Under the pieces are notes generated by a model. That model was not told where the DNA came from. It saw only the letters and a program-made list of their open reading frames with translations, and ran no database searches. From Altererythrobacter sp. XM-24bin4 (GTDB lineage Bacteria > Pseudomonadota > Alphaproteobacteria > Sphingomonadales > Sphingomonadaceae): a DNA stretch of 64,000 nt. Shown one piece after another: positions 1-64,000 of this stretch (its first letter is position 1; every line of letters begins with the position of its first letter). The translations under genes were made by a program, and so were the position numbers. The stretch spans positions 1,207,183 to 1,271,182 of the forward strand of contig QCWG01000001.1 in the NCBI GenBank assembly GCA_003149575.1. Direction: 5' to 3'.

Positions 1-693
1 CTCGCGGAGAGCCGCGCGCGCGCTCAAGCACTGGTGATGGCGGGGCTTGTCTTCAGCGGGGACACCAAAATCGCCAAGCCCGGTCAGCAGTTGGCCCAAG
101 ACGTGCCGCTTGAGGTGCGCGGACGCGATCACCCATGGGTCAGTCGGGGCGGGATCAAGCTTGCCCACGCGATCGAACACTTCGGGCTTGATCCATCGGG
201 CGCGGTCGCAATGGATATCGGCAGTTCAACCGGCGGCTTCACCGACGTGCTGCTGCAGGGCGGGGCAGCGCATGTCTTTGCAGTCGATAGCGGCACTAAC
301 CAGCTCGCATGGAAGCTGCGCCAGGATGAGCGCGTGACCGTGCTGGAGCAGACCAGCGCGCGCATTCTGACACCAGACATGATCGACCGTCCATGCAATT
401 GGGTGGTGTGCGATGCGAGTTTTATCGGACTTGCCAAAGTGCTTGAGCGGCCTTTGGAGCTGGCGGCACCGAAATGTCAGCTGGTTGGGCTAATCAAGCC
501 GCAGTTTGAAGTCGGTCGCGAGGAAGTAGGCAAGAAAGGCGTGGTCAGCGATCCCGCCTTGCACGCGCGCGTATGCGATGAAGTGCGCGATTGGCTGGAA
601 AGCGGTGGTTGGAATGTCGAAGGTATTGTTGAAAGCCCGATCACCGGCCCGCAAGGCAATGTGGAGTTCCTAGTTTCCGCGACGCGCACTTAG
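1..693 (+). CDS. tlyA: TlyA-family rRNA 2'-O-methyltransferase (5' end cut by window)
   Basis: The frame is open from base 1, and the residues before the first ATG (LAESRARAQAL) match the S4-like N-terminal domain of TlyA/hemolysin A proteins, so the true start lies upstream. The visible part is the FtsJ-like SAM-dependent methyltransferase domain: WVSRGGIKL, the SAM-binding loop MDIGSSTGGF, and IKPQFE with the late Lys/Glu of the catalytic tetrad. Family knowledge: TlyA 2'-O-methylates cytidines of 16S/23S rRNA and affects capreomycin sensitivity; the hemolysin name is historical. The stop is TAG at 691. It converges on the next gene with only four bases between, and no terminator hairpin is obvious there. 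Confidence 0.9.
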   Translation, partial: LAESRARAQALVMAGLVFSGDTKIAKPGQQLAQDVPLEVRGRDHPWVSRGGIKLAHAIEHFGLDPSGAVAMDIGSSTGGFTDVLLQGGAAHVFAVDSGTNQLAWKLRQDERVTVLEQTSARILTPDMIDRPCNWVVCDASFIGLAKVLERPLELAAPKCQLVGLIKPQFEVGREEVGKKGVVSDPALHARVCDEVRDWLESGGWNVEGIVESPITGPQGNVEFLVSATRT

Positions 694-697
694 CGGT

Positions 698-1357
698 CTA
701 TTCCAAATCCAGACTGCTGATTTTCGCATCCAGATCGATCGGGATCTGTGAGAGCACTTCGACGCCGCTTTGTTTCTCATAAGCCTTATCGCCATGCTCG
801 ACGACAAGTTCGGCATGGCGGAGATCGCGCTGGCGCAGAAGCTCCGCAATTTCTTCGCGGTAAAGCGCGACCATGGCCGTCACGAAGCGATTGACGAGAT
901 CGTCCTCCTTCGTCTGGTCGACATTGAAGTCGGGCAGATGCTCGATCATCACATCGGCCGGAAAGAGAAACTCGTTCGTGACAAAGCGGTTTACGGTGAA
1001 CCAGGCACGCGGGATGCCTATGGTATCGATCGACAGCCCTACCAAATGCGTAACATGCGCTTTGCAATCTTCGCCCTGCGGCGGCCAGACCGTGGGCTCA
1101 AAACCCTTTGGCAGCTGAGTGCGGTGCAGGAACAGGTGAAAATGTCCGTGTTCGCCTTCATCTCGCGATCCCGGCGCGTGTACATGGTAGTACCAGCGCG
1201 ACTTGGTTTTGGCATCGCGCGCATCGCCTTTCGGGTAATGTGTCCAGAAGTTGCTCTCGCCACCCTCTGGTAACACGCGCAGCATCAGCGGGCGCTGTTC
1301 TTGCGCCATCTGCGTAACGGTTTCGATGACGGTGTAGGCGGCGTCCGTGGCGTTCAT
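698..1357 (-). CDS. Conserved protein of unknown function
   Basis: About 219 residues from the ATG at 1357; a longer frame runs to 1402 but would overlap the upstream terminator, so the inner start is preferred. No signal peptide or membrane segment is visible. The centre has a His-rich stretch HGHFHLFLHR and an aromatic WYYHVHAPGS segment, which could bind metal. The C-terminal third is helical and charged. I associate the HFHLF pattern with a conserved alphaproteobacterial domain of unknown function, but I cannot assign a role. It is convergent with tlyA and is separated from the small lipoprotein gene behind it by a terminator. Confidence 0.6.
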   Translation of the reverse strand: MNATDAAYTVIETVTQMAQEQRPLMLRVLPEGGESNFWTHYPKGDARDAKTKSRWYYHVHAPGSRDEGEHGHFHLFLHRTQLPKGFEPTVWPPQGEDCKAHVTHLVGLSIDTIGIPRAWFTVNRFVTNEFLFPADVMIEHLPDFNVDQTKEDDLVNRFVTAMVALYREEIAELLRQRDLRHAELVVEHGDKAYEKQSGVEVLSQIPIDLDAKISSLDLE

Positions 1358-1370
1358 ACTCGCTTGCCTA

Positions 1371-1411
1371 GAAAACGAAACGGCCGACGGCAACACAGTC
1401 ACCGTCGGCCG
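1371..1411 (-). terminator. Rho-independent terminator of the Cys-rich lipoprotein gene
   Basis: A perfect 10-bp stem (CGGCCGACGG at 1381-1390 with its complement at 1402-1411, 11-nt loop) is followed on the minus strand by TTTCGTTTTC. It lies 27 bases after the lipoprotein stop and just before the start of the next minus-strand gene, so the two genes are probably separate transcripts. Confidence 0.8.
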
Positions 1412-1437
1412 AATTGTCTGTTTTGAACAGCTAGAGC

Positions 1438-1647
1438 TTATTCAGCTGCTGCTTCTTCTTCAGCAGCGGCACAGCAACCTTCAGCTGCACAGCAGCCTTC
1501 TTCAGCAGCTGCACAGCAACCTTCAGCTGCAGCTTCTTCAACAGCTGCTTCTTCAGCAGGAGCTTCTTCAGCTGGAGCCGAACATGCAGCAGTAGCTACA
1601 GCGAGGCCGCCTGCAACTGCCAGCATCGATGCCAGATTCTTTCTCAT
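1438..1647 (-). CDS. Small Ala/Glu-rich lipoprotein-like protein with Cys-Cys repeats
   Basis: 69 residues starting at 1647 (ATG, preceded by an AAGGGGA ribosome site); longer upstream frames lack protein character. Residues 1-22 form a signal peptide (MRKNLASMLAVAGG...) ending in TAAC, a near-lipobox with Thr instead of Leu/Val at -3. The mature part is almost only Ala and Glu with three Gly-Cys-Cys motifs at about residues 43, 51 and 57. The DNA there is internally repetitive. The six paired cysteines on an acidic, probably disordered chain suggest a metal-binding or redox tether, but this is inference; no family is recognised. It has its own terminator and is divergent from tspO. Confidence 0.6.
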   Translation of the reverse strand: MRKNLASMLAVAGGLAVATAACSAPAEEAPAEEAAVEEAAAEGCCAAAEEGCCAAEGCCAAAEEEAAAE

Positions 1648-1912
1648 TACCAAATTCCCCTTGTGGGTTGGGCGCCCCAAATGACGACCCCACGCCGCTG
1701 TGCGCCCAATCGCACGACGCGGAAACAGGGAGCTTAGCAGAAGATTTCCTTTTCGCTCAAATTCTTTTTCCACTTCTTTCATGAGACACGCCGTTGAGGT
1801 TTTTTTGACCTTTTCTCTGTTTGAGACAGCATTTGGCGTGCAATTGCCCAAAGTGTATCGCGTGGCAGGACGCAAGATGGGCGATTCGCCCTACCTTTTG
1901 CCGGGAGATCAC

Positions 1913-2461
1913 ATGAACGTCATTGCCTCACGCAGCCAATTGCGCGCCAGCTTCTTTCGCTGGGCGCTTTTCACTGTGCCATTGATTGTTCTGTTGGGCT
2001 TTGTCGCTGGCCAGTTAGGCAGTCCGAATACCTTGTGGTTTCAAAGCCTCGTCAAGCCAGACATTTTTCCGCCACCCGCGGCTTTCGGTATCGTCTGGTC
2101 GATCCTTTATGTGATGATCGGTATCGCATTGGCGCTGGTTTGCAGCTCTTGGGGAGCACGCGGGCGCGGGGTCGCGATTGGAATTTTCGCAGTGCATTTC
2201 CTGTTCAATCTCGCGTGGACGCCGGTTTTCTTCGGAAATCAGAACATCGAAGGCGGGCTTATAGTCATCGCAATCGTGCTGCTGACGCTGCTGGCTGTCA
2301 TTGTTGCATTCTGGAAGGTGCGCAAATTGGCGGCCTTGCTGCTGCTGCCCTATCTCGCATGGGTTGGCTTTGCGACCTTGCTCAACTACGAATTCCTCGA
2401 AGCAAATCCTGACGGTGGGCAATCGATCCCGAGCAACGCAACCCAGCGCATCCAGTTGTAG
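1913..2461 (+). CDS. tspO: TspO/MBR family membrane protein
   Basis: 183 residues from the ATG at 1913, preceded by GGGAGA; an upstream in-frame ATG at 1877 is less likely because the first helix begins only after MNVIASRSQ. Five hydrophobic segments fit the five-helix TspO/translocator protein fold. Family marks seen: WFQSLVKPDIFPPP, FNLAWTPVFF in the middle and YLAWVGFATLLNYEFLEANP near the end. TspO proteins bind porphyrins and sterols and, in photosynthetic alphaproteobacteria, modulate pigment gene expression in response to oxygen. The last 15 residues are polar and outside the family core. It is followed closely by ubiK on the same strand. Confidence 0.9.
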   Translation: MNVIASRSQLRASFFRWALFTVPLIVLLGFVAGQLGSPNTLWFQSLVKPDIFPPPAAFGIVWSILYVMIGIALALVCSSWGARGRGVAIGIFAVHFLFNLAWTPVFFGNQNIEGGLIVIAIVLLTLLAVIVAFWKVRKLAALLLLPYLAWVGFATLLNYEFLEANPDGGQSIPSNATQRIQL

Positions 2462-2504
2462 GAATTTCTTGCCTTTTGCGGCCTCCGACCCCATTTCCCG
2501 GACG

Positions 2505-2756
2505 ATGCAAAGCAAGAATCCGATGATCGCCGATTTTGTAAAGATGGCAAACAGTGCTGCGGGCACATTTGCCGGCATGACCCGTGAAGCGCGCGAGAGC
2601 GCACGCGAACGCTTGAAAGAAAGCATGGCGGGCATGGATTTCGTCTCTCGTGAAGAGTTCGAAACGGTCAAGATGATGACTCAGAAGGCGCGCGAAGAGA
2701 ATGAAGCGCTGAGAGCGCGGTTGGAAGAGCTGGAAGCGAAGCTCGCTTCCAAGTAA
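2505..2756 (+). CDS. ubiK: UbiK-family (BMFP domain) ubiquinone biosynthesis accessory factor
   Basis: 83 residues starting at 2505; an alternative ATG at 2523 would remove six residues. The sequence has the BMFP layout: an N-terminal amphipathic helix (IADFVKMANSAAGTFAGM), a middle ending in DFVSREEFETVKMM, and a C-terminal heptad coiled coil rich in Glu/Arg/Leu (residues about 58-82). Family knowledge: UbiK binds membranes as a trimer and helps the aerobic ubiquinone-making complex with UbiJ. The gene stands 12 bases before recO and 43 bases after tspO, so a tspO-ubiK-recO-leuB transcript is plausible. Confidence 0.8.
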   Translation: MQSKNPMIADFVKMANSAAGTFAGMTREARESARERLKESMAGMDFVSREEFETVKMMTQKAREENEALRARLEELEAKLASK

Positions 2757-2768
2757 TGACTGCGCGCG

Positions 2769-3374
2769 ATGAACCTGCGCGCGCCAGCCATTCTTGTAGC
2801 CTCCCGTAGCCACGGCGAAACCGCCAGTATTGCGCGGCTTCTCACAGAAGATTTTGGCCTGGTCGCCGCCTATATCGCGGGCGGACGAGGCCGGCATTTG
2901 CGACCTGTTATGATCCCGGGCAATCGGGTCGAGATCGACCTGCGCGCCAAATCGGACAGCCAGCTACCTTTTGCAAAGATTGAACTAACGGAAAGTCGCG
3001 GGCCATGGATGACCGAGCCGTTGCCCGCTGCTGCAATCACATGGGCTTGTGCTTTGACAGCAACTGCGTTGCCTGAACGAAATGCCTATTCCGCTCTGTT
3101 CGGCGCGCTTGATGCGTTGTTGAGTGCGGTGTGTCAGGCCCCTTCGGCGCGGGGCTGGCTGCCCGCGATGATCGGATATGAAACGCTGCTATTGCGCGAG
3201 CTAGGTTATGGCGGCGCGCGTCCGGATGTGGACACTGATCTGTCAGCATTGGTAGCTGCGTTTGACCGGCTCGAACAACCTCTTGCGCGCTACCTGCTTG
3301 CAGACAAGCGCGGCGATGTTATGGCATCGCGAAAGCTATTGAGGGAGCGGCTTGGCCGCATGCTGACACAATGA
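2769..3374 (+). CDS. recO: DNA repair protein RecO
   Basis: 201 residues, shorter than the roughly 240 usual in enterobacteria. The N-terminal OB-fold is recognisable ([20 protein letters not shown], then [20 protein letters not shown]), followed by the helical domain with the conserved LLRELGYGG motif. RecO loads RecA with RecR in the RecF pathway and anneals SSB-coated single strands. No four-cysteine zinc site is present, as in many alphaproteobacterial RecO proteins. The stop overlaps the leuB start (ATGA), so the two genes are translationally coupled, an unrelated pairing of repair and leucine synthesis. Confidence 0.88.
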
Positions 3375-4429
3375 AGATTGCAGTTCTGCCAGGTGACGGG
3401 ATCGGCCCCGAAGTAACGCACGAAGCCTTGCGGGTGCTGGATGCGTTGAGACTGCCTGGGCTCACACTGTTCGAAGGCGATGTGGGCGCGGCGGGATACC
3501 GCGACCATGGCCATCCTTTGCCGCCCGAGACACTACAAATGGCCCGCGAGGCGGATGCCATCCTGTTCGGTGCGGTGGGTGATCCGTCATGCGACGATCT
3601 AGAGCGGCATTTGCGCCCCGAGCAAGCGGTGCTGGGTCTACGCAAGGAATTGCAACTGTTCGCGAATCTGCGCCCTGCGACAATGTTTTCCGGGCTGGAA
3701 GAACTGAGCGGACTAAGGCCCGAGATTGCGCGGCAGATCGACTTGTTGATCGTGCGTGAACTGACGGGTGATGTCTATTTTGGCGACAAAGGAACGCGCA
3801 CGACTGATAGTGGCGAGCGAGAGGGGTGGGACATGATGTCCTATTCCGAAAGTGAAGTGCGCCGCATTGCCCACACCGCTTTTCGCGCGGCGCAAACACG
3901 CCAAAATCGCTTAACCAGCGTGGACAAGGCGAATGTGCTCGAGACGAGCCAGCTTTGGCGTGATGTCGTGATCGAAGTCGCCGTCGAGTATCCGGACGTT
4001 GCGCTTGAGCACATGTATGTCGACAACGCCGCGATGCAATTGGTGAAGGCGCCAGGCGCGTTCGACGTGGTTCTGACCGGTAATCTGTTCGGCGATATTC
4101 TGTCCGATCTGGCGAGCATGTGCGTTGGCTCGATTGGTCTGCTGGCGAGTGCTTCACTGGGTGACCGGCAAACCGCGCATGGCACATTTGGCCTTTATGA
4201 GCCGATCCACGGCAGTGCGCCCGATATCGCGGGGCAGGGCAAGGCCAACCCCATGGCCACAATCCTGTCCGCGGCCATGATGCTGCGCCATTCATTTGGT
4301 TTGGAAGATGAGGCGAAACGTATCGAGGACGCCGTCGCGCGCGCCTTGAAGAACGGCATTCGCGGCGGCGATCTGGGTGGAGACATGGGCTGCGAAGCGA
4401 TTGGAAAGGCGGTCTGCGAACGGCTGTGA
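3371..4429 (+). CDS. leuB: 3-isopropylmalate dehydrogenase
   Basis: 352 residues, full family length. It catalyses NAD-dependent oxidative decarboxylation of 3-isopropylmalate in leucine synthesis. The start motif [12 protein letters not shown] and the active-site set are seen: Tyr136 in DVYFG, Lys186 in [10 protein letters not shown], Asp218, and Asp242/Asp246 in [12 protein letters not shown]. The C-terminal NAD-binding loop [15 protein letters not shown] is intact. It overlaps recO by four bases. leuA, leuC and leuD are not in this window, so the leucine pathway genes are scattered. Confidence 0.97.
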
Positions 4430-4539
4430 TATGGCGGGCGAGGCGGGATTGCGGCGGCTCGCTTGTGATATCTCCGCAACAAGAGCTTGAAATAACGCTT
4501 TATCGCTGAATTGGGGCAGTTTGCCCGCACCCGTTAAGA

Positions 4540-4568
4540 TTGACATTCAAGCAGTTTTCGCCGATAAC
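4540..4568 (+). promoter_or_regulatory. Sigma-70-type promoter for the small membrane protein
   Basis: TTGACA at 4540-4545, a 17-base spacer, and GATAAC at 4563-4568, about 45 bases before the start codon at 4614. The -35 hexamer is a perfect match, the -10 matches four of six positions. It makes the following small gene an independent transcript. Confidence 0.6.
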
Positions 4569-4613
4569 TACTGAGAATTTACAGTATTTTGGAAGTCCAA
4601 GGGGAATAACTTT

Positions 4614-4826
4614 ATGTTGAAGAAAATTGGTCTTGCTGCTGGTGCCGTTGCACTGGTTGGCGCGCCGATCGCTCTGCAAGCTAGCGAGCGCGTGATTGCT
4701 CCTGTTGAAGGTGAGCAAGAGCTTGGCGGCGGTTCAAACGGTTTGATAGCAGCTATTGCAGGTGCAATTCTGGTCGGTTTCATCGTTATCACTGCTTCTG
4801 ATGATGATGAGCCAGTCAGCCCATAA
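4614..4826 (+). CDS. Small exported membrane protein, DDDEPVSP C-terminus
   Basis: 70 residues with an AAGGGGAA ribosome site. Residues 1-23 form a signal peptide (MLKKIGLAAGAVALVGAPIA, cut after LQA). A short acidic linker leads to one membrane helix (about 44-61, LIAAIAGAILVGFIVIT) and a tail of acidic residues ending DEPVSP. I recall very similar small proteins of unknown function, with the same acidic-PVSP end, in sphingomonads. The gene has its own promoter and terminator, so it is monocistronic and may be strongly expressed. A cell-envelope role is likely; the exact job is unknown. Confidence 0.75.
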   Translation: MLKKIGLAAGAVALVGAPIALQASERVIAPVEGEQELGGGSNGLIAAIAGAILVGFIVITASDDDEPVSP

Positions 4827-4854
4827 GCTGCTTGCACAAAATCGAATTTGAAGA

Positions 4855-4880
4855 GCGGGGCCCGGTGCCCCGCTTTTTTA
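4855..4880 (+). terminator. Rho-independent terminator before metZ
   Basis: A 7-bp G/C stem (GCGGGGC at 4855-4861 with GCCCCGC at 4867-4873, 5-nt loop) followed by TTTTTTA. It ends the small membrane protein transcript. Its U-tract can also pair with the first codons of metZ, see the separate leader entry. Confidence 0.9.
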
Positions 4881-4927
4881 TTGCCTGATGGTGACGTGAG
4901 CGACTAACCCCGCAAGGCAATGAAGAA
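4874..4927 (+). promoter_or_regulatory. Possible RNA hairpin covering the metZ start codon
   Basis: Bases 4874-4886 can pair with 4915-4927 as a 13-bp stem with two G-U pairs; the core ATTGCCT/AGGCAAT is perfect. The 28-base loop is 4887-4914. The 3' strand contains the metZ ATG at 4920, and the 5' strand is the U-tract of the preceding terminator. Such a structure could hide the start codon, or reflect a small riboswitch. It does not match the SAM-II core that I know. Function is inference. Confidence 0.35.
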
Positions 4928-6137
4928 AACAACAGGCATGGACCGCGCGACTACGCGCAATTGGCGCGCCGCGACACAGGCTGTGCGTGGTGGAACCTGG
5001 CGCAGCGAGCACGGAGAGACCAGCGAAGCGCTGTTCCTCACATCCGGTTACACCTATGATGACGCGCAGACCGTGGCAGACCGGTTTGCAGGTGATGCGC
5101 AAGGCATGACCTATTCGCGTTTGCAGAACCCGACCGTTGCGATGCTGGAAGAACGCATTGCTCTGCTCGAAAGTGCTGAAGCCTGCCGCGCGCAGGCGAG
5201 CGGAATGGCTGCGATGACTGCGGCGCTCTTGTGTCAACTCTCTGCTGGCGATCACTGCGTTGCCGCGCGTGCTGCATTCGGATCGTGTCGCTGGCTCGTC
5301 GATCACCTGCTCCCACGATTCGGGATCGAAACAACAGTGATCGACAGCGCAGATGATGCGCAATGGGAAGCGGCGATCCGCCCCAACACAAAGGTCTTCT
5401 TCTTCGAAACGCCGGCCAATCCGACGCTTGACGTTGTGAACCTGCAGCATGTTTGCGATGTCGCTCGTGCGCACAACATCATTACGGTTGTAGACAACGC
5501 TTTCGCCACCAGCGCGCTGCAACGCCCAATGGATTTCGGTGCGGATGTTGTGGCCTATTCGGCAACAAAGCTGATGGACGGACAAGGCCGTGTATTGGCT
5601 GGCGCGATCTGCGGTAGTGAGCAGTGGATCAATGAAGTCTTGCTTCCCTTCCAGCGCAACACGGGGCCAAACATCTCGCCCTTCAACGCATGGGTTGTTC
5701 TGAAAGGACTCGAGACGCTGGAACTGCGCGCCATGCGGCAGAGCCAAAATGCGGTGGAGCTCGGCGGATTCCTGGAACCGCGCATTGATACAGCTGGTGG
5801 ACGCTTGCTGCATCCCGGTCTCGCGAGTCATCCTCGCTATGAGCTTGCCAGGCGCCAGATGCGATCAACCGGACCGATTTTTGCATTCGATGTTGGCACG
5901 CGTGAGCGGGCATTCGCGATCCTCGATGCGCTACAACTGATTGATATCTCAAATAATATTGGTGATGCTCGATCGCTGATGTGCCATCCGGCTTCAACCA
6001 CTCATGCAGGCATGGAAGCCGATGACCGCGCTGCAATGGGCGTGACCGAAGGGTTGTTGCGTATCAATGTCGGGCTGGAAGATATCGATGATCTGAAAGA
6101 GGATCTCGACCAAGCTCTTCAGGCAGCAGGCATCTAG
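4920..6137 (+). CDS. metZ: O-succinylhomoserine sulfhydrylase
   Basis: 405 residues of the Cys/Met metabolism PLP-dependent (gamma) family. Makes homocysteine from O-succinylhomoserine and sulfide. Seen: SRLQNPT binding loop, TVVDNAFATS with the ring-stacking Asp192, and the PLP lysine Lys217 in YSATKLMDGQGR; the GQGR stretch is typical of MetZ rather than MetB or MetC. The first ATG (4920) is taken, but 4938 (MDRATTR) is a possible alternative. No metA or metX is near. The upstream gene ends in a terminator, so metZ should have its own start signal in the 45-base gap or initiate by read-through. Confidence 0.93.
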   Translation: MKKTTGMDRATTRNWRAATQAVRGGTWRSEHGETSEALFLTSGYTYDDAQTVADRFAGDAQGMTYSRLQNPTVAMLEERIALLESAEACRAQASGMAAMTAALLCQLSAGDHCVAARAAFGSCRWLVDHLLPRFGIETTVIDSADDAQWEAAIRPNTKVFFFETPANPTLDVVNLQHVCDVARAHNIITVVDNAFATSALQRPMDFGADVVAYSATKLMDGQGRVLAGAICGSEQWINEVLLPFQRNTGPNISPFNAWVVLKGLETLELRAMRQSQNAVELGGFLEPRIDTAGGRLLHPGLASHPRYELARRQMRSTGPIFAFDVGTRERAFAILDALQLIDISNNIGDARSLMCHPASTTHAGMEADDRAAMGVTEGLLRINVGLEDIDDLKEDLDQALQAAGI

Positions 6138-6148
6138 GAGAAAGTTGC

Positions 6149-6763
6149 ATGTCCAAACGCGTTGAACTGGTTTTCGATTTCGTCAGCCCCAATGCCTATT
6201 TGATCTGGTGGCCGCTGCGCGATCTGGTGCGGCGAACAGGGGCAGAGCTGGATGTGATCCCGGTGTTTCTTGGCGGCATGCACAAACTGACCGGCAATGC
6301 ACCTCCGATGATCCGTGACGCTGATGTGAAAGGCAAAGTCGAGTATTCCATGCTGGAGATGCATCGCTTCATCGCCAAGCACAATTTGACCAAATACAAG
6401 CTGCATCCGCAATTTCCGTTCAACTCGATCACGCTTCAACGCATGCTGTTCGCCGCTGACCAAGATGGGCGCGGGGTTCAGTTCGCAGAGGCAATGCTGC
6501 CTGCGATCTGGGAAGAAGGCGTGGATGTGCTTGATCCCGCGTGCCTGGGTGCGGCGGTGACTGCGGCCGGGTTTGATGCGAAGGACCTTTACGAGCGCAG
6601 CCAAACAGACGAGGTCAAGCAGGGGCTTGCCGCCAATACCGATAATGTGGTGGCGCGCGGCGCATTTGGCATCCCGACTATGTTCGTTGGACCCAAGGGC
6701 GCAGGCGAAATGTTCTTCGGTAAAGAGCGGCTCGATCAAATCGAAGACGAATTGAATAAGTAA
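6149..6763 (+). CDS. 2-hydroxychromene-2-carboxylate isomerase-like (DsbA-fold) protein
   Basis: 204 residues with an AGGAGAA ribosome site, 11 bases after metZ. Thioredoxin/DsbA-like kappa-class GST fold: the N-terminal strand FDFVSPNAYL carries Ser13 at the place of the catalytic Ser of HCCA isomerases, and the C-terminal part has GAFGIPTMFV with the cis-Pro, then MFFGKERLDQIE. Family members isomerise 2-hydroxychromene-2-carboxylate in naphthalene breakdown or act as glutathione-dependent detoxifying enzymes. No aromatic degradation genes are near, so the substrate is unknown. It may be co-transcribed with metZ. Confidence 0.85.
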   Translation: MSKRVELVFDFVSPNAYLIWWPLRDLVRRTGAELDVIPVFLGGMHKLTGNAPPMIRDADVKGKVEYSMLEMHRFIAKHNLTKYKLHPQFPFNSITLQRMLFAADQDGRGVQFAEAMLPAIWEEGVDVLDPACLGAAVTAAGFDAKDLYERSQTDEVKQGLAANTDNVVARGAFGIPTMFVGPKGAGEMFFGKERLDQIEDELNK

Positions 6764-6781
6764 GCCTGACCATAGCCAACA

Positions 6782-7084
6782 TCAGGGCTGTGCTGGCAAG
6801 CCATTGATCCATGTGGCCAGATTTTCGCCAATTGTGTGCGGATGGTCTTCCTGCAAATAGTGCGTGCCGCCATCCAAATCGACCGTGGTAAGGTTTGGAG
6901 CACGTGCCACCACGGCTGGCTTTGCTGCAGGAGGCATCAAGGGACCCGGATCGGCGAATAAGAAAGGCTTTCGGAATACGCGAGAACCGAAGGCCAGACT
7001 TTGGCTCTGGAAGCAATCGATGTCATTTAGATTATGTTGATCATCTATAGTGTCAATCCACGCATCTGCGACGCCGAGTTTCAC
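6782..7084 (-). pseudogene. Haloalkane dehalogenase-like remnant (C-terminal part only)
   Basis: The last 62 residues (about 6970-6782) resemble the C-terminal end of haloalkane dehalogenases: KPFLFADPGPLM, then GGTHYLQEDHPHTIG, which contains the catalytic His of the triad and the QED motif, then a terminal helix. The first 38 residues do not resemble the family, and the nucleophile Asp, lid domain and first 230 or so residues are missing. The region before it holds only the apaG promoter area and apaG itself on the other strand. The best reading is a gene stump left by a deletion; expression as a peptide is unlikely. Confidence 0.65.
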
Positions 7085-7191
7085 TCAGCTCCAGGCGCAA
7101 TCGGAAATTTTGCGGATTTCGGTAGATCAGCGTGGAATAATCGTGGATCGGCTCTTGAGGCCTTCGCCTTAATCGCTACCTTCAGTTTGTC

Positions 7192-7593
7192 ATGAAAGAG
7201 CTTTTCCAACATGCTGCAATCACCGACGGGATTACCGTGCGGGTGGCGGTCAACTTTCTTCCCGAGCAATCACAGCCCGATGCGGGCAAGTGGTTCTGGG
7301 TTTATCATATCCGCTTGGAGAATGGCTCTCACGAGGCGGTTCAATTGCGCACCCGCCATTGGCGCATTACCGACTCGCGCGGCATGGTGAACCATGTCGA
7401 TGGTGAGGGTGTGGTAGGGGAGCAGCCCTTACTTAAACCCGGCGAAAGTCACGATTATGTGTCGGGCTGCCCGCTGACAACGCCGCATGGCTCAATGGAG
7501 GGCTTTTATGTCTTCCATCGCGAGGATGGAACGCCGCTAGAAGTACTTATTCCGTTCTTCCCGCTTGCGGCGCCCGAAACCGCCGAACGCTAA
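7192..7593 (+). CDS. apaG: ApaG family protein
   Basis: 133 residues, full length for ApaG (about 125-130). It has the fibronectin-III-like fold marks WFWVYHIRLEN, RHWRITDSRG, VGEQPLLKPGESHDYVSGCP and TPHGSMEGFYVF. The family was named from its place beside apaH and linked to cobalt/magnesium tolerance; a binding role for phosphates is proposed, not settled. apaH and ksgA are not beside it here. The start at 7192 has weak ribosome site spacing but no better start exists. Confidence 0.92.
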   Translation: MKELFQHAAITDGITVRVAVNFLPEQSQPDAGKWFWVYHIRLENGSHEAVQLRTRHWRITDSRGMVNHVDGEGVVGEQPLLKPGESHDYVSGCPLTTPHGSMEGFYVFHREDGTPLEVLIPFFPLAAPETAER

Positions 7594-7638
7594 GCGGTGC
7601 TTGCGGTCCTGCTTGGACCACCCTAAATCGCCCACACT

Positions 7639-8430
7639 ATGAAGCGGACCCACCTGCCTTTAAATGCCTTGCGCGTGTATGACGCGGCTGCACGGCATCT
7701 GTCGTTCACACGCGCAGCAGACGAGCTCGCGGTAACCCCTGCTGCCGTGGGGCAGCAAATCCGGGCGTTGGAAGATCATTTGGGCGTGGTCCTTTTTCGC
7801 CGCACCAGCAAGGGGCTAGAGTTGACGGGCGAGGGTTCTGCCGGGCTCGACGCGTTGCGCGAAGGTTTTCTGAAGTTTGAAGAAAGCGTGCAGGCAATGC
7901 AGGCCGGACAAGCGTCCGATCGCTACACTATTGCTGTACCTAGAGAGTTCTATGCGCAATGGCTTGGCGTGAAGTTGGCCGAGTTTAAAGCCGAGAATCC
8001 CCATATTCAGTTTCATATCGTCGCTGACGAGAACGCGGATTTCACCGAAGCGAATCTGGACCTTGCGGTGCGTCTTGTAGACGGACCTGGAGATCTGGAG
8101 GGCGCACAATTGGCAGAGGCGCGGCGTGTTGTTGTGGCTGCGCCCAATTCTCAGGATAGCTGGATCAGCTGGCCAGGTGCCCCTTTGCCGGATGGCGCCA
8201 AGCCCTGCGTTACCACCGGGAATCCCGGCCAAGCGCTAAGCTCAGCTATCTCAGGCCTTGGCAAGGCCATATTGCCTTACCCTCTCGTGGAAGAAGCAGT
8301 AGCTGCCGGGAAGCTTGAGATTCTCGAAGGTCCTGACGAGGGTCGCCGCGCCTATTGGCTGGTCGCACCGCTGCCGCAATGGCGCCAAAAGAAAGTGAAG
8401 GCGCTGGTCGCGCATCTGACCGCAAAGTGA
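7639..8430 (+). CDS. LysR-type transcriptional regulator (GcvA/AmpR-like)
   Basis: 263 residues; a winged helix-turn-helix at residues 6-65 (LNALRVYDAAARHLSFTRAA, then TPAAVGQQIRALEDHLGVVL) and a shortened effector-binding domain. The PLNALRVFEAAARHLSFT-like start is typical of the GcvA/AmpR group. The effector domain is about 30-40 residues shorter than usual (around 300 total), lying mostly in its second subdomain. The target is unknown: LysR regulators often control a divergent neighbour, but apaG upstream is on the same strand. The stop overlaps the GTG start of the acetyltransferase gene, suggesting a two-gene operon. Confidence 0.88.
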   Translation: MKRTHLPLNALRVYDAAARHLSFTRAADELAVTPAAVGQQIRALEDHLGVVLFRRTSKGLELTGEGSAGLDALREGFLKFEESVQAMQAGQASDRYTIAVPREFYAQWLGVKLAEFKAENPHIQFHIVADENADFTEANLDLAVRLVDGPGDLEGAQLAEARRVVVAAPNSQDSWISWPGAPLPDGAKPCVTTGNPGQALSSAISGLGKAILPYPLVEEAVAAGKLEILEGPDEGRRAYWLVAPLPQWRQKKVKALVAHLTAK

Positions 8431-8969
8431 CCGCTTCACTGCCAACACCCACATTGGAAACCACGCGATTCACAATGCGCAAGCTTGTGCGCAACGACAC
8501 TCAGGCTCTCTTCCCGACCCTATCTGATCCCGAACAATGCAAATTCATGCTGAGCGCTGCGTTCGAGACGGAGGAGAAGCTTGGCGATTGGCTATGTGAT
8601 CCCGATTGGAATGGCCGCAGTTGGAGCACGATCGAGCGTTCGACAGGAGAGCTGGTGGCGCGGATTGTCGCTGTGCCGTGTGAGCATGAAACAGCCGAGC
8701 TGGGCTACATCACCGTTAAGCACCGCCAAGGGGAAGGCATAGCATTTGAGTGCACGCAGCGCTTGCTGAAGCAGCTGTACGAAGTGGAAAATCACCATCG
8801 AGTTTTCGCTGTTACGGATCCGCGTAATTTGAACTCAAACCGGTTGATCGAGAAGCTCGGCTTCCGTCGCGAAGCGCATTTTGTTGAAAATATCAAAACG
8901 CATATCGGGTGGTGCGACGAATACTATTGGGGCATGCTCAAAAGCGAATGGCTCAAGCGCAATCGATAG
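8427..8969 (+). CDS. GNAT-family N-acetyltransferase (RimJ-like)
   Basis: 180 residues if begun at the GTG of 8427, which overlaps the LysR stop as GTGA; a longer frame is open upstream but only inside the LysR gene. Marks of the RimJ/RimL-type GNAT fold: LETTRFTMRKLVRNDTQALF at the start, AELGYITVKHRQGEGIAFE (acetyl-CoA loop region) and the C-terminal DPRNLNSNRLIEKLGFRREA. These enzymes acetylate protein N-termini or small amines; the substrate is unknown. Coupling to the regulator gene hints that both answer the same signal. Confidence 0.82.
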   Translation: MTASLPTPTLETTRFTMRKLVRNDTQALFPTLSDPEQCKFMLSAAFETEEKLGDWLCDPDWNGRSWSTIERSTGELVARIVAVPCEHETAELGYITVKHRQGEGIAFECTQRLLKQLYEVENHHRVFAVTDPRNLNSNRLIEKLGFRREAHFVENIKTHIGWCDEYYWGMLKSEWLKRNR

Positions 8970-8971
8970 CG

Positions 8972-9835
8972 CTAGGAAGGCATTGATAGCGAAACGCGGT
9001 CAGTAACCGGGTCATATTCTACCGCAACACCCGCTCCGCGAAGCTCATGATACGGTATGAATCCGCTTCCGATTTCAAGCGCGCTGACGATCCGTCTTGG
9101 AAGGGCTTGCGCGCGCGGACCCAGAGCATCCGCCACAGCAGCGGTTGCGATATAAAGCTGCGCACTTTCCTCGATACGGATGGCCGCACGCCCTTTGCTT
9201 TCTCCGTCAACCAACAAGGCCTTGTTCACTGTCAGGCTGGCGTCCGATGCATTGTAATTGGCAGAGGCGCTACTGCCACTGGCAGGCTGGCTTGGTAAGA
9301 GCTTGGCCAGATCATAGCTTAAATTCAGGAAAGCTCCGGGTTCGAGCCCTTCTGCTACCGCCAGTGCGGCCGCCGCGCGGGCGTCAGAACGCTGAGATGC
9401 AGGCAGTGAAGAGGTGAAACCTGCAAATGCGCTCGCAAAATCGCGGCTTTCCGAAGGTGGAGCGAGCGGTTTGGAAATAGCCGGTTCGATCGCGCCAGGC
9501 ACTTGCACATTGGCTGCGACTTCCGGCTCGGGAAGCAAGTCGAGCGCGGCAATGGCGGGATGCGTGGCAGACAATTGAGCCAATTGCTCTAGCGAGATTT
9601 CGCCCGCGACTTCTGGCCGCGACATTTGCAATGGATAAATCTCGGAAATTTGCGCGCTTGCACCACCTTCGACCAAAAGTTTGTCACTCTTGGGTAGGGG
9701 CCACGCCAGTGTCATGGCCCATGCAACTGCAATCAGTGCCAGCAATGCCAACCGCGGCGCACGATCTAGCAACCGGTCAAGCCAATCACGATCTTCGATT
9801 AAGTAGTCGTCAATTGAGAGTGAGTGCGCGGACAT
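8972..9835 (-). CDS. Unknown single-pass membrane protein, partner of prepilin peptidase
   Basis: 287 residues. One membrane helix at about 29-47 (ALLALIAVAWAMTLAWPLP) behind a short acidic-basic N-terminus, then a long Ala/Pro-rich region of low complexity (residues 50-200) and a more ordered C-terminal part of about 90 residues (DASLTVNKALLVDGESKG onward). No known domain is recognised. It lies seven bases after the A24 peptidase gene on the same strand, so it is probably co-transcribed and could serve pilus or secretion assembly, as a periplasmic or cytoplasmic anchor. Orientation cannot be told. Confidence 0.6.
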   Translation of the reverse strand: MSAHSLSIDDYLIEDRDWLDRLLDRAPRLALLALIAVAWAMTLAWPLPKSDKLLVEGGASAQISEIYPLQMSRPEVAGEISLEQLAQLSATHPAIAALDLLPEPEVAANVQVPGAIEPAISKPLAPPSESRDFASAFAGFTSSLPASQRSDARAAAALAVAEGLEPGAFLNLSYDLAKLLPSQPASGSSASANYNASDASLTVNKALLVDGESKGRAAIRIEESAQLYIATAAVADALGPRAQALPRRIVSALEIGSGFIPYHELRGAGVAVEYDPVTDRVSLSMPS

Positions 9836-9842
9836 TCGACAA

Positions 9843-10310
9843 TCAACCTACCAAACCTGTCCAGGCAACGAATACGCCGCCGATGGCGATCGAGACGCCA
9901 TAGGGAAACTTTGCGTGCAGGCTGCCATCTTCGGGTTTCTTCAAGGGTAATACGCGCCGCAACACCATCCAGCTCAAGATCGAGATAATCCCGGCGATCG
10001 AAACCCAAAGAAGCAGGTTCAACCCCTCGCTCAATGGGAAAAAGGCCGCCAATCCAGCGCAGAATTTCGCATCACCGCCACCCATGATGCCAGCGGCAAA
10101 TATCCCCGCGCCAACCACCATGGCAATCAAGGCATGTGCGAAATGCCAACCAGTCATGCCTAGGCCACCGAGATAGTAGGCATGGGGCAACCCCAGCAAT
10201 AGCAACGCCAGCGCCAGCCAATTTGGCAGCCGTCGATCGCGAATATCACCGATCGCCCCGACAAGCAGGAGCAAGGTCAGTGCTGCTGGCCAGAGCAGCG
10301 CAATATCCAA
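9843..10310 (-). CDS. cpaA: A24 (CpaA/TadV-like) prepilin peptidase
   Basis: 155 residues, starting at TTG 10310, three bases behind a stop in another frame. Small membrane aspartic protease of the short CpaA type, lacking the N-terminal methyltransferase cysteine domain of PilD. The two catalytic Asp are present: Asp22 in GDIRDRRLPN and Asp80 in MGGGDAK. About five hydrophobic segments. Processes type IV or Flp prepilins at the inner membrane. No other tad/cpa genes are nearby, apart from the unknown membrane protein downstream, so the substrate genes are elsewhere. Confidence 0.85.
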   Translation of the reverse strand: MDIALLWPAALTLLLLVGAIGDIRDRRLPNWLALALLLLGLPHAYYLGGLGMTGWHFAHALIAMVVGAGIFAAGIMGGGDAKFCAGLAAFFPLSEGLNLLLWVSIAGIISILSWMVLRRVLPLKKPEDGSLHAKFPYGVSIAIGGVFVAWTGLVG

Positions 10311-10313
10311 GAG

Positions 10314-10566
10314 TTAGTCCTCGCTCTGCCGGCGCAGCGAAATGCGCACCGGATAGTTCTGCGCAAGTGGTCGCGCGCTCCAGCGTGGACCAGCGCGCGA
10401 CACGGAAATGCGCGCGCGGCGCTGTTCGGGCTTGACGACCTGGCCGACGAGGCTGATGCCTTGCGCAGGCGTTTGAACTCACGGCTGGAGCTGGATGTTT
10501 CGGGCATGCCGAGGGTGATTGGCTCGACAGTTTCCGGCTGGACCCGCGAGCGTTGAACGAGGGTGT
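10314..10566 (-). pseudogene. Possible frameshifted coding remnant upstream of cpaA
   Basis: On the minus strand two open pieces lie end to end in different frames. The first (about 10566-10480) reads GVNTLVQRSRVQPETVEPIT and ends near REFKRL; the second (about 10479-10314) contains GISLVGQVVKPEQRRARISV and ends RISLRRQSED with TAA three bases before the cpaA TTG. The tight spacing to cpaA suggests a real gene end, but no single start and frame joins them, so this may be a broken gene, a sequencing error, or chance. No family is recognised. Confidence 0.3.
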
Positions 10567-10675
10567 TTACGCCCTGGAGTTATCAGTCGAGTAGGCCATT
10601 CTTTTCCTACAGGATGGAACAATGTCCTGAGAGGAGAAGGAATTTGCATATTGAGTCTAAAGGATCCAACTCCCC

Positions 10676-10704
10676 TTGACCCCCACACTCTCCCCCGCTA
10701 AAGG
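10676..10704 (+). promoter_or_regulatory. Probable str-operon promoter
   Basis: TTGACC at 10676-10681, a 17-base pyrimidine-rich spacer and TAAAGG at 10699-10704. The combination is typical of strong alphaproteobacterial stable-RNA and ribosomal promoters. Transcription would start near 10711, leaving a leader of about 395 bases before rpsL. Confidence 0.6.
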
Positions 10705-10710
10705 CGCACG

Positions 10711-11106
10711 GTCTATCGGTGAGGTGACTCGTCGACAAACATAATTATTGAGCTGAACATTGGCGGTCTCGCTGCTCCTCATATGGAGTGACAACCGGCA
10801 AAGTAATCCGGCGGCTTTGGCCAAAGGGTGGAGCGTTTTCAGTCTCGTGGTACTCGCCAGCCCGCTGAACCAGCGGCGCTTGCGACTTTCCACGGCACTG
10901 CATCCCCTTCATCTTCTGATCGAACTGTCAAATTGTTTCGACCTCGCGCCTGGGCTTGTGGCTATATGCCGCTCTCCCATCAGCAAAAGTGGGAACCGGT
11001 TGGAACCTCATCATGTAAAAGTGGTCACCACTTTTACGCCCGGATGAGGTGACAGAAACAATCCGCCCGCCCGGATGGGGCGCGCAACGAGTAACGAAGG
11101 GTACAT
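10711..11106 (+). other. Long untranslated leader of rpsL
   Basis: About 400 bases between the likely promoter and rpsL hold no convincing gene. Short open frames on the plus strand lack protein character. Near the 3' end a partial palindrome at 10983-11002 is followed by a full hairpin at 11005-11050. A weak TATATG at 10963 could belong to a second promoter, but its -35 spacing is poor. The length of the leader is unusual for a str operon and suggests regulation or an undetected small RNA. Confidence 0.4.
11005..11050 (+). repeat. Nested palindrome in the rpsL leader (copy 1)
   Basis: The inner arms GTAAAAGTGGT (11015-11025) and ACCACTTTTAC (11027-11037) are perfect; the outer arms ACCTCATC (11005-11012) and GATGAGGT (11043-11050) are also perfect, separated by GCCCG on the 3' side. 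A half copy (GCAAAAGTGGGAACCGGTT, 10983-11001) precedes it. It resembles the hairpin upstream of rplQ, base-paired with different bases. Confidence 0.75.
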
Positions 11107-11478
11107 ATGCCTACTATTAACCAGCTGGTCCGCAAGGGCCGCACCCCGCAGAAGGCCAAGTCAAAGGTCCCTGCGATGGAGCAGAACCCGCAGAAGCGCG
11201 GTGTTTGCACCCGCGTCTATACCACGACGCCGAAGAAGCCGAACTCCGCTCTGCGTAAGGTTGCCAAGGTGCGCCTGACCAACCAGCGTGAAGTCATCAG
11301 CTACATCCCGGGCGAAGGCCACAACCTGCAAGAGCACAGTGTTGTCCTGATCCGTGGTGGCCGTGTGCGCGACCTTCCCGGTGTGCGTTACCACGTGCTG
11401 CGCGGCGTGCTCGACACGCAGGGTGTTAAGGACCGTAAGCAGAGCCGTTCGAAATACGGCGCGAAGCGGCCGAAGTAA
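11107..11478 (+). CDS. rpsL: Ribosomal protein S12
   Basis: 123 residues, start of the str operon. S12 sits at the decoding centre of the 30S subunit. Seen: [20 protein letters not shown] with Lys43/Lys44, and [13 protein letters not shown] with Asp89 (the beta-methylthiolation site). Position 88 is Arg, where E. coli and most bacteria have Lys; substitutions there are a known route to streptomycin resistance. The C-terminus [11 protein letters not shown] is normal for the phylum. It is followed by rpsG after a 136-base spacer. Confidence 0.98.
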
Positions 11479-11512
11479 TTTAGGCGCGGCGACGGTCTTC
11501 TCCCGCGACGGT

Positions 11513-11539
11513 CCACCCCCAGGGATATTTCCCGGGTGG
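11513..11539 (+). promoter_or_regulatory. Hairpin in the rpsL-rpsG spacer
   Basis: CCACCC near 11513 pairs with GGGTGG near 11534, with an inner AGGGA/TTCCC pairing. The whole 136-base spacer is G/C-rich and longer than the few bases seen between most genes of the cluster. In E. coli S7 represses translation at this spacer; whether this hairpin has that role is inference. Confidence 0.35.
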
Positions 11540-11614
11540 AAGGGCGGGGGAGAGGGCCGGTGCCGCAAGGGGCGGGCGGATGCCTGACCCGCACTCCGAA
11601 GGAGTTTAGAGAAA

Positions 11615-12085
11615 ATGTCACGTCGTCGTAGACCCGAAAAGCGGGTTATCCTTCCAGATCCCAAGTTTGGTGATCAGGTTTTGTCGAAGTTCATGAACAA
11701 CCTCATGCTGGACGGTAAGAAGTCCACTGCAGAGCGTATCGTTTATGGCGCACTGGAAACCGTTGAAACCAAGGCGAAAGCCGATCCGGTTCAGCTGTTC
11801 CACGAAGCGCTCAACAACGTCGCTCCGCAGGTCGAAGTGCGTAGCCGCCGTGTTGGTGGTGCAACGTATCAGGTTCCGGTTGAAGTGCGCCCCGAGCGCG
11901 CTCAGGCTCTCGCGATCCGCTGGTTGATCGGTGCGGCTCGCGGCCGTGCGGAAACCACTATGGCAGCGCGCCTGTCGGGTGAGCTGATGGATGCTGCGAA
12001 CAACCGCGGCAATGCTGTCAAAAAACGTGAAGATACGCACCGTATGGCTGATGCCAACCGCGCGTTCTCGCATTACCGCTGGTAA
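11615..12085 (+). CDS. rpsG: Ribosomal protein S7
   Basis: 156 residues, the common length. S7 nucleates assembly of the 30S head and contacts the E-site tRNA. Seen: [20 protein letters not shown] start, [17 protein letters not shown], the beta-hairpin region [20 protein letters not shown], and the helical C-terminus with [36 protein letters not shown] ribosome site precedes the ATG. Second gene of the str operon; S7 is the operon's usual autorepressor in enterobacteria. Confidence 0.98.
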
Positions 12086-12125
12086 CACTAGTTCAAGGGG
12101 CTGAGCCCCTGATGGAGAATTGAAA

Positions 12126-14258
<2,133 letters not shown>

Positions 14259-14347
14259 GCGAGCGACACAGTCTAGGGGCGGCGCCTGATTCAGCGGGTG
14301 CCGCCTTCTCCCGCAGAAATTCAATTTTAGCAGAGGTTATTTGAGAA

Positions 14348-15538
14348 ATGGCTAAGGAAAAATTTGAGCGCAATAAGCCGCACTGCAACATCGGCACCAT
14401 CGGCCACGTTGACCACGGCAAAACCACGCTGACAGCGGCAATCACCAAGGTGATGGCTGAATCTTACGGCGGTGCAGCAGTCGATTTTGCAAACATCGAC
14501 AAAGCCCCCGAAGAGCGCGAGCGCGGCATCACTATCTCGACCGCACACGTCGAATACGAAACCGAAGCTCGTCACTACGCACACGTCGACTGCCCAGGTC
14601 ACGCTGACTATGTTAAGAACATGATCACCGGTGCTGCGCAGATGGACGGCGCGATCCTGGTTGTGAACGCAGCTGACGGCCCGATGCCGCAAACGCGTGA
14701 GCACATCCTGCTTGCTCGTCAGGTCGGCGTGCCAGCTCTGGTTGTATACATGAACAAGGTTGACCAGGTTGACGACGAGGAAATCCTCGAACTCGTCGAA
14801 CTGGAGATTCGCGAATTGCTGAGCGCGTACGACTTTGACGGCGACAATATCGCAATCGTCAAGGGTTCGGCTCTGGCGGCTCTCGAAGGTCGTGACGACG
14901 AAATCGGCAAGAACTCGATCCTCGAGCTGATGAAGGCCGTTGACGAGCACATCCCGCAGCCCGACCGTCCGGTTGATCAGGACTTCCTGATGCCGATCGA
15001 AGACGTGTTCTCGATCTCTGGTCGTGGTACGGTTGTTACCGGCCGCGTTGAGACCGGCGTTGTGAACGTTGGCGACGAAGTTGAAATCGTTGGTATCAAG
15101 GACACCACGAAGACGACTGTTACCGGCGTTGAAATGTTCCGTAAGCTGCTTGATCGCGGTGAAGCTGGCGACAACATCGGTGCGCTGATCCGCGGCGTTG
15201 GCCGTGAAGAAGTTGAGCGTGGCCAGGTTCTGGCGAAGCCAGGTTCTGTGAACCCGCACACCGAGTTCTCTGCAGAAGTTTACGTTCTCTCGAAAGACGA
15301 GGGTGGCCGTCACACGCCGTTCTTCGCGAACTACCGTCCGCAGTTCTACTTCCGTACAACTGACGTGACCGGCGAAGTGATCCTTCCTGAAGGCACTGAA
15401 ATGGTCATGCCTGGCGATAACGTATCGATCAACGTCAAGCTGATCGCACCGATCGCTATGGACGAAGGTCTGCGTTTCGCTATCCGCGAAGGTGGCCGTA
15501 CTGTTGGTTCAGGCGTTGTAGCCAAGATCACCAAGTAA
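14348..15538 (+). CDS. tuf: Elongation factor Tu
   Basis: 396 residues. GTPase that brings aminoacyl-tRNA to the ribosome. Motifs: [11 protein letters not shown]-loop, [32 protein letters not shown], then domains II and III with [12 protein letters not shown] and the C-terminal [16 protein letters not shown]. Many proteobacteria carry a second tuf copy elsewhere; only this one is in the window. The spacer behind fusA (89 bases) holds a G/C-rich inverted repeat. A strong hairpin terminator follows, closing the str operon. Confidence 0.98.
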
Positions 15539-15572
15539 GCCGCTGCTCCATTAAAGGAGCTTAGCAAATTCG

Positions 15573-15610
15573 GGGGCTGGATCGCGAAAGTGATCCGGCC
15601 CCTAATTTAT
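15573..15610 (+). terminator. Terminator after tuf
   Basis: An 11-bp stem (15573-15583 with 15592-15602, one G-U pair, 8-nt loop GCGAAAGT) followed by TAATTTAT. The stem is strong but the U-tract is weak, so termination may be partial. Confidence 0.6.
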
Positions 15611-15680
15611 GAAAGGCCCTTTTCACCGCACCTGCGGGGAACAGGGTTGATCGGCAGGCATAATTTTAGGGCATTCGGGG

Positions 15681-15709
15681 TTGCCAGAATCCTGTGCTCC
15701 CGATATAGG
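15681..15709 (+). promoter_or_regulatory. S10 operon promoter
   Basis: TTGCCA at 15681-15686, exactly 17 bases, then TATAGG at 15704-15709. It lies between the tuf terminator and rpsJ and predicts a leader of about 135 bases. Confidence 0.7.
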
Positions 15710-15850
15710 CCTGCCAACTCCAACGGAGATTCGTTTCCGTTGTAACGAAAATTGTAGAGGTCGCCTGCGGAAGGAAGCGGAAGCAGGGCGGGCCTTTTTT
15801 GTTTTGAGAGGTGGAAACACCTCTTTGGCTCTTTCGCATTGGTATAGGTA
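15710..15850 (+). promoter_or_regulatory. Structured S10 operon leader
   Basis: The leader holds overlapping inverted repeats around 15723-15752 (AACGGA/TCCGTT and TTCGTT/AACGAA), a run GGGCCTTTTTTG at 15790-15801, and a 7-bp hairpin with a GAAA tetraloop (AGAGGTG-GAAA-CACCTCT, 15807-15824) 26 bases before rpsJ. In E. coli L4 binds the S10 leader to attenuate transcription and block translation. Whether this unrelated-looking leader binds L4 is unknown. The rest of the 312-base gap before rpsJ is the tuf terminator and promoter. Confidence 0.45.
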
Positions 15851-16162
<312 letters not shown>

Positions 16163-16429
16163 GCCATCTGATCCGGGTCCGTCGGTAGGGACCTTAAACC
16201 CACCGAGAAATTCGGGGCTCCAACGGCCCCGCTGATCTGCCCAGACTGATGGGCGTATCAGCAAGACATTGGGATACCGCCGGACATGTCCGGGTCTGCG
16301 TCCCCCGTCTAGCTTCCCGAGCCAACCGGCATGGGTGGCACTCAGCCCGGACGGGGCGATGCACAACAATTTGGGCTGACAAGCACCTCGGGATGGGCCC
16401 GTTGTGCCTCTGTGTTAGGAGTTTTGACG
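16163..16429 (+). promoter_or_regulatory. Long structured spacer between rpsJ and rplC
   Basis: 267 bases with no gene where other cluster members are only 0-70 bases apart. It is G/C-rich and holds several self-complementary pieces: CCGGACATGTCCGG near 16281, GCCCAGACTGATGGGC near 16238, and GCACAAC/GTTGTGC arms near 16361 and 16401. It ends with TTAGGAG before the rplC ATG. It may carry a regulatory RNA structure; no promoter with good spacing was found. Confidence 0.35.
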
Positions 16430-17275
16430 ATGCGCACAGGCGTGATCGCAAAGAAAGTCGGGATGACCCGCCTGTTCCAGGAGGACGGACGTCACGTACC
16501 TGTGACTGTTCTGTCTTTGGAAGACTGTCAGGTTGTCTCACACCGCACCGCAGAAACGGACGGCTATTTTGCTGTTCAGCTGGGTGCAGGTGAAGCGAAA
16601 CAGAAAAATGTAGCCAAGCCGCAGCGCGAGCACTTCGCGAAGGCCCAAGTCGGTCTGAAGAAGCGCGTTGCCGAGTTCCGCGTTGAGAGCGAAGACGGTC
16701 TTGTACCGGTCGGCGCCACAATCAGCGCAGAGCATTTTGTGGCTGGCCAAAAGGTCGACATCACCGGGCATACCCAGGGTAAGGGTTTTGCTGGCGCCAT
16801 GAAGCGCTGGGGCTTCGGTGGTCTTCGTGCAACGCACGGTGTCTCGCTCTCTCACCGTTCGCACGGTTCGACGGGTAACCGTCAGGATCCGGGCCGCGTG
16901 TTCAAGGGCAAGAAGATGGCTGGTCACATGGGTGACCGTCAGCGGACGCAGCAGAACCTCGAAGTGGTTCGCACCGACGCTGATCGTGGTCTCATCTTCG
17001 TGAAGGGTTCGGTCCCTGGTTCGAAGAATGGCTGGTTGCTGGTCCGTGACGCTGTGAAGCTGGCTCTGCCAGACGATCTTCCGTTCCCGGGCGCTATCAT
17101 CGACACGAATGCACCGGCTCCGGAAGCAGAAGCTCCGGCAGTTGAAGAGCAACAGGTTGATGCAGTGGCAGCAGAAGAAGCAGCGGCTCCGGCTGGGGCT
17201 CCAGCGGAAGCACCTGCTGAAACTCCGGCAGCTGTAGGCGATGCGCCTTCCAGCGACGAAAATAAGGAGGGCTAA
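16430..17275 (+). CDS. rplC: Ribosomal protein L3 with acidic C-terminal extension
   Basis: 281 residues against about 209-215 in E. coli. The core (to about residue 225) is normal: [20 protein letters not shown], then [20 protein letters not shown], with the Gln methylation-region loop [20 protein letters not shown] and [10 protein letters not shown]. The last ~55 residues are an Ala/Pro/Glu-rich tail ([15 protein letters not shown] and on), probably disordered. L3 is a primary 23S rRNA binder reaching the peptidyl transferase centre. The start at 16430 is fixed by the MRTG motif and a TTAGGAG site. Similar tails occur in related sphingomonads to my recollection. Confidence 0.96.
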
Positions 17276-17278
17276 GCC

Positions 17279-17902
17279 ATGAAGGTGAAGGTCCAGAAAA
17301 TCGACGGCAAGGCAGCTGGCGACGTAGAACTGAATAAGGATGTGTTCGGTGTAGAGCCGCGCGCAGACATTCTGCACCGCGTGGTCACCTGGCAGCTGGA
17401 AAACCGCCGTGCCACCGCACGTCCGACGCGTGAGCGTTCAGACATTGCACGCACTGGCAAGAAGTTTGGCCCGCAAAAAGGTTCAGGTGGTGCACGTCAC
17501 GGTGACCGCGGCGCGCCTATCTTCATCGGTGGTGGTAAAGCGCACGGTGCTCGCAAGCGTGATTTCGATCAGTCGCTGAACAAGAAGATCCGTTCGCTTG
17601 GCCTGAAAATGGCTCTGTCGAGCAAGGCGAAAGACGGCCTGGTGGTTGTTGACAACCTTTCGCTCAAGGATGCCAAGACCAAGGTGCTTAAAGGTCACTT
17701 CGACAAGGCTGGCTGGAACGGCAAGGTCCTCGTGATCGACGGCGAAAGCGTAGACGAAGGCTTCAAGAAAGCCGCAGGCAACCTGCCGGGTGTCAACGTG
17801 ATGCCGGCGATGGGTGCGAACGTCTATGACATTCTCAACCACGACACGCTTGTCCTGACCAAGGAAGCGGTCGAAAAGCTGGAGGCGCGCTTCAATGGCT
17901 AA
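17279..17902 (+). CDS. rplD: Ribosomal protein L4
   Basis: 207 residues. L4 lines the peptide exit tunnel and in many bacteria represses its own operon. The tunnel loop is seen at [24 protein letters not shown], following [15 protein letters not shown]. The C-terminal Rossmann-like half ([17 protein letters not shown] ... ALEARFNG region) is complete. AAGGAGGG stands just before the start, three bases after rplC. The end overlaps rplW by eight bases. Confidence 0.98.
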
Positions 17903-18203
17903 AAAGCAAGAAATCGATGCGCGTCACTATGACGTGATCCTGGCTCCGCACATCACCGAGAAGTCCACGATGGCTTCCGAGAACAACGCTGTTGTTTTCA
18001 AGGTTTCGGGCGATGCGACGAAGCCACAGATCAAAGAGGCGGTTGAAGCGATCTACGACAAGAAAGTCGTGAACGTGAACACCATCAACGTCAAAGGCAA
18101 GACCAAGCGCTGGAAGGGTAAACCTTACAAGCGCAATGACGTGAAAAAAGCGATCGTCACCCTCGCCGAGGGTGAAATGATCGATATCACTAGCGGTATC
18201 TGA
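17895..18203 (+). CDS. rplW: Ribosomal protein L23
   Basis: 102 residues. L23 sits at the tunnel exit and docks trigger factor and SRP. Seen: [59 protein letters not shown]. The start overlaps the last eight bases of rplD, showing translational coupling, and eight bases separate it from rplB. The first ten residues are a slightly longer head than in E. coli. Confidence 0.97.
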
Positions 18204-18211
18204 GGCGGATC

Positions 18212-19048
18212 ATGGCACTCAAGAACTACAAACCGACAAGCCCCGCGCGCCGCGGCCTGATTCTTGTCGACAAGTCCGGCCTGTACAAAGGCAAGCCGGT
18301 CAAGTCGCTGACAGAAGGCAAGCGCAAGACCGGTGGCCGTAACAACAAAGGTCATGTCACGTCGCGTGGCATCGGCGGTGGTCACAAGCAGAAGTACCGC
18401 TTTATCGACTTCAAGCGTCGTAAGTGGGATGTTCCTGCGACTGTCGAGCGGATCGAGTATGACCCGAACCGTACGGCTTTCATCGCGCTTCTCAAATATG
18501 AAGACGGTGAGCAGGCATACATCATCTGTCCGCAGCGTGTTGCTGTTGGTGACACCATCATTGCTGGCGAAAAGACCGACACGAAGCCAGGCAATGCCAT
18601 GCTTCTGGGTCAGATGCCGGTTGGCACGATCTGCCACAACGTAGAGATGAAGCCGGGCAAGGGCGGTCAGATCGCTCGCTCTGCTGGCGCTTACGTTCAG
18701 CTGGTTGGCCGTGACCGCGGCATGGTGATCGTTCGTTTGAACTCTGGCGAACAGCGTTACATTCGCAGCGATTGCATGGGCACGGTTGGCGCGGTGTCTA
18801 ACCCCGACAACCAGAACCAGAACTTTGCGAAAGCCGGTCGCACACGCTGGAAGGGCAAGCGCCCTCTCACACGTGGTGTTGCGAAGAACCCGGTCGATCA
18901 CCCACACGGCGGTGGCGAAGGCCGTACCTCAGGTGGCCGTCACCCGGTTACCCCTTGGGGCAAGCCGACCAAGGGTGCTCGCACTCGTAACAACAAGCAG
19001 ACGGACAAGATGATCATCCGTTCGCGCCACGCCAAGAAGAAGAGGTAA
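18212..19048 (+). CDS. rplB: Ribosomal protein L2
   Basis: 278 residues. L2 binds domain IV of 23S rRNA, supports subunit joining and peptidyl transfer. Seen: [39 protein letters not shown], and the essential C-terminal loop [20 protein letters not shown] with His near position 229. GAGGCGGATC acts as a weak ribosome site. Six bases to rpsS. No unusual feature. Confidence 0.98.
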
Positions 19049-19054
19049 GGACAC

Positions 19055-19330
19055 ATGGCACGTTCCGTCTGGAAAGGTCCGTTTGTCGAACTCAGCCTTC
19101 TGAAGAAGGCGGAGGACGCACAAGAGGCGAGCAACAGCAAGCCGATCAAGACCTGGTCGCGTCGCTCGACCATTCTCCCGCAGTTCGTTGGTCTGACATT
19201 CAATGTCTACAACGGGCACAAGTTCATTCCCGTCTCTGTTTCGGAAGAGATGGTTGGCCACAAGCTTGGTGAATTCGCGCCGACGCGCACATTCCCCGGC
19301 CATGCTGCCGACAAGAAGGGTAAGCGCTAA
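19055..19330 (+). CDS. rpsS: Ribosomal protein S19
   Basis: 91 residues. S19 lies at the top of the 30S head and forms bridges to the 50S subunit. Seen: [40 protein letters not shown], and [22 protein letters not shown]. The ribosome site is AAGGACAC. Its last base overlaps the rplV start (TAATG), so translation is coupled. Confidence 0.98.
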
Positions 19331-19713
19331 TGGGCAAGGCAAAATCACCGCGCCGTGTTGGTGATAACGAGGCATTGGCTGTCGGCACCACGATCCGTGG
19401 TTCGGCGCAGAAGCTGAACCTCGTTGCACAGCTGATCCGCGGCAAAAAGGCCGAAGAGGCTTTGAACATCCTCTCCTTCTCCAAGAAGGCGATGGCGCGT
19501 GACGCCAGCAAGGTGCTCGCTTCGGCGATTGCCAATGCGGAAAACAACCATAATCTCGACGTCGACGCGTTGGTCGTTGCCGAGGCTTCAGTGGGCAAGT
19601 CGATTACGATGAAGCGTTTCCACACACGTGGCCGCGGCAAGTCGACCCGTATCCTGAAGCCGTTCAGCAAGCTGCGCATCGTGGTTCGCGAGCACGACGA
19701 GGAAGAGGCGTAA
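19330..19713 (+). CDS. rplV: Ribosomal protein L22
   Basis: 127 residues. L22 contributes its long beta-hairpin to the exit tunnel. Seen: [39 protein letters not shown] and the hairpin [20 protein letters not shown]. The N-terminus is about ten residues longer than in E. coli. One base separates it from rpsC, with GAGGAAGAGGCG as ribosome site inside its own end. Confidence 0.97.
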
Positions 19714-19714
19714 G

Positions 19715-20410
19715 ATGGGCCAGAAGAGCAATCCGATCGGTCTGCGCCTGCAGATCAACCGCACCTGGGACAGTCGCTGGTACGCTGAAGGGCGTGACTA
19801 TGCGAAGCTTCTCAAGGAAGACATCGAGATCCGCAAATACATCTTCGAAACCGTGCCACAGGCTGCGATTTCGAAGGTGGTGATCGAGCGTCCGGCGAAA
19901 CTTTGCCGCGTTTCTATCTATGCTGCACGCCCAGGCGTGATCATCGGCAAGAAAGGCGCAGACATCGAGAAGCTTCGTTCGAAGCTTGCATCGATGACTG
20001 ATAGCGAAGTGAAGCTGAACATCGTTGAAATCCGCAAGCCGGAAATCGACGCGAAGCTTGTTGCACAAGGTATCGCTGACCAGCTGATCCGCCGTGTCGC
20101 TTTCCGTCGCGCTATGAAGCGTGCGGTTCAGTCGGCTCTGCGTCTTGGTGCAGAAGGCATCAAGATCACCTGTGGTGGTCGTTTGGGCGGTGCGGAAATC
20201 GCCCGCGTTGAATGGTACCGCGAAGGCCGCGTTCCGCTGCACACGCTGCGTGCCAACATCGACTACGCCGAAACCGAAGCGCTGACTGCTTATGGCATCA
20301 TCGGTATCAAGGTCTGGATCTTCAAAGGCGAGATCCTGGCACATGATCCGACTGCGCAAGACCGTTTGATGATGGAAGCTCAGACTTCCGGCGTGCGCCC
20401 CGCTCGTTGA
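19715..20410 (+). CDS. rpsC: Ribosomal protein S3
   Basis: 231 residues. S3 guards the mRNA entry channel and has helicase activity with S4 and S5. Seen: [20 protein letters not shown], the KH domain with [16 protein letters not shown], and the C-terminal domain [20 protein letters not shown] and [13 protein letters not shown]. Thirty-four bases to rplP, which carries its own GATAGAGACAG site. Confidence 0.98.
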
Positions 20411-20444
20411 TGGCGCCGCGCTGATTGGAAGATAGAGACAGACA

Positions 20445-20882
20445 ATGTTGCAACCGAAGAAATCCAAATACCGCAAGGCTTTCAAGGGCCGGATCAAGGG
20501 CGACGCAAAGGGTGGCACTACGCTGAACTTCGGCTCTTATGGTCTCAAGGCACTTGAGCCAGAGCGTATCACTGCACGCCAGATCGAAGCTGCGCGTCGT
20601 GCGATTACCCGTGCGATGAAGCGTCAGGGCCGTCTCTGGATCCGTGTATTCCCGGACGTGCCGGTTTCGAAGAAGCCTGCCGAGGTCCGTCAGGGTAAAG
20701 GTAAGGGTTCAGTTGAATACTGGGCTGCGCGCGTAAAGCCGGGCCGTATCCTGTTCGAACTCGACGGTGTACCTGGCCCGCTGGCTGCGCTCGCATTTGA
20801 ACGCGCTGCGATGAAACTGCCGATCAAAACCAAGGTTGTTGCCCGTCTGGGTGATACCTCTCACCTGGGAGGCGACAAATGA
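20445..20882 (+). CDS. rplP: Ribosomal protein L16
   Basis: 145 residues. L16 helps place the A-site tRNA and is a late assembly protein. Seen: [39 protein letters not shown], and [20 protein letters not shown]. Arg in the [10 protein letters not shown]-like loop, the usual hydroxylation site, appears as EVRQGKGKG. The stop overlaps the rpmC start by four bases (ATGA). Confidence 0.98.
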
Positions 20883-21085
20883 GCAAGGTAGAAGATCTGC
20901 GCACTAAGACTGATGATCAGCTTTCCGCTGAACTGACCGAGCTGAAGCGCGAACAGTTTAACCTGCGTTTTCAGGCTGCCACCAACCAACTCGAGCGTCC
21001 TGCTCGGGTTCGGGAAGTGCGCCGTTCGATCGCTCAGATCAAAACGCTGCAAAACGAGCGCGCAGCTGCGGCTGTGAAGGCTTAA
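20879..21085 (+). CDS. rpmC: Ribosomal protein L29
   Basis: 68 residues, two helices in a coiled arrangement. L29 sits next to L23 at the tunnel exit. Seen: [40 protein letters not shown] and [15 protein letters not shown]. The ATGA overlap with rplP and GGGAGGCGAC ribosome site make the start clear. Ten bases to rpsQ. Confidence 0.96.
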
Positions 21086-21095
21086 GGAGTAGACC

Positions 21096-21386
21096 ATGCC
21101 GAAACGTATCCTGATCGGATCTGTCACCTCCGACAAGACCGACAAAACCGTGACCGTACTGGTCGAACGCAAGGTGAAGCACCCGCTTTACGGGAAGATC
21201 ATCCGTCGTTCGAAGAAGTATCACGCTCACGACGAAAACAACGAATACGCGATTGGTGACGTGGTCCGCATTGAAGAGACCAAGCCGATTTCGAAAACCA
21301 AGACCTGGACCGTGAAGGATCGGGTTGTGGCTGGTGGAACTCAGGCAGTGGAAGCTGACCTCGAAGTCGAAGCCGCCGGTAACTGA
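21096..21386 (+). CDS. rpsQ: Ribosomal protein S17
   Basis: 96 residues; OB-fold protein binding the 5' domain of 16S rRNA. Seen: [39 protein letters not shown], and [18 protein letters not shown]. The last 12-15 residues are an acidic tail ([12 protein letters not shown]) beyond the E. coli end. AAGGAGTAGACC is a strong ribosome site. A 72-base gap follows before rplN, with no terminator. Confidence 0.97.
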
Positions 21387-21458
21387 GTTAGACGAAGGAA
21401 CTGTTGAGCCCCGGTTGGTATCGGGCGTCCCAACAAGCCAAGAGAAGGAACCGGATCA

Positions 21459-21827
21459 ATGATCCAGATGCAGTCCAATCTCGACGTCGCAGACAATAGC
21501 GGCGCAAAGCGCGTCCAGTGCATTAAAGTACTGGGTGGCTCAAAGCGTCGCACTGCGAGTGTCGGAGACGTGATCGTGGTTTCCGTTAAGGAAGCCCAAC
21601 CACGTGCCAAAGTTAAGAAGGGCGACGTGCACCGCGCAGTGATCGTGCGAACAAAGAAGGAAGTGCGCCGCAAAGACGGCAGCGTGATCCGCTTTGACAG
21701 CAACGCTGCAGTGCTCGTGAACAAGAGCGAAGAGCCAATTGGCACCCGTATCTTTGGCCCAGTTGTTCGTGAACTGCGTGGCCGCGGCTTCATGAAGATC
21801 ATCTCGCTTGCGCCGGAGGTGCTGTGA
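21459..21827 (+). CDS. rplN: Ribosomal protein L14
   Basis: 122 residues, exactly the usual length. L14 forms bridge B8 with 16S rRNA and binds the silencing factor RsfS. Seen: [40 protein letters not shown] and [32 protein letters not shown] precedes the start. The stop overlaps the rplX start (GTGATG). Confidence 0.98.
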
Positions 21828-22150
21828 TGGGTGCTGCAAAGATCAAGAAGGGTGACAGCGTTGTCGTTCTGTCTGGCAAGGACAAGGGTAAGACCGGTAC
21901 GGTCACTCAAGTCATGCCAAAGGAAGGCAAAGTCGTGGTTGAAGGCATGAATGTCGCAACCCGTCACCGCAAACCGAGCCAGGCCAACCCGCAAGGTGGC
22001 ATTGAGCGCCGTGAGGCTCCGATGCACATCAGCAAGGTTGCAGTGGCTGATCCGAAGGATGGCAAGCCCACCCGCGTCCGCTTCGATGTGAAGAAGGACG
22101 GTTCCAAAGTGCGCGTTGCCGTAAAGAGTGGGGAGACCATCGATGGCTGA
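21827..22150 (+). CDS. rplX: Ribosomal protein L24
   Basis: 107 residues from the ATG at 21827; a GTG at 21824 overlapping the rplN stop is also possible. L24 is an assembly initiator at the tunnel exit with a KOW motif: [20 protein letters not shown]. Then [20 protein letters not shown] and [15 protein letters not shown], all standard. The 3' end overlaps rplE by eight bases, indicating coupling. Confidence 0.97.
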
Positions 22151-22724
22151 TTACACTCCTCGTCTAAAGCAGAAGTTCGAAGACCAGATCGTCAAGGCGA
22201 TGACCGAGAAGTTCGGTTACAGGAATCGTCTTGAAGTTCCGAAGCTTGAGAAAGTCACACTCAACATGGGTGTGGGCGAAGCAAGCCAGGACAAGAAGAA
22301 GGTAACGATCGCTGCTGAGGAAATGGCGCTGATCGCCGGCCAGAAGCCGGTCATCACTAAAGCCAAGAAGTCGATCGCTCAGTTCAAGCTGCGCGAAGGC
22401 ATGCCGATCGGTTGCAAGGTAACCCTGCGCCGTGACCGTATGTACGAATTCATGGATCGTCTGGTGACTGTTGCAATGCCTCGCATTCGTGACTTTCGTG
22501 GTCTGAACCCGAAGTCATTCGATGGCCGTGGCAACTATGCAATGGGCCTCAAGGAACAGATCGTGTTCCCTGAGATCAGCTATGATCAAATCGAAAAGGT
22601 GCGTGGCATGGATATCATCGTCACCACTACCGCAAAAACCGATGACGAAGCACGTGAATTGCTGAAGCTGTTTGGCTTCCCTTTCCCCGCCGAAGCATCA
22701 GATGAAGATAAGGAAGCGGCGTAA
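22143..22724 (+). CDS. rplE: Ribosomal protein L5
   Basis: 193 residues from ATG 22143 ([16 protein letters not shown]); a GTG five codons earlier is open but inside rplX. L5 binds 5S rRNA and bridges to the 30S head. Seen: [58 protein letters not shown]. The C-terminus has about ten extra acidic residues ([10 protein letters not shown]). TGGGGAGACC is the ribosome site within rplX. Confidence 0.98.
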
Positions 22725-22748
22725 GCCGCTTAGGAGAGCTTAAGTCCA

Positions 22749-23054
22749 ATGGCGAAACTGAGTTCCATCAACAAGAACGAGAAGCGCAAGAAGCTCGTTC
22801 AGAAGTACGCAAACAAGTACGCCAAGCTTAAGGCGATTGCTGCGGACGAGTCTCTCGATGAGAGCGAACGTCTGATTGCACGTCTGAAGATGGCGGAAAT
22901 CCCGCGCAATGCGAACCCGACCCGGGTCCGCAACCGCTGCGCCACCACCGGCCGCCCACGCGGCTATTACCGTAAGTTCGGCATCAACCGTATCGAACTG
23001 CGTCAACTCGGCAACCGGGGCATGATCCCTGGTCTGACCAAGTCGAGCTGGTGA
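22749..23054 (+). CDS. rpsN: Ribosomal protein S14 (zinc-free type)
   Basis: 101 residues. S14 in the 30S head near the decoding head contacts. This is the long C-minus form: [20 protein letters not shown] keeps one Cys and lacks the CxxC pairs of zinc-binding short S14. The C-terminus [12 protein letters not shown] is standard. Ribosome site GGAGAGCTTAAG. Eleven bases to rpsH. Confidence 0.97.
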
Positions 23055-23065
23055 GGAATTAGACA

Positions 23066-23461
23066 ATGGCAATGACCGATCCATTGGGTGATATGCTCAC
23101 CCGTATCCGCAACGGCCAGCAGGCGAAGAAGGACTCTGTCCTGTCACCTGCGTCAAAGCTGCGTGCGAATGTGCTCGAAGTGCTTCAGCGTGAAGGCTAC
23201 ATCCGTGGCTACAGCGAAGACGCATCTGGCAAACACCCTGCGCTGCGGATCGAACTGAAATATTTCGAGGGTGAACCGGCTATCAAGCATGTCGCTCGTG
23301 TCTCCAAGCCTGGCCGCCGCGTTTATTCGGGTTCGAAAGAGCTTCCGACTGTGCGCAACGGCCTTGGTATCACCATCGTTTCGACCCCTCGCGGCGTGCT
23401 TTCGGACAGCGAAGCTCGCAACGAGAACGTCGGTGGCGAAGTGCTGGCGGAGGTGTTCTAA
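23066..23461 (+). CDS. rpsH: Ribosomal protein S8
   Basis: 131 residues. S8 organises the central domain of 16S rRNA and in E. coli represses the spc operon at the L5 gene. Seen: [60 protein letters not shown], and the end GGEVLAEVF. One-base overlap with rplF (TAATG). No S8 target structure was looked for in detail. Confidence 0.98.
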
Positions 23462-23994
23462 TGAGCCGTATTGGTAAGAAAGCGGTTGCGATCCCTAGCG
23501 GCGTAACGGCTACCATCGAAAACGGTACGATGACCGTGAAGGGCCCGAAAGGCACCCTTTCCATGGGTCTCAGTGACCTGATCGACTACAAGGTCGAAGG
23601 TGAAGAGATCCAGGTCAACCCGGCCAACGACACCAAGCAGGCGCGCTCTTTCTGGGGCATGCATCGCACGCTGGTATCGAACCTGGTTGAAGGTGTGACC
23701 GACGGTTTCACCAAGACACTTGAAATTTCAGGTGTCGGTTATCGTGCTCAGGCGCAGGGCAACAAGCTCAAGCTGCAGCTCGGTTTCAGCCACGATGTCG
23801 ACATCGACGTGCCAGAAGGCATCGACGTGAAGACACCTGATCAGACAACTGTGATTGTAAGCGGAATGGACAAGCAGGCCGTTGGCCAGCTCGCCGCTGA
23901 AATCCGCCGCTGGCGCAAGCCCGAGCCTTACAAGGGCAAGGGTATCAAGTACCAGGGCGAGTATGTCTTCCGTAAGGAAGGGAAGAAGAAGTAA
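23461..23994 (+). CDS. rplF: Ribosomal protein L6
   Basis: 177 residues, two repeats of the L6 fold. Contacts the sarcin-ricin loop and factor-binding site. Seen: [40 protein letters not shown], and [20 protein letters not shown], the signature near the end. The rplR ATG follows after one base. Nothing unusual. Confidence 0.98.
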
Positions 23995-23995
23995 G

Positions 23996-24340
23996 ATGGC
24001 AAAGCTTTCTCTCTTTGAACGCCGCCGCCGCCGCGTGCGCACCGCGCTTCGCAGCCGTGCTGGTGGTAAGCCGCGCCTGTCCGTGCACCGCACCGGCAAG
24101 CATATCTACGCGCAGATCATCGATGATGCAGACGGCAAGACGCTTGCTGCCGCTTCGACGCTCGGTGCGAAGGCTTCAGGTGCCAATGTCGATGCCGCCA
24201 CAAAGGTTGGCAAGGACATTGCAGCTGCTGCCAAGAAGGCTGGCGTAACGACTGTCGTGTTCGATCGCGGCGGTTTCCTTTTCCACGGCCGCGTGAAAGC
24301 GTTGGCTGATGCCGCTCGCGAAGGCGGGCTGGAGTTCTGA
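23996..24340 (+). CDS. rplR: Ribosomal protein L18
   Basis: 114 residues; start fixed at 23996 by [20 protein letters not shown] and the GGGAAGAAGAAG ribosome site. L18 binds 5S rRNA with L5. Seen: [31 protein letters not shown], and [20 protein letters not shown]. The stop overlaps the first of two ATGs of rpsE. Confidence 0.97.
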
Positions 24341-24342
24341 TG

Positions 24343-25212
24343 ATGGCTGACGAAAAGAAAACACCAGAAGCCGAAACTGAAGCACCGAAGGTTGAAGAAA
24401 CCGCGGCTGCTGAAGAAACCAAGGTAGAAGCAGCGACGGAAGAAGCTGCTCCTGCTGAAGAAGCTGCTCCTGCTGAAGAAGCTGCTCCTGCTGAAGAAGC
24501 GGCTCCTGTTGAAGAAGCGGCTCCTGTTGAAGAAGCGGCTCCTGCTGAAGAAGCGGCTCCTGTTGCTGATGACCAGCGTCAAGGGCGCGGTCGCGGTCGT
24601 GGCGGCAACCGTGATGGCGGAAATCGTGGCCGTGGCGGCCGTGACAACCGTCGTGGTGGACGCCGCGAAGAAGAAGATGACGGCATCATTGAGAAGCTGG
24701 TTCACATCAACCGCGTGTCGAAAACAGTGAAGGGCGGTAAGCGCTTCGGTTTCGCAGCATTGGTTGTTGTGGGTGACGGATCGGGCCGCGTCGGCTTCGG
24801 CCACGGCAAGGCTCGCGAAGTTCCAGAGGCAATTTCGAAAGCTTCGGCTGCTGCGCGCAAGAAGATGGTTCGCGTTCCTTTGAAAGAAGGCCGCACGCTG
24901 CACCACGACGGCAAGGGCCGTTTCGGTGCCGGCAAGGTAACCGTTCGTACGGCGCCTCCGGGTACTGGCATCATCGCCGGTGGTCCGATGCGTGCTGTGT
25001 TCGAAAGCCTGGGCGTTGCAGACGTTGTGACCAAATCCGTCGGTACGTCGAACCCGTACAACATGATTCGCGCTACATTCGATGCGCTGACCAACCAGTC
25101 TTCGCCGAAGTCTGTGGCTCAGCGTCGTGGCAAGAAGGTTGCAGACCTGCTTGGCCGTGGTGGCGCTACCGAAGCGGAAGCAGAAGCTGACGCTGCTGCA
25201 GTTGTGGAGTAA
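24343..25212 (+). CDS. rpsE: Ribosomal protein S5 with long repeat-built N-terminal head
   Basis: 289 residues against 167 in E. coli; the ATG at 24340 gives one more Met. The S5 core begins near residue 113 ([20 protein letters not shown]) and continues normally ([17 protein letters not shown], then [19 protein letters not shown] and [14 protein letters not shown]). Before it lie an acidic A/E/P region with seven tandem six-residue units (EEAAPA or EEAAPV, residues 33-74), then an Arg/Gly-rich stretch ([20 protein letters not shown]). S5 acts in decoding fidelity and mRNA entry. The head is likely disordered; the RGG part could bind RNA. Confidence 0.96.
24439..24564 (+). repeat. Seven tandem 18-bp repeats inside rpsE
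   Basis: Seven in-frame copies of an 18-base unit like GAAGAAGCTGCTCCTGCT, differing only at a few third or second codon bases (GCT/GCG, GCT/GTT). They code for EEAAPA or EEAAPV. Copy number could change by slippage or unequal recombination without frameshift. Confidence 0.9.
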
Positions 25213-25217
25213 GATCA

Positions 25218-25403
25218 ATGGCTGCCAAGAAAACCGTAAAAATCAAGCAGATCGGTTCGCCGATCCGTCGTCCGGAAAGCCAGCGCAAGATCCTGATCGG
25301 TCTTGGGCTTAACAAGATGCACAAGGTCGTAGAGCGTCAGGATACCCCTGAAGTTCGCGGCGCGATCGCCAAGATCCCGCATCTGGTTGAAGTGGTCGAC
25401 TAA
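25218..25403 (+). CDS. rpmD: Ribosomal protein L30
   Basis: 61 residues. Small 50S protein of the spc operon. Seen: [20 protein letters not shown] and [20 protein letters not shown], with end [12 protein letters not shown]. Five bases after rpsE. A terminator-like hairpin directly follows, before rplO. Confidence 0.96.
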
Positions 25404-25412
25404 ACCAATCAC

Positions 25413-25443
25413 GTGACCCTGCTTCGGCGGGGGTCACTTTTTT
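25413..25443 (+). terminator. Terminator inside the ribosomal cluster, after rpmD
   Basis: GTGACCC at 25413-25419 pairs with GGGTCAC at 25431-25437; the loop region includes GCTTCGGC, a UUCG-closed inner stem, and six T follow. By form it is a full Rho-independent terminator, so rplO-secY-adk may need a separate promoter or depend on read-through. Confidence 0.75.
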
Positions 25444-25490
25444 AGCGCGAACCCCGGATCGGGGCATAGAAAGCGAAAGCGAGTGCAACA

Positions 25491-26015
25491 ATGAAACTCA
25501 ACGACATCCGTGACAACGAAGGCGCCCGCAAGGGCCGCATGCGTGTTGGCCGTGGCATCGGCTCTGGCAAAGGCAAGACCTCTGGTCGTGGCCAAAAGGG
25601 TCAGAAGAGCCGTTCTGGCGTAGCGATCAAGGGCTTTGAAGGCGGCCAGATGCCGCTGCACATGCGTTTGCCAAAGCGCGGGTTCAACAACCCGTTTGGC
25701 AAGGACTTTGCTGAAGTGAATATCGGCATGGTTCAGAAGTTCATCGACGCGAAGAAGCTCGACGGCAAAAAAGACATTACTGAAGAAGCGCTTCGTGCTG
25801 CTGGCCTCGTGCGTGGTGGCAAGGACGGTGTTCGTCTGCTCGGCAAAGGCGAGATCAAGGCCAAGGCGAAATTCATCGTTGCTGGTGCCACCAAAGGTGC
25901 GATTGCAGCGGTTGAAAAGGCTGGTGGCAGCGTCGAAGTGATCGCTGCGGCTCAGCCCGAGCACGAGAAAAAGGCTGCCCGCCACGAAGCCAACAAGGCG
26001 GCGAAGGCCAAGTAA
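25491..26015 (+). CDS. rplO: Ribosomal protein L15
   Basis: 174 residues against 144 in E. coli. Seen: [60 protein letters not shown]. The C-terminus carries a further ~25 residues rich in Ala, Glu and Lys ([18 protein letters not shown]). L15 is an early 50S assembly protein. It is separated from rpmD by 87 bases containing a terminator, and from secY by 114 bases. Confidence 0.97.
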
Positions 26016-26129
26016 TCAAATAAATTGGGGAGCGGGGGTTCGACATTGGGCCATCCGCTCCCTATCTAACCGTTCTGAGCTATCTGAGCCGGACACGGGC
26101 CGGCGCAAGACCAGGATTGATCTGATACA

Positions 26130-27494
26130 ATGGCATCACGCGCCGACAGCATTGCGAGCAATCTAAACCTCGCCAATTTCTCCAAAGCCACCGAGTTGCG
26201 TCAGCGCATCTGGTTCACGCTCGGCGCGCTCATCGTGTTCCGCTTTTTGAGCTTCGTGCCGCTGCCGGGTATCAACCCGTTGGCGCTGTCACAGCTTGCA
26301 GAGCAGACCCAGGGCGGCATTCTGGACATGTTCAACATGTTCACAGGCGGCAGCCTGGAGCGGATGAGCCTGATCGCGCTTGGAGTCATGCCTTACATTA
26401 CCGCTTCGATTGTGGTGCAGATGGCATCTGCGCTCCACCCGACGCTCGCAGCCCTCAAGAAAGAGGGTACGACTGGTCGCCAGAAGCTGAACCAATACAC
26501 GCGCTATGGCACAGTGTTCCTGTGTTCGATCCAGGGCTGGTTCCTGGCTGCGGGCCTGGAAAGCTTTGCTAACTCTGCTGGTCTGCAGGCTGTGGTCGAT
26601 CCGGGCTATATGTTCCGTGTTGGCGCTGTGATCAGCCTTGTCGGCGGCACGATGTTCCTGCTGTGGCTGGGTGAACAGATCACCAGTCGCGGTATTGGCA
26701 ATGGCGTTTCGCTGATCATTATGGCTGGCATCGTGGCGCAGTTCCCGATGTTTACCTCGAACCTGTTCGAAGGCGGCCGCACCGGTTCCATTGCGCCAGG
26801 CGTCATCATCGGCTTTATCGTGATGGTCGTTGTGCTTATCCTCATGATCAGCTTCGTTGAGCGCGCACAGCGCCGCCTGCTGATCCAGTATCCGAAACGT
26901 GCGACGCAGCGCGGCATGATGCAAGCGGACAGCTCTCACTTGCCGCTCAAGCTCAACACAGCCGGCGTTATCCCGCCGATTTTCGCCAGCTCGCTGCTCT
27001 TGCTGCCGCTGACGATTACTCAGTTCGCGGGCAATTCGCTTGATCCTACAAGCACCGGTGGCCAGACAATCCAGTCGATCGTGCAGTATCTGCAGCATGG
27101 CCAGCCGCTCTACATGACGCTCTATGCTATTCTGATCATGTTCTTCGCGTTCTTCTACACAGCGGTTGTGTTCAACCCGGAAGAGACGGCAGACAATCTG
27201 AAGAAAAACGGCGGCTTCATTCCGGGTATCCGCCCGGGCAAACGCACCGCGGATTATCTCGACTATGTGCTAACCCGTATCACTGTGGTGGGCGCAATCT
27301 ATCTCACCGCGGTCTGTGTGGTTCCGGAATATATGATCGCGCAGACAGGCATTCCGCTGTTCCTTGGCGGCACCAGTCTGTTGATTGTGGTCAATGTGAC
27401 AGTGGATACGATCAGCCAGGTGCAATCCCACCTGTTGGCACACCAGTATGGCGATCTTATCAAGAAGGCCAAGTTGAAGGGCCGTAAGCGCTAA
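26130..27494 (+). CDS. secY: SecY, protein translocation channel
   Basis: 454 residues, ten membrane helices as expected. Core of the SecYEG channel in the inner membrane. Seen: the N-terminal helix 1 region with FVPLPGINPLALSQL (plug area), GVMPYITASIVVQ, QYTRYGTVFL, helix 5-7 region, VFNPEETADNLKKNGGFIPG with the cytoplasmic loop IRPGKRTADYLD used by SecA and ribosome, and the end LIKKAKLKGRKR. Start at 26130 behind a poor ribosome site (GATCTGATACA). A 26-base gap leads to adk. Confidence 0.98.
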   Translation: MASRADSIASNLNLANFSKATELRQRIWFTLGALIVFRFLSFVPLPGINPLALSQLAEQTQGGILDMFNMFTGGSLERMSLIALGVMPYITASIVVQMASALHPTLAALKKEGTTGRQKLNQYTRYGTVFLCSIQGWFLAAGLESFANSAGLQAVVDPGYMFRVGAVISLVGGTMFLLWLGEQITSRGIGNGVSLIIMAGIVAQFPMFTSNLFEGGRTGSIAPGVIIGFIVMVVVLILMISFVERAQRRLLIQYPKRATQRGMMQADSSHLPLKLNTAGVIPPIFASSLLLLPLTITQFAGNSLDPTSTGGQTIQSIVQYLQHGQPLYMTLYAILIMFFAFFYTAVVFNPEETADNLKKNGGFIPGIRPGKRTADYLDYVLTRITVVGAIYLTAVCVVPEYMIAQTGIPLFLGGTSLLIVVNVTVDTISQVQSHLLAHQYGDLIKKAKLKGRKR

Positions 27495-27520
27495 GCTTTT
27501 CATTCGGGGGTAGGCGACCA

Positions 27521-28165
27521 GTGAACATTATTCTTCTTGGCCCTCCGGGCGCTGGTAAAGGCACCCAAAGCGGCCGCCTTGTCGCCAATCGCGGGATGAA
27601 GCAGCTCTCCACCGGAGATATGCTGCGCGAAGCGGTCAAGGCGCAGACCCCGGTGGGCATCAAGGCCAAGGCGGTTATGGATGCAGGCGAGCTGGTCTCG
27701 GACGAGATCGTCTCTGACCTGATCGATGCCGAATTGGCTGAGCTGGACGATGCAACCGGCGCAATCTTTGACGGATATCCGCGCACTGAAGCGCAGGCGG
27801 AAAGCCTGGATGAGCTGCTGACCAAGCATGGCCGCACGCTGGACTATGTGATCGAGCTCGAGGTCGATGTGGATGCTCTGGTAGAGCGTATCACGGGCCG
27901 TTTCAGCTGCGCCAATTGCGGCGCGCTGTATCACGACACAGCAAATCCACCCTCGAAAGAAGGCGTGTGCGACACTTGCGGTTCCACCGAGTTCAAGCGC
28001 CGACCGGATGACAATGAGGAAACCGTGCGTACGCGGATGCAGGAATATCGGGCCAAGACCGCGCCGATCCTGCCCGGCTATGAAGCGCGCGGCATTGTGC
28101 GGCGGGTTGATGGCATGGCGTCCATCGACGAATTAACTGCAAAGATCGACGCGATCCTTGGCTAA
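27521..28165 (+). CDS. adk: Adenylate kinase, zinc-lid form
   Basis: 214 residues from GTG 27521, preceded by GGGGGTAGG. Interconverts AMP + ATP and 2 ADP. P-loop GPPGAGKGTQ at residues 7-16; AMP site GDMLREAV; DGYPRTEAQAE; the LID carries FSCANCGALYH and VCDTCGSTEF, a four-cysteine zinc site as in Gram-positive and many alphaproteobacterial enzymes rather than the E. coli His/Ser/Asp/Thr net. Placement behind secY is common outside the gamma group. Confidence 0.97.
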   Translation: MNIILLGPPGAGKGTQSGRLVANRGMKQLSTGDMLREAVKAQTPVGIKAKAVMDAGELVSDEIVSDLIDAELAELDDATGAIFDGYPRTEAQAESLDELLTKHGRTLDYVIELEVDVDALVERITGRFSCANCGALYHDTANPPSKEGVCDTCGSTEFKRRPDDNEETVRTRMQEYRAKTAPILPGYEARGIVRRVDGMASIDELTAKIDAILG

Positions 28166-28240
28166 AGCCCCGCGCGGCGAATAGTCCTTTCCCTTGAGGC
28201 CGTGGTTGCTTAGACCAAAGTCCAAGAGGAGAGGGCCACC

Positions 28241-28927
28241 ATGAGATTCCTGACTGTTTTCGCCGGTGCGGCATGGCTTGCAGTGTCTGGCGCTGCGCAA
28301 GCGGAAGTTGTCGCGAGCAGCGACGACGGATTTGTCACGCGAGACAGTGCGGTGGTTGATGCCACCCCGATGGAAGTCTGGCTCGCCCTGATCTCTCCAG
28401 GCAAATGGTGGAACGATGCGCATACCTGGTCGGGCGATGCAGCGAATATGACGCTCAAGCCGCAAGCGGGCGGGTGCTTTTGCGAACGGATTCCTGAAGA
28501 TGTCGATGCAGACCGTGTGACGCTGGAAGGCAGCGTCGAGCATATGCGCGTGGTACAGGCCTTTCCCGAAAGGGCGCTGCGCATGCGCGGCGGACTGGGC
28601 CCGCTCCAGAGCGAGCCGGCTGGCGGCGTTTTGACGGTAGTGATCAGCGAGGCCGAGAATGGCACGCAGATCGTCTGGGAATACATCGTGGGCGGTTTCA
28701 TGCGCTATGAAGTGCCGGTGATCTCGATCGCGGTGGACGGTGTCATGACGCAGCAGCTGAATGGTCTCGCCGATTTGCTGGGCCGTCTTGATGTGCCGGA
28801 CGCTCCGTCGGAAGATGTCGAACCTGAAGCTGAAGGGGCTCCGGTTGAAGAATCCGCCCCTGAAGTTGACGGCGGGGAGCCCCGTCCGTCGGTCGATGAA
28901 GCCTTCAGCGATCTCAGCGACAACTAG
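28241..28927 (+). CDS. Exported SRPBCC-fold protein
   Basis: 228 residues. Signal peptide (residues 1-21, MRFLTVFAGAAWLAVSGAAQ), then a START/Bet v1-like SRPBCC domain: FVTRDSAVVDATPMEVWLAL, PGKWWNDAHTWSG, and GTQIVWEYIVGGFM. The C-terminal 45 residues are an acidic Pro/Glu-rich tail. Such folds bind hydrophobic ligands; the ligand is unknown. It interrupts the usual adk-rpsM order of the ribosomal cluster and is preceded by GAGGAGAGG, a good ribosome site. Confidence 0.8.
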   Translation: MRFLTVFAGAAWLAVSGAAQAEVVASSDDGFVTRDSAVVDATPMEVWLALISPGKWWNDAHTWSGDAANMTLKPQAGGCFCERIPEDVDADRVTLEGSVEHMRVVQAFPERALRMRGGLGPLQSEPAGGVLTVVISEAENGTQIVWEYIVGGFMRYEVPVISIAVDGVMTQQLNGLADLLGRLDVPDAPSEDVEPEAEGAPVEESAPEVDGGEPRPSVDEAFSDLSDN

Positions 28928-29247
28928 TTTTCACCAAGCTAGCGGATTGCCGATTTTGGATATCGGGTGCTAGCTGGTATGAGGTTGAAATTTAGCGATG
29001 AGGGCCCATATAAGGCTGCGTTGTCGTTTGCGCGTGCTTGCCTGTTGACGACTCAACAGAATCACATTAAGCGCGCTCATCATTCGACATGTTCGAAATA
29101 AGTCCGGCAGGCGGCAGACGAATGCGCCCCTATCGGGCTTTTTGCCGTTTAAGCGTCAGCTTGCTCAGGTTTGCGCATGTCGATTTGTAGCGATGAGATA
29201 GGGAGGCGGACTGTTCTGTCTTGGCCCTGTGGAGCATGGAGAAGTAA
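28928..29247 (+). other. Gene-free leader before rpsM
   Basis: 320 bases without a convincing gene. An imperfect inverted repeat ACCAAGCTAGC/GCTAGCTGGT spans 28933-28978, perhaps the end of the SRPBCC transcript. TTGACG at 29045 is a possible -35 for the rpsM operon, with TAAGCG 17 bases on as a poor -10. A small hairpin with GGGCTTTTTGCC lies at about 29124-29146, a possible attenuator. The 5' end is A/T-richer than the surrounding genes. Confidence 0.35.
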
Positions 29248-29616
29248 GTGGCTCGTATTGCCGGGGTGAACATCCCCACAAACAAGCGCGTGATTATCGC
29301 GCTGACATATATTCACGGAATTGGCCGCACAACGGCCGTCCAGATTACTGACAAGCTGGGCATCGATCACACCAAACGTGTGCAGGATCTTTCTGATGAA
29401 GAAGTTCTGCGTATTCGTGAGACGATCGACGCTGATTACACCGTGGAAGGCGACCTACGTCGCAATACCGCGATGAACATCAAGCGCCTGATGGACCTGC
29501 GTTCATATCGCGGTCTTCGTCACCGTAACCAGCTGCCCGTTCGCGGCCAGCGTACCCACACCAACGCCCGCACCCGCAAGGGTAAGGCGAAGCCGATCGC
29601 CGGTAAGAAGAAGTAA
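29248..29616 (+). CDS. rpsM: Ribosomal protein S13
   Basis: 122 residues from a GTG at 29248, preceded by GGAGAAG. S13 lies on the 30S head and makes inter-subunit bridges and P-site contact. Seen: [58 protein letters not shown] and the basic end. No rpmJ or infA before it. First gene of the alpha operon. Confidence 0.98.
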
Positions 29617-29683
29617 GCGGATCGCGGTCTTCGGACCCGAGATGCTTTTCCCTTCTTTGGACGAATAAAGAGGAATACGAACC

Positions 29684-30073
29684 ATGGCACGCGAACCCGT
29701 CAAAATCAGGCGCCGTGACAAAAAGAATATCAGCAGCGGCGTTGCGCATATCAACGCCAGCTTCAACAACACCATGATCACCATCACCGACGCACAGGGC
29801 AATGCTATCAGCTGGTCCAGCGCAGGCATGATGGGCTTCAAGGGTAGCCGTAAGTCGACACCATATGCTGCACAGGTTGCTGCGGACGATGCCGGCAAGA
29901 AAGCTGCCGAGCACGGTGTGCGTACGTTGGAAGTCGAAGTGAAGGGCCCGGGCTCGGGTCGTGAGAGCGCGCTGCGCGGTCTCGCCGCTGTCGGTTTCAA
30001 CATCACATCGATCAGGGACGTGACGCCGATCCCGCACAATGGTGTGCGGCCGTCGAAGCGTCGCCGCGTCTGA
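29684..30073 (+). CDS. rpsK: Ribosomal protein S11
   Basis: 129 residues. S11 forms part of the 30S platform and the mRNA exit. Seen: [40 protein letters not shown], and the end [20 protein letters not shown]. The ribosome site is AAAGAGGAA. rpsD, which follows rpsK in enterobacteria, is absent, as is usual in alphaproteobacteria. Confidence 0.98.
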
Positions 30074-30086
30074 TCCGTTGCTGATT

Positions 30087-30150
30087 GGCGGCTTTCGGGC
30101 CGCCCAAACAGAGTTTCGGACCGGACGCGCTATAACCAGCGCTCCGGTCC
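30087..30150 (+). promoter_or_regulatory. Two hairpins ahead of rpoA
   Basis: GGCGGC/GCCGCC with loop TTTCGG (30087-30104), then GGACCGGA at 30118-30125 and TCCGGTCC at 30143-30150 enclosing a second GCGC/GCGC stem (loop TATAACCA). Neither has a U-tract, so processing or translational control is more likely than termination. Role is inference. Confidence 0.5.
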
Positions 30151-30193
30151 AGTCCGCATTTGAAAACGCTGCTTAGCGAATTAGGGGAAATCC

Positions 30194-31249
30194 ATGTCCG
30201 TCAATATGAAGAACTGGCAGGAACTTAAGAAGCCCAACACTCTCGAGATCAAAGAAGGCGGAGACAAAGGTCGCAAGGCGACTTTCGTTGCAGAACCGCT
30301 GGAGCGTGGTTTCGGTCTTACACTCGGTAACGCGCTGCGTCGCGTCCTTCTGAGCTCGCTTCAAGGTGCCGCGATCACATCGATCAAGATCGAGAACGTT
30401 CTGCACGAGTTCAGCTCGCTTGCGGGTGTTCGCGAAGACGTGACCGACATCGTTCTGAACGTGAAGCAGATCGCATTGAAGATGGAAGGCGAAGGCGCCA
30501 AGCGTCTGCAGCTTTCTGCAACCGGCCCAGCTGAAGTGAAAGCCGGCGATATCGCTGTTTCCGGCGACATTGAAGTCATGAACAAAGATCTAGTGATCTG
30601 TCACTTGGACGAAGGCGCAACGCTCAACATGGAGCTGACCGCTGACGTAGGTAAGGGCTATTCGCCCGCAATTGCCAATCGCCCGGCAGATGCGCCGATC
30701 GGCCTGATCCCGGTCGACAGCCTGTATTCACCGGTTCGCCAGGTGAGCTACAAGGTTGAGAACGCACGTGTTGGCCAAGAGCTGGACTATGACAAGCTCA
30801 GCCTCACCATCGAAACCGACGGCACAGTCACCCCTGAAGATGCGATCGCTTACGCGGCGCGCATCCTGCAGGATCAGCTGACGCTGTTCGTACACTTCGA
30901 AGACGGCATTCCGCAGCCACAGGCCGCAATGATCGGTCAGGCAGCGACTCCGCAAGAAGACGATGCGAACCAGCTTAACCGCTACCTTCTCAAGAAGGTT
31001 GACGAGCTTGAACTGTCGGTTCGTTCGGCTAACTGCCTCAAGAACGACAACATCATCTACATTGGCGATCTGGTCCAGAAGACCGAAGCCGAGATGCTGC
31101 GTACGCCGAACTTCGGCCGCAAGTCGCTCAATGAGATCAAGGAAGTGCTCTCCAGCATGGGTCTGCGCCTCGGCATGGATATCCCGGGCTGGCCACCAGA
31201 GAACATCGAAGAAATGGCCAAGAAGCTCGAACAGGAACTTCTCGGCTAA
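30194..31249 (+). CDS. rpoA: RNA polymerase alpha subunit
   Basis: 351 residues, slightly longer than E. coli (329). N-terminal dimerisation domain: [20 protein letters not shown] and [21 protein letters not shown]-terminal domain from about 260: [20 protein letters not shown] with the DNA-contacting RSANCLK loop, then [20 protein letters not shown]. The first 20 residues ([19 protein letters not shown]) are the alphaproteobacterial variant. The start follows TTAGGGGAAATCC. Confidence 0.98.
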
Positions 31250-31322
31250 GATTGGCGAAGGTGGCGGCCACAACTTGCCACCAGGAACGGGCTACCTTGC
31301 ACGGGCCCATTACGAACGAAGC

Positions 31323-31374
31323 GCTGATCCCCTCAGGAAAAGTCGGAACCGGTTTTCCGCCCGGAGGGGTCAGC
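31323..31374 (+). repeat. Nested palindrome in the rplQ leader (copy 2)
   Basis: Outer arms GCTGA-T-CCCCTC (31323-31334, one bulged T) and GAGGGGTCAGC (31364-31374); inner arms GGAAAA (31336-31341) and TTTTCC (31353-31358) around GTCGGAACCGG. It aligns with the rpsL leader palindrome, including the shared GCCCGGA after the inner 3' arm. Ends 16 bases before the rplQ ATG. Confidence 0.75.
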
Positions 31375-31390
31375 CAGAAAGAGATAAACA

Positions 31391-31810
31391 ATGCGTCACG
31401 GAATTTCACAGCGTAAGCTGAGCCGTAAATCGGGCCACCGTACGGCCCTGTTCCGCAACATGGCAGCGGCTCTGATCAAGCACGAGCAGATCCAGACCAC
31501 ATTGCCAAAGGCGAAGGAACTGCGTCCTTACGTCGAGAAGCTGATCACGCTGGCAAAGCGTGGCGGCCTGTCGAACCGTCGCCTGGCGATGAGCCGTCTG
31601 CAGGACGAAACCCAGCTGAAGAAGCTGTTTGACACTCTGGCAGAGCGCTACAGCGACCGTGAAGGCGGTTACACGCGCATCATCAAGGCCGGCTATCGCG
31701 GCAGCGACGCTGCGCAAATGGCGATCATCGAGTTTGTCGAGCGTGACGAAGACGCGAAGGGCCAGGACTCTGGTCCGGTCCAGAACGAAGAAGACATGGA
31801 AGTAGCGTAA
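31391..31810 (+). CDS. rplQ: Ribosomal protein L17
   Basis: 139 residues. L17 lies near the tunnel exit. Seen: [59 protein letters not shown], and [20 protein letters not shown]. The last ~20 residues are acidic ([20 protein letters not shown]). Last gene of the alpha operon, 141 bases after rpoA and directly before a strong terminator. Confidence 0.98.
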
Positions 31811-31834
31811 GCGACTTCATATCCGAACAAGCAA

Positions 31835-31866
31835 GGGCTGGAAGGGTAACCTTCCGGCCCTTTTTT
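31835..31866 (+). terminator. Terminator of the alpha operon
   Basis: An 11-bp stem (31835-31845 with 31850-31860, one G-U), GTAA tetraloop and six T. It closes the ribosomal protein cluster. Confidence 0.93.
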
Positions 31867-32041
31867 GATGTGTTTGACACACTTCAACCTTTCCCATAAC
31901 AGGCGCCCAAGGCTGAGAGCGGCCTGCCGTCCGCGGGCGCAAGCCAGGGTGAACACTCTCACGATATCACAACTCATCTTCAGGCTAGCCGGGATGGCAA
32001 TGCGGACTCCATCGTAATCGGCTTGAGAGCAGGAGATTGAT

Positions 32042-32497
32042 ATGATTTCGCAACACCTTCCCAATCTGGCGAATATGAAGGTGCTGGCGCGGCGATACCG
32101 CTCCATCAAACAAACGCAGGGGCGCCATGTCTCGCATTCGCGCGCGCTGGAATTGATCGCGCGTCGTTATGGTTTCTTCGATTGGAACACTGCGGCTGCA
32201 CAGGCCAGAAACCTGCATACACCCGATCGTTTTCAGGCCGGACAACATGTTGCTGGCCGGTACATGGGGCACGAGTTTCAGGCGCGCGTTGTCGCATCGA
32301 CACGGCTGTCGCAAGAAGAGGTGCTGATCTCCCTCGAGTTCTGGGAGCCCGTTGACGTAGTGACGTCCAAGTATTTCTCGAACAATCGCAAGCGAGTTTC
32401 GGGCAGGATCGGGATTGATGGCCGGTCTCGGGAATGCTCGTCCGGCGGCATTCCCCACCTCGAGGTGATGGAAGAAGCAAGTATGGCGCGACCTTAG
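32042..32497 (+). CDS. Glyoxalase-superfamily-related protein
   Basis: 151 residues. The N-terminal 50 residues (KVLARRYRSIKQTQGRHVSH then RALELIARRYGFFDWNTAAA) match a helical module, called glyoxalase-related, that is found on many short alphaproteobacterial proteins; its function is not known. The second half (VAGRYMGHEFQARVVASTRL, ISLEFWEPVDVVTSKYFSNN) forms a small beta-rich domain. No catalytic glyoxalase metal set is visible. Start at 32042 behind GCAGGAGATTGAT. It has its own terminator. Confidence 0.7.
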   Translation: MISQHLPNLANMKVLARRYRSIKQTQGRHVSHSRALELIARRYGFFDWNTAAAQARNLHTPDRFQAGQHVAGRYMGHEFQARVVASTRLSQEEVLISLEFWEPVDVVTSKYFSNNRKRVSGRIGIDGRSRECSSGGIPHLEVMEEASMARP

Positions 32498-32517
32498 TTT
32501 AACCGCAGCAAGCGATC

Positions 32518-32553
32518 GGGCCGGTGGAGCGATCCATCGGCCCTTTTCTTTTA
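32518..32553 (+). terminator. Terminator after the glyoxalase-related gene
   Basis: An 11-bp stem (32518-32528 with 32533-32543, one G-U), GCGA tetraloop, followed by TTTTCTTTT. The serine hydrolase gene starts 26 bases on. Confidence 0.9.
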
Positions 32554-32578
32554 TCCGCGCCGGGCTAGGGTGGCGCGC

Positions 32579-33964
32579 ATGATCCGCACATCTCTCGGCG
32601 CTCTCGCGCTACTCGCTGCCATTCCCCTCGCAACCCCAGCCGTTGCGCAAGGCGCGCAGGAACAACTCGACGCTCGCTATGACCGGGCGCTGGCTGCTGG
32701 TTACAAAGCTCTGTTCCTGTGCAGCGCGATCGCGAATGCAGAGGCCAACGGCACCATGCGAACACCCGAAAGCGTCCACGAGTGGGAGCTGACAGGCATA
32801 CAGGCGCCGCTGAATGATATCGTGCGCGATTTGCCCTATGAGATCATCCGCACGCCCGAATCCGGAACGGTTGATCAAGTGCGCGTCACTTGGGCCGATG
32901 ACATGGGTCCGCGTACCGCGCGCCATCAGCCGCGCTTCGGCTGCGACCTGATGCCCATTGACTCCCCCGAGTTGGAGACACGAGAGCCGCTTCGCATGCG
33001 CAATTCCAGCTCAGAATCGGGCTGGTCCTTTCCTGACAGTGTGTCCGTCAACGGATTGCCAGGCGAACTCGGCGCAAAGGCGTTCGACGGGACCTATGGC
33101 GAGGGCAGCCGCACTACATCGGTCCTGGTCGTACAGAATGGCGACATTGCGCTTGAGCGTTACGCAGAGGGTTTCAACGCTGCGACCCCGCAGCGCACCT
33201 GGTCGGTGGCCAAGTCTATCGCTGCGACGCTAGTCGGTTGGGCGGTGCAAGCCGATGACGTAACGGTCGATCAACCGGTCGGGCTGGCTTATTGGCGCAC
33301 GCAAGACGATCCTCGGCGGACGATAACGATCGACCATATGCTGCGCATGGCCTCGGGGCGTTATTCAGACACGCCCGGTAACAGGACTGATCTGCTTTAC
33401 TGGGGCGGAGCCACTGTGGATGAAAGCGCGACCCATTGGCCGCTCGTGCATAAACCAGGCACTGTCTATCGCTATGCCAACAATGACACGTTGATGGCTG
33501 TGAAGGCGATCCAGTCATATCTGTCTTACTATCGGCCAATGGACTTCTTCGAGAGGGTCGGGATGCACCACACGGTTGCTGAGACCGACCATCGGGGCAA
33601 TTATGTGCTTTCCAGCCAGGTCTGGTCGACCGCTCGCGATCTGGCGAAGCTCGGCCAGCTATACCTAAACAACGGCGCTCTGCCTGATGGTGAGCGCCTG
33701 TTGCCTGAAAACTGGCGGCAGTATGTATCCGATCCCAGCGGCCCCCAGCCGGATGGCCCGCTTGGCTATGGCGCCGGTTGGTGGCTGCTAAACAAGCAGG
33801 ATGGCATTCCGGATGATGCATTTGCAGCGCTCGGCAATCGCGGTCAGTATGTCGTGATCGTGCCCAGCCGCAACGTCGTGATCGTTCGCCGAGGCGAAGA
33901 TCCGGCCGGCTATCGTTTCGATATTGCAGCCTTTACGCTCGATGTGCTGGCGACGCTTGATTAG
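32579..33964 (+). CDS. Exported serine hydrolase (beta-lactamase class C/ EstB fold)
   Basis: 461 residues from ATG 32579 (a GTG three codons earlier is possible). Signal peptide of about 24 residues (MIRTSLGALALLAAIPLATP, cut near AVAQ). Penicillin-binding fold: Ser209-x-x-Lys212 in WSVAKSIAATL, Tyr299-Ala-Asn in YRYANND, and LGYGAGWW near the C-terminus in place of the third motif. Members act as esterases, D-aminopeptidases or amide hydrolases; true beta-lactamase activity is unlikely. The N-terminal 140 residues before the fold are extra, and their role is unknown. Confidence 0.85.
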   Translation: MIRTSLGALALLAAIPLATPAVAQGAQEQLDARYDRALAAGYKALFLCSAIANAEANGTMRTPESVHEWELTGIQAPLNDIVRDLPYEIIRTPESGTVDQVRVTWADDMGPRTARHQPRFGCDLMPIDSPELETREPLRMRNSSSESGWSFPDSVSVNGLPGELGAKAFDGTYGEGSRTTSVLVVQNGDIALERYAEGFNAATPQRTWSVAKSIAATLVGWAVQADDVTVDQPVGLAYWRTQDDPRRTITIDHMLRMASGRYSDTPGNRTDLLYWGGATVDESATHWPLVHKPGTVYRYANNDTLMAVKAIQSYLSYYRPMDFFERVGMHHTVAETDHRGNYVLSSQVWSTARDLAKLGQLYLNNGALPDGERLLPENWRQYVSDPSGPQPDGPLGYGAGWWLLNKQDGIPDDAFAALGNRGQYVVIVPSRNVVIVRRGEDPAGYRFDIAAFTLDVLATLD

Positions 33965-34025
33965 CGGCGCAACCTAGTTAGATTTTCCTGACACCCCTGG
34001 TCGCACCCACCGGAGTAAACCGAAA

Positions 34026-36173
34026 ATGATCCGCCCGATACTGCTGGCAGCTACAGCCGGCCTTATTGCTGCACCGCTTGCCGCAGGCACACCTACTGTT
34101 TCCGAATATCCCGAAACCTATGCGCAGGATCTGACCGAGACGTTCTTCGGCGAGGAAGTTGCAGACCCCTATCGCTGGCTCGAAGATGATGTTCGCAACA
34201 ACCCTGAAGTCGCGCTGTGGGTTGAACGTCAGAACGAAGTTACCGATGCGTTCCTGAACCGGCTCGACAACCGTGACTGGTTTGCGCAGCGGATTGCCGG
34301 GCTGATGGACTTCGAACGGTTTGGAATTCCGGAAAAGGCGGGCGATAACTACTTCTACACACGCAATTCCGGGCTGCAGAACCAGTCTCAGCTTTACGTG
34401 CAGACCGGCATCGATGGCGAGCGGCGCCTGCTGATCGATCCTAATGCATGGGCGGATGATGGCGCGACAGCGCTGGCCGGGTGGGAGCCTTCGCCAGATG
34501 GCTCGCTGCTCGCTTACAGCGTGCAGGACGGCGGAACCGACTGGCGCATTATTCGCGTGATCGATGTCGCGACCGGCGAGCAACTGGGCGATGAAATCCG
34601 CTGGGCCAAATTCACCGGCATCGCCTGGGTTGGCAACGAAGGCTTTCTCTATTCGCGTTTTCCCGAACCGGAAAAGGGGCAGGATTTCCAGGCGCTCAAT
34701 TACAATCAGGCGGTCTATTTCCACGCCATTGGCACCGAGCAAAGCGATGACAGGCAGGTGTTTGCAACGCCCGATCATCCGGAGCGCGGGCATTCAGCGC
34801 GCACGACGCATGACGGGCGCTGGGCCACGATGACCAGTTCGCTCGGCACGGATGATGTCTATGAAGTACATCTGATCGATCTGAAAAGGCGCGGGCGCGA
34901 TCGCTGGACTGCATTGCCATTGGTAACCGGCTTCGAAAATAGCTGGTCACTGATCGCCTCGCTTGATGGGACGTTGTACTTCACCACTAATCACGATGCG
35001 CCCAAGTTCCGCATCGTTTCGATCGATCCGGATGCTCGCGCGCCTGAATGGCGGCTGGTTGTGCCGGAAACGGATGAGCCGATCTCTGGCGCTTCCATTG
35101 TCGGTACCAAACTGGTGGTCGAATATCTGCGCGACGCCGCGAGCCGTGCGGTTGTGCTCGATCTGAAGGGGGAGGGCGCCAGTGCGATCGAATTGGCGGG
35201 GCTCGGTACCGCAAGCGGATTTGGCGGATCCCCCGGTGATCCCGAAACATTTTACAGCTTTGAAAGCTTCAACCGTCCGGATTCGATCTATCGCTTGAAT
35301 TTGGAAACCGGTGAGACCGAGGCTTTTGCCAGCCCCGATTTGACCTTCGTGCCTGAAGATTATGCCATCGAGCAGAAATTCTATGCTTCAAAAGACGGCA
35401 CGCGCATTCCGATGTTCATCGTGCGCAAGAAGCAGCTGGCCGAGAGCGGAGAGGCCGCGCCAACCCTGCTTTATGGCTATGGCGGATTCGATATCTCGAT
35501 CACGCCGGGATTCAATGCCACCCGCATGGCATGGTTGGAAGCGGGCGGCGTGTTCGTGCTCGCCAACATTCGCGGCGGGGGCGAATATGGCAAGGAATGG
35601 CACGATGCCGGTCGCCGTGCGAACAAACAGAATGTATTCGATGATTTTATCGCGGCTGGCGAATTCCTGAAATCCAATGGATACACCACGCCGAACGGCC
35701 TGGCGATCGAAGGGCGCTCCAATGGCGGCTTGTTGGTGGCCGCCGTGACTAATCAGCGTCCTGATCTGTTCGATGCCGCACACGCAGCTGTGGGGGTGAT
35801 GGACATGCTGCGTTTCGATCGGTTTACCGCGGGCCGATACTGGGTCGATGACTATGGCTATCCCGACCGCGAAGAGGATTGGCGTATCCTGCGCAGCTAT
35901 TCACCTTATCACAACGTGCGTGATGGAGTGGACTATCCGGCGGTCCTTGTGACTACGGCTGATACCGACGATCGCGTGGTTCCGGGGCACAGCTTCAAAT
36001 ACGCCGCAGCGCTGCAAGCAGCTGAACTGGGCGACAAGCCGCAGCTGATCCGGATCGAGACGCGCGCGGGGCATGGGGCGGGTAAACCGACCGATAAGGT
36101 GATTGCTGAAGGCGCAGATGTGCTTGCTTTCCTTGCGCATTTCACTGGATTGGCGATTGTTCAGGAAAAATAG
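34026..36173 (+). CDS. Prolyl oligopeptidase family serine peptidase (S9A), exported
   Basis: 715 residues. Signal peptide MIRPILLAATAGLIAAPLAA (about 20). Beta-propeller domain (to about 430) then alpha/beta hydrolase domain. Start mark ADPYRWLEDD; catalytic Ser565 in EGRSNGGLLVAA; Asp648/649 in TADTDDRVVPGHSF; His683 in RAGHGAGKP. Cleaves Pro-Xaa bonds in short peptides, here probably in the periplasm. GGGVFVLANIRGGGEYG-like oxyanion segment is present (VFVLANIRGGGEYGKEWH). A perfect 12-bp inverted repeat spans its stop. Confidence 0.92.
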   Translation: MIRPILLAATAGLIAAPLAAGTPTVSEYPETYAQDLTETFFGEEVADPYRWLEDDVRNNPEVALWVERQNEVTDAFLNRLDNRDWFAQRIAGLMDFERFGIPEKAGDNYFYTRNSGLQNQSQLYVQTGIDGERRLLIDPNAWADDGATALAGWEPSPDGSLLAYSVQDGGTDWRIIRVIDVATGEQLGDEIRWAKFTGIAWVGNEGFLYSRFPEPEKGQDFQALNYNQAVYFHAIGTEQSDDRQVFATPDHPERGHSARTTHDGRWATMTSSLGTDDVYEVHLIDLKRRGRDRWTALPLVTGFENSWSLIASLDGTLYFTTNHDAPKFRIVSIDPDARAPEWRLVVPETDEPISGASIVGTKLVVEYLRDAASRAVVLDLKGEGASAIELAGLGTASGFGGSPGDPETFYSFESFNRPDSIYRLNLETGETEAFASPDLTFVPEDYAIEQKFYASKDGTRIPMFIVRKKQLAESGEAAPTLLYGYGGFDISITPGFNATRMAWLEAGGVFVLANIRGGGEYGKEWHDAGRRANKQNVFDDFIAAGEFLKSNGYTTPNGLAIEGRSNGGLLVAAVTNQRPDLFDAAHAAVGVMDMLRFDRFTAGRYWVDDYGYPDREEDWRILRSYSPYHNVRDGVDYPAVLVTTADTDDRVVPGHSFKYAAALQAAELGDKPQLIRIETRAGHGAGKPTDKVIAEGADVLAFLAHFTGLAIVQEK

Positions 36174-36192
36174 GACTTTTCTGAACAATCGC
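36153..36192 (+). repeat. Inverted repeat across the peptidase stop codon
   Basis: GCGATTGTTCAG (36153-36164) and CTGAACAATCGC (36181-36192) are perfect 12-bp arms; the 16-base interior adds AAAA/TTTT pairing. The TAG stop is in the loop. No U-tract follows, but the inner T run could serve as a terminator for either strand. Confidence 0.6.
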
Positions 36193-36288
36193 TGACACGC
36201 CAGTTCAGCGAGCCATCACCCCGAATCATTTAGTTCTCTCATCACAGCCGAGGCAATCCCGCCACGGCCCAGATGAGGAGAACCTCAA

Positions 36289-36852
36289 ATGAGCAAGACA
36301 ACACAAGCATTCGCGAAGGGTGGGATCGCAACTGCAGCCGTGGGCGCACTGGCATTGGCCGGCGCGGCTCCAGCGCAAGCGAAAAACCGCGACGACAAGA
36401 TTGATGCAGGCGATGTGATCGCCGGTGCGCTGATCATTGGTGGCCTTGCAGCCATCCTCGGCGGCTCGAACAACAATAACCGCTATCGCGACAACTATCG
36501 CTATCATGACCGCGATTACCGCCCGCAGGGCAACCCAGAGCGTGCGATCCAAAAATGTATCAATGCCGTAGAGCGCGATGCACGCCGGGCGGGTTACCGG
36601 TTCGCCGATGTAACCGAGATCCGCGATGTCGATCGTGAGCGTCGCGGTTGGGAAATTCGTGGGCGCCTGGTGGTTGATGAGGGACGCGGCGGTTATCGCG
36701 GCGACCGGTACCGGGATCGCAACCGCTATGATGATCGCGGATATGCCTACAACCATCGCGGCCAGAATCTTGATCAGGGACGTTTCAAATGTGAGATTCA
36801 GCGCGGTCGGGTAGTCGGCATCAATTACCGCGGTCTACGCTACCTCGATTGA
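36289..36852 (+). CDS. Exported Arg/Tyr/Asp-rich protein, paralogue A
   Basis: 187 residues. Signal peptide (to about residue 31, AGAAPAQA). Then the shared block DAGDVIAGALIIGGLAAILG, a hydrophobic helix, a low-complexity stretch of Arg, Tyr, Asp, Asn (NNNNRYRDNYRYHDRDYRPQ) and a domain with two Cys (IQKCINAVERDARRAGYRFA ... FKCEIQRGRVVGINYRG), likely a disulfide. A second R/Y/D segment interrupts this domain. A paralogue follows 120 bases downstream. Not recognised as a named family. Ribosome site AGATGAGGAGAACC. Confidence 0.7.
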   Translation: MSKTTQAFAKGGIATAAVGALALAGAAPAQAKNRDDKIDAGDVIAGALIIGGLAAILGGSNNNNRYRDNYRYHDRDYRPQGNPERAIQKCINAVERDARRAGYRFADVTEIRDVDRERRGWEIRGRLVVDEGRGGYRGDRYRDRNRYDDRGYAYNHRGQNLDQGRFKCEIQRGRVVGINYRGLRYLD

Positions 36853-36972
36853 TCGGGAATGACTCCAACCTCCACCAGACTGGGCGGTTCAGGCTTTGCT
36901 AAGCCTGGGCCGCCTAGCTCTTCGTCATAGATTCGACGCGTTTGGTGGGCGCATACAGCAGGAGGGACCATA

Positions 36973-37791
36973 ATGGCCCAATTTGTAAAGCTTGCGGTCG
37001 CTTCCGGCACGCTTGCCGCAGTATCTTTAATGACAGCACCAGTCGCGGCCGCAGACATTCCCGCTATTGCACCAGCGGTGCATTCTGAATTGCCGCAGTT
37101 CGATGTTTTCAGCGCGGACGCGATGACTGCCGAGCATCACCGCCGCTACCGTTATCGTGGCTACCGCCATCGCCACCGCGTTGATGCGGGTGATGTGCTG
37201 GCAGGCGTGCTGATCATCGGTGGTATCGCGGCCATTGCCAATGCTGCATCGAATTCAGAGCGCCGCGAACGCAACGAGCGCTATCGTGACTATCGCGAGG
37301 ACCGCAATGACTATCGCCGTGATCGTGATGATCGCCGCGATACGCGCCGTTCGTCTGGCAGCGGGCGCGGCATCGATGGCGCGGTTGATCAATGCCTGGC
37401 GGAAATCGAGCGCGACGTCCGCGTAGACGAAGTTGAAAGCGTGGATCGGACTGGTGAAGGTTGGCGTGTAACCGGTACTATTTTCAACGGTGACCGCTTC
37501 ACTTGCACGATCGGCGCGGACGGCAGGATCGAGAACGTGAACTATGGCGACAGCTTTGCGGCGCAAGATCGCTCTGGCTCTGCTCGACCACGTCAGGTGC
37601 GCGACAACCAGTTTAGCGATGATCGCTATCGCACGGCCTGGGCGCAAGTAGAACGCGAAGAACAGGTCGATCCCGATGCAGAGCTTCGCTCTCAGCAGGT
37701 TCCGGCCTATCCCGGTGGCCCGGTGGATGGCGATCTAGAGGAAAGCCCCTCGGACGATCGCTATGCAATGGCACAAGCGCCCGCGACCTAA
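36973..37791 (+). CDS. Exported Arg/Tyr/Asp-rich protein, paralogue B
   Basis: 272 residues with signal peptide (to about 26, APVAAA). It repeats the architecture of the gene before it: VDAGDVLAGVLIIGGIAAIA helix, an Arg/Asp/Tyr-rich stretch (RYRDYREDRNDYRRDRDDRR), then a two-Cys domain (VDQCLAEIERDVRVDEVESV ... FTCTIGADGRIENVNYGD). It adds an extra His/Arg/Tyr-rich start (HHRRYRYRGYRHRHR) and an acidic/polar C-terminal tail of about 80 residues. Function is unknown; an envelope or surface-charge role is a guess. Ribosome site GCAGGAGGGACC. Confidence 0.7.
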   Translation: MAQFVKLAVASGTLAAVSLMTAPVAAADIPAIAPAVHSELPQFDVFSADAMTAEHHRRYRYRGYRHRHRVDAGDVLAGVLIIGGIAAIANAASNSERRERNERYRDYREDRNDYRRDRDDRRDTRRSSGSGRGIDGAVDQCLAEIERDVRVDEVESVDRTGEGWRVTGTIFNGDRFTCTIGADGRIENVNYGDSFAAQDRSGSARPRQVRDNQFSDDRYRTAWAQVEREEQVDPDAELRSQQVPAYPGGPVDGDLEESPSDDRYAMAQAPAT

Positions 37792-37797
37792 GCCAAC

Positions 37798-38436
37798 CTA
37801 ATCTGTCGTGCTTTCCGTCTCGTCATAGGATGGAAGCGCGATTTGCCATCGGATCGCCGCGCTGCGCAGCGCGAAGCCTGCTATCCATGCCGTGCCCCAT
37901 ACGATGGGGTTGTCGATACCCGTGGCCATGCCGCCAACGGTTAGAGCTGCGGTGGCTGCGGCTGCAGTCACATATAGCTCTGGCCGCATGATGATTGACG
38001 GCCTGCCTGCAACAACATCGCGAATAATTCCGCCCACGCAGCCGGTGATGATCCCCATAAGTGCAGCCGGTACGGGCGGGATGCCGTATGACAGCGCCTT
38101 TGCGCTGCCGAGCACTGCATAGGCCGTAAGACCCGCGCCATCGGCATAATCGAGTAATTTGCCTTCCCACCAGCGCGTGGGTGTAAACCACGCGATCAAA
38201 GCAGTGCCGAGGCATATCGGCGCGACCCACGGGTCAGTCATCCAGAACACCGGCGCGCCGATCAACAGATCACGTACGGTGCCGCCGCCTACTCCTGTCA
38301 CCAACGCAAAGAAGGCCAGCGTAACGAATGTCTGCTTGAGCTTGGCGGCAAGCAACGCGCCGGTCAGCGCAAAAATGGCAAGGCCGAGAATATCGAGCAC
38401 ATCGAGTACCGGGGTGAGCACTTCAGCGCCGTTCAC
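37798..38436 (-). CDS. TRIC/UPF0126-family cation channel-like membrane protein
   Basis: 212 residues from GTG 38436, whose bases overlap the stop of the PepSY gene (GTGA). Seven hydrophobic segments in two repeated halves: FALTGALLAAKLKQTFVTLA then GVGGGTVRDLLIGAPVFWM, and again GLTAYAVLGSAKALSYGI then GCVGGIIRDVVAGRPSIIM. The GG(G/I)xRD motif in each half is the mark of bacterial TRIC proteins, which form trimeric monovalent-cation channels. A longer frame upstream is inside the PepSY gene. Confidence 0.87.
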   Translation of the reverse strand: MNGAEVLTPVLDVLDILGLAIFALTGALLAAKLKQTFVTLAFFALVTGVGGGTVRDLLIGAPVFWMTDPWVAPICLGTALIAWFTPTRWWEGKLLDYADGAGLTAYAVLGSAKALSYGIPPVPAALMGIITGCVGGIIRDVVAGRPSIIMRPELYVTAAAATAALTVGGMATGIDNPIVWGTAWIAGFALRSAAIRWQIALPSYDETESTTD

Positions 38437-39122
38437 GCGGCTAAGACCTTCGCTTTGCGGCGGCGGAACATCAGAATGCAGCCAAGCAGCGCACCGATCA
38501 CACCCAGAGCGGCAAACAGGATCAGGATCGGATGGCTGGTATCTTCGCGAGTCCTCAAATCCATGATGTGCAGGCCCCACATGAAATCGAACCCGCGCCA
38601 CCAACGCGTGCGTACGGCCTCGATCTGGCCGGTATCGCGCCCGATATAGATATGCGCGCCATCTTCCAGTGCGACCTGCCAAACGGGCATTTCGCGACGG
38701 AAATCGAACGGGACATTGTCGGCATCGAACGCAGTCACGCTGCGTATCTGGTCGCCTCCCTTGATCTGTTCGGCCACAATCAATCGGGCATCATTGGCGG
38801 ACAGCGCGGGCAAGGCCGCCCCGCTTTGAATATCGACCCGGCGTGTGCTGCCATCCATGCCGGTAAGGATCGCCACGGCGCGGCCATCCTGCATCACGGC
38901 GCGCATTTCGCGGATCGGAAATTCTGCACTCGCCAGCGCGCTTCCTGGCAGTACCAGCGGCTGGACCGCTTGCTCTACACGCAAGTGATTGCCGCGCACT
39001 TCCTCGATCGGCTTGGCCGCCATGTAGAGGCCTGTCACCATCCACATCAGCGTGGGAAAATCCACCAGCCAGCCAAGCCAGATATGCCACCTGGCAAATT
39101 TAAGCATCGTCAGTTTAGGCAC
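38433..39122 (-). CDS. PepSY-domain membrane protein
   Basis: 229 residues from a GTG at 39122, only three bases behind the amidase stop; an ATG at 39107 (MLKFARWHIWLGW) is equally possible. Membrane helix near the start (WHIWLGWLVDFPTLMWMVTG) with His and Trp residues as in PepSY-TM proteins, a periplasmic region with a PepSY-like stretch (SANDARLIVAEQIKGGDQIR, then PVWQVALEDGAHIYIGRDTG), and a C-terminal helix (ILILFAALGVIGALLGCILM). Often linked to iron reduction or peptidase inhibition; role here unknown. Confidence 0.8.
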   Translation of the reverse strand: MPKLTMLKFARWHIWLGWLVDFPTLMWMVTGLYMAAKPIEEVRGNHLRVEQAVQPLVLPGSALASAEFPIREMRAVMQDGRAVAILTGMDGSTRRVDIQSGAALPALSANDARLIVAEQIKGGDQIRSVTAFDADNVPFDFRREMPVWQVALEDGAHIYIGRDTGQIEAVRTRWWRGFDFMWGLHIMDLRTREDTSHPILILFAALGVIGALLGCILMFRRRKAKVLAA

Positions 39123-39125
39123 TGC

Positions 39126-40472
39126 TTATCCGTTCAAAAGTGTGTCGATTTCACGCGCGGCGGCGACGCAATCCAGATCGCCCCAACGCCGCCCCATGAC
39201 TTGCATCCCGCATGGCAGCTCTGCACCGAGATATGAGCCTGAACCAATGGGCAGCACGGTAGCGGGCAGATTGGGGAAGGTCGCGAGACCCGCCCAGGCT
39301 AGCCCGCCAGAGGCCGGATGAGCTTCGCCATTGATGTCAATGTCGCCGCGAAAAACTGCTTCGTCGCGATGCGGGACTGCCAATACAGGGGTAGGGGGCG
39401 CGAGCACAAAGTCATAGCTTTCAAACAGATGCGCCCATGCCAATTCGTTGCGCGCTTGCAGATCTAGCAGGTCGAACCAGTCGGTTGCTGTCGCGCGTTT
39501 ACCATCGGGCGAGGGGGCTCCGCGCGCCATCGCGACATTGAGCATGCGCAGATAATCCGCTTGCTGTGCTGCGAGGTCGGGGATGAGATCGCTCGTCCGG
39601 TCGATCTGCACGCCCGCCGCTTCGAGAGCGCTCAAAGCCGCTTCCATCGGTCCGCGTACGCTGTCATCCAAGGGGCTGTCAGGGTGATCAAGGATCGCAA
39701 GAATGCGGCATGACTTGAGCGGCTTCTGGCGTTCAAACAGCGGGAATTCTGCTGTCAGGCGCAAGATAATCTCGATGTCATCGGGATTGCGCGCCAGCGG
39801 CCCTGCAATCGAAAGCGCGCCATCATGCGCGTCTTTGCCTGCCATCAGCGGGTGATCATGGCCATGCTTGCTGACCAGACCCCAGCTGGTCTTGTGGCCC
39901 CAGACGCCGCAAAAATGCGCTGGCACCCGCACAGAGCCGCCAATGTCTGTGCCGTACTCGATCGGTACCATTCCGCTTGCGACCGCTGCGGCTGAACCGC
40001 CCGATGATCCACCAGGGGAACGATCGTGATTGTGCGGGTTATTGGTGCGGCCGTAGACTTCGTTGAAGCTTTGCCAGTCACTCAGGTCGATCGGCACATT
40101 GGTTTTGCCCAGAAAGACCACGCCTGCCGCCTTGAGTTGGCGTACGATCTTGGCATCTCGTCGCGCAACATAATCCTCGTGCGACTTGTGCCCCCACGTG
40201 GTGGGAAGGCCAGCGATATCAAAACTTTCCTTAATCGTCATAGGCACGCCGAACAGCGGCTGATGCTCGCTGGGGTCATCGCGATCCATAGCCTTGGCGG
40301 TCGCAATCGCGCGCTCGAAATCGCATACGGCAATGGCATTGATATGAGCGTCGAGATGTTCAATCCGCGCAATCGCATCTTCGACGGCTTCATGCGGTGA
40401 AATCTCGCCTTTGCGGATGCGTGCCGCAGTCTCCAGCGCGCCCGGCTTGTCGGTCAATTTCGGATAGGCCAC
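39126..40472 (-). CDS. Amidase signature-family amidase
   Basis: 448 residues. Ser-cisSer-Lys catalytic set: Lys81 in MTIKESFDIAG, Ser156 in SPGGSSGGSAAAVASG, and Ser180 in GTDIGGSVRVPA. No signal peptide, so cytosolic. Members hydrolyse amides, from indoleacetamide to nylon oligomers; the substrate is not clear. It is not GatA-like in its start and no gatB or gatC is near. First gene of a tight minus-strand operon with the PepSY and TRIC genes. Confidence 0.9.
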   Translation of the reverse strand: MAYPKLTDKPGALETAARIRKGEISPHEAVEDAIARIEHLDAHINAIAVCDFERAIATAKAMDRDDPSEHQPLFGVPMTIKESFDIAGLPTTWGHKSHEDYVARRDAKIVRQLKAAGVVFLGKTNVPIDLSDWQSFNEVYGRTNNPHNHDRSPGGSSGGSAAAVASGMVPIEYGTDIGGSVRVPAHFCGVWGHKTSWGLVSKHGHDHPLMAGKDAHDGALSIAGPLARNPDDIEIILRLTAEFPLFERQKPLKSCRILAILDHPDSPLDDSVRGPMEAALSALEAAGVQIDRTSDLIPDLAAQQADYLRMLNVAMARGAPSPDGKRATATDWFDLLDLQARNELAWAHLFESYDFVLAPPTPVLAVPHRDEAVFRGDIDINGEAHPASGGLAWAGLATFPNLPATVLPIGSGSYLGAELPCGMQVMGRRWGDLDCVAAAREIDTLLNG

Positions 40473-40859
40473 ACAATTCTCCCTCTCCCAGCTCGCTTCT
40501 TAGGGAGAGGAAAGGGGCTGATCAAACGCGAATTGCTAGTTGTGACGAGGCACAAAGGCACAATTACCATGATTTCCGGGTCGATGAACCTTGGGGTGGG
40601 GCAAACGATGCGTTCAATGGCTTTGGTAGTCGCAATATTTGGATTGGCGACTTGCGGTGGCTGGATTTCTTCCCTGCCGGCGGCTAGAAAACGTCTGTCG
40701 CAGCGAAATTTGTCGGAGGTATCCATCACATGTCCCAAGGCACGACGGGCTATTTTGCACTCGAGCTTGAGCAAGGCGAATGTGGCATCACCGCAGAAAT
40801 ACCCGACGCCAATGGTAAGGATTTCTTCCAGCGGTTCGGCGTCGAATAGTCGAAGCCGA
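40473..40859. other. Gap between lpdA and the amidase gene
   Basis: 387 bases. Minus-strand reading must contain the amidase promoter, but no clear hexamer pair was seen. An inverted repeat AAGCCGATC/GATCGGCTT (40853-40877) straddles the lpdA stop, without a U-tract. One short plus-strand frame (40730-40849) has a good ribosome site and is listed separately. Nothing else was recognised. Confidence 0.4.
40730..40849 (+). CDS. Possible 39-residue small protein
   Basis: ATG at 40730 behind GGAGG (40715-40719). The product MSQGTTGYFALELEQGECGI continues to a stop at 40849 and looks soluble and acidic, with an even amino acid mix. The frame is closed just upstream (TAG at 40685). It runs against the flanking minus-strand genes. 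Evidence is only the ribosome site and composition. Confidence 0.3.
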   Translation: MSQGTTGYFALELEQGECGITAEIPDANGKDFFQRFGVE

Positions 40860-42278
40860 TCAAATGTGGATCGGCTTGCCTTGCACCGCCATCGCCGCTT
40901 CTTTCATCGCCTCAGCATGGGTTGGGTGCGCATGGCAGGTATAGGCGATGTCTTCTGATGTTGCGCCAAACTCCATCGCGATGCCAGCTTCGGCAATCAT
41001 TGTGCCGGCAACGCTGGCGATAGACCACACGCCTAGAACGCGGTCGGTTTCTGCATCGGCGATGACCTTTACGAAGCCGTCAGGCTCGTGATTGGTTTTC
41101 GCGCGGCTGTTTGCCATCATTGGGAACTTGCCGACTTTGACTTTGGCCTTGTCGCCACATGCCTTTTCGATGGCTTGCTCGGTTGTCAGTCCAACACCGG
41201 CGATCTCGGGCCAGGTGTAGACTACGCTCGGGATCACATCGTGGTTCACGATGCCGGTCTCACCCGCGATGTTCTCAGCTACTGCGATGCCTTCATCTTC
41301 GGCCTTATGCGCCAGCATCGGGCCGGGAATCACGTCACCAATCGCCCACACGCCCTCGATTGATGTCCGGAAGGAGTGATCGGTTTCGATTTGACCGCGC
41401 TGGTTGGTTTCCAGACCGATGTTCTCAAGACCCAAACTATCGGTATTGGGCTTGCGACCGATCGACACCAGCACGCAATCAGCCTCCAGCTTCTCTTCAT
41501 CGCCGCCTGCAGCTGGCTCAAGCGTCAGTGTCGCTTTCTTGCCTTTCACGGATACGCCAGTGACCTTGGTCGAAAGCTTGAACTCGATCCCTTGCTTCTT
41601 GAAGATCTTGTTTGCTTCCTTGCGAATATCGCCGTCCATTCCGGGCAGGATCTGGTCGAGGAATTCCACACAAGTCACTTCTGCACCCAAACGGCGCCAC
41701 ACAGAGCCAAGCTCTAGCCCAATCACACCGCCACCGATGACGACCATTTTCTTCGGAACTTTAGCGAGCTCGAGCGCACCAGTGGAATCGACCACGACTT
41801 GCTTGTCATTGTCGACCTCTACACCCGGCAGTGGAGTGACCGAAGAACCGGTGGCAATCACGATGTCTTTGGCGGTTACGGTTTCGTCGCCGACTTTTAC
41901 CGTGTGCGCGTCCTGGAACGTGGCGTAGCCCTTTTTCCAGTCGACCTTGTTCTTCTTGAACAGGAACTCGATGCCCTTGGTCAGACCATCGACCGCATCG
42001 ATCCGCTGTTCGTGCATTTTTCCAAGGTTGAGTTTCGGGGTCACGTCTACGCCCATGCTGGCCATAGTGCCATTGGCGGCCGCATCATAGAACTCGGACG
42101 CATGCAGCATCGCTTTTGATGGGATGCAACCCACGTTCAGGCATGTTCCGCCCAGTGTGGCGCGGCCTTCCGCACAAGCCACTTTCAGGCCCAGCTGCGC
42201 CGCGCGAATTGCTGCGACATAGCCACTCGGGCCAGCGCCGATAATCAGGACATCGTAATCGTAAGAATGGTCAGCCAT
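40860..42278 (-). CDS. lpdA: Dihydrolipoyl dehydrogenase (E3)
   Basis: 472 residues. FAD-dependent disulfide oxidoreductase that reoxidises lipoyl groups. Seen: FAD site DVLIIGAGPSGYVAAIRAAQ, redox pair Cys46/Cys51 in GGTCLNVGCIPSK, NAD site VVIGGGVIGLELGSVW, and the active His region TCHAHPTHAEAMKEA. Last gene of the mdh-sucD-sucAB-lpdA block, 12 bases after sucB, so it most likely serves 2-oxoglutarate dehydrogenase. Confidence 0.96.
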   Translation of the reverse strand: MADHSYDYDVLIIGAGPSGYVAAIRAAQLGLKVACAEGRATLGGTCLNVGCIPSKAMLHASEFYDAAANGTMASMGVDVTPKLNLGKMHEQRIDAVDGLTKGIEFLFKKNKVDWKKGYATFQDAHTVKVGDETVTAKDIVIATGSSVTPLPGVEVDNDKQVVVDSTGALELAKVPKKMVVIGGGVIGLELGSVWRRLGAEVTCVEFLDQILPGMDGDIRKEANKIFKKQGIEFKLSTKVTGVSVKGKKATLTLEPAAGGDEEKLEADCVLVSIGRKPNTDSLGLENIGLETNQRGQIETDHSFRTSIEGVWAIGDVIPGPMLAHKAEDEGIAVAENIAGETGIVNHDVIPSVVYTWPEIAGVGLTTEQAIEKACGDKAKVKVGKFPMMANSRAKTNHEPDGFVKVIADAETDRVLGVWSIASVAGTMIAEAGIAMEFGATSEDIAYTCHAHPTHAEAMKEAAMAVQGKPIHI

Positions 42279-42290
42279 TGGGGGTATTCC

Positions 42291-43511
42291 TTAAAGGTCG
42301 ATCAGCATCCGTGTCGGATCTTCGATCGCTTCCTTGATGATCTTGAGTGCGGTCACCGCTTCGCGGCCGTCGATCAGGCGGTGGTCATAGCTCAGCGCGA
42401 TATACATCATCGGCTTGATCACGACCTGGCCGTTGACCGCGACGGGGCGGTCTTCGATCCGGTGCAGGCCCAGCACAGCGCTCTGCGGCGGATTGATGAT
42501 CGGGGTCGACATCAGCGATCCGAACACGCCGCCGTTAGAGATAGTGAAGGTACCGCCCGACATGTCTTCCATCGTCAGCGTGCCATCTTTGGCGCGCTTG
42601 CCGAAGTCTGCGATGTCTTTCTCGATCTGAGCAAAGCCCTTGGCATCGCAATCGCGCACCACCGGAACGACCAGCCCGTTTGGCGCGGACACTGCGACAG
42701 AGATGTCGACATAGTCGTGATAGACGATCTCATCGCCTTCGATATAGGCGTTGACCGAGGGCACATCCTTCAGCGCCAGACATGCGGCTTTCGCGAAAAA
42801 GCCCATGAATCCCAGACGGATATCGTGCTTTTTTGCGAACATGTCTTTGTACTTGCTGCGCGCTTCGATCACCGCCGACATGTCGACATCATTGAACGTA
42901 GTCAGCAGCGCGGCATTGTCTTGCGCGCCTTTCAAACGCTTGGCGATGGTCTGGCGCATCCGTGTCATCTTGACGCGCTCAGTTTTGCGATCACCTGCTG
43001 CTACAGCAGCGGCAGGCGCCGGTGCCGCGGCCGGTGCAGATGCGCTCTCGCCATCGCGCTTGTTGCGCGCTGCGGCCAGAACATCTTCCTTGGTCAAGCG
43101 ACCGTCCTTGCCGGTACCCTTGATCGTCGTCGGATCGACCCCGTGTTCCAGTACGGCGCGGCGCACCGCCGGCGACATGGTGATGGAATCGCTGCTACCA
43201 GAGGTATCTTCTTTCGCTGCAGCCGGGGCAGGGGCGCTTTCCTTGCTTTCAGCCTTCTTGGCCGGTGCGCCGGAGCCTTCTTCGATGATCGCGATCACTG
43301 CGCCGACTTCAACGGTGTCGCCAACCGCAACCTTGTGCTCGCCGATCACACCCGCGACAGGCGAAGGTACGTCAACCGCGACCTTATCTGTCTCTAGCGA
43401 AACAATCGGCTCATCGGCCTCTACCGTGTCGCCCGGCTGCTTCAGCCATTCGCCAACGCTCGCTTCGGTGACTGATTCACCCAGAGTTGGTACTGTAACT
43501 TCTGTGGCCAT
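42291..43511 (-). CDS. sucB: 2-oxoglutarate dehydrogenase E2 (dihydrolipoyl succinyltransferase)
   Basis: 406 residues. One lipoyl domain with Lys43 in [14 protein letters not shown]; a Glu/Ala/Pro linker (about 85-110); a peripheral subunit-binding domain ([20 protein letters not shown]); and the catalytic core ending [13 protein letters not shown] with His377 and Asp381. The end [10 protein letters not shown] is the E2o type, not pyruvate E2. Ten bases after sucA. Confidence 0.96.
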
Positions 43512-43521
43512 GATGTGGTCC

Positions 43522-46350
43522 TTAGCCCTTAGACTTACTGGAATTGGTTTTGCTGTTCAGGCCCAGTGCTTCCGCGATTAGCGCTTCCTGCTGTTCCTGA
43601 TGCCGTTTTGCGAGACCTGTCGCTGGCGAAGCGGATGCATCGCGCCCGGCATAGATCGGTCGCAAGCCGGGATGACCAGCATCGCTCAACGATTGCTCGA
43701 TCAGCCGATCAACGAAGAACCATGAACCATTGTTCTTTGGCTCTTCCTGACACCAGACAACGTCCTCAAGCTTTTTCATACGCTTGAGGCGCACCGCAAG
43801 CGCATCGCCGGGGAAGGGGTACAATTGTTCGATCCGGATGATCGAGACATCGTCGAGCCTTTCCTCGTCCCGCTTCTGCATTAGATCGTAAGCGACTTTG
43901 CCGCTGCACAGTACCAGACGCTTTACCTTCGTGTCTGCAATATCTGTCATGTCAGACTTGATCCGCATGAAGTGATGGTCTCCCATGAACTCGTCTGCGC
44001 TGCTCTTGGCGAGGGGATGGCGCAGCAAGCTCTTGGGCGTCATGATGATCAGCGGTTTGCGGAAATCGCGATGCATCTGGCGGCGAAGCACATGGAAGTA
44101 ATTCGCCGGCGTTGTGATGTTGCAGACCTGGATATTGTCATTCGCACATAGCTGAAGGAAACGCTCAAGCCGCGCAGAACTGTGCTCTGGCCCTTGACCT
44201 TCATATCCATGCGGCAACAGCATCACGAGCCCGTTTGCGCGCAACCATTTGGCTTCGCCGCTCGCGATGAACTGGTCGATCATGATCTGTGCACCATTGG
44301 CGAAATCGCCAAACTGCGCTTCCCAAAGGACCAGTGTTTTCGGGTCTGCCATGGCAAAGCCATATTCAAAACCGAGCACGCCATATTCGGACAGCGGGCT
44401 GTCATAGACTTCGAACTTGCCATGCGGCAGCTGACACAGCGGCAGGTATTTGTCCTCGGTCTTCTGGTCGACCCAGACTGCGTGGCGCTGGCTGAAGGTG
44501 CCGCGGCCCGAATCCTGTCCGGACAGGCGCACGCCGTATCCTTCGGTTACGAGGCTGCCGAATGCGAGCGCTTCCGCAGTCGCCCAGTCGAAACCGTCAC
44601 CGCTCTCGAACATGTCTGCGCGGCCCTTGATCACGCGCTGCAGCGTGCGGTGCGCGTTCAGATCATCCGGGATCGTCGTCAATGTTCGGCCCAAACTGTC
44701 GAACAGCTTCTTTTCGATCGCCGTTTCAATGTTGCGCCGCGAACCTTCGGGGTCGGCCGGTTTGTTCAGGCCCGCCCAGCGTCCGCCGAACCAGTCGGCT
44801 TCATTGGCCTTGTAGCTTTTGGCTGCTTCAAACTCTTCGTCGAGCAATGCGGTGAAGTCGTCGCGCAATTTAGGCGTATAGCCTTTTTCGATCACGCCTT
44901 CTTCAATCAAGCGCTCTGCATAGAGATAGCTGACCTTTTTGTGCTTGCCGATCGCGTCATACATCAACGGCTGCGTAAATTTCGGCTCGTCCCCCTCGTT
45001 ATGGCCGAAGCGGCGATAGCACCACATGTCGATCACGATATCGCGCTTGAAGCGATGACGATAATCGACCGCGAGCTTGCACGCGAAGGTCACGGCCTCT
45101 GGATCATCGCCATTGACGTGCAGGATGGGTGCCTGAACGCCCTTGGCAACGTCAGACGGGTAAGGTGATCCGCGCGAGAATTTGGGCGCGGTCGTAAAAC
45201 CGATCTGGTTGTTGATGATAAAGTGCAGGCAACCGCCAGTGTTGTAACCGTTGATGCCCGTAAGGCTCAGGCTTTCCCACACCACGCCTTGCCCTGCGAA
45301 TGCTGCGTCACCGTGGATCAGCACTGGCAAGACTTGCTCGTGCTTGTCCAGGTCGCCGCGGATCGCTTGCTGCGCGCGGGCTTTGCCCAGGACCACCGGA
45401 TTAACCGCTTCAAGGTGAGACGGGTTGGGGACCAGGCTCATATGCACTTCGATCCCGTCAAATTCACGATCGGTGCTGGTGCCCAGGTGATATTTCACGT
45501 CGCCAGAGCCGCCTACGTCTTCCGGGCTGGCAGAACCGCCGGAAAATTCGTGGAAGATCACCTTGTAAGGCTTGGCCATCACATTGGCGAGCACGTTCAA
45601 TCGGCCGCGGTGCGCCATGCCATAGATGATTTCGCGCACGCCGGCTTGGCCGCCATGCTTGATCACCGCCTCCAGGGCAGGGATCATCGCTTCGCCGCCA
45701 TCCAGGCCGAAACGCTTGGTGCCAACGTATTTCTTGCCGAGGAAATTTTCATATTCCTCGCCGCGAACCACAGCGGCCAGGATCGCGCGTTTGCCTTCGT
45801 CGGTGAACTGGATCGTTTCACCCGGGCTTTCGAACTTGTCCTGCAGGAAACGCCGCTCTTCTGTGTCGGCAATGTGCATGTATTCAAGGCCAACCTTGCC
45901 GCAATAGGCCGCGCGCAAAGTGTCATAGAGTTCGCGAACGGTCGTCCATTCCAGACCCAATACGCCGCCAACATAGACTTCCTGATCTTCATTGCCGGCA
46001 AGCCCGTGAAAATCGAGTGTTAGGTCGTTTGGTGTCTCATGGCTGTGCAGACCAAGTGGATCCAGATCCGCCGCCATATGGCCGCGCACACGATATAGCC
46101 GCACCAGAGTCATCGCCGCTATCGATAGGCTCGCCGCCTTTTCGACCGCTTTGGGGTCAGTTGGCTTGCCAGCCGCCGCGGCAGCTTGTTTGACCTCTGC
46201 CTTGAGCGTCGTGGGATCAAGCGCAGCTGTCAGGTCTGCGCCTGAATCCGCAACGGTTTCCAGCCAGCGCGGATTGCCCCAGCTGGGCCCCTGTTGAGGG
46301 ACTTCCTGGTCGCCCATTTCAGGCAGAAACTCGTGGTTTTCGTTACCCAT
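43522..46350 (-). CDS. sucA: 2-oxoglutarate dehydrogenase E1
   Basis: 942 residues, family length. Thiamine-diphosphate enzyme that decarboxylates 2-oxoglutarate. Seen: N-terminal [52 protein letters not shown] (ThDP/Mg part), [20 protein letters not shown], and the late [20 protein letters not shown]. The first 45 residues are a variable head. It lies 25 bases after sucD. Confidence 0.97.
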
Positions 46351-46375
46351 TTCGGTCTCCGGGGAGGAGGAAAAG

Positions 46376-47266
46376 TTAAGCCAGTTCTTTCAGTAGCGCG
46401 TCGAGCGTTGTGCCAAGTTCGCTGGGGCTTGGCGATACGCGGATACCCGCAGCTTCCATCGCTGCGATCTTGGCATCCGCGCCGCCCTGGCCGCCCGATA
46501 CGATTGCGCCAGCATGGCCCATCCGGCGGCCCGGAGGCGCTGTGCGGCCAGCAATAAAGCCAACCATCGGCTTTTTGCGGCCTTTCTTTGCTTCATTGGC
46601 GATGAATTCAGCGGCTTCTTCTTCCGCGCTGCCGCCGATCTCGCCGATCATGATGATCGACTTGGTTTCATCATCGTCCAGGAACATGTCGAGCACGTCT
46701 ATGAAGTTGGTGCCGTTCACGGGGTCACCGCCGATGCCCACCGCGGTGGTCTGGCCAAGACCAACCATAGTTGTCTGGTGGACGGCTTCGTAAGTGAGCG
46801 TGCCGGAACGTGAGACAACGCCGACGCTGCCCTTTTTGAAGATGCTGCCCGGCATAATGCCGATCTTGCATTCGCCCGGTGTCAGAACACCCGGGCAGTT
46901 CGGGCCGATCAGGCGCGATTTGGAACCTTGCAGCGCGCGCTTCACGCGAACCATGTCGAGCACCGGAATGCCTTCGGTGATGGCAACGATCAGCTCGATC
47001 TCTGCATCGATCGCTTCAAGGATCGCGTCCGCCGCGAACGGAGGCGGCACGTAAATGCACGAAGCGGTCGCGCCGGTTGCCGCCTTCGCATCGCCAACCG
47101 TGTTGAACTGCGGAATGCCGATATGCTCGGTGCCGCCTTTGCCAGGCGTAACACCTGCCACCATCTGCGTGCCGTAAGCGACAGCTTGCTCTGTGTGGAA
47201 CGTACCTGTGTTACCGGTCATCCCTTGCGTGATGACCTTGGTGTCCTTGTTGACGAGGATAGACAT
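46376..47266 (-). CDS. sucD: Succinyl-CoA synthetase alpha subunit
   Basis: 296 residues. Makes succinate and NTP from succinyl-CoA with the beta subunit. Seen: [56 protein letters not shown], and phosphohistidine His251 in [14 protein letters not shown]. The beta-subunit gene sucC, normally directly upstream, is not in the window; an unrelated exported protein gene takes that place. Its product must pair with a SucC encoded elsewhere. Confidence 0.96.
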
Positions 47267-47294
47267 TCACAAAACTCCGTCTTTCTAATTCGGT

Positions 47295-48732
<1,438 letters not shown>

Positions 48733-48968
48733 TTAATGCATCAGACGCATAAAAACTGCCTAGCCACATTGGCACGCTTCCCCTGCGTCCGGGGGGATTT
48801 CGCACCGGGACACTTGCCAGAGGCCTAGGCGGCTACGCGCGCGAAAGCAACCGCGAAAAGCATGCAGCTCGATTGAATATTTGATAACTATTCGCAATAG
48901 CAATAAGCGCTATCAAAATTGTTGAATTTGCGCTGTTTTGCAAGAAGTGCCCGCAAAGGCGAAGTGTG

Positions 48969-50933
48969 TCAGGCCTGCGCGCGCGCAGGCTTATCGTCAT
49001 CGCTTTCCTGCGTAAGCAGCATAGCCGCAAGATAATCTGGGACAGCGCGGCTGAAGTAATAACCTTGCCCCAGCGTACATCCGGCTTCGCGAACGGATTG
49101 GACCTGATCGATCGTCTCGATGCCTTCGGCGACAATATCCATGTCGAGTTGCGAGCCAAGCTTGGCCACTGCGCGAATAATAGCATCGGTCTTCTTGCCA
49201 ACATTGGGGCCAGACACAAAGCTGCGGTCGACCTTGATCTTCGAGAATGGGAAGCTGTTGATATAGCCCAGCGAAGAATACCCCGTGCCGAAGTCATCAA
49301 GCGCGAAACGGACGCCGCGGCTCGAGAGCTCTTCCATAAATACCGCAGTGGCATGATTGTCATCCACGAACAGGCTCTCTGTGACTTCAAGTTCGAGCCG
49401 GTGCGGGTCAAGATTTGCTTCGCGCAAGGCGTTGATGATGCCCAGAGCTGCCCCCGGAGCGCGGATCTGCATAGGCGAAAGGTTTACCGCAACGCTGACA
49501 TGCTCCGGCCATTGCGCGCAAGCTTTGGCGGCTTGCGCGGTAATCCAATTACCCAGTGTAACAATAACGCCGGTTTCTTCAGCTACGGGAATGAACTCGT
49601 CCGGGCGCAGCTCACCTTTTTCAGGATGGAACCAGCGTACCAGCGCTTCGAAGGTGTGGATCTTGCCTGTATCCAGATGAATGATCGGCTGGAAGTAGAT
49701 CGACAGTTCGTCCCGCATGATTGCACTGCGCAACTCGTCTTCGATCTCACGGCGGCGCACCAGATCGCGCGTCATCTTCGGGTTGAAGAAGCTGGTCTGC
49801 GAACGGCCGGCGACCTTGGCATGATAGAGTGCGAGGTCGGAACGCTGCATCAACGTTTCGATGTCTTTTGCATCATCGGGCATCATCGCAACGCCGAGCG
49901 AGACCCGCACATCCAGCGATCTTCCGTCAACCCTTAGTGGGCGCATGACTTCAATATGAATTTCGCTGGCCAGCCGCTCGGCTTCCCTCCGGTCTTCGAC
50001 CGGGCCGTAGAGGACGAATTCATCGCCGCCGAAGCGCGCTAAGGTTGCACCTTCAGGCACGACTTCGCGCAGGCGATTGGCCACTTCTGCCAACACTTTG
50101 TCGCCGATCGGGTGGCCCAGCAAATCATTCACTTCCTTGAATCGATCCAGGTCGATCCAGATCAATGCCATCTGCTGGTCGCCCTTCAGGCCCCTCATGC
50201 TTTCGACCATCACATGGTTGAGGCCCGCACGATTCGCGAGTCCTGTAACAACATCGGTACGAGCAAGGATCTGCATCTTGTCGGCCATGCGTGCACTGGT
50301 TTCCGCTGAAGCGATGGAATCGCGCAGAACCTTGAACACATTCAAAGTGATTGAAGCCATCGCCGGGATCAGCAGCAACATGTTCACGAAAAGTGCGAGC
50401 AGGGCGAGCGAGCCGATGTAAAGCGCCGCGGCCATGATGGGAAAACAGACCAGACAAAGCTGGCCCATCGCGATTGTTGGACGGCCTGCATTGCGTGCGC
50501 AAATGCCAACACCGTAGCAGGTGGCGTTGGCGATCATCAGCACTTCGACCGAAGCGGTGGTTTGCAGCGCAATGGTCAAGGCGGCAATTCCGCCAAGCAC
50601 AAAGGCGTAGCTGAACGCACCGACTTCGTACACCAGCTCGAGCTTCTGCGTGCTGGTATGCGTTTGATCAGGGGAAAGACCAAGCGAGGCAACCACGCGT
50701 GCCATCGCGATCACCGTCAGCAGGATACATCCGATGTACAGGATATGCTCACCGGAGACCCACGCTGCAATCGCGGTAGAGGCCACCCCATTGAACGCGC
50801 CGATCGCAAGGCTGGCTGGTTGGGTATAAAGGGTCGATACGAGGGTTCGCCGCACGCGCGCAGACAATGTGTCCTGGCTCGAACGGACAGATAGGCGCCT
50901 TTTGATGGCGTTGATTGTCGCTGACATTCCCAT
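48969..50933 (-). CDS. Membrane GGDEF-EAL protein (cyclic di-GMP turnover)
   Basis: 654 residues (an ATG two codons in is possible). Five or six membrane helices in residues 40-200, with no known sensor domain name. GGDEF domain about 222-385 with intact FGGDEF at 301-306 but no RxxD inhibitory site just before it. EAL domain about 397-640 with EAL at 429-431, NLSPMQIR, DDFGTGYSSL and AEGIET, which hold the metal and catalytic residues. Both activities could be live; which one dominates cannot be told. It would set cyclic di-GMP levels controlling motility or biofilm. Confidence 0.9.
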   Translation of the reverse strand: MGMSATINAIKRRLSVRSSQDTLSARVRRTLVSTLYTQPASLAIGAFNGVASTAIAAWVSGEHILYIGCILLTVIAMARVVASLGLSPDQTHTSTQKLELVYEVGAFSYAFVLGGIAALTIALQTTASVEVLMIANATCYGVGICARNAGRPTIAMGQLCLVCFPIMAAALYIGSLALLALFVNMLLLIPAMASITLNVFKVLRDSIASAETSARMADKMQILARTDVVTGLANRAGLNHVMVESMRGLKGDQQMALIWIDLDRFKEVNDLLGHPIGDKVLAEVANRLREVVPEGATLARFGGDEFVLYGPVEDRREAERLASEIHIEVMRPLRVDGRSLDVRVSLGVAMMPDDAKDIETLMQRSDLALYHAKVAGRSQTSFFNPKMTRDLVRRREIEDELRSAIMRDELSIYFQPIIHLDTGKIHTFEALVRWFHPEKGELRPDEFIPVAEETGVIVTLGNWITAQAAKACAQWPEHVSVAVNLSPMQIRAPGAALGIINALREANLDPHRLELEVTESLFVDDNHATAVFMEELSSRGVRFALDDFGTGYSSLGYINSFPFSKIKVDRSFVSGPNVGKKTDAIIRAVAKLGSQLDMDIVAEGIETIDQVQSVREAGCTLGQGYYFSRAVPDYLAAMLLTQESDDDKPARAQA

Positions 50934-51049
50934 TACCGCTCGGGATTAACCCAAACTTGTCAATGACAGGTTAACGAGGTGCTTACCAAAAAGACGGAGG
51001 GTTTCTGCGGATTGGCGGGCGCATTCTATGTTGCAGGGAGATTAGGGGA

Positions 51050-51355
51050 TCAGGCCTGAAGTTCGCGCGCCGCAATTACTGCCATGCGCCGGTCCAGCTG
51101 ACGGCAAATCTCCAGCCACCAGCGATATTCCGGCTGCTTGTCCGCAAAGAAGGCTTGTTCCGCACGGTGGCGCGCCGCGCGGGCAGCACCAAGCCCATGC
51201 TCTGCGAAATGGCGCAAAGCCGCTTCGACAATCGCAGGGTCAGTAGATTTTACTGCGCCATTATCATTTGCGGCGACCACGCGCGCCGGCACGAACAGCA
51301 ATCGCGACATTGCGCCGCGATTGGTAGAATACGCAATATTTGAATGACTTGGCAT
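51050..51355 (-). CDS. Small protein of unknown function
   Basis: 101 residues from ATG 51355; a second ATG at 51310 (MSRLLFVPARVVAANDNGAV) gives 86 residues and looks more like the conserved start. It contains AANDNGAV then a helical, Arg/Ala-rich body (EAALRHFAEHGLGAARAARH) ending WWLEICRQLDRRMAVIAARE. No signal peptide or membrane segment. Similar short proteins are, to my recollection, common in related genera without known function. Confidence 0.55.
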   Translation of the reverse strand: MPSHSNIAYSTNRGAMSRLLFVPARVVAANDNGAVKSTDPAIVEAALRHFAEHGLGAARAARHRAEQAFFADKQPEYRWWLEICRQLDRRMAVIAARELQA

Positions 51356-51531
51356 TGTGCGACCCCGACCTGTGTGTTAAGCCGTCCCGTCTAGTGCATG
51401 GGTGCTAACGTCGCGTTCAGGGACAGGGTTAACGCCGGATTGACAACGATATTTCGCCTAAAGCTTTCCGGTGCTTGCAGGCAAAGGGGCACGTCCCTAT
51501 CGCGTGAATGATGGGGAGTTTTCGCACATCA

Positions 51532-52356
51532 ATGGCTATCGGTAGCCGGCTTGCCTTAACCGCGGCACTAACGGCCGGCTTGGCCACCTGCGCGCCTGCG
51601 GAGGTTGGCGAAAAGGCCGGCGATGACGGCGCGCCGCGCGTCGTCAGTCTCAACCCTTGCCTTGATGCGATAGTGGTCGAAGTAGCCCATCCCGATCAAA
51701 TTCTCGCACTGTCACACTATAACGCCAACCCGCAATCCAGCTCTATCCCGCAAGAAATCGCGCGGCGTTATGACGTCACGGGCGGAACGGTGGAGGAAAT
51801 TGTCGCGTTGCAACCTGACATTGTACTGGCGAGCACATTTATGGCGCCCGCCACCCGCGCTGCCTTCGATAAGCTGGGCGTGCGAGTGGAGGCTTTTGAC
51901 AGCCCGATGTCGGTCGAAGAAAGCATTGATCAGGTGGGCAGACTTGCACAGCTGATAGACCGCAAGACTTCCGGCGAAGCGCTAGCTGCAGACATTCGCA
52001 ATTCCGTCTCAATCGTTGGAGCTGGAGAACAGAGGTCCGCGGTTTTGTGGCAACCGGGCGGGATTGTCCCGGGCGAACAGCAATTGATCAGCGAATTGTT
52101 GCGAGCATCCGGATTTGCCAGCCATTCTGCCCGATTGGGGCTAGGGCAAGCAGACTATCTTTCGCTTGAGCAAGTTGTCGCGTCACCGCCAGATGTGCTG
52201 ATAGTGGCCGGGCAAAGTCGTGCACAGCAGCATCCTGCGTTAGCCCGAACCGATACATTGATCGCCCAATTCGATCCTACGCTGCTTTATTGCGGCGGTC
52301 CGACGATACCGCGCGCGATGCAGCGGCTGCGCCAGATACGTGAGCAGATATCATGA
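51532..52356 (+). CDS. Metal-chelate ABC importer, substrate-binding protein (BtuF/FecB-like)
   Basis: 274 residues from ATG 51532 behind GGGGAG; the frame is open to ATGs at 51508 and 51511. Signal peptide MAIGSRLALTAALTAGLATC; the Cys is preceded by Thr, so lipidation is uncertain. Fold of the helical-backbone metal receptors: VVSLNPCLDAIVVEVAHPDQ, ILALSHYN, GTVEEIVALQPDIVLAST, and ADYLSLEQVVASPPDVLIVA. Ligand could be cobalamin, heme or a siderophore. No cobalamin riboswitch was seen upstream. Start of a coupled three-gene operon. Confidence 0.85.
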   Translation: MAIGSRLALTAALTAGLATCAPAEVGEKAGDDGAPRVVSLNPCLDAIVVEVAHPDQILALSHYNANPQSSSIPQEIARRYDVTGGTVEEIVALQPDIVLASTFMAPATRAAFDKLGVRVEAFDSPMSVEESIDQVGRLAQLIDRKTSGEALAADIRNSVSIVGAGEQRSAVLWQPGGIVPGEQQLISELLRASGFASHSARLGLGQADYLSLEQVVASPPDVLIVAGQSRAQQHPALARTDTLIAQFDPTLLYCGGPTIPRAMQRLRQIREQIS

Positions 52357-53306
52357 ACCGAGCCGCGCTCTTGTTTGCTGCTCTTCTTGTGATCTTGCTC
52401 CCGCTGTCATTGCTTGCCGGGCGCGTGTGGCTCGATCCCTTTACCGATCCGCGTGCGTCTCTGATCCTTATGGAGCTGCGCTTGCCGCGTGCGTTGCTGG
52501 CGATTGTGATCGGTGCGGGGTTGGGCGCGGCAGGCGCTGCGATGCAAGGCTATTTGCGCAATCCGCTGGCGGATCCCGGCCTGTTCGGTATCGCGCCGAT
52601 GGCGGCGTTGGGCGCTGTGGCCAGCCTGTGGCTGGGTGTTTCAGCCAGCCAATGGACATTGCCGGTGATGGCTTTGGCCGGAGCGGCACTGGGCATGGCG
52701 CTGCTCGCGATTATTGCGGGTCGCACTGGCGGAATTGCGCTATTCACACTGGCGGGCCTGATGATCGCGAGCCTAGCGGGCGCGCTGACCGCGCTCGCCA
52801 TCACCTTGGCGCCCAGCGCCTTTGCCATGAGCGAGATTGTGATGTGGCTGAATGGCGCGCTGACCGACCGCAGCTGGCGCGATGTCTATCTGGCTGCACC
52901 GCTGGTGCTTGCGGGAATTGCATTGCTTGGCATTAAGGCGCGCTCGCTTGATGCTTTGACACTGGGCGAAGTGGCGGCCCGGTCCATGGGCGCCCGCGCG
53001 GATCTGTTGCTCGCATTGCTGGTCGGCGGAGTGGGGCTGACTGTAGGTGCGAGCGTAGCTGTCGCGGGAATTATCGGATTTGTCGGCTTGATTGTGCCGC
53101 ATCTGGTGCGTCCATTGACTGACCGCTTGCCCTCCAGCCTGATCCTGCCAAGCGCACTTGCGGGCGCGTGCCTGGTCCTGGCAGCCGACAGCGTGGTGCG
53201 CATCTTGCCGCTGGTCACAGAGCTGAGACTTGGCATCGCTTTGAGCCTGCTCGGCGCGCCGTTCTTCCTCTGGTTGTTGCTCAAGATGCGGCGAGGGCGG
53301 CTATGA
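52353..53306 (+). CDS. FecCD/BtuC-type ABC permease
   Basis: 317 residues, about nine to ten membrane helices. Overlaps the binding protein gene by four bases (ATGA). Marks: LRLPRALLAIVIGAGLGAAG, QGYLRNPLADPGLFGIAPMA, WLNGALTDRSW, and VAGIIGFVGLIVPHLVRPLT with the coupling-helix region. Transports metal chelates into the cytoplasm. The next gene overlaps its stop by four bases too. Confidence 0.92.
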   Translation: MNRAALLFAALLVILLPLSLLAGRVWLDPFTDPRASLILMELRLPRALLAIVIGAGLGAAGAAMQGYLRNPLADPGLFGIAPMAALGAVASLWLGVSASQWTLPVMALAGAALGMALLAIIAGRTGGIALFTLAGLMIASLAGALTALAITLAPSAFAMSEIVMWLNGALTDRSWRDVYLAAPLVLAGIALLGIKARSLDALTLGEVAARSMGARADLLLALLVGGVGLTVGASVAVAGIIGFVGLIVPHLVRPLTDRLPSSLILPSALAGACLVLAADSVVRILPLVTELRLGIALSLLGAPFFLWLLLKMRRGRL

Positions 53307-54055
53307 TCCTCTGCGCAGACAATATTTCGCTTTCTCGCGGGGCAAGGCTCGTTTTGGACCAGGTTTCGATCAGGCTGGAACCCGGCAAGATCACAGCCAT
53401 TTGTGGCGCTAATGGCGCGGGTAAGTCCTCGCTCTTGATGGCGCTGGCCGGACTCCTCGAAACGAAGGCAGGGTGCGTTTTGCTCGCTGAGAACGAGCTG
53501 TCTGGGTTGCATCCTCAAATACGCGCGCAACGCATTGGATATCTTCCGCAAGAGGCCGAAATTGCGTGGGATGTCGCGGTTGAGAACCTCGTACGGCTGG
53601 GGCGTATGCCCTATCGCGATCGCGGTGATGCGGCGGTAGAAGCGGCCATCGCTGCGCTCGATCTCGAAGGATTGCGGCACCGGCCAGCCTCTCAACTTTC
53701 CGGCGGTGAGAAAGCGCGCGCGTTGCTTGCCCGCGTGCTGGCGGGCGAACCACAATGGATCCTGGCGGACGAGCCGCTTGCCGCGCTTGATCTGGCGCAT
53801 CAGCAGACCTTGCTGAGCCACTTGCGAAAGGCTGCGAATGCTGGTGCCGGCGTGGTAATCGTGATGCACGATCTTGCCGCTGCGATGAATCATGCGGACA
53901 GAGTAATCGTTCTGAGTGAAGACGAATTTGCGGGACACGTTGCTGCCGATGGCGCGCCAGAGGAAGCGCTATCGGCCCATAACATCAAGCGTGTGTGGGG
54001 CGTGGATGCGCGGTGGATTGGCGAGCCGGGCGCACGCGCGCTTATCACATATTAA
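53303..54055 (+). CDS. ABC transporter ATPase for metal-chelate uptake
   Basis: 250 residues from ATG 53303 (ATGA overlap with the permease). Walker A GANGAGKSSLLMALAG, Q-loop YLPQEAEIAW, signature QLSGGEKARALLARVL, Walker B WILADEPLAALD, and switch His in VIVMHDLAAAM. FecE/BtuD/HmuV type. With the two genes before it this makes a complete importer; an outer-membrane TonB-dependent receptor is not in the window. Confidence 0.92.
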   Translation: MILCADNISLSRGARLVLDQVSIRLEPGKITAICGANGAGKSSLLMALAGLLETKAGCVLLAENELSGLHPQIRAQRIGYLPQEAEIAWDVAVENLVRLGRMPYRDRGDAAVEAAIAALDLEGLRHRPASQLSGGEKARALLARVLAGEPQWILADEPLAALDLAHQQTLLSHLRKAANAGAGVVIVMHDLAAAMNHADRVIVLSEDEFAGHVAADGAPEEALSAHNIKRVWGVDARWIGEPGARALITY

Positions 54056-54078
54056 AAGGGCGACCCGAAGGCCGCCCT
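54050..54078 (-). terminator. Terminator between ABC importer and M3 peptidase genes
   Basis: A stem AGGGCG(A)CC/GG(C)CGCCCT (54057-54078) with a GAA-type loop. On the minus strand it is followed by TTTTAAT, so it best serves the M3 peptidase gene; on the plus strand TCTCATAT follows, weaker. It probably works for both convergent genes. Confidence 0.7.
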
Positions 54079-54103
54079 CTCATATCTGCATTCCCCGAAG
54101 AGC

Positions 54104-56299
54104 TTACTCTTCAAGCAGCCCGCGGCTGATCAGCATCGGCTGCACGTCCGGCTGGCGACCGGCAAAGTTTTCGAACATCTGGAAATAATCCATCGTTCCG
54201 CCACGGCTGAGCACGGTCTGGCGATAGTGATCTCCATTCTCGCGGCTCAAACCGCCGTTGTCGAGGAACCACTTGCGGCTGTCCTTGTCGAGCATCTCGG
54301 TCCATAGATAGCTGTAATAGCCAGCCGAATATCCCGCAGGGTCCGAGAAGATGTGGTTGAAGTAGTTCGACCGGTAGCGTGGCGGCACCAGATCGATTTC
54401 CAGACCCAGGGCCAACAGCGAGTTACGTTCAAACGCATCAACCTTTTCCGGTGTATCGATCGCTGCGGCTTCTTCCGGTGAAAGCGCGTGCCATTTCATG
54501 TCGAGCAGCGCGGCTGTCACCACTTCACCAAAGTCGTAACCCTGGTTGAATTTGGACGCGGCCTGGACCTTCTCCACCAGTTCCATCGGAATGGTTTCGC
54601 CCGTTTCATAGTGCTTGGTGTAATTCTGCAGCACTTCCGGGTAGGTCACCCACATCTCGTGAACCTGGCTGGGGTATTCGACAAAGTCGCGCGCGGTAGC
54701 GGTGCCTGATAATGTCTCGTACTTCTGATCCGCGAAGAAGCCGTGCAGCGCATGTCCAAACTCGTGGAAAGTGGTTTCTACCCAGTCAAAGCTGACCAGC
54801 TGCGGCTCGCCATCGGCGGCCTTCGGGATGTTGAGCACGTTGTAGATCACCGGCTTGTTGCCTGTCTCATAGCTTTGATCGACGAAGTTGCTCATCCACG
54901 CGCCACCCCGTTTTGACGGGCGCTGGAACGGGTCAAAATAGAACAGGCCCAGTTCGCTGCCGTCAGCGTCGAACACTGTGTAGACCCACACATCCGGATG
55001 GTAGACGGGGATATCGTCACGCTTTTCGAAAGTAAGGCCGTAAAGCTTTTCGGCCATGAAGAACACGCCGTCCTCAAGCACCCGCTCGAGTTCGAAATAC
55101 TTCATCACTTCGCTTTCGTCATACGCGAATTGTTCAGCTTTCACCTTCTCGGCAAAGCGATACCAATCCCACGGCTGGACTTCGAAATCGAGCCCGGCGG
55201 CGGCGATCCGCTTGTTAAGCATTGCGGCATCGCTGCGCTGTGTGGCGGCAAGGGCCGGTACCATATCTTCCATGAAGCCCAATGCGGTGGCCGGTTCCTT
55301 CGCCATGCGATCATACATGGTGTAGGTCGCCCAGTCGGGTTTGCCGAAAATCTCGGCTTTCTCGGCGCGCAATGTAGCGATTTTCGCCAGCAGAAGCCGT
55401 GTATCGTTATCGCCGCCTTGATCCGCGCGGTATGCGCTGGCCTTGAACAGACGCTCACGCACTTCGCGGTTTTCCAGCGCGGGCAGCAACGGCTGCTGCG
55501 TGGTGTTCTGCAAAGCGAGTGCAAACTTGCCTTCCATGCCCTTTTCCGCTGCCAGCGTTGCGGCCGCATCAATGTCGGAATCTGACAGACCGGCCAGTTC
55601 GTCGCGCGTGTCAACGATCACTGCGCCGTCCACGGTCGCCTTGCGCACCTTCTGGCCGAACTCGGTCGTCAGTTTGGATAGCTGGCTGTTGATTGCCTTC
55701 ACTTGCTCGCGCTGGTCTTCGTCCAGCAGCGCGCCAGCCTGCACCATGTCTGCATAGGTTTTTTCCAGCAGCACCGCATCTTCGGGTTCCATCGTCATTG
55801 CTGCGCGATTGTCATAGATGGTTTTCACGCGCGCAAAGAGGCCCGGATCCAGGTTGATCGCGTCATAATGCGCGGTCAGCAGCGGGCTGACTTCGGTATC
55901 AATCTCGTCAAGGCGGTCCGTTGTGTTCGCGCCCGTCAGAGCGGAGAAAACATAGCTGACCCGGCCCAGCATCAGGCCCGATTTTTCCAGCGCGACGATG
56001 GTATTCTCGAAAGTCGGCGCTTCAGGATTGTTCACAATTGAAGCGACTTCGGCCTTCTGGATCGCCATGCCCTGTTCAAAGGCGGGCATGTAATCGTCTT
56101 CACTGATTGCGTTGAAATCGGGTGCATGGAACGGCAGCGTGCTTTCTGAAGCGAAGTATCCGGTGCCTTGCGGGATGGATTCAATGCCAGCGAAAATCTC
56201 GTCACTGCTGTAGATCTCAGCAGGGGTCATGTTGCAACCGCCCAATACGGCAGCGGCCAATGCGATAGGTGCAACGCGGGCCAAAATTCGGGCCTTCAT
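54104..56299 (-). CDS. dcp: M3-family peptidyl-dipeptidase lipoprotein
   Basis: 731 residues from ATG 56299 (ribosome site GGAGAATTACGA); longer frames upstream are not protein-like. Lipoprotein signal MKARILARVAPIALAAAVLG with lipobox LGGC. Zinc motif HEFGH (512-516) in TTFHEFGHALHGFF, and the later ARDFVEYPSQVHEMWV with the third ligand Glu. C-terminal PRYRSNYFNHIFSDPAGYSA and YSYLWTEMLDKD are Dcp marks. Cuts dipeptides from C-termini of oligopeptides; the lipid anchor places it at the periplasmic side of a membrane, unlike cytosolic E. coli Dcp. Confidence 0.93.
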   Translation of the reverse strand: MKARILARVAPIALAAAVLGGCNMTPAEIYSSDEIFAGIESIPQGTGYFASESTLPFHAPDFNAISEDDYMPAFEQGMAIQKAEVASIVNNPEAPTFENTIVALEKSGLMLGRVSYVFSALTGANTTDRLDEIDTEVSPLLTAHYDAINLDPGLFARVKTIYDNRAAMTMEPEDAVLLEKTYADMVQAGALLDEDQREQVKAINSQLSKLTTEFGQKVRKATVDGAVIVDTRDELAGLSDSDIDAAATLAAEKGMEGKFALALQNTTQQPLLPALENREVRERLFKASAYRADQGGDNDTRLLLAKIATLRAEKAEIFGKPDWATYTMYDRMAKEPATALGFMEDMVPALAATQRSDAAMLNKRIAAAGLDFEVQPWDWYRFAEKVKAEQFAYDESEVMKYFELERVLEDGVFFMAEKLYGLTFEKRDDIPVYHPDVWVYTVFDADGSELGLFYFDPFQRPSKRGGAWMSNFVDQSYETGNKPVIYNVLNIPKAADGEPQLVSFDWVETTFHEFGHALHGFFADQKYETLSGTATARDFVEYPSQVHEMWVTYPEVLQNYTKHYETGETIPMELVEKVQAASKFNQGYDFGEVVTAALLDMKWHALSPEEAAAIDTPEKVDAFERNSLLALGLEIDLVPPRYRSNYFNHIFSDPAGYSAGYYSYLWTEMLDKDSRKWFLDNGGLSRENGDHYRQTVLSRGGTMDYFQMFENFAGRQPDVQPMLISRGLLEE

Positions 56300-56820
56300 T
56301 CGTAATTCTCCAGTCCAATAGATTTGCCGGGCTGCGCGTGCGCGATTCCGGTGATGCGACCAAACGGCATCTCTAATGCCGTTCGGCGCTTGAACCTCAG
56401 ATTGATAACATTTGCAACCAGTCTGCCGTCGCATGTCGGGAGACATATGTCGCTGGTCGAATATTGGCGCAAATGAACCGGGCAAGCGGGGAGCCCTCTT
56501 GCCCGGTTCGCCGTGCGACCCTTTGAGTAGAAATCGCCGCATAATCCCCTTGGTGCGACCCGAAGGGCTTGGGGTTTGACTCCGCAAAGAGAGGTATTGT
56601 TTCGGCTACTGGCGGCACGTTTTCGACCTGACGTTTCCTGCAGGTCGCACCGCGCGTGTAGTCTCAACCAAAACATAAAGTGACGTATAGGTATAACATA
56701 AGGGGCGGCAGTTGATTGCGAAAGCCTTGCGAGCACGCAATTATCGCCCAAGCTGTTCTCGGGTCGCCGCTTCGGGCTGAAAGCATTGGATTTTTGCGCT
56801 CGGACGCCTGCGGGGTTGCA
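56300..56820. other. Gap between the M3 peptidase and the TIR gene stump
   Basis: 521 bases with no gene recognised on either strand. It must carry the peptidase promoter (minus) and perhaps the old TIR gene promoter (plus; TATAAC at about 56692 is one candidate -10). It contains a perfect 12-bp inverted repeat at 56475-56509 (listed separately). The base composition is lower in G/C than flanking genes toward its right end. Confidence 0.5.
56475..56509 (+). repeat. Perfect 12-bp inverted repeat
   Basis: GAACCGGGCAAG (56475-56486) and CTTGCCCGGTTC (56498-56509) with an 11-base interior. No U-tract on either strand. It could be a hairpin of a leader or a palindromic repeat element. Confidence 0.7.
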
Positions 56821-57048
56821 ATGGCCGAATACACTTACAAGGCTTTCATCAGTTACAGCTGGGCCGATACCAAATGGGGCAAATGGTTTCAGCAAGCCGT
56901 TGAGACCTATCGCACGCCCAAGGCACTGATCGAAAAGCACGCCGGGATGCGCGGAACCTTCTTCGCCGTCTTGCCCTCACTCCATTCACAACCAATATCC
57001 ACCGCCAGCGAGCCGCAGCTTGACAGCGTGAACATTACCGGAACATAG
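56821..57048 (+). pseudogene. Truncated TIR-domain gene (first ~42 residues only)
   Basis: ATG at 56821. The product begins MAEYTYKAFISYSWADTKWG then KWFQQAVETYRTPKALIEKH: this is the first strand and helix of a bacterial TIR domain (FISYS box 1). After about residue 42 the similarity stops; the remaining 33 residues to TAG at 57046 are the uvrA promoter region read as protein. The catalytic Glu, box 2 and all downstream domains are missing. Such TIR proteins serve in NAD-cleaving defence or signalling. Most likely a gene stump after a deletion that joined it to uvrA. Confidence 0.65.
57020..57044 (+). promoter_or_regulatory. LexA (SOS) box and -35 element of uvrA
   Basis: GAAC-ATTACCG-GAAC at 57030-57044 is an exact GAAC-N7-GAAC direct repeat, the alphaproteobacterial LexA operator. 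TTGACA at 57020-57025 lies just before. The second half-site ends 11 bases before the uvrA ATG, so the transcript leader is very short, or the -10 sits inside the operator. uvrA is a classical SOS gene, which supports the call. Confidence 0.8.
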
Positions 57049-57055
57049 AGTCTGC

Positions 57056-59971
57056 ATGTCCCTGACCAAAATTTCTGTACGCGGTGCGCGTGAGCACAAC
57101 CTCAAAGGTATCGATATCGATCTGCCGCGCGATGCGCTGATCGTGGTGACGGGCCTTTCGGGCAGCGGGAAAAGCTCGCTCGCATTCGATACGATCTATG
57201 CCGAGGGTCAGCGGCGCTATGTGGAATCGCTCAGCGCCTATGCTCGGCAATTCCTCGAAATGATGCAGAAGCCCGATGTCGAGCATATCGACGGGCTTTC
57301 TCCCGCAATCTCGATCGAGCAAAAGACGACGAGCCGCAATCCGCGCTCCACCGTGGCGACGGTGACCGAGATCTACGACTATATGCGGTTGTTGTGGGCG
57401 AGGGTGGGCGTGCCTTATTCACCCGCCACGGGAAAACCGATCAGCGCGCAGACCGTCGGCCAGATGGTCGACCGGGTGATAGAATTACCCGCAGGCACGC
57501 GGCTCTATCTGCTTGCGCCGGTGGTGCGCGGGCGCAAGGGCGAATACCGCAAGGAGCTAGCCGAATGGCAGAAGGCGGGCTTCACCCGCGTTCGAATCGA
57601 TGGCGAGATTTACGCGATCGAGGAAGCGCCCGCGCTCGACAAGAAATACAAGCACGATATCGAAGTGGTGGTTGACCGGCTGGCGGTGAAGGCCGGCCTG
57701 GAAACCCGCCTCGCGGACAGTTTTGAAACCGCGCTGAAGCTGACCGAAGGGTTGGCCTATGTCGATCTGGCGGATGGCGTTGTGCCGGGGCGCGAGGATG
57801 AAGGCGAGACTGGCGGCGCGATGAAGGGTGTGGGCATCCCTGCCAACCGCATCGTGTTTAGCGAGAAATTCGCCTGCCCGGTCAGCGGCTTCACCATCGA
57901 GGAGATCGAACCACGCCTGTTCTCATTCAACGCGCCGCAGGGGGCCTGCGCGACGTGCGACGGGATCGGCGAAAAACTGTTATTCGATCCGCAGCTGGTC
58001 GTGCCGAACGAAAGCCTGACGTTGAAACAAGGCGCGGTGGTGCCCTGGGCGAAGAGCAATCCCCCGTCACCTTATTACATGCAAGTGCTGACCAGCCTTG
58101 CGAAGGCGTATGACTTTGACATCACCACGCCTTGGAACCAGCTGGAGCCGGATCAGCGGATGATCATCCTGCACGGCACGGGCGGCATGCCGGTCGAGCT
58201 GACCTTTAAGGACGGGCGCAAGGAATATACCGTGCGCAAGCCGTTCGAAGGCGTGATCGGCAATCTCAACCGCCGATTGCTTCAGACCGAAAGCGCGTGG
58301 ATGCGCGAGGAGCTGAGCAAGTTCCAGACCGCGCAGCCGTGCGAAAGCTGCCATGGCAAGCGCCTGAATGAGAAAGCGCTGGCGGTGCGCGTCGCGGGCA
58401 CCGATATTGCCGATCCGGTCAGGATGAGCGTTTCCGATGCCAAGGAATGGTTCCTTGGCCTTGAAGCCAAGCTCAATGAAACGCAGCAACAGATTGCGCG
58501 CGCCATCCTGAAGGAAATCAACGAGCGGCTGGGCTTCCTCGACAATGTCGGCCTAGACTACCTCAACCTCGACCGTACATCCGGCACGCTGTCAGGTGGG
58601 GAGAGCCAACGTATCCGGCTCGCCAGCCAGATCGGCAGCGGGCTTTCCGGCGTGCTCTACGTACTCGACGAGCCCAGCATCGGCCTGCACCAGCGCGACA
58701 ATGATCGCCTGCTGGAGACATTGAAGCGGCTGCGCGATCTCGGCAATACCGTGATCGTGGTAGAGCATGACGAAGACGCGATCCGTCAGGCGGATCATAT
58801 CGTCGATCTGGGCCCCGGCGCGGGTGTGCGCGGCGGCGAAGTGGTGGCGCAAGGCACGCTGAAACAGATCATGAAGGCCAAGAATTCGATGACCGCCGAT
58901 TATCTGACCGGGCGGCGCGAGATCGCGGTTCCGGCCACGCGGCGCAAGGGCAATGGCCACAAGCTGACGGTGAAGGGCGCGCGGGCGAACAATCTGAAAG
59001 ACGTCACTGCCAGCATCCCGCTCGGCATATTCACTTGCATCACCGGCGTATCGGGCAGCGGCAAGTCCAGCTTCACGATCGACACGCTCTATGCCGCCGC
59101 CGCGCGCACATTGAACGGCGCGCGCGTGATTGCGGGCGCGCATGACAAGGTTACGGGGCTGGAGTTTTGCGACAAGGTGATCGAGATTGACCAGTCGCCG
59201 ATCGGTCGTACCCCACGGAGCAACCCTGCCACCTACACCGGCGCCTTCACAAATATCCGGGACTGGTTCGCCGGCCTGCCAGAGGCGCAGGCGCGCGGCT
59301 ACAAACCCGGGCGCTTTTCGTTCAACGTCAAGGGTGGCCGATGCGAGGCCTGCACCGGCGACGGGTTGATCAAGATCGAAATGCACTTCCTTCCCGATGT
59401 CTATGTGACGTGCGAGGAATGCGGCGGGCGTCGCTACAATCGTGAAACGCTGGAGGTGAAGTTCAAGGGGCTTTCCATCGCCGACGTGCTCGACATGACG
59501 ATCGAGGATGCGGAGGAGTTCTTCAAGGCCGTGCCCCCCATCCGCGACAAGATGCATATGCTGAATGAAGTGGGGCTGGGCTACGTCAAAGTGGGCCAGC
59601 AAGCGACCACGCTGTCAGGCGGCGAGGCGCAGCGGGTGAAACTGGCGAAGGAACTCAGCAAACGCAGCACCGGGCAAACACTCTACATTCTGGACGAGCC
59701 GACCACGGGCCTGCATTTCGAGGATGTGCGCAAGCTCTTGGAAGTGCTGCACAGGCTGGTCGACCAGGGCAATTCGGTGGTGGTGATCGAGCACAATCTG
59801 GATGTGATCAAAACCGCGGACCATATCCTCGACCTTGGCCCTGATGGCGGCGTGCGTGGGGGGGAGATCGTGGCGGAGGGGACGCCCGAAGAAGTGGCTC
59901 ACGAACCGCGCTCTTTCACGGGGCAGTATCTTGCGAACATGCTGGACAAATCGAGGCAGGCGGCGAAATAA
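57056..59971 (+). CDS. uvrA: Excinuclease ABC subunit A
   Basis: 971 residues. Damage-recognition ATPase of nucleotide excision repair. Two ABC halves: Walker [14 protein letters not shown] near residue 31 and [14 protein letters not shown] near 663; signatures [16 protein letters not shown] and [15 protein letters not shown]; Walker [15 protein letters not shown] and [14 protein letters not shown]. Zinc modules: [20 protein letters not shown] with CATCDG, and [20 protein letters not shown] with CEECGGRR. Controlled by a LexA box directly upstream. Confidence 0.98.
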
Positions 59972-59996
59972 ACCCCTCTACCAAGGGAGGTGACAC

Positions 59997-60254
59997 ATGG
60001 AATTGGAAGCGTTCTTTCTGACGGCGGCGGAGATTTCCGTCGTGTTGATCGGGTTTGTTACGATCTTCCTGACCTTCGTGATGAGCGGGCGAGAGATCGG
60101 CAAGGCAGACCGGATGCACAGCCGTGCGTTGCTGACCGGGGCCTACCCCTTGCTATTCGTACCCTTCGTGTCGGTCGCGGCCAATGCCTATGGCGCGAGC
60201 GAGGCGACCGCACTGCTCAGTTTCCACCTTGCCGGAGGGCTCCAAGCGTCATGA
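59997..60254 (+). CDS. Small membrane protein, first half of a probable split gene
   Basis: 85 residues with a strong ribosome site GGGAGGTGAC. Two membrane helices: TAAEISVVLIGFVTIFLTFV and LLTGAYPLLFVPFVSVAAN. The frame ends with TGA at 60252, overlapping the ATG of the next frame (ATGA). The next frame continues with two more helices, and AGGLQAS reads smoothly into IGIVMTGFY if shifted. So this is either a coupled gene pair or one four-helix protein gene broken by a frameshift near 60245. Confidence 0.55.
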   Translation: MELEAFFLTAAEISVVLIGFVTIFLTFVMSGREIGKADRMHSRALLTGAYPLLFVPFVSVAANAYGASEATALLSFHLAGGLQAS

Positions 60255-60475
60255 TCGGTATCGTGATGACGGGCTTCTATTCGCGGCTGAGCCAGGCCGA
60301 AGTCAGGGAAGTCGGCTGGATATACACCTTGGTGTCATTCACACTGGGCTGGGGTGCCGGGGGTTTTTTCTGGGCAGACGCGCTCGGCTATGCGCCCGCG
60401 GGCAATGCGGTGGTGGCGGTGATTTTGAGCTTCCTGCTGACGGGAACCGTGCTGTTCAGCTTTGCCGCGCAGTAG
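60251..60475 (+). CDS. Small membrane protein, second half of a probable split gene
   Basis: 74 residues from ATG 60251, in the +2 frame relative to the gene before. It holds two membrane segments (EVGWIYTLVSFTLGWGAGGF and AVVAVILSFLLTGTVLFSFA). No ribosome site of its own; translation would rely on stop-start coupling. Function unknown. If the two halves are one gene, the whole is about 158 residues with four helices. Confidence 0.5.
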   Translation: MIGIVMTGFYSRLSQAEVREVGWIYTLVSFTLGWGAGGFFWADALGYAPAGNAVVAVILSFLLTGTVLFSFAAQ

Positions 60476-60522
60476 ATGAAGCTGTTCGACTGGAAGAACT
60501 CGCGGGGTGCGGGCGGGGGCGG

Positions 60523-61131
60523 TTAGCGCCCCGTAGCGGCCATCAGCGCGGCCAGGCCTTCGCTCTCTTCGCTGGTGAGCTCGAGCGGGGCGCCACAGCG
60601 CGGATCGGTCTTCTGAAGTGCGCGGATCATCGCGTCATTGATCGGGATCGGGTCACAGCCATTGTCCGTGCTGCAGATCATGTCGAACTCGGGCCGCGCC
60701 TTCTCATGGCATTCCAGGCAATTGCCGTCGAACCGGTTGACGACGTCGACATGTCCCCGCTTGCGGATCGCGGTGCCTTCAGGAGAAACTTCGAATTCGA
60801 AGAACTCCCAATCCTTGGTGTCCGCATTGAAACCTTTTGCGCGTTTGACCATCGCTTCGCCTGGAACAAGCTGGACGACCGAACCAACCGGAAAGACGCC
60901 GCCGTCCTCGGACGACGCAACTGCAACGGTCGCTTCCAGGTCGCCATCAAGGTTGCCGACGAAGAAACGGTCAACCTGGGTCAGATCGCGGATGCAGCCG
61001 AAGCTGGCCGCTGTCATGTTCTCGGTCGCTGACGCCGCAGTGTCCGGCGCTTGCTCGGCCGGCTCTGCACAAGCCGAGAGTGTCAGCGCGATGGCGGATA
61101 CGAAAGCGATGTTTGCGAAGTTGCGTGTCAT
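60523..61131 (-). CDS. Lipoprotein with a single c-type heme motif (cytochrome P460-like)
   Basis: 202 residues from ATG 61131 (a longer frame to 61182 lacks a signal). Lipoprotein signal with lipobox LSAC (Cys21). Heme attachment motif CLECH (138-142) in NCLECHEKARPEFDMIC. Before it, PVGSVVQLVPGEAMVKRAKG and DTKDWEFFEFEVSPEGTAIR resemble the beta-sheet of cytochrome P460/NosR-independent c'-beta proteins. Two further Cys (153, 159) may form a disulfide. Likely an electron carrier or NO/hydroxylamine-related protein at the periplasmic membrane face; substrate is unknown. Confidence 0.7.
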   Translation of the reverse strand: MTRNFANIAFVSAIALTLSACAEPAEQAPDTAASATENMTAASFGCIRDLTQVDRFFVGNLDGDLEATVAVASSEDGGVFPVGSVVQLVPGEAMVKRAKGFNADTKDWEFFEFEVSPEGTAIRKRGHVDVVNRFDGNCLECHEKARPEFDMICSTDNGCDPIPINDAMIRALQKTDPRCGAPLELTSEESEGLAALMAATGR

Positions 61132-61206
61132 GGAAACCACCCCCGGTTTGCGAGCCGGAGACTGGGGTGCTGGGGCGCTCAAGTCAAATGCGAAATTGGT
61201 GCAAGA

Positions 61207-61758
61207 TCAACTCGCCAACAGTTCTATACGTACTTCGCCCACTCCACGTCGGACCAGGCCGATTTCCTCTGCGGCGGCGCGGCTTAGGTCAATCACGCGA
61301 TTAGGCGTGAAGGGACCGCGATCATTGATCCTGACGATAATGGATCGGCCGTTGCCGGTATTAGTGACAAGCACCATGCTGCCAAAGGGAAGCGTCTTGT
61401 GCGCCGCAGTCATCGCCCGCATGTCAAATCGCTCTCCATTGGCAGTTCTTCGGCCGTGAAAGCGGCGCCCGTAGTAGGAGGCGTGACCGGTGCCGAGATC
61501 GCGTACGACATCACCGACGGCTGGCTCTTGTGGCGGTTCGATCTCAGAAATGTCGACGGCGTCGTAAGGATGGTCGTGCGGAGGGAGGGGGATGTCGAAC
61601 TCGGAAAAGCCATCTTGGAAGCTCTGGTCTTCTTGCTGGGCTTCTGAATATCCGTCCTCGCCCGCATCCTGTCCTACAACCGGCGGCGAAGCTATAGCGA
61701 GCAAGCTCACTATGAGGGCGCAGCAAATCCGCGCATGAAGATGGAAAGCCCTCTCCAT
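61207..61758 (-). CDS. rlpA: RlpA-family septal/peptidoglycan protein
   Basis: 183 residues from ATG 61758. Signal peptide [20 protein letters not shown]. An acidic linker (about 30-90), then the double-psi beta-barrel: [60 protein letters not shown] with the conserved Asp, and [15 protein letters not shown]. RlpA enzymes are lytic transglycosylases acting on stripped glycan strands. No SPOR domain follows, so it is the short form and not clearly septal. Confidence 0.88.
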
Positions 61759-61902
61759 TCCGGAAGAATAGCCAAGCAGGGTAGCAATATGCAAATTTCC
61801 GCTGCGCAAGCCGGCGCTTGGGCGGCTGCATCGAGCGAAAGTTGTGCGAAATCTGCGTCCAGCTGCGTGCCCGGTACGGGAAGAAGTCTGTACTCCAAGA
61901 AC

Positions 61903-61937
61903 CAAAAGCAAATGGGGCCGACATTGCTGCCGACCCC
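61903..61937 (-). terminator. Minus-strand terminator of an unknown transcript
   Basis: On the minus strand GGGGTCGGCA, loop GCAA, TGTCGGCCCC (10 bp with G-U pairs) is followed by ATTTGCTTTTGG. It stands about 590 bases behind the argG stop and 145 bases before the rlpA start. It marks the end of some minus-strand transcript that is not otherwise accounted for. Confidence 0.65.
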
Positions 61938-62454
61938 ACTCTTACCGTCGCGTGGTCTTCTTGTCCGGCGAACCTTTCAAGAAGCGCTTGGCACTCGGTT
62001 TCTATCCCCTCCAACGGGTTGGAGGTTCTTTTCACCGACGCTCGCGTCGGCATCCGGTCTCGCCTTTCAACTCAGTCCTACCTGTCCGTGCCGAAGCCTT
62101 TTCAAGCGGTGCTGTGTCTTCCAACGCTACCGAGACCATTCCCCCTTCGCGATCACTTCCCTCAAACGGCTGGTTTCTGCCTCAGCTTCCACCTTCCTCG
62201 GTCCACAACCAGGTTCCTGGCCTATCCAGTGAATGTGCTTCGCGTTCTTCTCAGGCAACTGCACTTGCTTCCAGTTTGCACCTTCTGCATATCCAGTCTC
62301 GAAGTCCGCGTGGAAAAAATCCACTGCGTCGGTTTTTTGAGAAACTCTCGTGAAATCAACTCGTTGGAGCCAAATTTCCGGTTGGGTTTCTCTCCCTTCC
62401 GATGTTTCAAGACTGCGCCCTCGCAGTGAGTCGCGCAAGCTTTGCAACCCCGAC

Positions 62455-62497
62455 TTATCCACTTTCCCTCAGATCACCTGTGGACGCGCGTGGATAA
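62455..62497. promoter_or_regulatory. Pair of DnaA-box-like sequences
   Basis: TTATCCACT at 62455-62463 on the plus strand and TTATCCACG (as its complement, 62489-62497) on the minus strand; a third partial site TGTGGA lies between. Consensus DnaA box is TTATCCACA, so each has one mismatch. They sit 32 bases behind the argG stop. No origin genes are near; they may titrate DnaA or be chance. Confidence 0.4.
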
Positions 62498-62528
62498 CTC
62501 AACCATTCGTCGAAAATGTGTGTTAGCC

Positions 62529-63746
62529 TCAGGCGTGATCGCGTTTCGCAAGCAACTTGAGCCGTAAAGCGTTCAGCTTGATGAAGCCTTCAGCGTCTTT
62601 TTGATCGTAAGCGCCGGCATCGTCTTCGAAAGTGACGTGCGATTCGGAGTAGAGCGAGTTCGCGCTCTTACGTCCAACTACGCCTGCAACACCTTTGTAG
62701 AGCTTCAGGCGAACCCTACCGCTGACTTTCTCCTGACTGTGGTCAATCGCCGCCTGCAGCATTTCGCGTTCAGGGGCGAACCAGAACCCGTTGTAGATCA
62801 GCTCTGCATATTTGGGCATCAGCTCATCCTTGAGATGGGCTGCCCCGCGATCAAGCGTGATCTGCTCGATCCCGCGATGTGCGCGGGCATAAATCTCGCC
62901 GCCCGGAGTTTCATACATGCCGCGCGACTTCATCCCGACGAAACGGTTCTCGACCAGATCGAGCCGGCCAATGCCGTGCTTGCGACCTAGATCATTCAGC
63001 GCGGTCAGCAGCTCGGCAGGCGACATCGCTTCACCGTTTAGCGCCACTCCATCGCCGCGTTCGAAATCGATGGTGATATATTCGGGTGTATCCGGCGCGC
63101 CCTCAGGGTTGTCGGTGCGCGAATAGACATAATCCGGCGTCTCTTCCCACGGGTCTTCCAGGACTTTGCCCTCAGACGAGGTGTGGAGCAGGTTCGCATC
63201 GGTCGAGAACGGGCTCTCACCGCGCTTGTCTTTAGGCACGACGATCTGGTGCTTCTCCGCCCATTCGATCAGCGCGGTCCGGCTGGTCAGGTCCCACTCG
63301 CGCCAAGGCGCAATGACTTTGATGTCGGGGTCAAGCGCATATGCGCTCAGCTCGAAACGAACCTGATCATTGCCTTTGCCGGTTGCACCATGCGCTATCG
63401 CATCAGCGCCTGTCTCATGCGCAATTTCGACCAATCGTTTAGAGATCAGAGGTCGCGCAATGGAGGTGCCCAGCAGATAGTCGCCTTCATAGCGTGCATT
63501 GGCGCGCATCATCGGGAATACGAAATCGCGAACGAATTCCTCGCGCAGATCTTCGATATAGATGTGCTTGTCCGGAATGCCCATCGCACGCGCCTTGGTA
63601 CGGGCAGGCTCGATCTCTTCACCTTGGCCGAGGTCGGCGGTGAATGTCACCACTTCGCAGCCGCGCTCTACCTCTAGCCATTTCGCGATGACCGAGGTGT
63701 CGAGACCTCCGGAATAGGCGAGAACAACACGTTTGATATCTGGCAT
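62529..63746 (-). CDS. argG: Argininosuccinate synthase
   Basis: 405 residues from ATG 63746 ([20 protein letters not shown]); a longer frame to 63857 is not family-like. Joins citrulline and aspartate using ATP in arginine synthesis. Seen: AYSGGLDTS pyrophosphatase-type ATP loop at 10-18, [39 protein letters not shown] and [13 protein letters not shown] near the end. argH is not adjacent. Start is preceded by AGGTTTCCAAGA, a modest ribosome site. Confidence 0.97.
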
Positions 63747-63911
63747 TCTTGGAAACCTCTTTTCAATCGCCGCGCGGCTAGCAGGAGCAAGGGGAAGGGG
63801 CAATGAAGAAGCGTGTTGCAAGGGTGTAGTCGAGCTTCGTGCGCTGCGAAAAATCATGAGAAATGAGTTAGAAGGTACTATCTAACGACTTCAGAGGCGG
63901 GAGAAGCAGTG

Positions 63912-64000
63912 ATGGCTAGTATGTGGGTAAACGCGCGCGAAATGGCGCAAATGGCGCCGCCAGAGCGCAATCGCTGGGTCGACTTCCTGCGCGCGCTGTC
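63912..64000 (+). CDS. Start of an acyltransferase-3 family membrane protein (3' end beyond window)
   Basis: Only about 30 codons are visible: MASMWVNAREMAQMAPPERN then RWVDFLRAL. The RNRWVDFLRALS-type start is the well-known first helix of acyltransferase-3 (NodX/OafA) proteins, which acylate sugars or glycans at the inner membrane. The ATG at 63921 is a second choice. It is divergent from argG. Confidence is limited by length. Confidence 0.6.
   Translation, partial: MASMWVNAREMAQMAPPERNRWVDFLRAL

Follow-up and report, generated by a model that had tools for sequence, protein, structure and literature searches.

Near the start of the 64-kb window (the whole stretch of DNA that was analysed), an open reading frame with an ATG start on the minus strand (1438..1647) encodes a cysteine-repeat, Sec/lipoprotein-like precursor of 69 aa, MRKNLASMLAVAGGLAVATAACSAPAEEAPAEEAAVEEAAAEGCCAAAEEGCCAAEGCCAAAEEEAAAE. 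It is followed on the same strand by the gene of a DUF6969 protein (698..1357), which had gone unmentioned in an earlier note on this DNA, and faces on its other side a divergent TspO/MBR gene on the plus strand (1913..2461), which was used as the synteny anchor. The earlier note had described a tiny lipoprotein-like protein with GCC repeats, and this description is borne out by the 69-aa frame with its six cysteines and three EGCC units. A scan for the EGCCA(A) DNA pattern located the three EGCCA units on the minus strand at 1466..1524 (1466-1482, 1484-1500 and 1508-1524); these were the sole matches in the 64-kb window and all lie inside the precursor gene, and 100 shuffles gave none. A home-made detector for open reading frames that combine a signal peptide with cysteine repeats fired once in the window, on the precursor frame.

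The Sec signal peptide of the precursor was called by eye from the sequence and its conservation. It carries a lipobox-like T-A-A-C, similar in the orthologues, with Cys22 (1582..1584, minus strand) as the probable lipidation site, and is followed by 47 residues that by sequence count include 14 acidic residues, no basic residue and 6 cysteines. A T-A-A-C lipobox is atypical at position -3, and the precursor is a probable lipoprotein as judged from its sequence. No match over the cut-off was obtained against Pfam-A, where the only match was TENA_THI-4 below the cut-off (E=0.22); by the Pfam-A cut-off the precursor is not a member of a known metallothionein family or of any other Pfam family. 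It matched no NCBIfam family, and PADLOC reported nothing for the precursor or the DUF6969 protein. The same genome holds a second small lipoprotein-like gene rich in Ala, Glu and Asp (L007 from position 1295 onward, contig C1 near 755134), which is free of cysteine repeats.

The ribosome site and the gene's own terminator, both claimed in the earlier note, were recovered. A ribosome-site-like AAGGGGAA lies at 1655..1662 (minus strand) and is conserved in relatives, with AGGGGAA upstream of the cysteine-type orthologues, and a strong terminator-like hairpin (1381..1411, minus strand), consisting of a 14-bp stem followed by TTTCGTTTTC, separates the precursor gene from the DUF6969 gene, which starts about 24 bases beyond the hairpin on the same strand. 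A scan of 1300-2000 found no sigma-70-type promoter. The upstream alignment of orthologues contained the ribosome site, a GGGCGC block and a GATACAC block near TspO, and no recognisable metal-regulator site. The GATACAC block (about 1840-1870 in the window, between the precursor gene and TspO) is conserved in most cysteine-type genomes and is perhaps part of the TspO promoter. The precursor gene is strongly biased in its codons (Ala: GCT 16, GCA 10 and GCC plus GCG 1 of 27; GAA in 14 of 14), and its codon choice is nearer to that of EF-Tu than to that of most window genes. What points to expression is conservation and this codon choice, and the bias could also be caused by repeat expansion.

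The earlier note had also linked the gene to the rpsE repeats by a 17-base word and had proposed a route for recombination. The word does exist, at 1547-1563 and as its reverse complement at 24538-24554, but the recombination route found no support, since shared low-complexity runs of Ala and Glu codons explain the 17-mer. The N-terminal repeat extension of rpsE (about 24340-24580 in the window) shares such codon runs with the precursor, and a similar C-terminal repeat extension with Ala/Glu codon runs was seen in a gene of the same genome that we take to be rpsP (L004, contig C1 near 1932470).

The protein encoded downstream (219 aa) is a full-length member of the DUF6969 family (PF22308; E=6e-65, 219 bits, curated cut-off 27 bits), a family without a described function; a literature search found no paper mentioning DUF6969 or PF22308. 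Among 75 diverse sequences, H39, P41, D44, H57, H59, E68, G70, H71, H73, H103 and R176 (numbered from residue 2) are invariant. The invariant His, Asp and Glu residues suggest a metal site, so that DUF6969 is likely to be a metalloprotein, and it is probably cytoplasmic because its sequence has no obvious signal peptide. A profile search of the PDB found no relative, and its only match, 5cj4 (E=0.78), was taken as a chance match. An AlphaFold model from a three-row alignment (the window protein, L027 and a fragment from L252) reached a pLDDT of 56, which is too weak to interpret, and Foldseek with this weak model returned no match at E<=0.001. None of four DUF6969 proteins scanned against NCBIfam matched any model.

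A protein search of 61 genomes with the precursor gave matches in 17, and the clear ones have DUF6969 or TlyA as a neighbour and, in loci that extend far enough, TspO, which was therefore chosen as the anchor; TspO itself is not thought to be part of the precursor/DUF6969 system. Four other matches of this search (L021, L024, L025 and L026) were rejected as members, being other lipoproteins and a coiled-coil-like protein. TspO is present in 108 of the 114 genomes of the genus, and a precursor orthologue was found at the TspO site in 93 of these 108 and was absent from 15, so that the lack of homologues which the earlier note had named as grounds for rejection does not apply. Three of the 15 (G004, G085 and G100) carry a DUF6969/cysteine-peptide pair elsewhere. 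One genome (G024) has two precursor copies, hence 94 genes in 93 genomes; in another (G013) the copy lies on a different contig from TspO, and L027, from the same contig as G111, was counted once.

The signal peptide of the orthologues is nearly constant and far better conserved than the tail, which is hypervariable. By tail, the 94 orthologues divide into 45 of a cysteine type (6-20 Cys), 19 rich in methionine and 30 low in both. Homologues with variable numbers of GCC units, as the earlier note had suggested looking for, do exist, with 0 to 8 units in the cysteine type. The 45 cysteine-type genes use 322 TGC and 193 TGT codons, and both codons occur in 42 of them, which indicates that what is maintained is the amino acid cysteine and not a DNA repeat. 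At five loci (L014 of G019, L018 of G023, L080, L089 and L105), Met-rich repeats (EEGDMMAEDGAMM, GEMAEGEM) replace the cysteine repeats at the same site; DUF6969 is retained in two of these genomes (G019 and G023) and missing in three.

At the TspO site, DUF6969 adjoins all 45 cysteine-type genes and two methionine-type genes (G019 and G023), and was found in none of the 46 remaining genomes with a precursor gene and in none of the 15 without one. At least one tail cysteine is present in 46 of the 47 genes with DUF6969 as opposed to none of the 47 genes (46 genomes) without it, the exception being G019, which has kept DUF6969 beside a tail with 10 Met and no Cys. A terminator-like hairpin lies in the gap between precursor and DUF6969 in 40 of the 47 DUF6969-linked orthologues, and also 3' of the gene in 41 of the 47 without DUF6969. 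A FastTree tree was built from TspO, BMFP and RecO (82 tips for 81 distinct genomes among the 108, with many weak inner nodes); on it, the genomes without DUF6969 at the site fall into 10 maximal clades, and Fitch parsimony gives 7 changes. The precursor gene is kept by genomes in two of the 10 clades, without tail cysteine in either, and in the other eight precursor and DUF6969 are both missing; such shared losses are weak evidence because one deletion can remove adjacent genes. The association of cysteine with DUF6969 inside the genus is partly phylogenetic. The pairing of precursor and DUF6969 is well supported. Two side observations concern the tails: the genomes G128 and G129 (L046 and L047) are at zero distance on the tree and yet differ strongly in their tails, and the 'EEVAEAACEAAEEVA' tail type turns up at scattered positions on the tree, a pattern that suggests that tails are exchanged or under diversifying selection.

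The signal peptide carries the stretch LASMLAVAGGL (residues 5-15; 1603..1635, minus strand), which we propose as a recognition leader. Signal-peptide hydrophobic cores are normally not conserved in sequence. The pattern [ML][LMI][ATM][VI].GGL, picked after inspection of the sequences, occurs in the signal peptide of 47 of the 47 DUF6969-linked orthologues as against 2 of the 47 genes without DUF6969. A wider form of the pattern is present at 37 of the 39 DUF6969 loci that lie elsewhere in the genus or in other genera, the remaining two reading GGM, and picks the precursor gene alone among the ATG-initiated frames of 60-180 aa in the window. The motif ML.VAGGL occurs both in signal peptides of the lipoprotein type and in plain Sec ones. 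When the search was reversed, with a profile of 20 DUF6969-linked peptides as the query, 27 of 296 genomes of the order matched; 26 of these have DUF6969, and the remaining match (G094) is a Met-tailed orthologue. Eight further cysteine-peptide matches in those genomes do not adjoin DUF6969. The one of the eight that was read (L248, in G132) is a leader-bearing cysteine peptide beside YHS and DUF4329-like proteins in a genome with a single DUF6969, which is consistent with an action of DUF6969 in trans.

Beyond the TspO site, DUF6969 was found in 56 of 114 genomes of the genus, 53 of 396 of the order, 90 of 385 of the class and 20 of 398 of the phylum, with 0 of 14 controls each time. Within the genus, the detector fired at all 16 loci where DUF6969 lies away from TspO (one locus, L164 in G096, with DUF6969 at a contig end, was left out of this count), and in other genera of the family at 20 of 23; at the three that it missed (L172, L184 and L188) a leader-type peptide is still there, with 2, 4 and 1 tail cysteines, respectively. 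At 33 of the 36 detector-positive loci the cysteine peptide immediately precedes DUF6969 on its strand, at a distance of at most 166 bases, and the coordinates of the open reading frames give the same upstream placement at the other three (L174, L187 and L189). The tail repeats at these loci differ widely and include NPCAANPCAA, GCAACAAGCAACGAAC, CAPAGCAAAGC, GCCAAAE and GCAACAA. One DUF6969-linked peptide is identical in genomes of two genera (L158 in G092 and L178 in G352), both of which were counted; contamination or recent transfer is possible.

In the wider Proteobacteria, a cysteine-repeat frame was detected at 22 of 57 DUF6969 loci with flanks of about 1.5-2 kb, mostly the best-scoring loci and not a random sample, and a convincing one at 7 of 20 loci fetched again with flanks of about 5 kb. 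The detector match at L260, an Arg/Ser-rich frame, was judged spurious and excluded from the count. DUF6969 matches were present in 167 plasmid records (Sinorhizobium, Burkholderia, Azospirillum and three others), and of three plasmid regions opened, one (Ciceribacter thiooxidans, L241) had a cysteine-repeat peptide upstream of DUF6969 and two had none; phage records gave no DUF6969 match. Given these fractions in the wider and plasmid loci, the pairing is not universal. Many of the frames detected at the wider loci belong to large proteins in which cysteine repeats are joined to a P460 or c-type cytochrome domain. Large exported proteins in which numerous NPC or CGA repeats precede cytochrome P460-like or c-type domains were noted near DUF6969 at L125, L193, L205, L224, L257, L261, L265, L269 and L272, and likewise at L226, L228, L230 and L231; Pfam confirmed those at L205 and L226 only. 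FGE-sulfatase-like neighbours occurred at 21 of 54 DUF6969 loci as a BLAST cluster, profile-confirmed in two. A second recurrent locus (L165-L170, L182 and L248) consists of a YHS-domain protein, an NPCAA- or ACAAS-repeat peptide and often DUF6969, followed by a DUF4329-type protein and/or ilvC.

The arrangement resembles that of the bufferins, described (PMC12452194) as MNIO-modified, Sec-exported, cysteine-rich RiPPs that buffer copper. Some of them are lipoproteins, one group has CxxxxC motifs, there are fusions with cytochrome c and FGE-sulfatase, and the signal peptide is likely to take part in recognition. The two systems share a Sec signal peptide on a small cysteine-rich precursor whose gene precedes that of the enzyme, some lipoprotein-like forms, CxxxxC-type spacing in one group, cytochrome c/FGE-sulfatase fusions and possible recognition through the signal peptide. 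They differ in that the partner here is DUF6969 and the precursor has no Pfam match over the cut-off. No match to MNIO (PF05114) or DUF2063 (PF09836) was found in the genome of the window, which is 99.83% complete, and none to MNIO in a genome of the same species (G075); MNIO matches were obtained in 69 of the 114 genomes of the genus. At 5 of 18 widely fetched loci (four of the five, from three genomes, had been fetched for having MNIO on the same contig), the DUF6969/cysteine-peptide pair lies about 2-16 kb from MNIO and DUF2063, as in bufferin clusters, and at the fifth (L329) MNIO, DUF2063, DoxX, the cysteine peptide and DUF6969 are consecutive. Among the six window neighbours scanned there was no known copper gene.

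The idea that cysteine-repeat peptides are RiPPs is not new, because NCBIfam names one cysteine-repeat group 'Cys-every-fifth RiPP peptide CefA' (NF038108) and three of the peptides pass its cut-off of 30 bits: the G134 orthologue (30.1), the second peptide of G132 together with its neighbours (30.6) and the NPCAA peptide of L170 (34.2). Cysteine-repeat tails are common to that group and the peptides described here, but the window precursor itself has no match to the model at E<=1. The model is of low complexity and low specificity here, matching 2 of 14 control genomes, one of them over the cut-off, and its genome count is a lower bound, as a G118 peptide passes the model and is absent from the genome listing. 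Literature searches found no paper on Cys-every-fifth, CefA RiPP or NF038108, and searches on cysteine-rich lipoproteins, P460, NPCAA and repeat RiPP precursors yielded, among the titles listed, none on the precursor/DUF6969 system. What appears to be new is the connection of cysteine-repeat peptides with DUF6969 and with a common leader.

As the parallels with bufferins are close and yet the genome shows no MNIO or DUF2063 match, we propose that the precursor is a bufferin-like, metal-buffering peptide matured by DUF6969, that is, a leader-guided substrate with DUF6969 in MNIO's place, and give this reading a probability of about 55%. The precursor would carry a Sec signal peptide, probably of the lipoprotein type, in which cytoplasmic DUF6969 would recognise the conserved ML.VAGGL stretch, and the cysteine repeats would be handled or modified before export, for example by oxidation, heterocycle formation or metal loading. 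The terminator-like hairpin between the genes suggests that the peptide is perhaps made in excess over DUF6969. After export the peptide would be anchored in the envelope, and there its thiols, modified or not, would bind soft metal ions, most likely copper. We infer physical recognition, any modification, lipidation, metal binding and the part of copper from the patterns described above. Metal binding by the precursor, which the earlier note had suggested, is plausible, and is strengthened by the MNIO/DUF2063 neighbourhoods and by the two Met-rich DUF6969-linked tails; copper is the likeliest metal by association.

An unlikely but serious alternative is that the peptide acts as a sponge of unmodified thiols, its Cys or Met repeats binding copper, zinc or mercury like a secreted metallothionein, and that DUF6969 does not modify it but serves as a metallochaperone or protects thiols. 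The 6-20 cysteines in acidic tails, the Met-rich replacements in G019 and G023 that retain DUF6969, and the invariant His, Asp and Glu residues of DUF6969 would all agree with this; conservation of the signal-peptide motif over otherwise different peptides, however, points to recognition before export, and the FGE-sulfatase-like neighbours and the one contiguous MNIO-containing cluster suggest cysteine chemistry. We consider it improbable that metals are irrelevant and that paired cysteines crosslink the lipoprotein chains into a periplasmic brush, as a disulfide-linked envelope tether, an idea of the earlier note, or as a redox buffer: CC pairs, variation in tail length and a lipoprotein-like signal peptide fit such a role, which leaves unexplained why the gene is tied to a single His-rich protein that has no evident signal peptide, as well as the tails with isolated cysteines (GCAAE, CEATE) and the Met replacements. 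Also improbable is a neutral low-complexity tail, in which only a lipidated acidic spacer is needed and cysteine content drifts by repeat slippage, since the hypervariable tails, the large group with Cys-free tails and the strong difference between the sister genomes G128 and G129, which would fit drift, have to be set against the 46/47 versus 0/47 association of cysteine with DUF6969, the mixture of TGC and TGT in 42 of 45 genes and the different cysteine repeats beside DUF6969 in other genera.

Maturation by DUF6969 may also be framed more broadly, as a tentative proposal to which we give somewhat less than even odds. DUF6969 would be a new family of metal-dependent enzymes that modify peptides and are unrelated to MNIO. 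These enzymes would recognise a motif in Sec and lipoprotein signal peptides and modify very different cysteine repeats (EGCC, NPCAA, GCAACAA, KCGAKCG and those fused to P460 or cytochrome domains), and their substrates would form a separate class of exported, RiPP-like, metal-buffering cysteine-repeat peptides in Proteobacteria.

By association, an uncharacterised family that occurs in 90 of the 385 sampled genomes of the class gains a function and a substrate that can be tested directly. At a single orthologous position, tails with Cys, with Met or without Cys occur in the presence or absence of DUF6969, and this series constitutes a natural experiment on the role of the partner. The system is probably a previously undescribed route to metal-binding cysteine peptides, and it suggests that bacteria can make exported cysteine-repeat peptides in a second way, which does not depend on MNIO.
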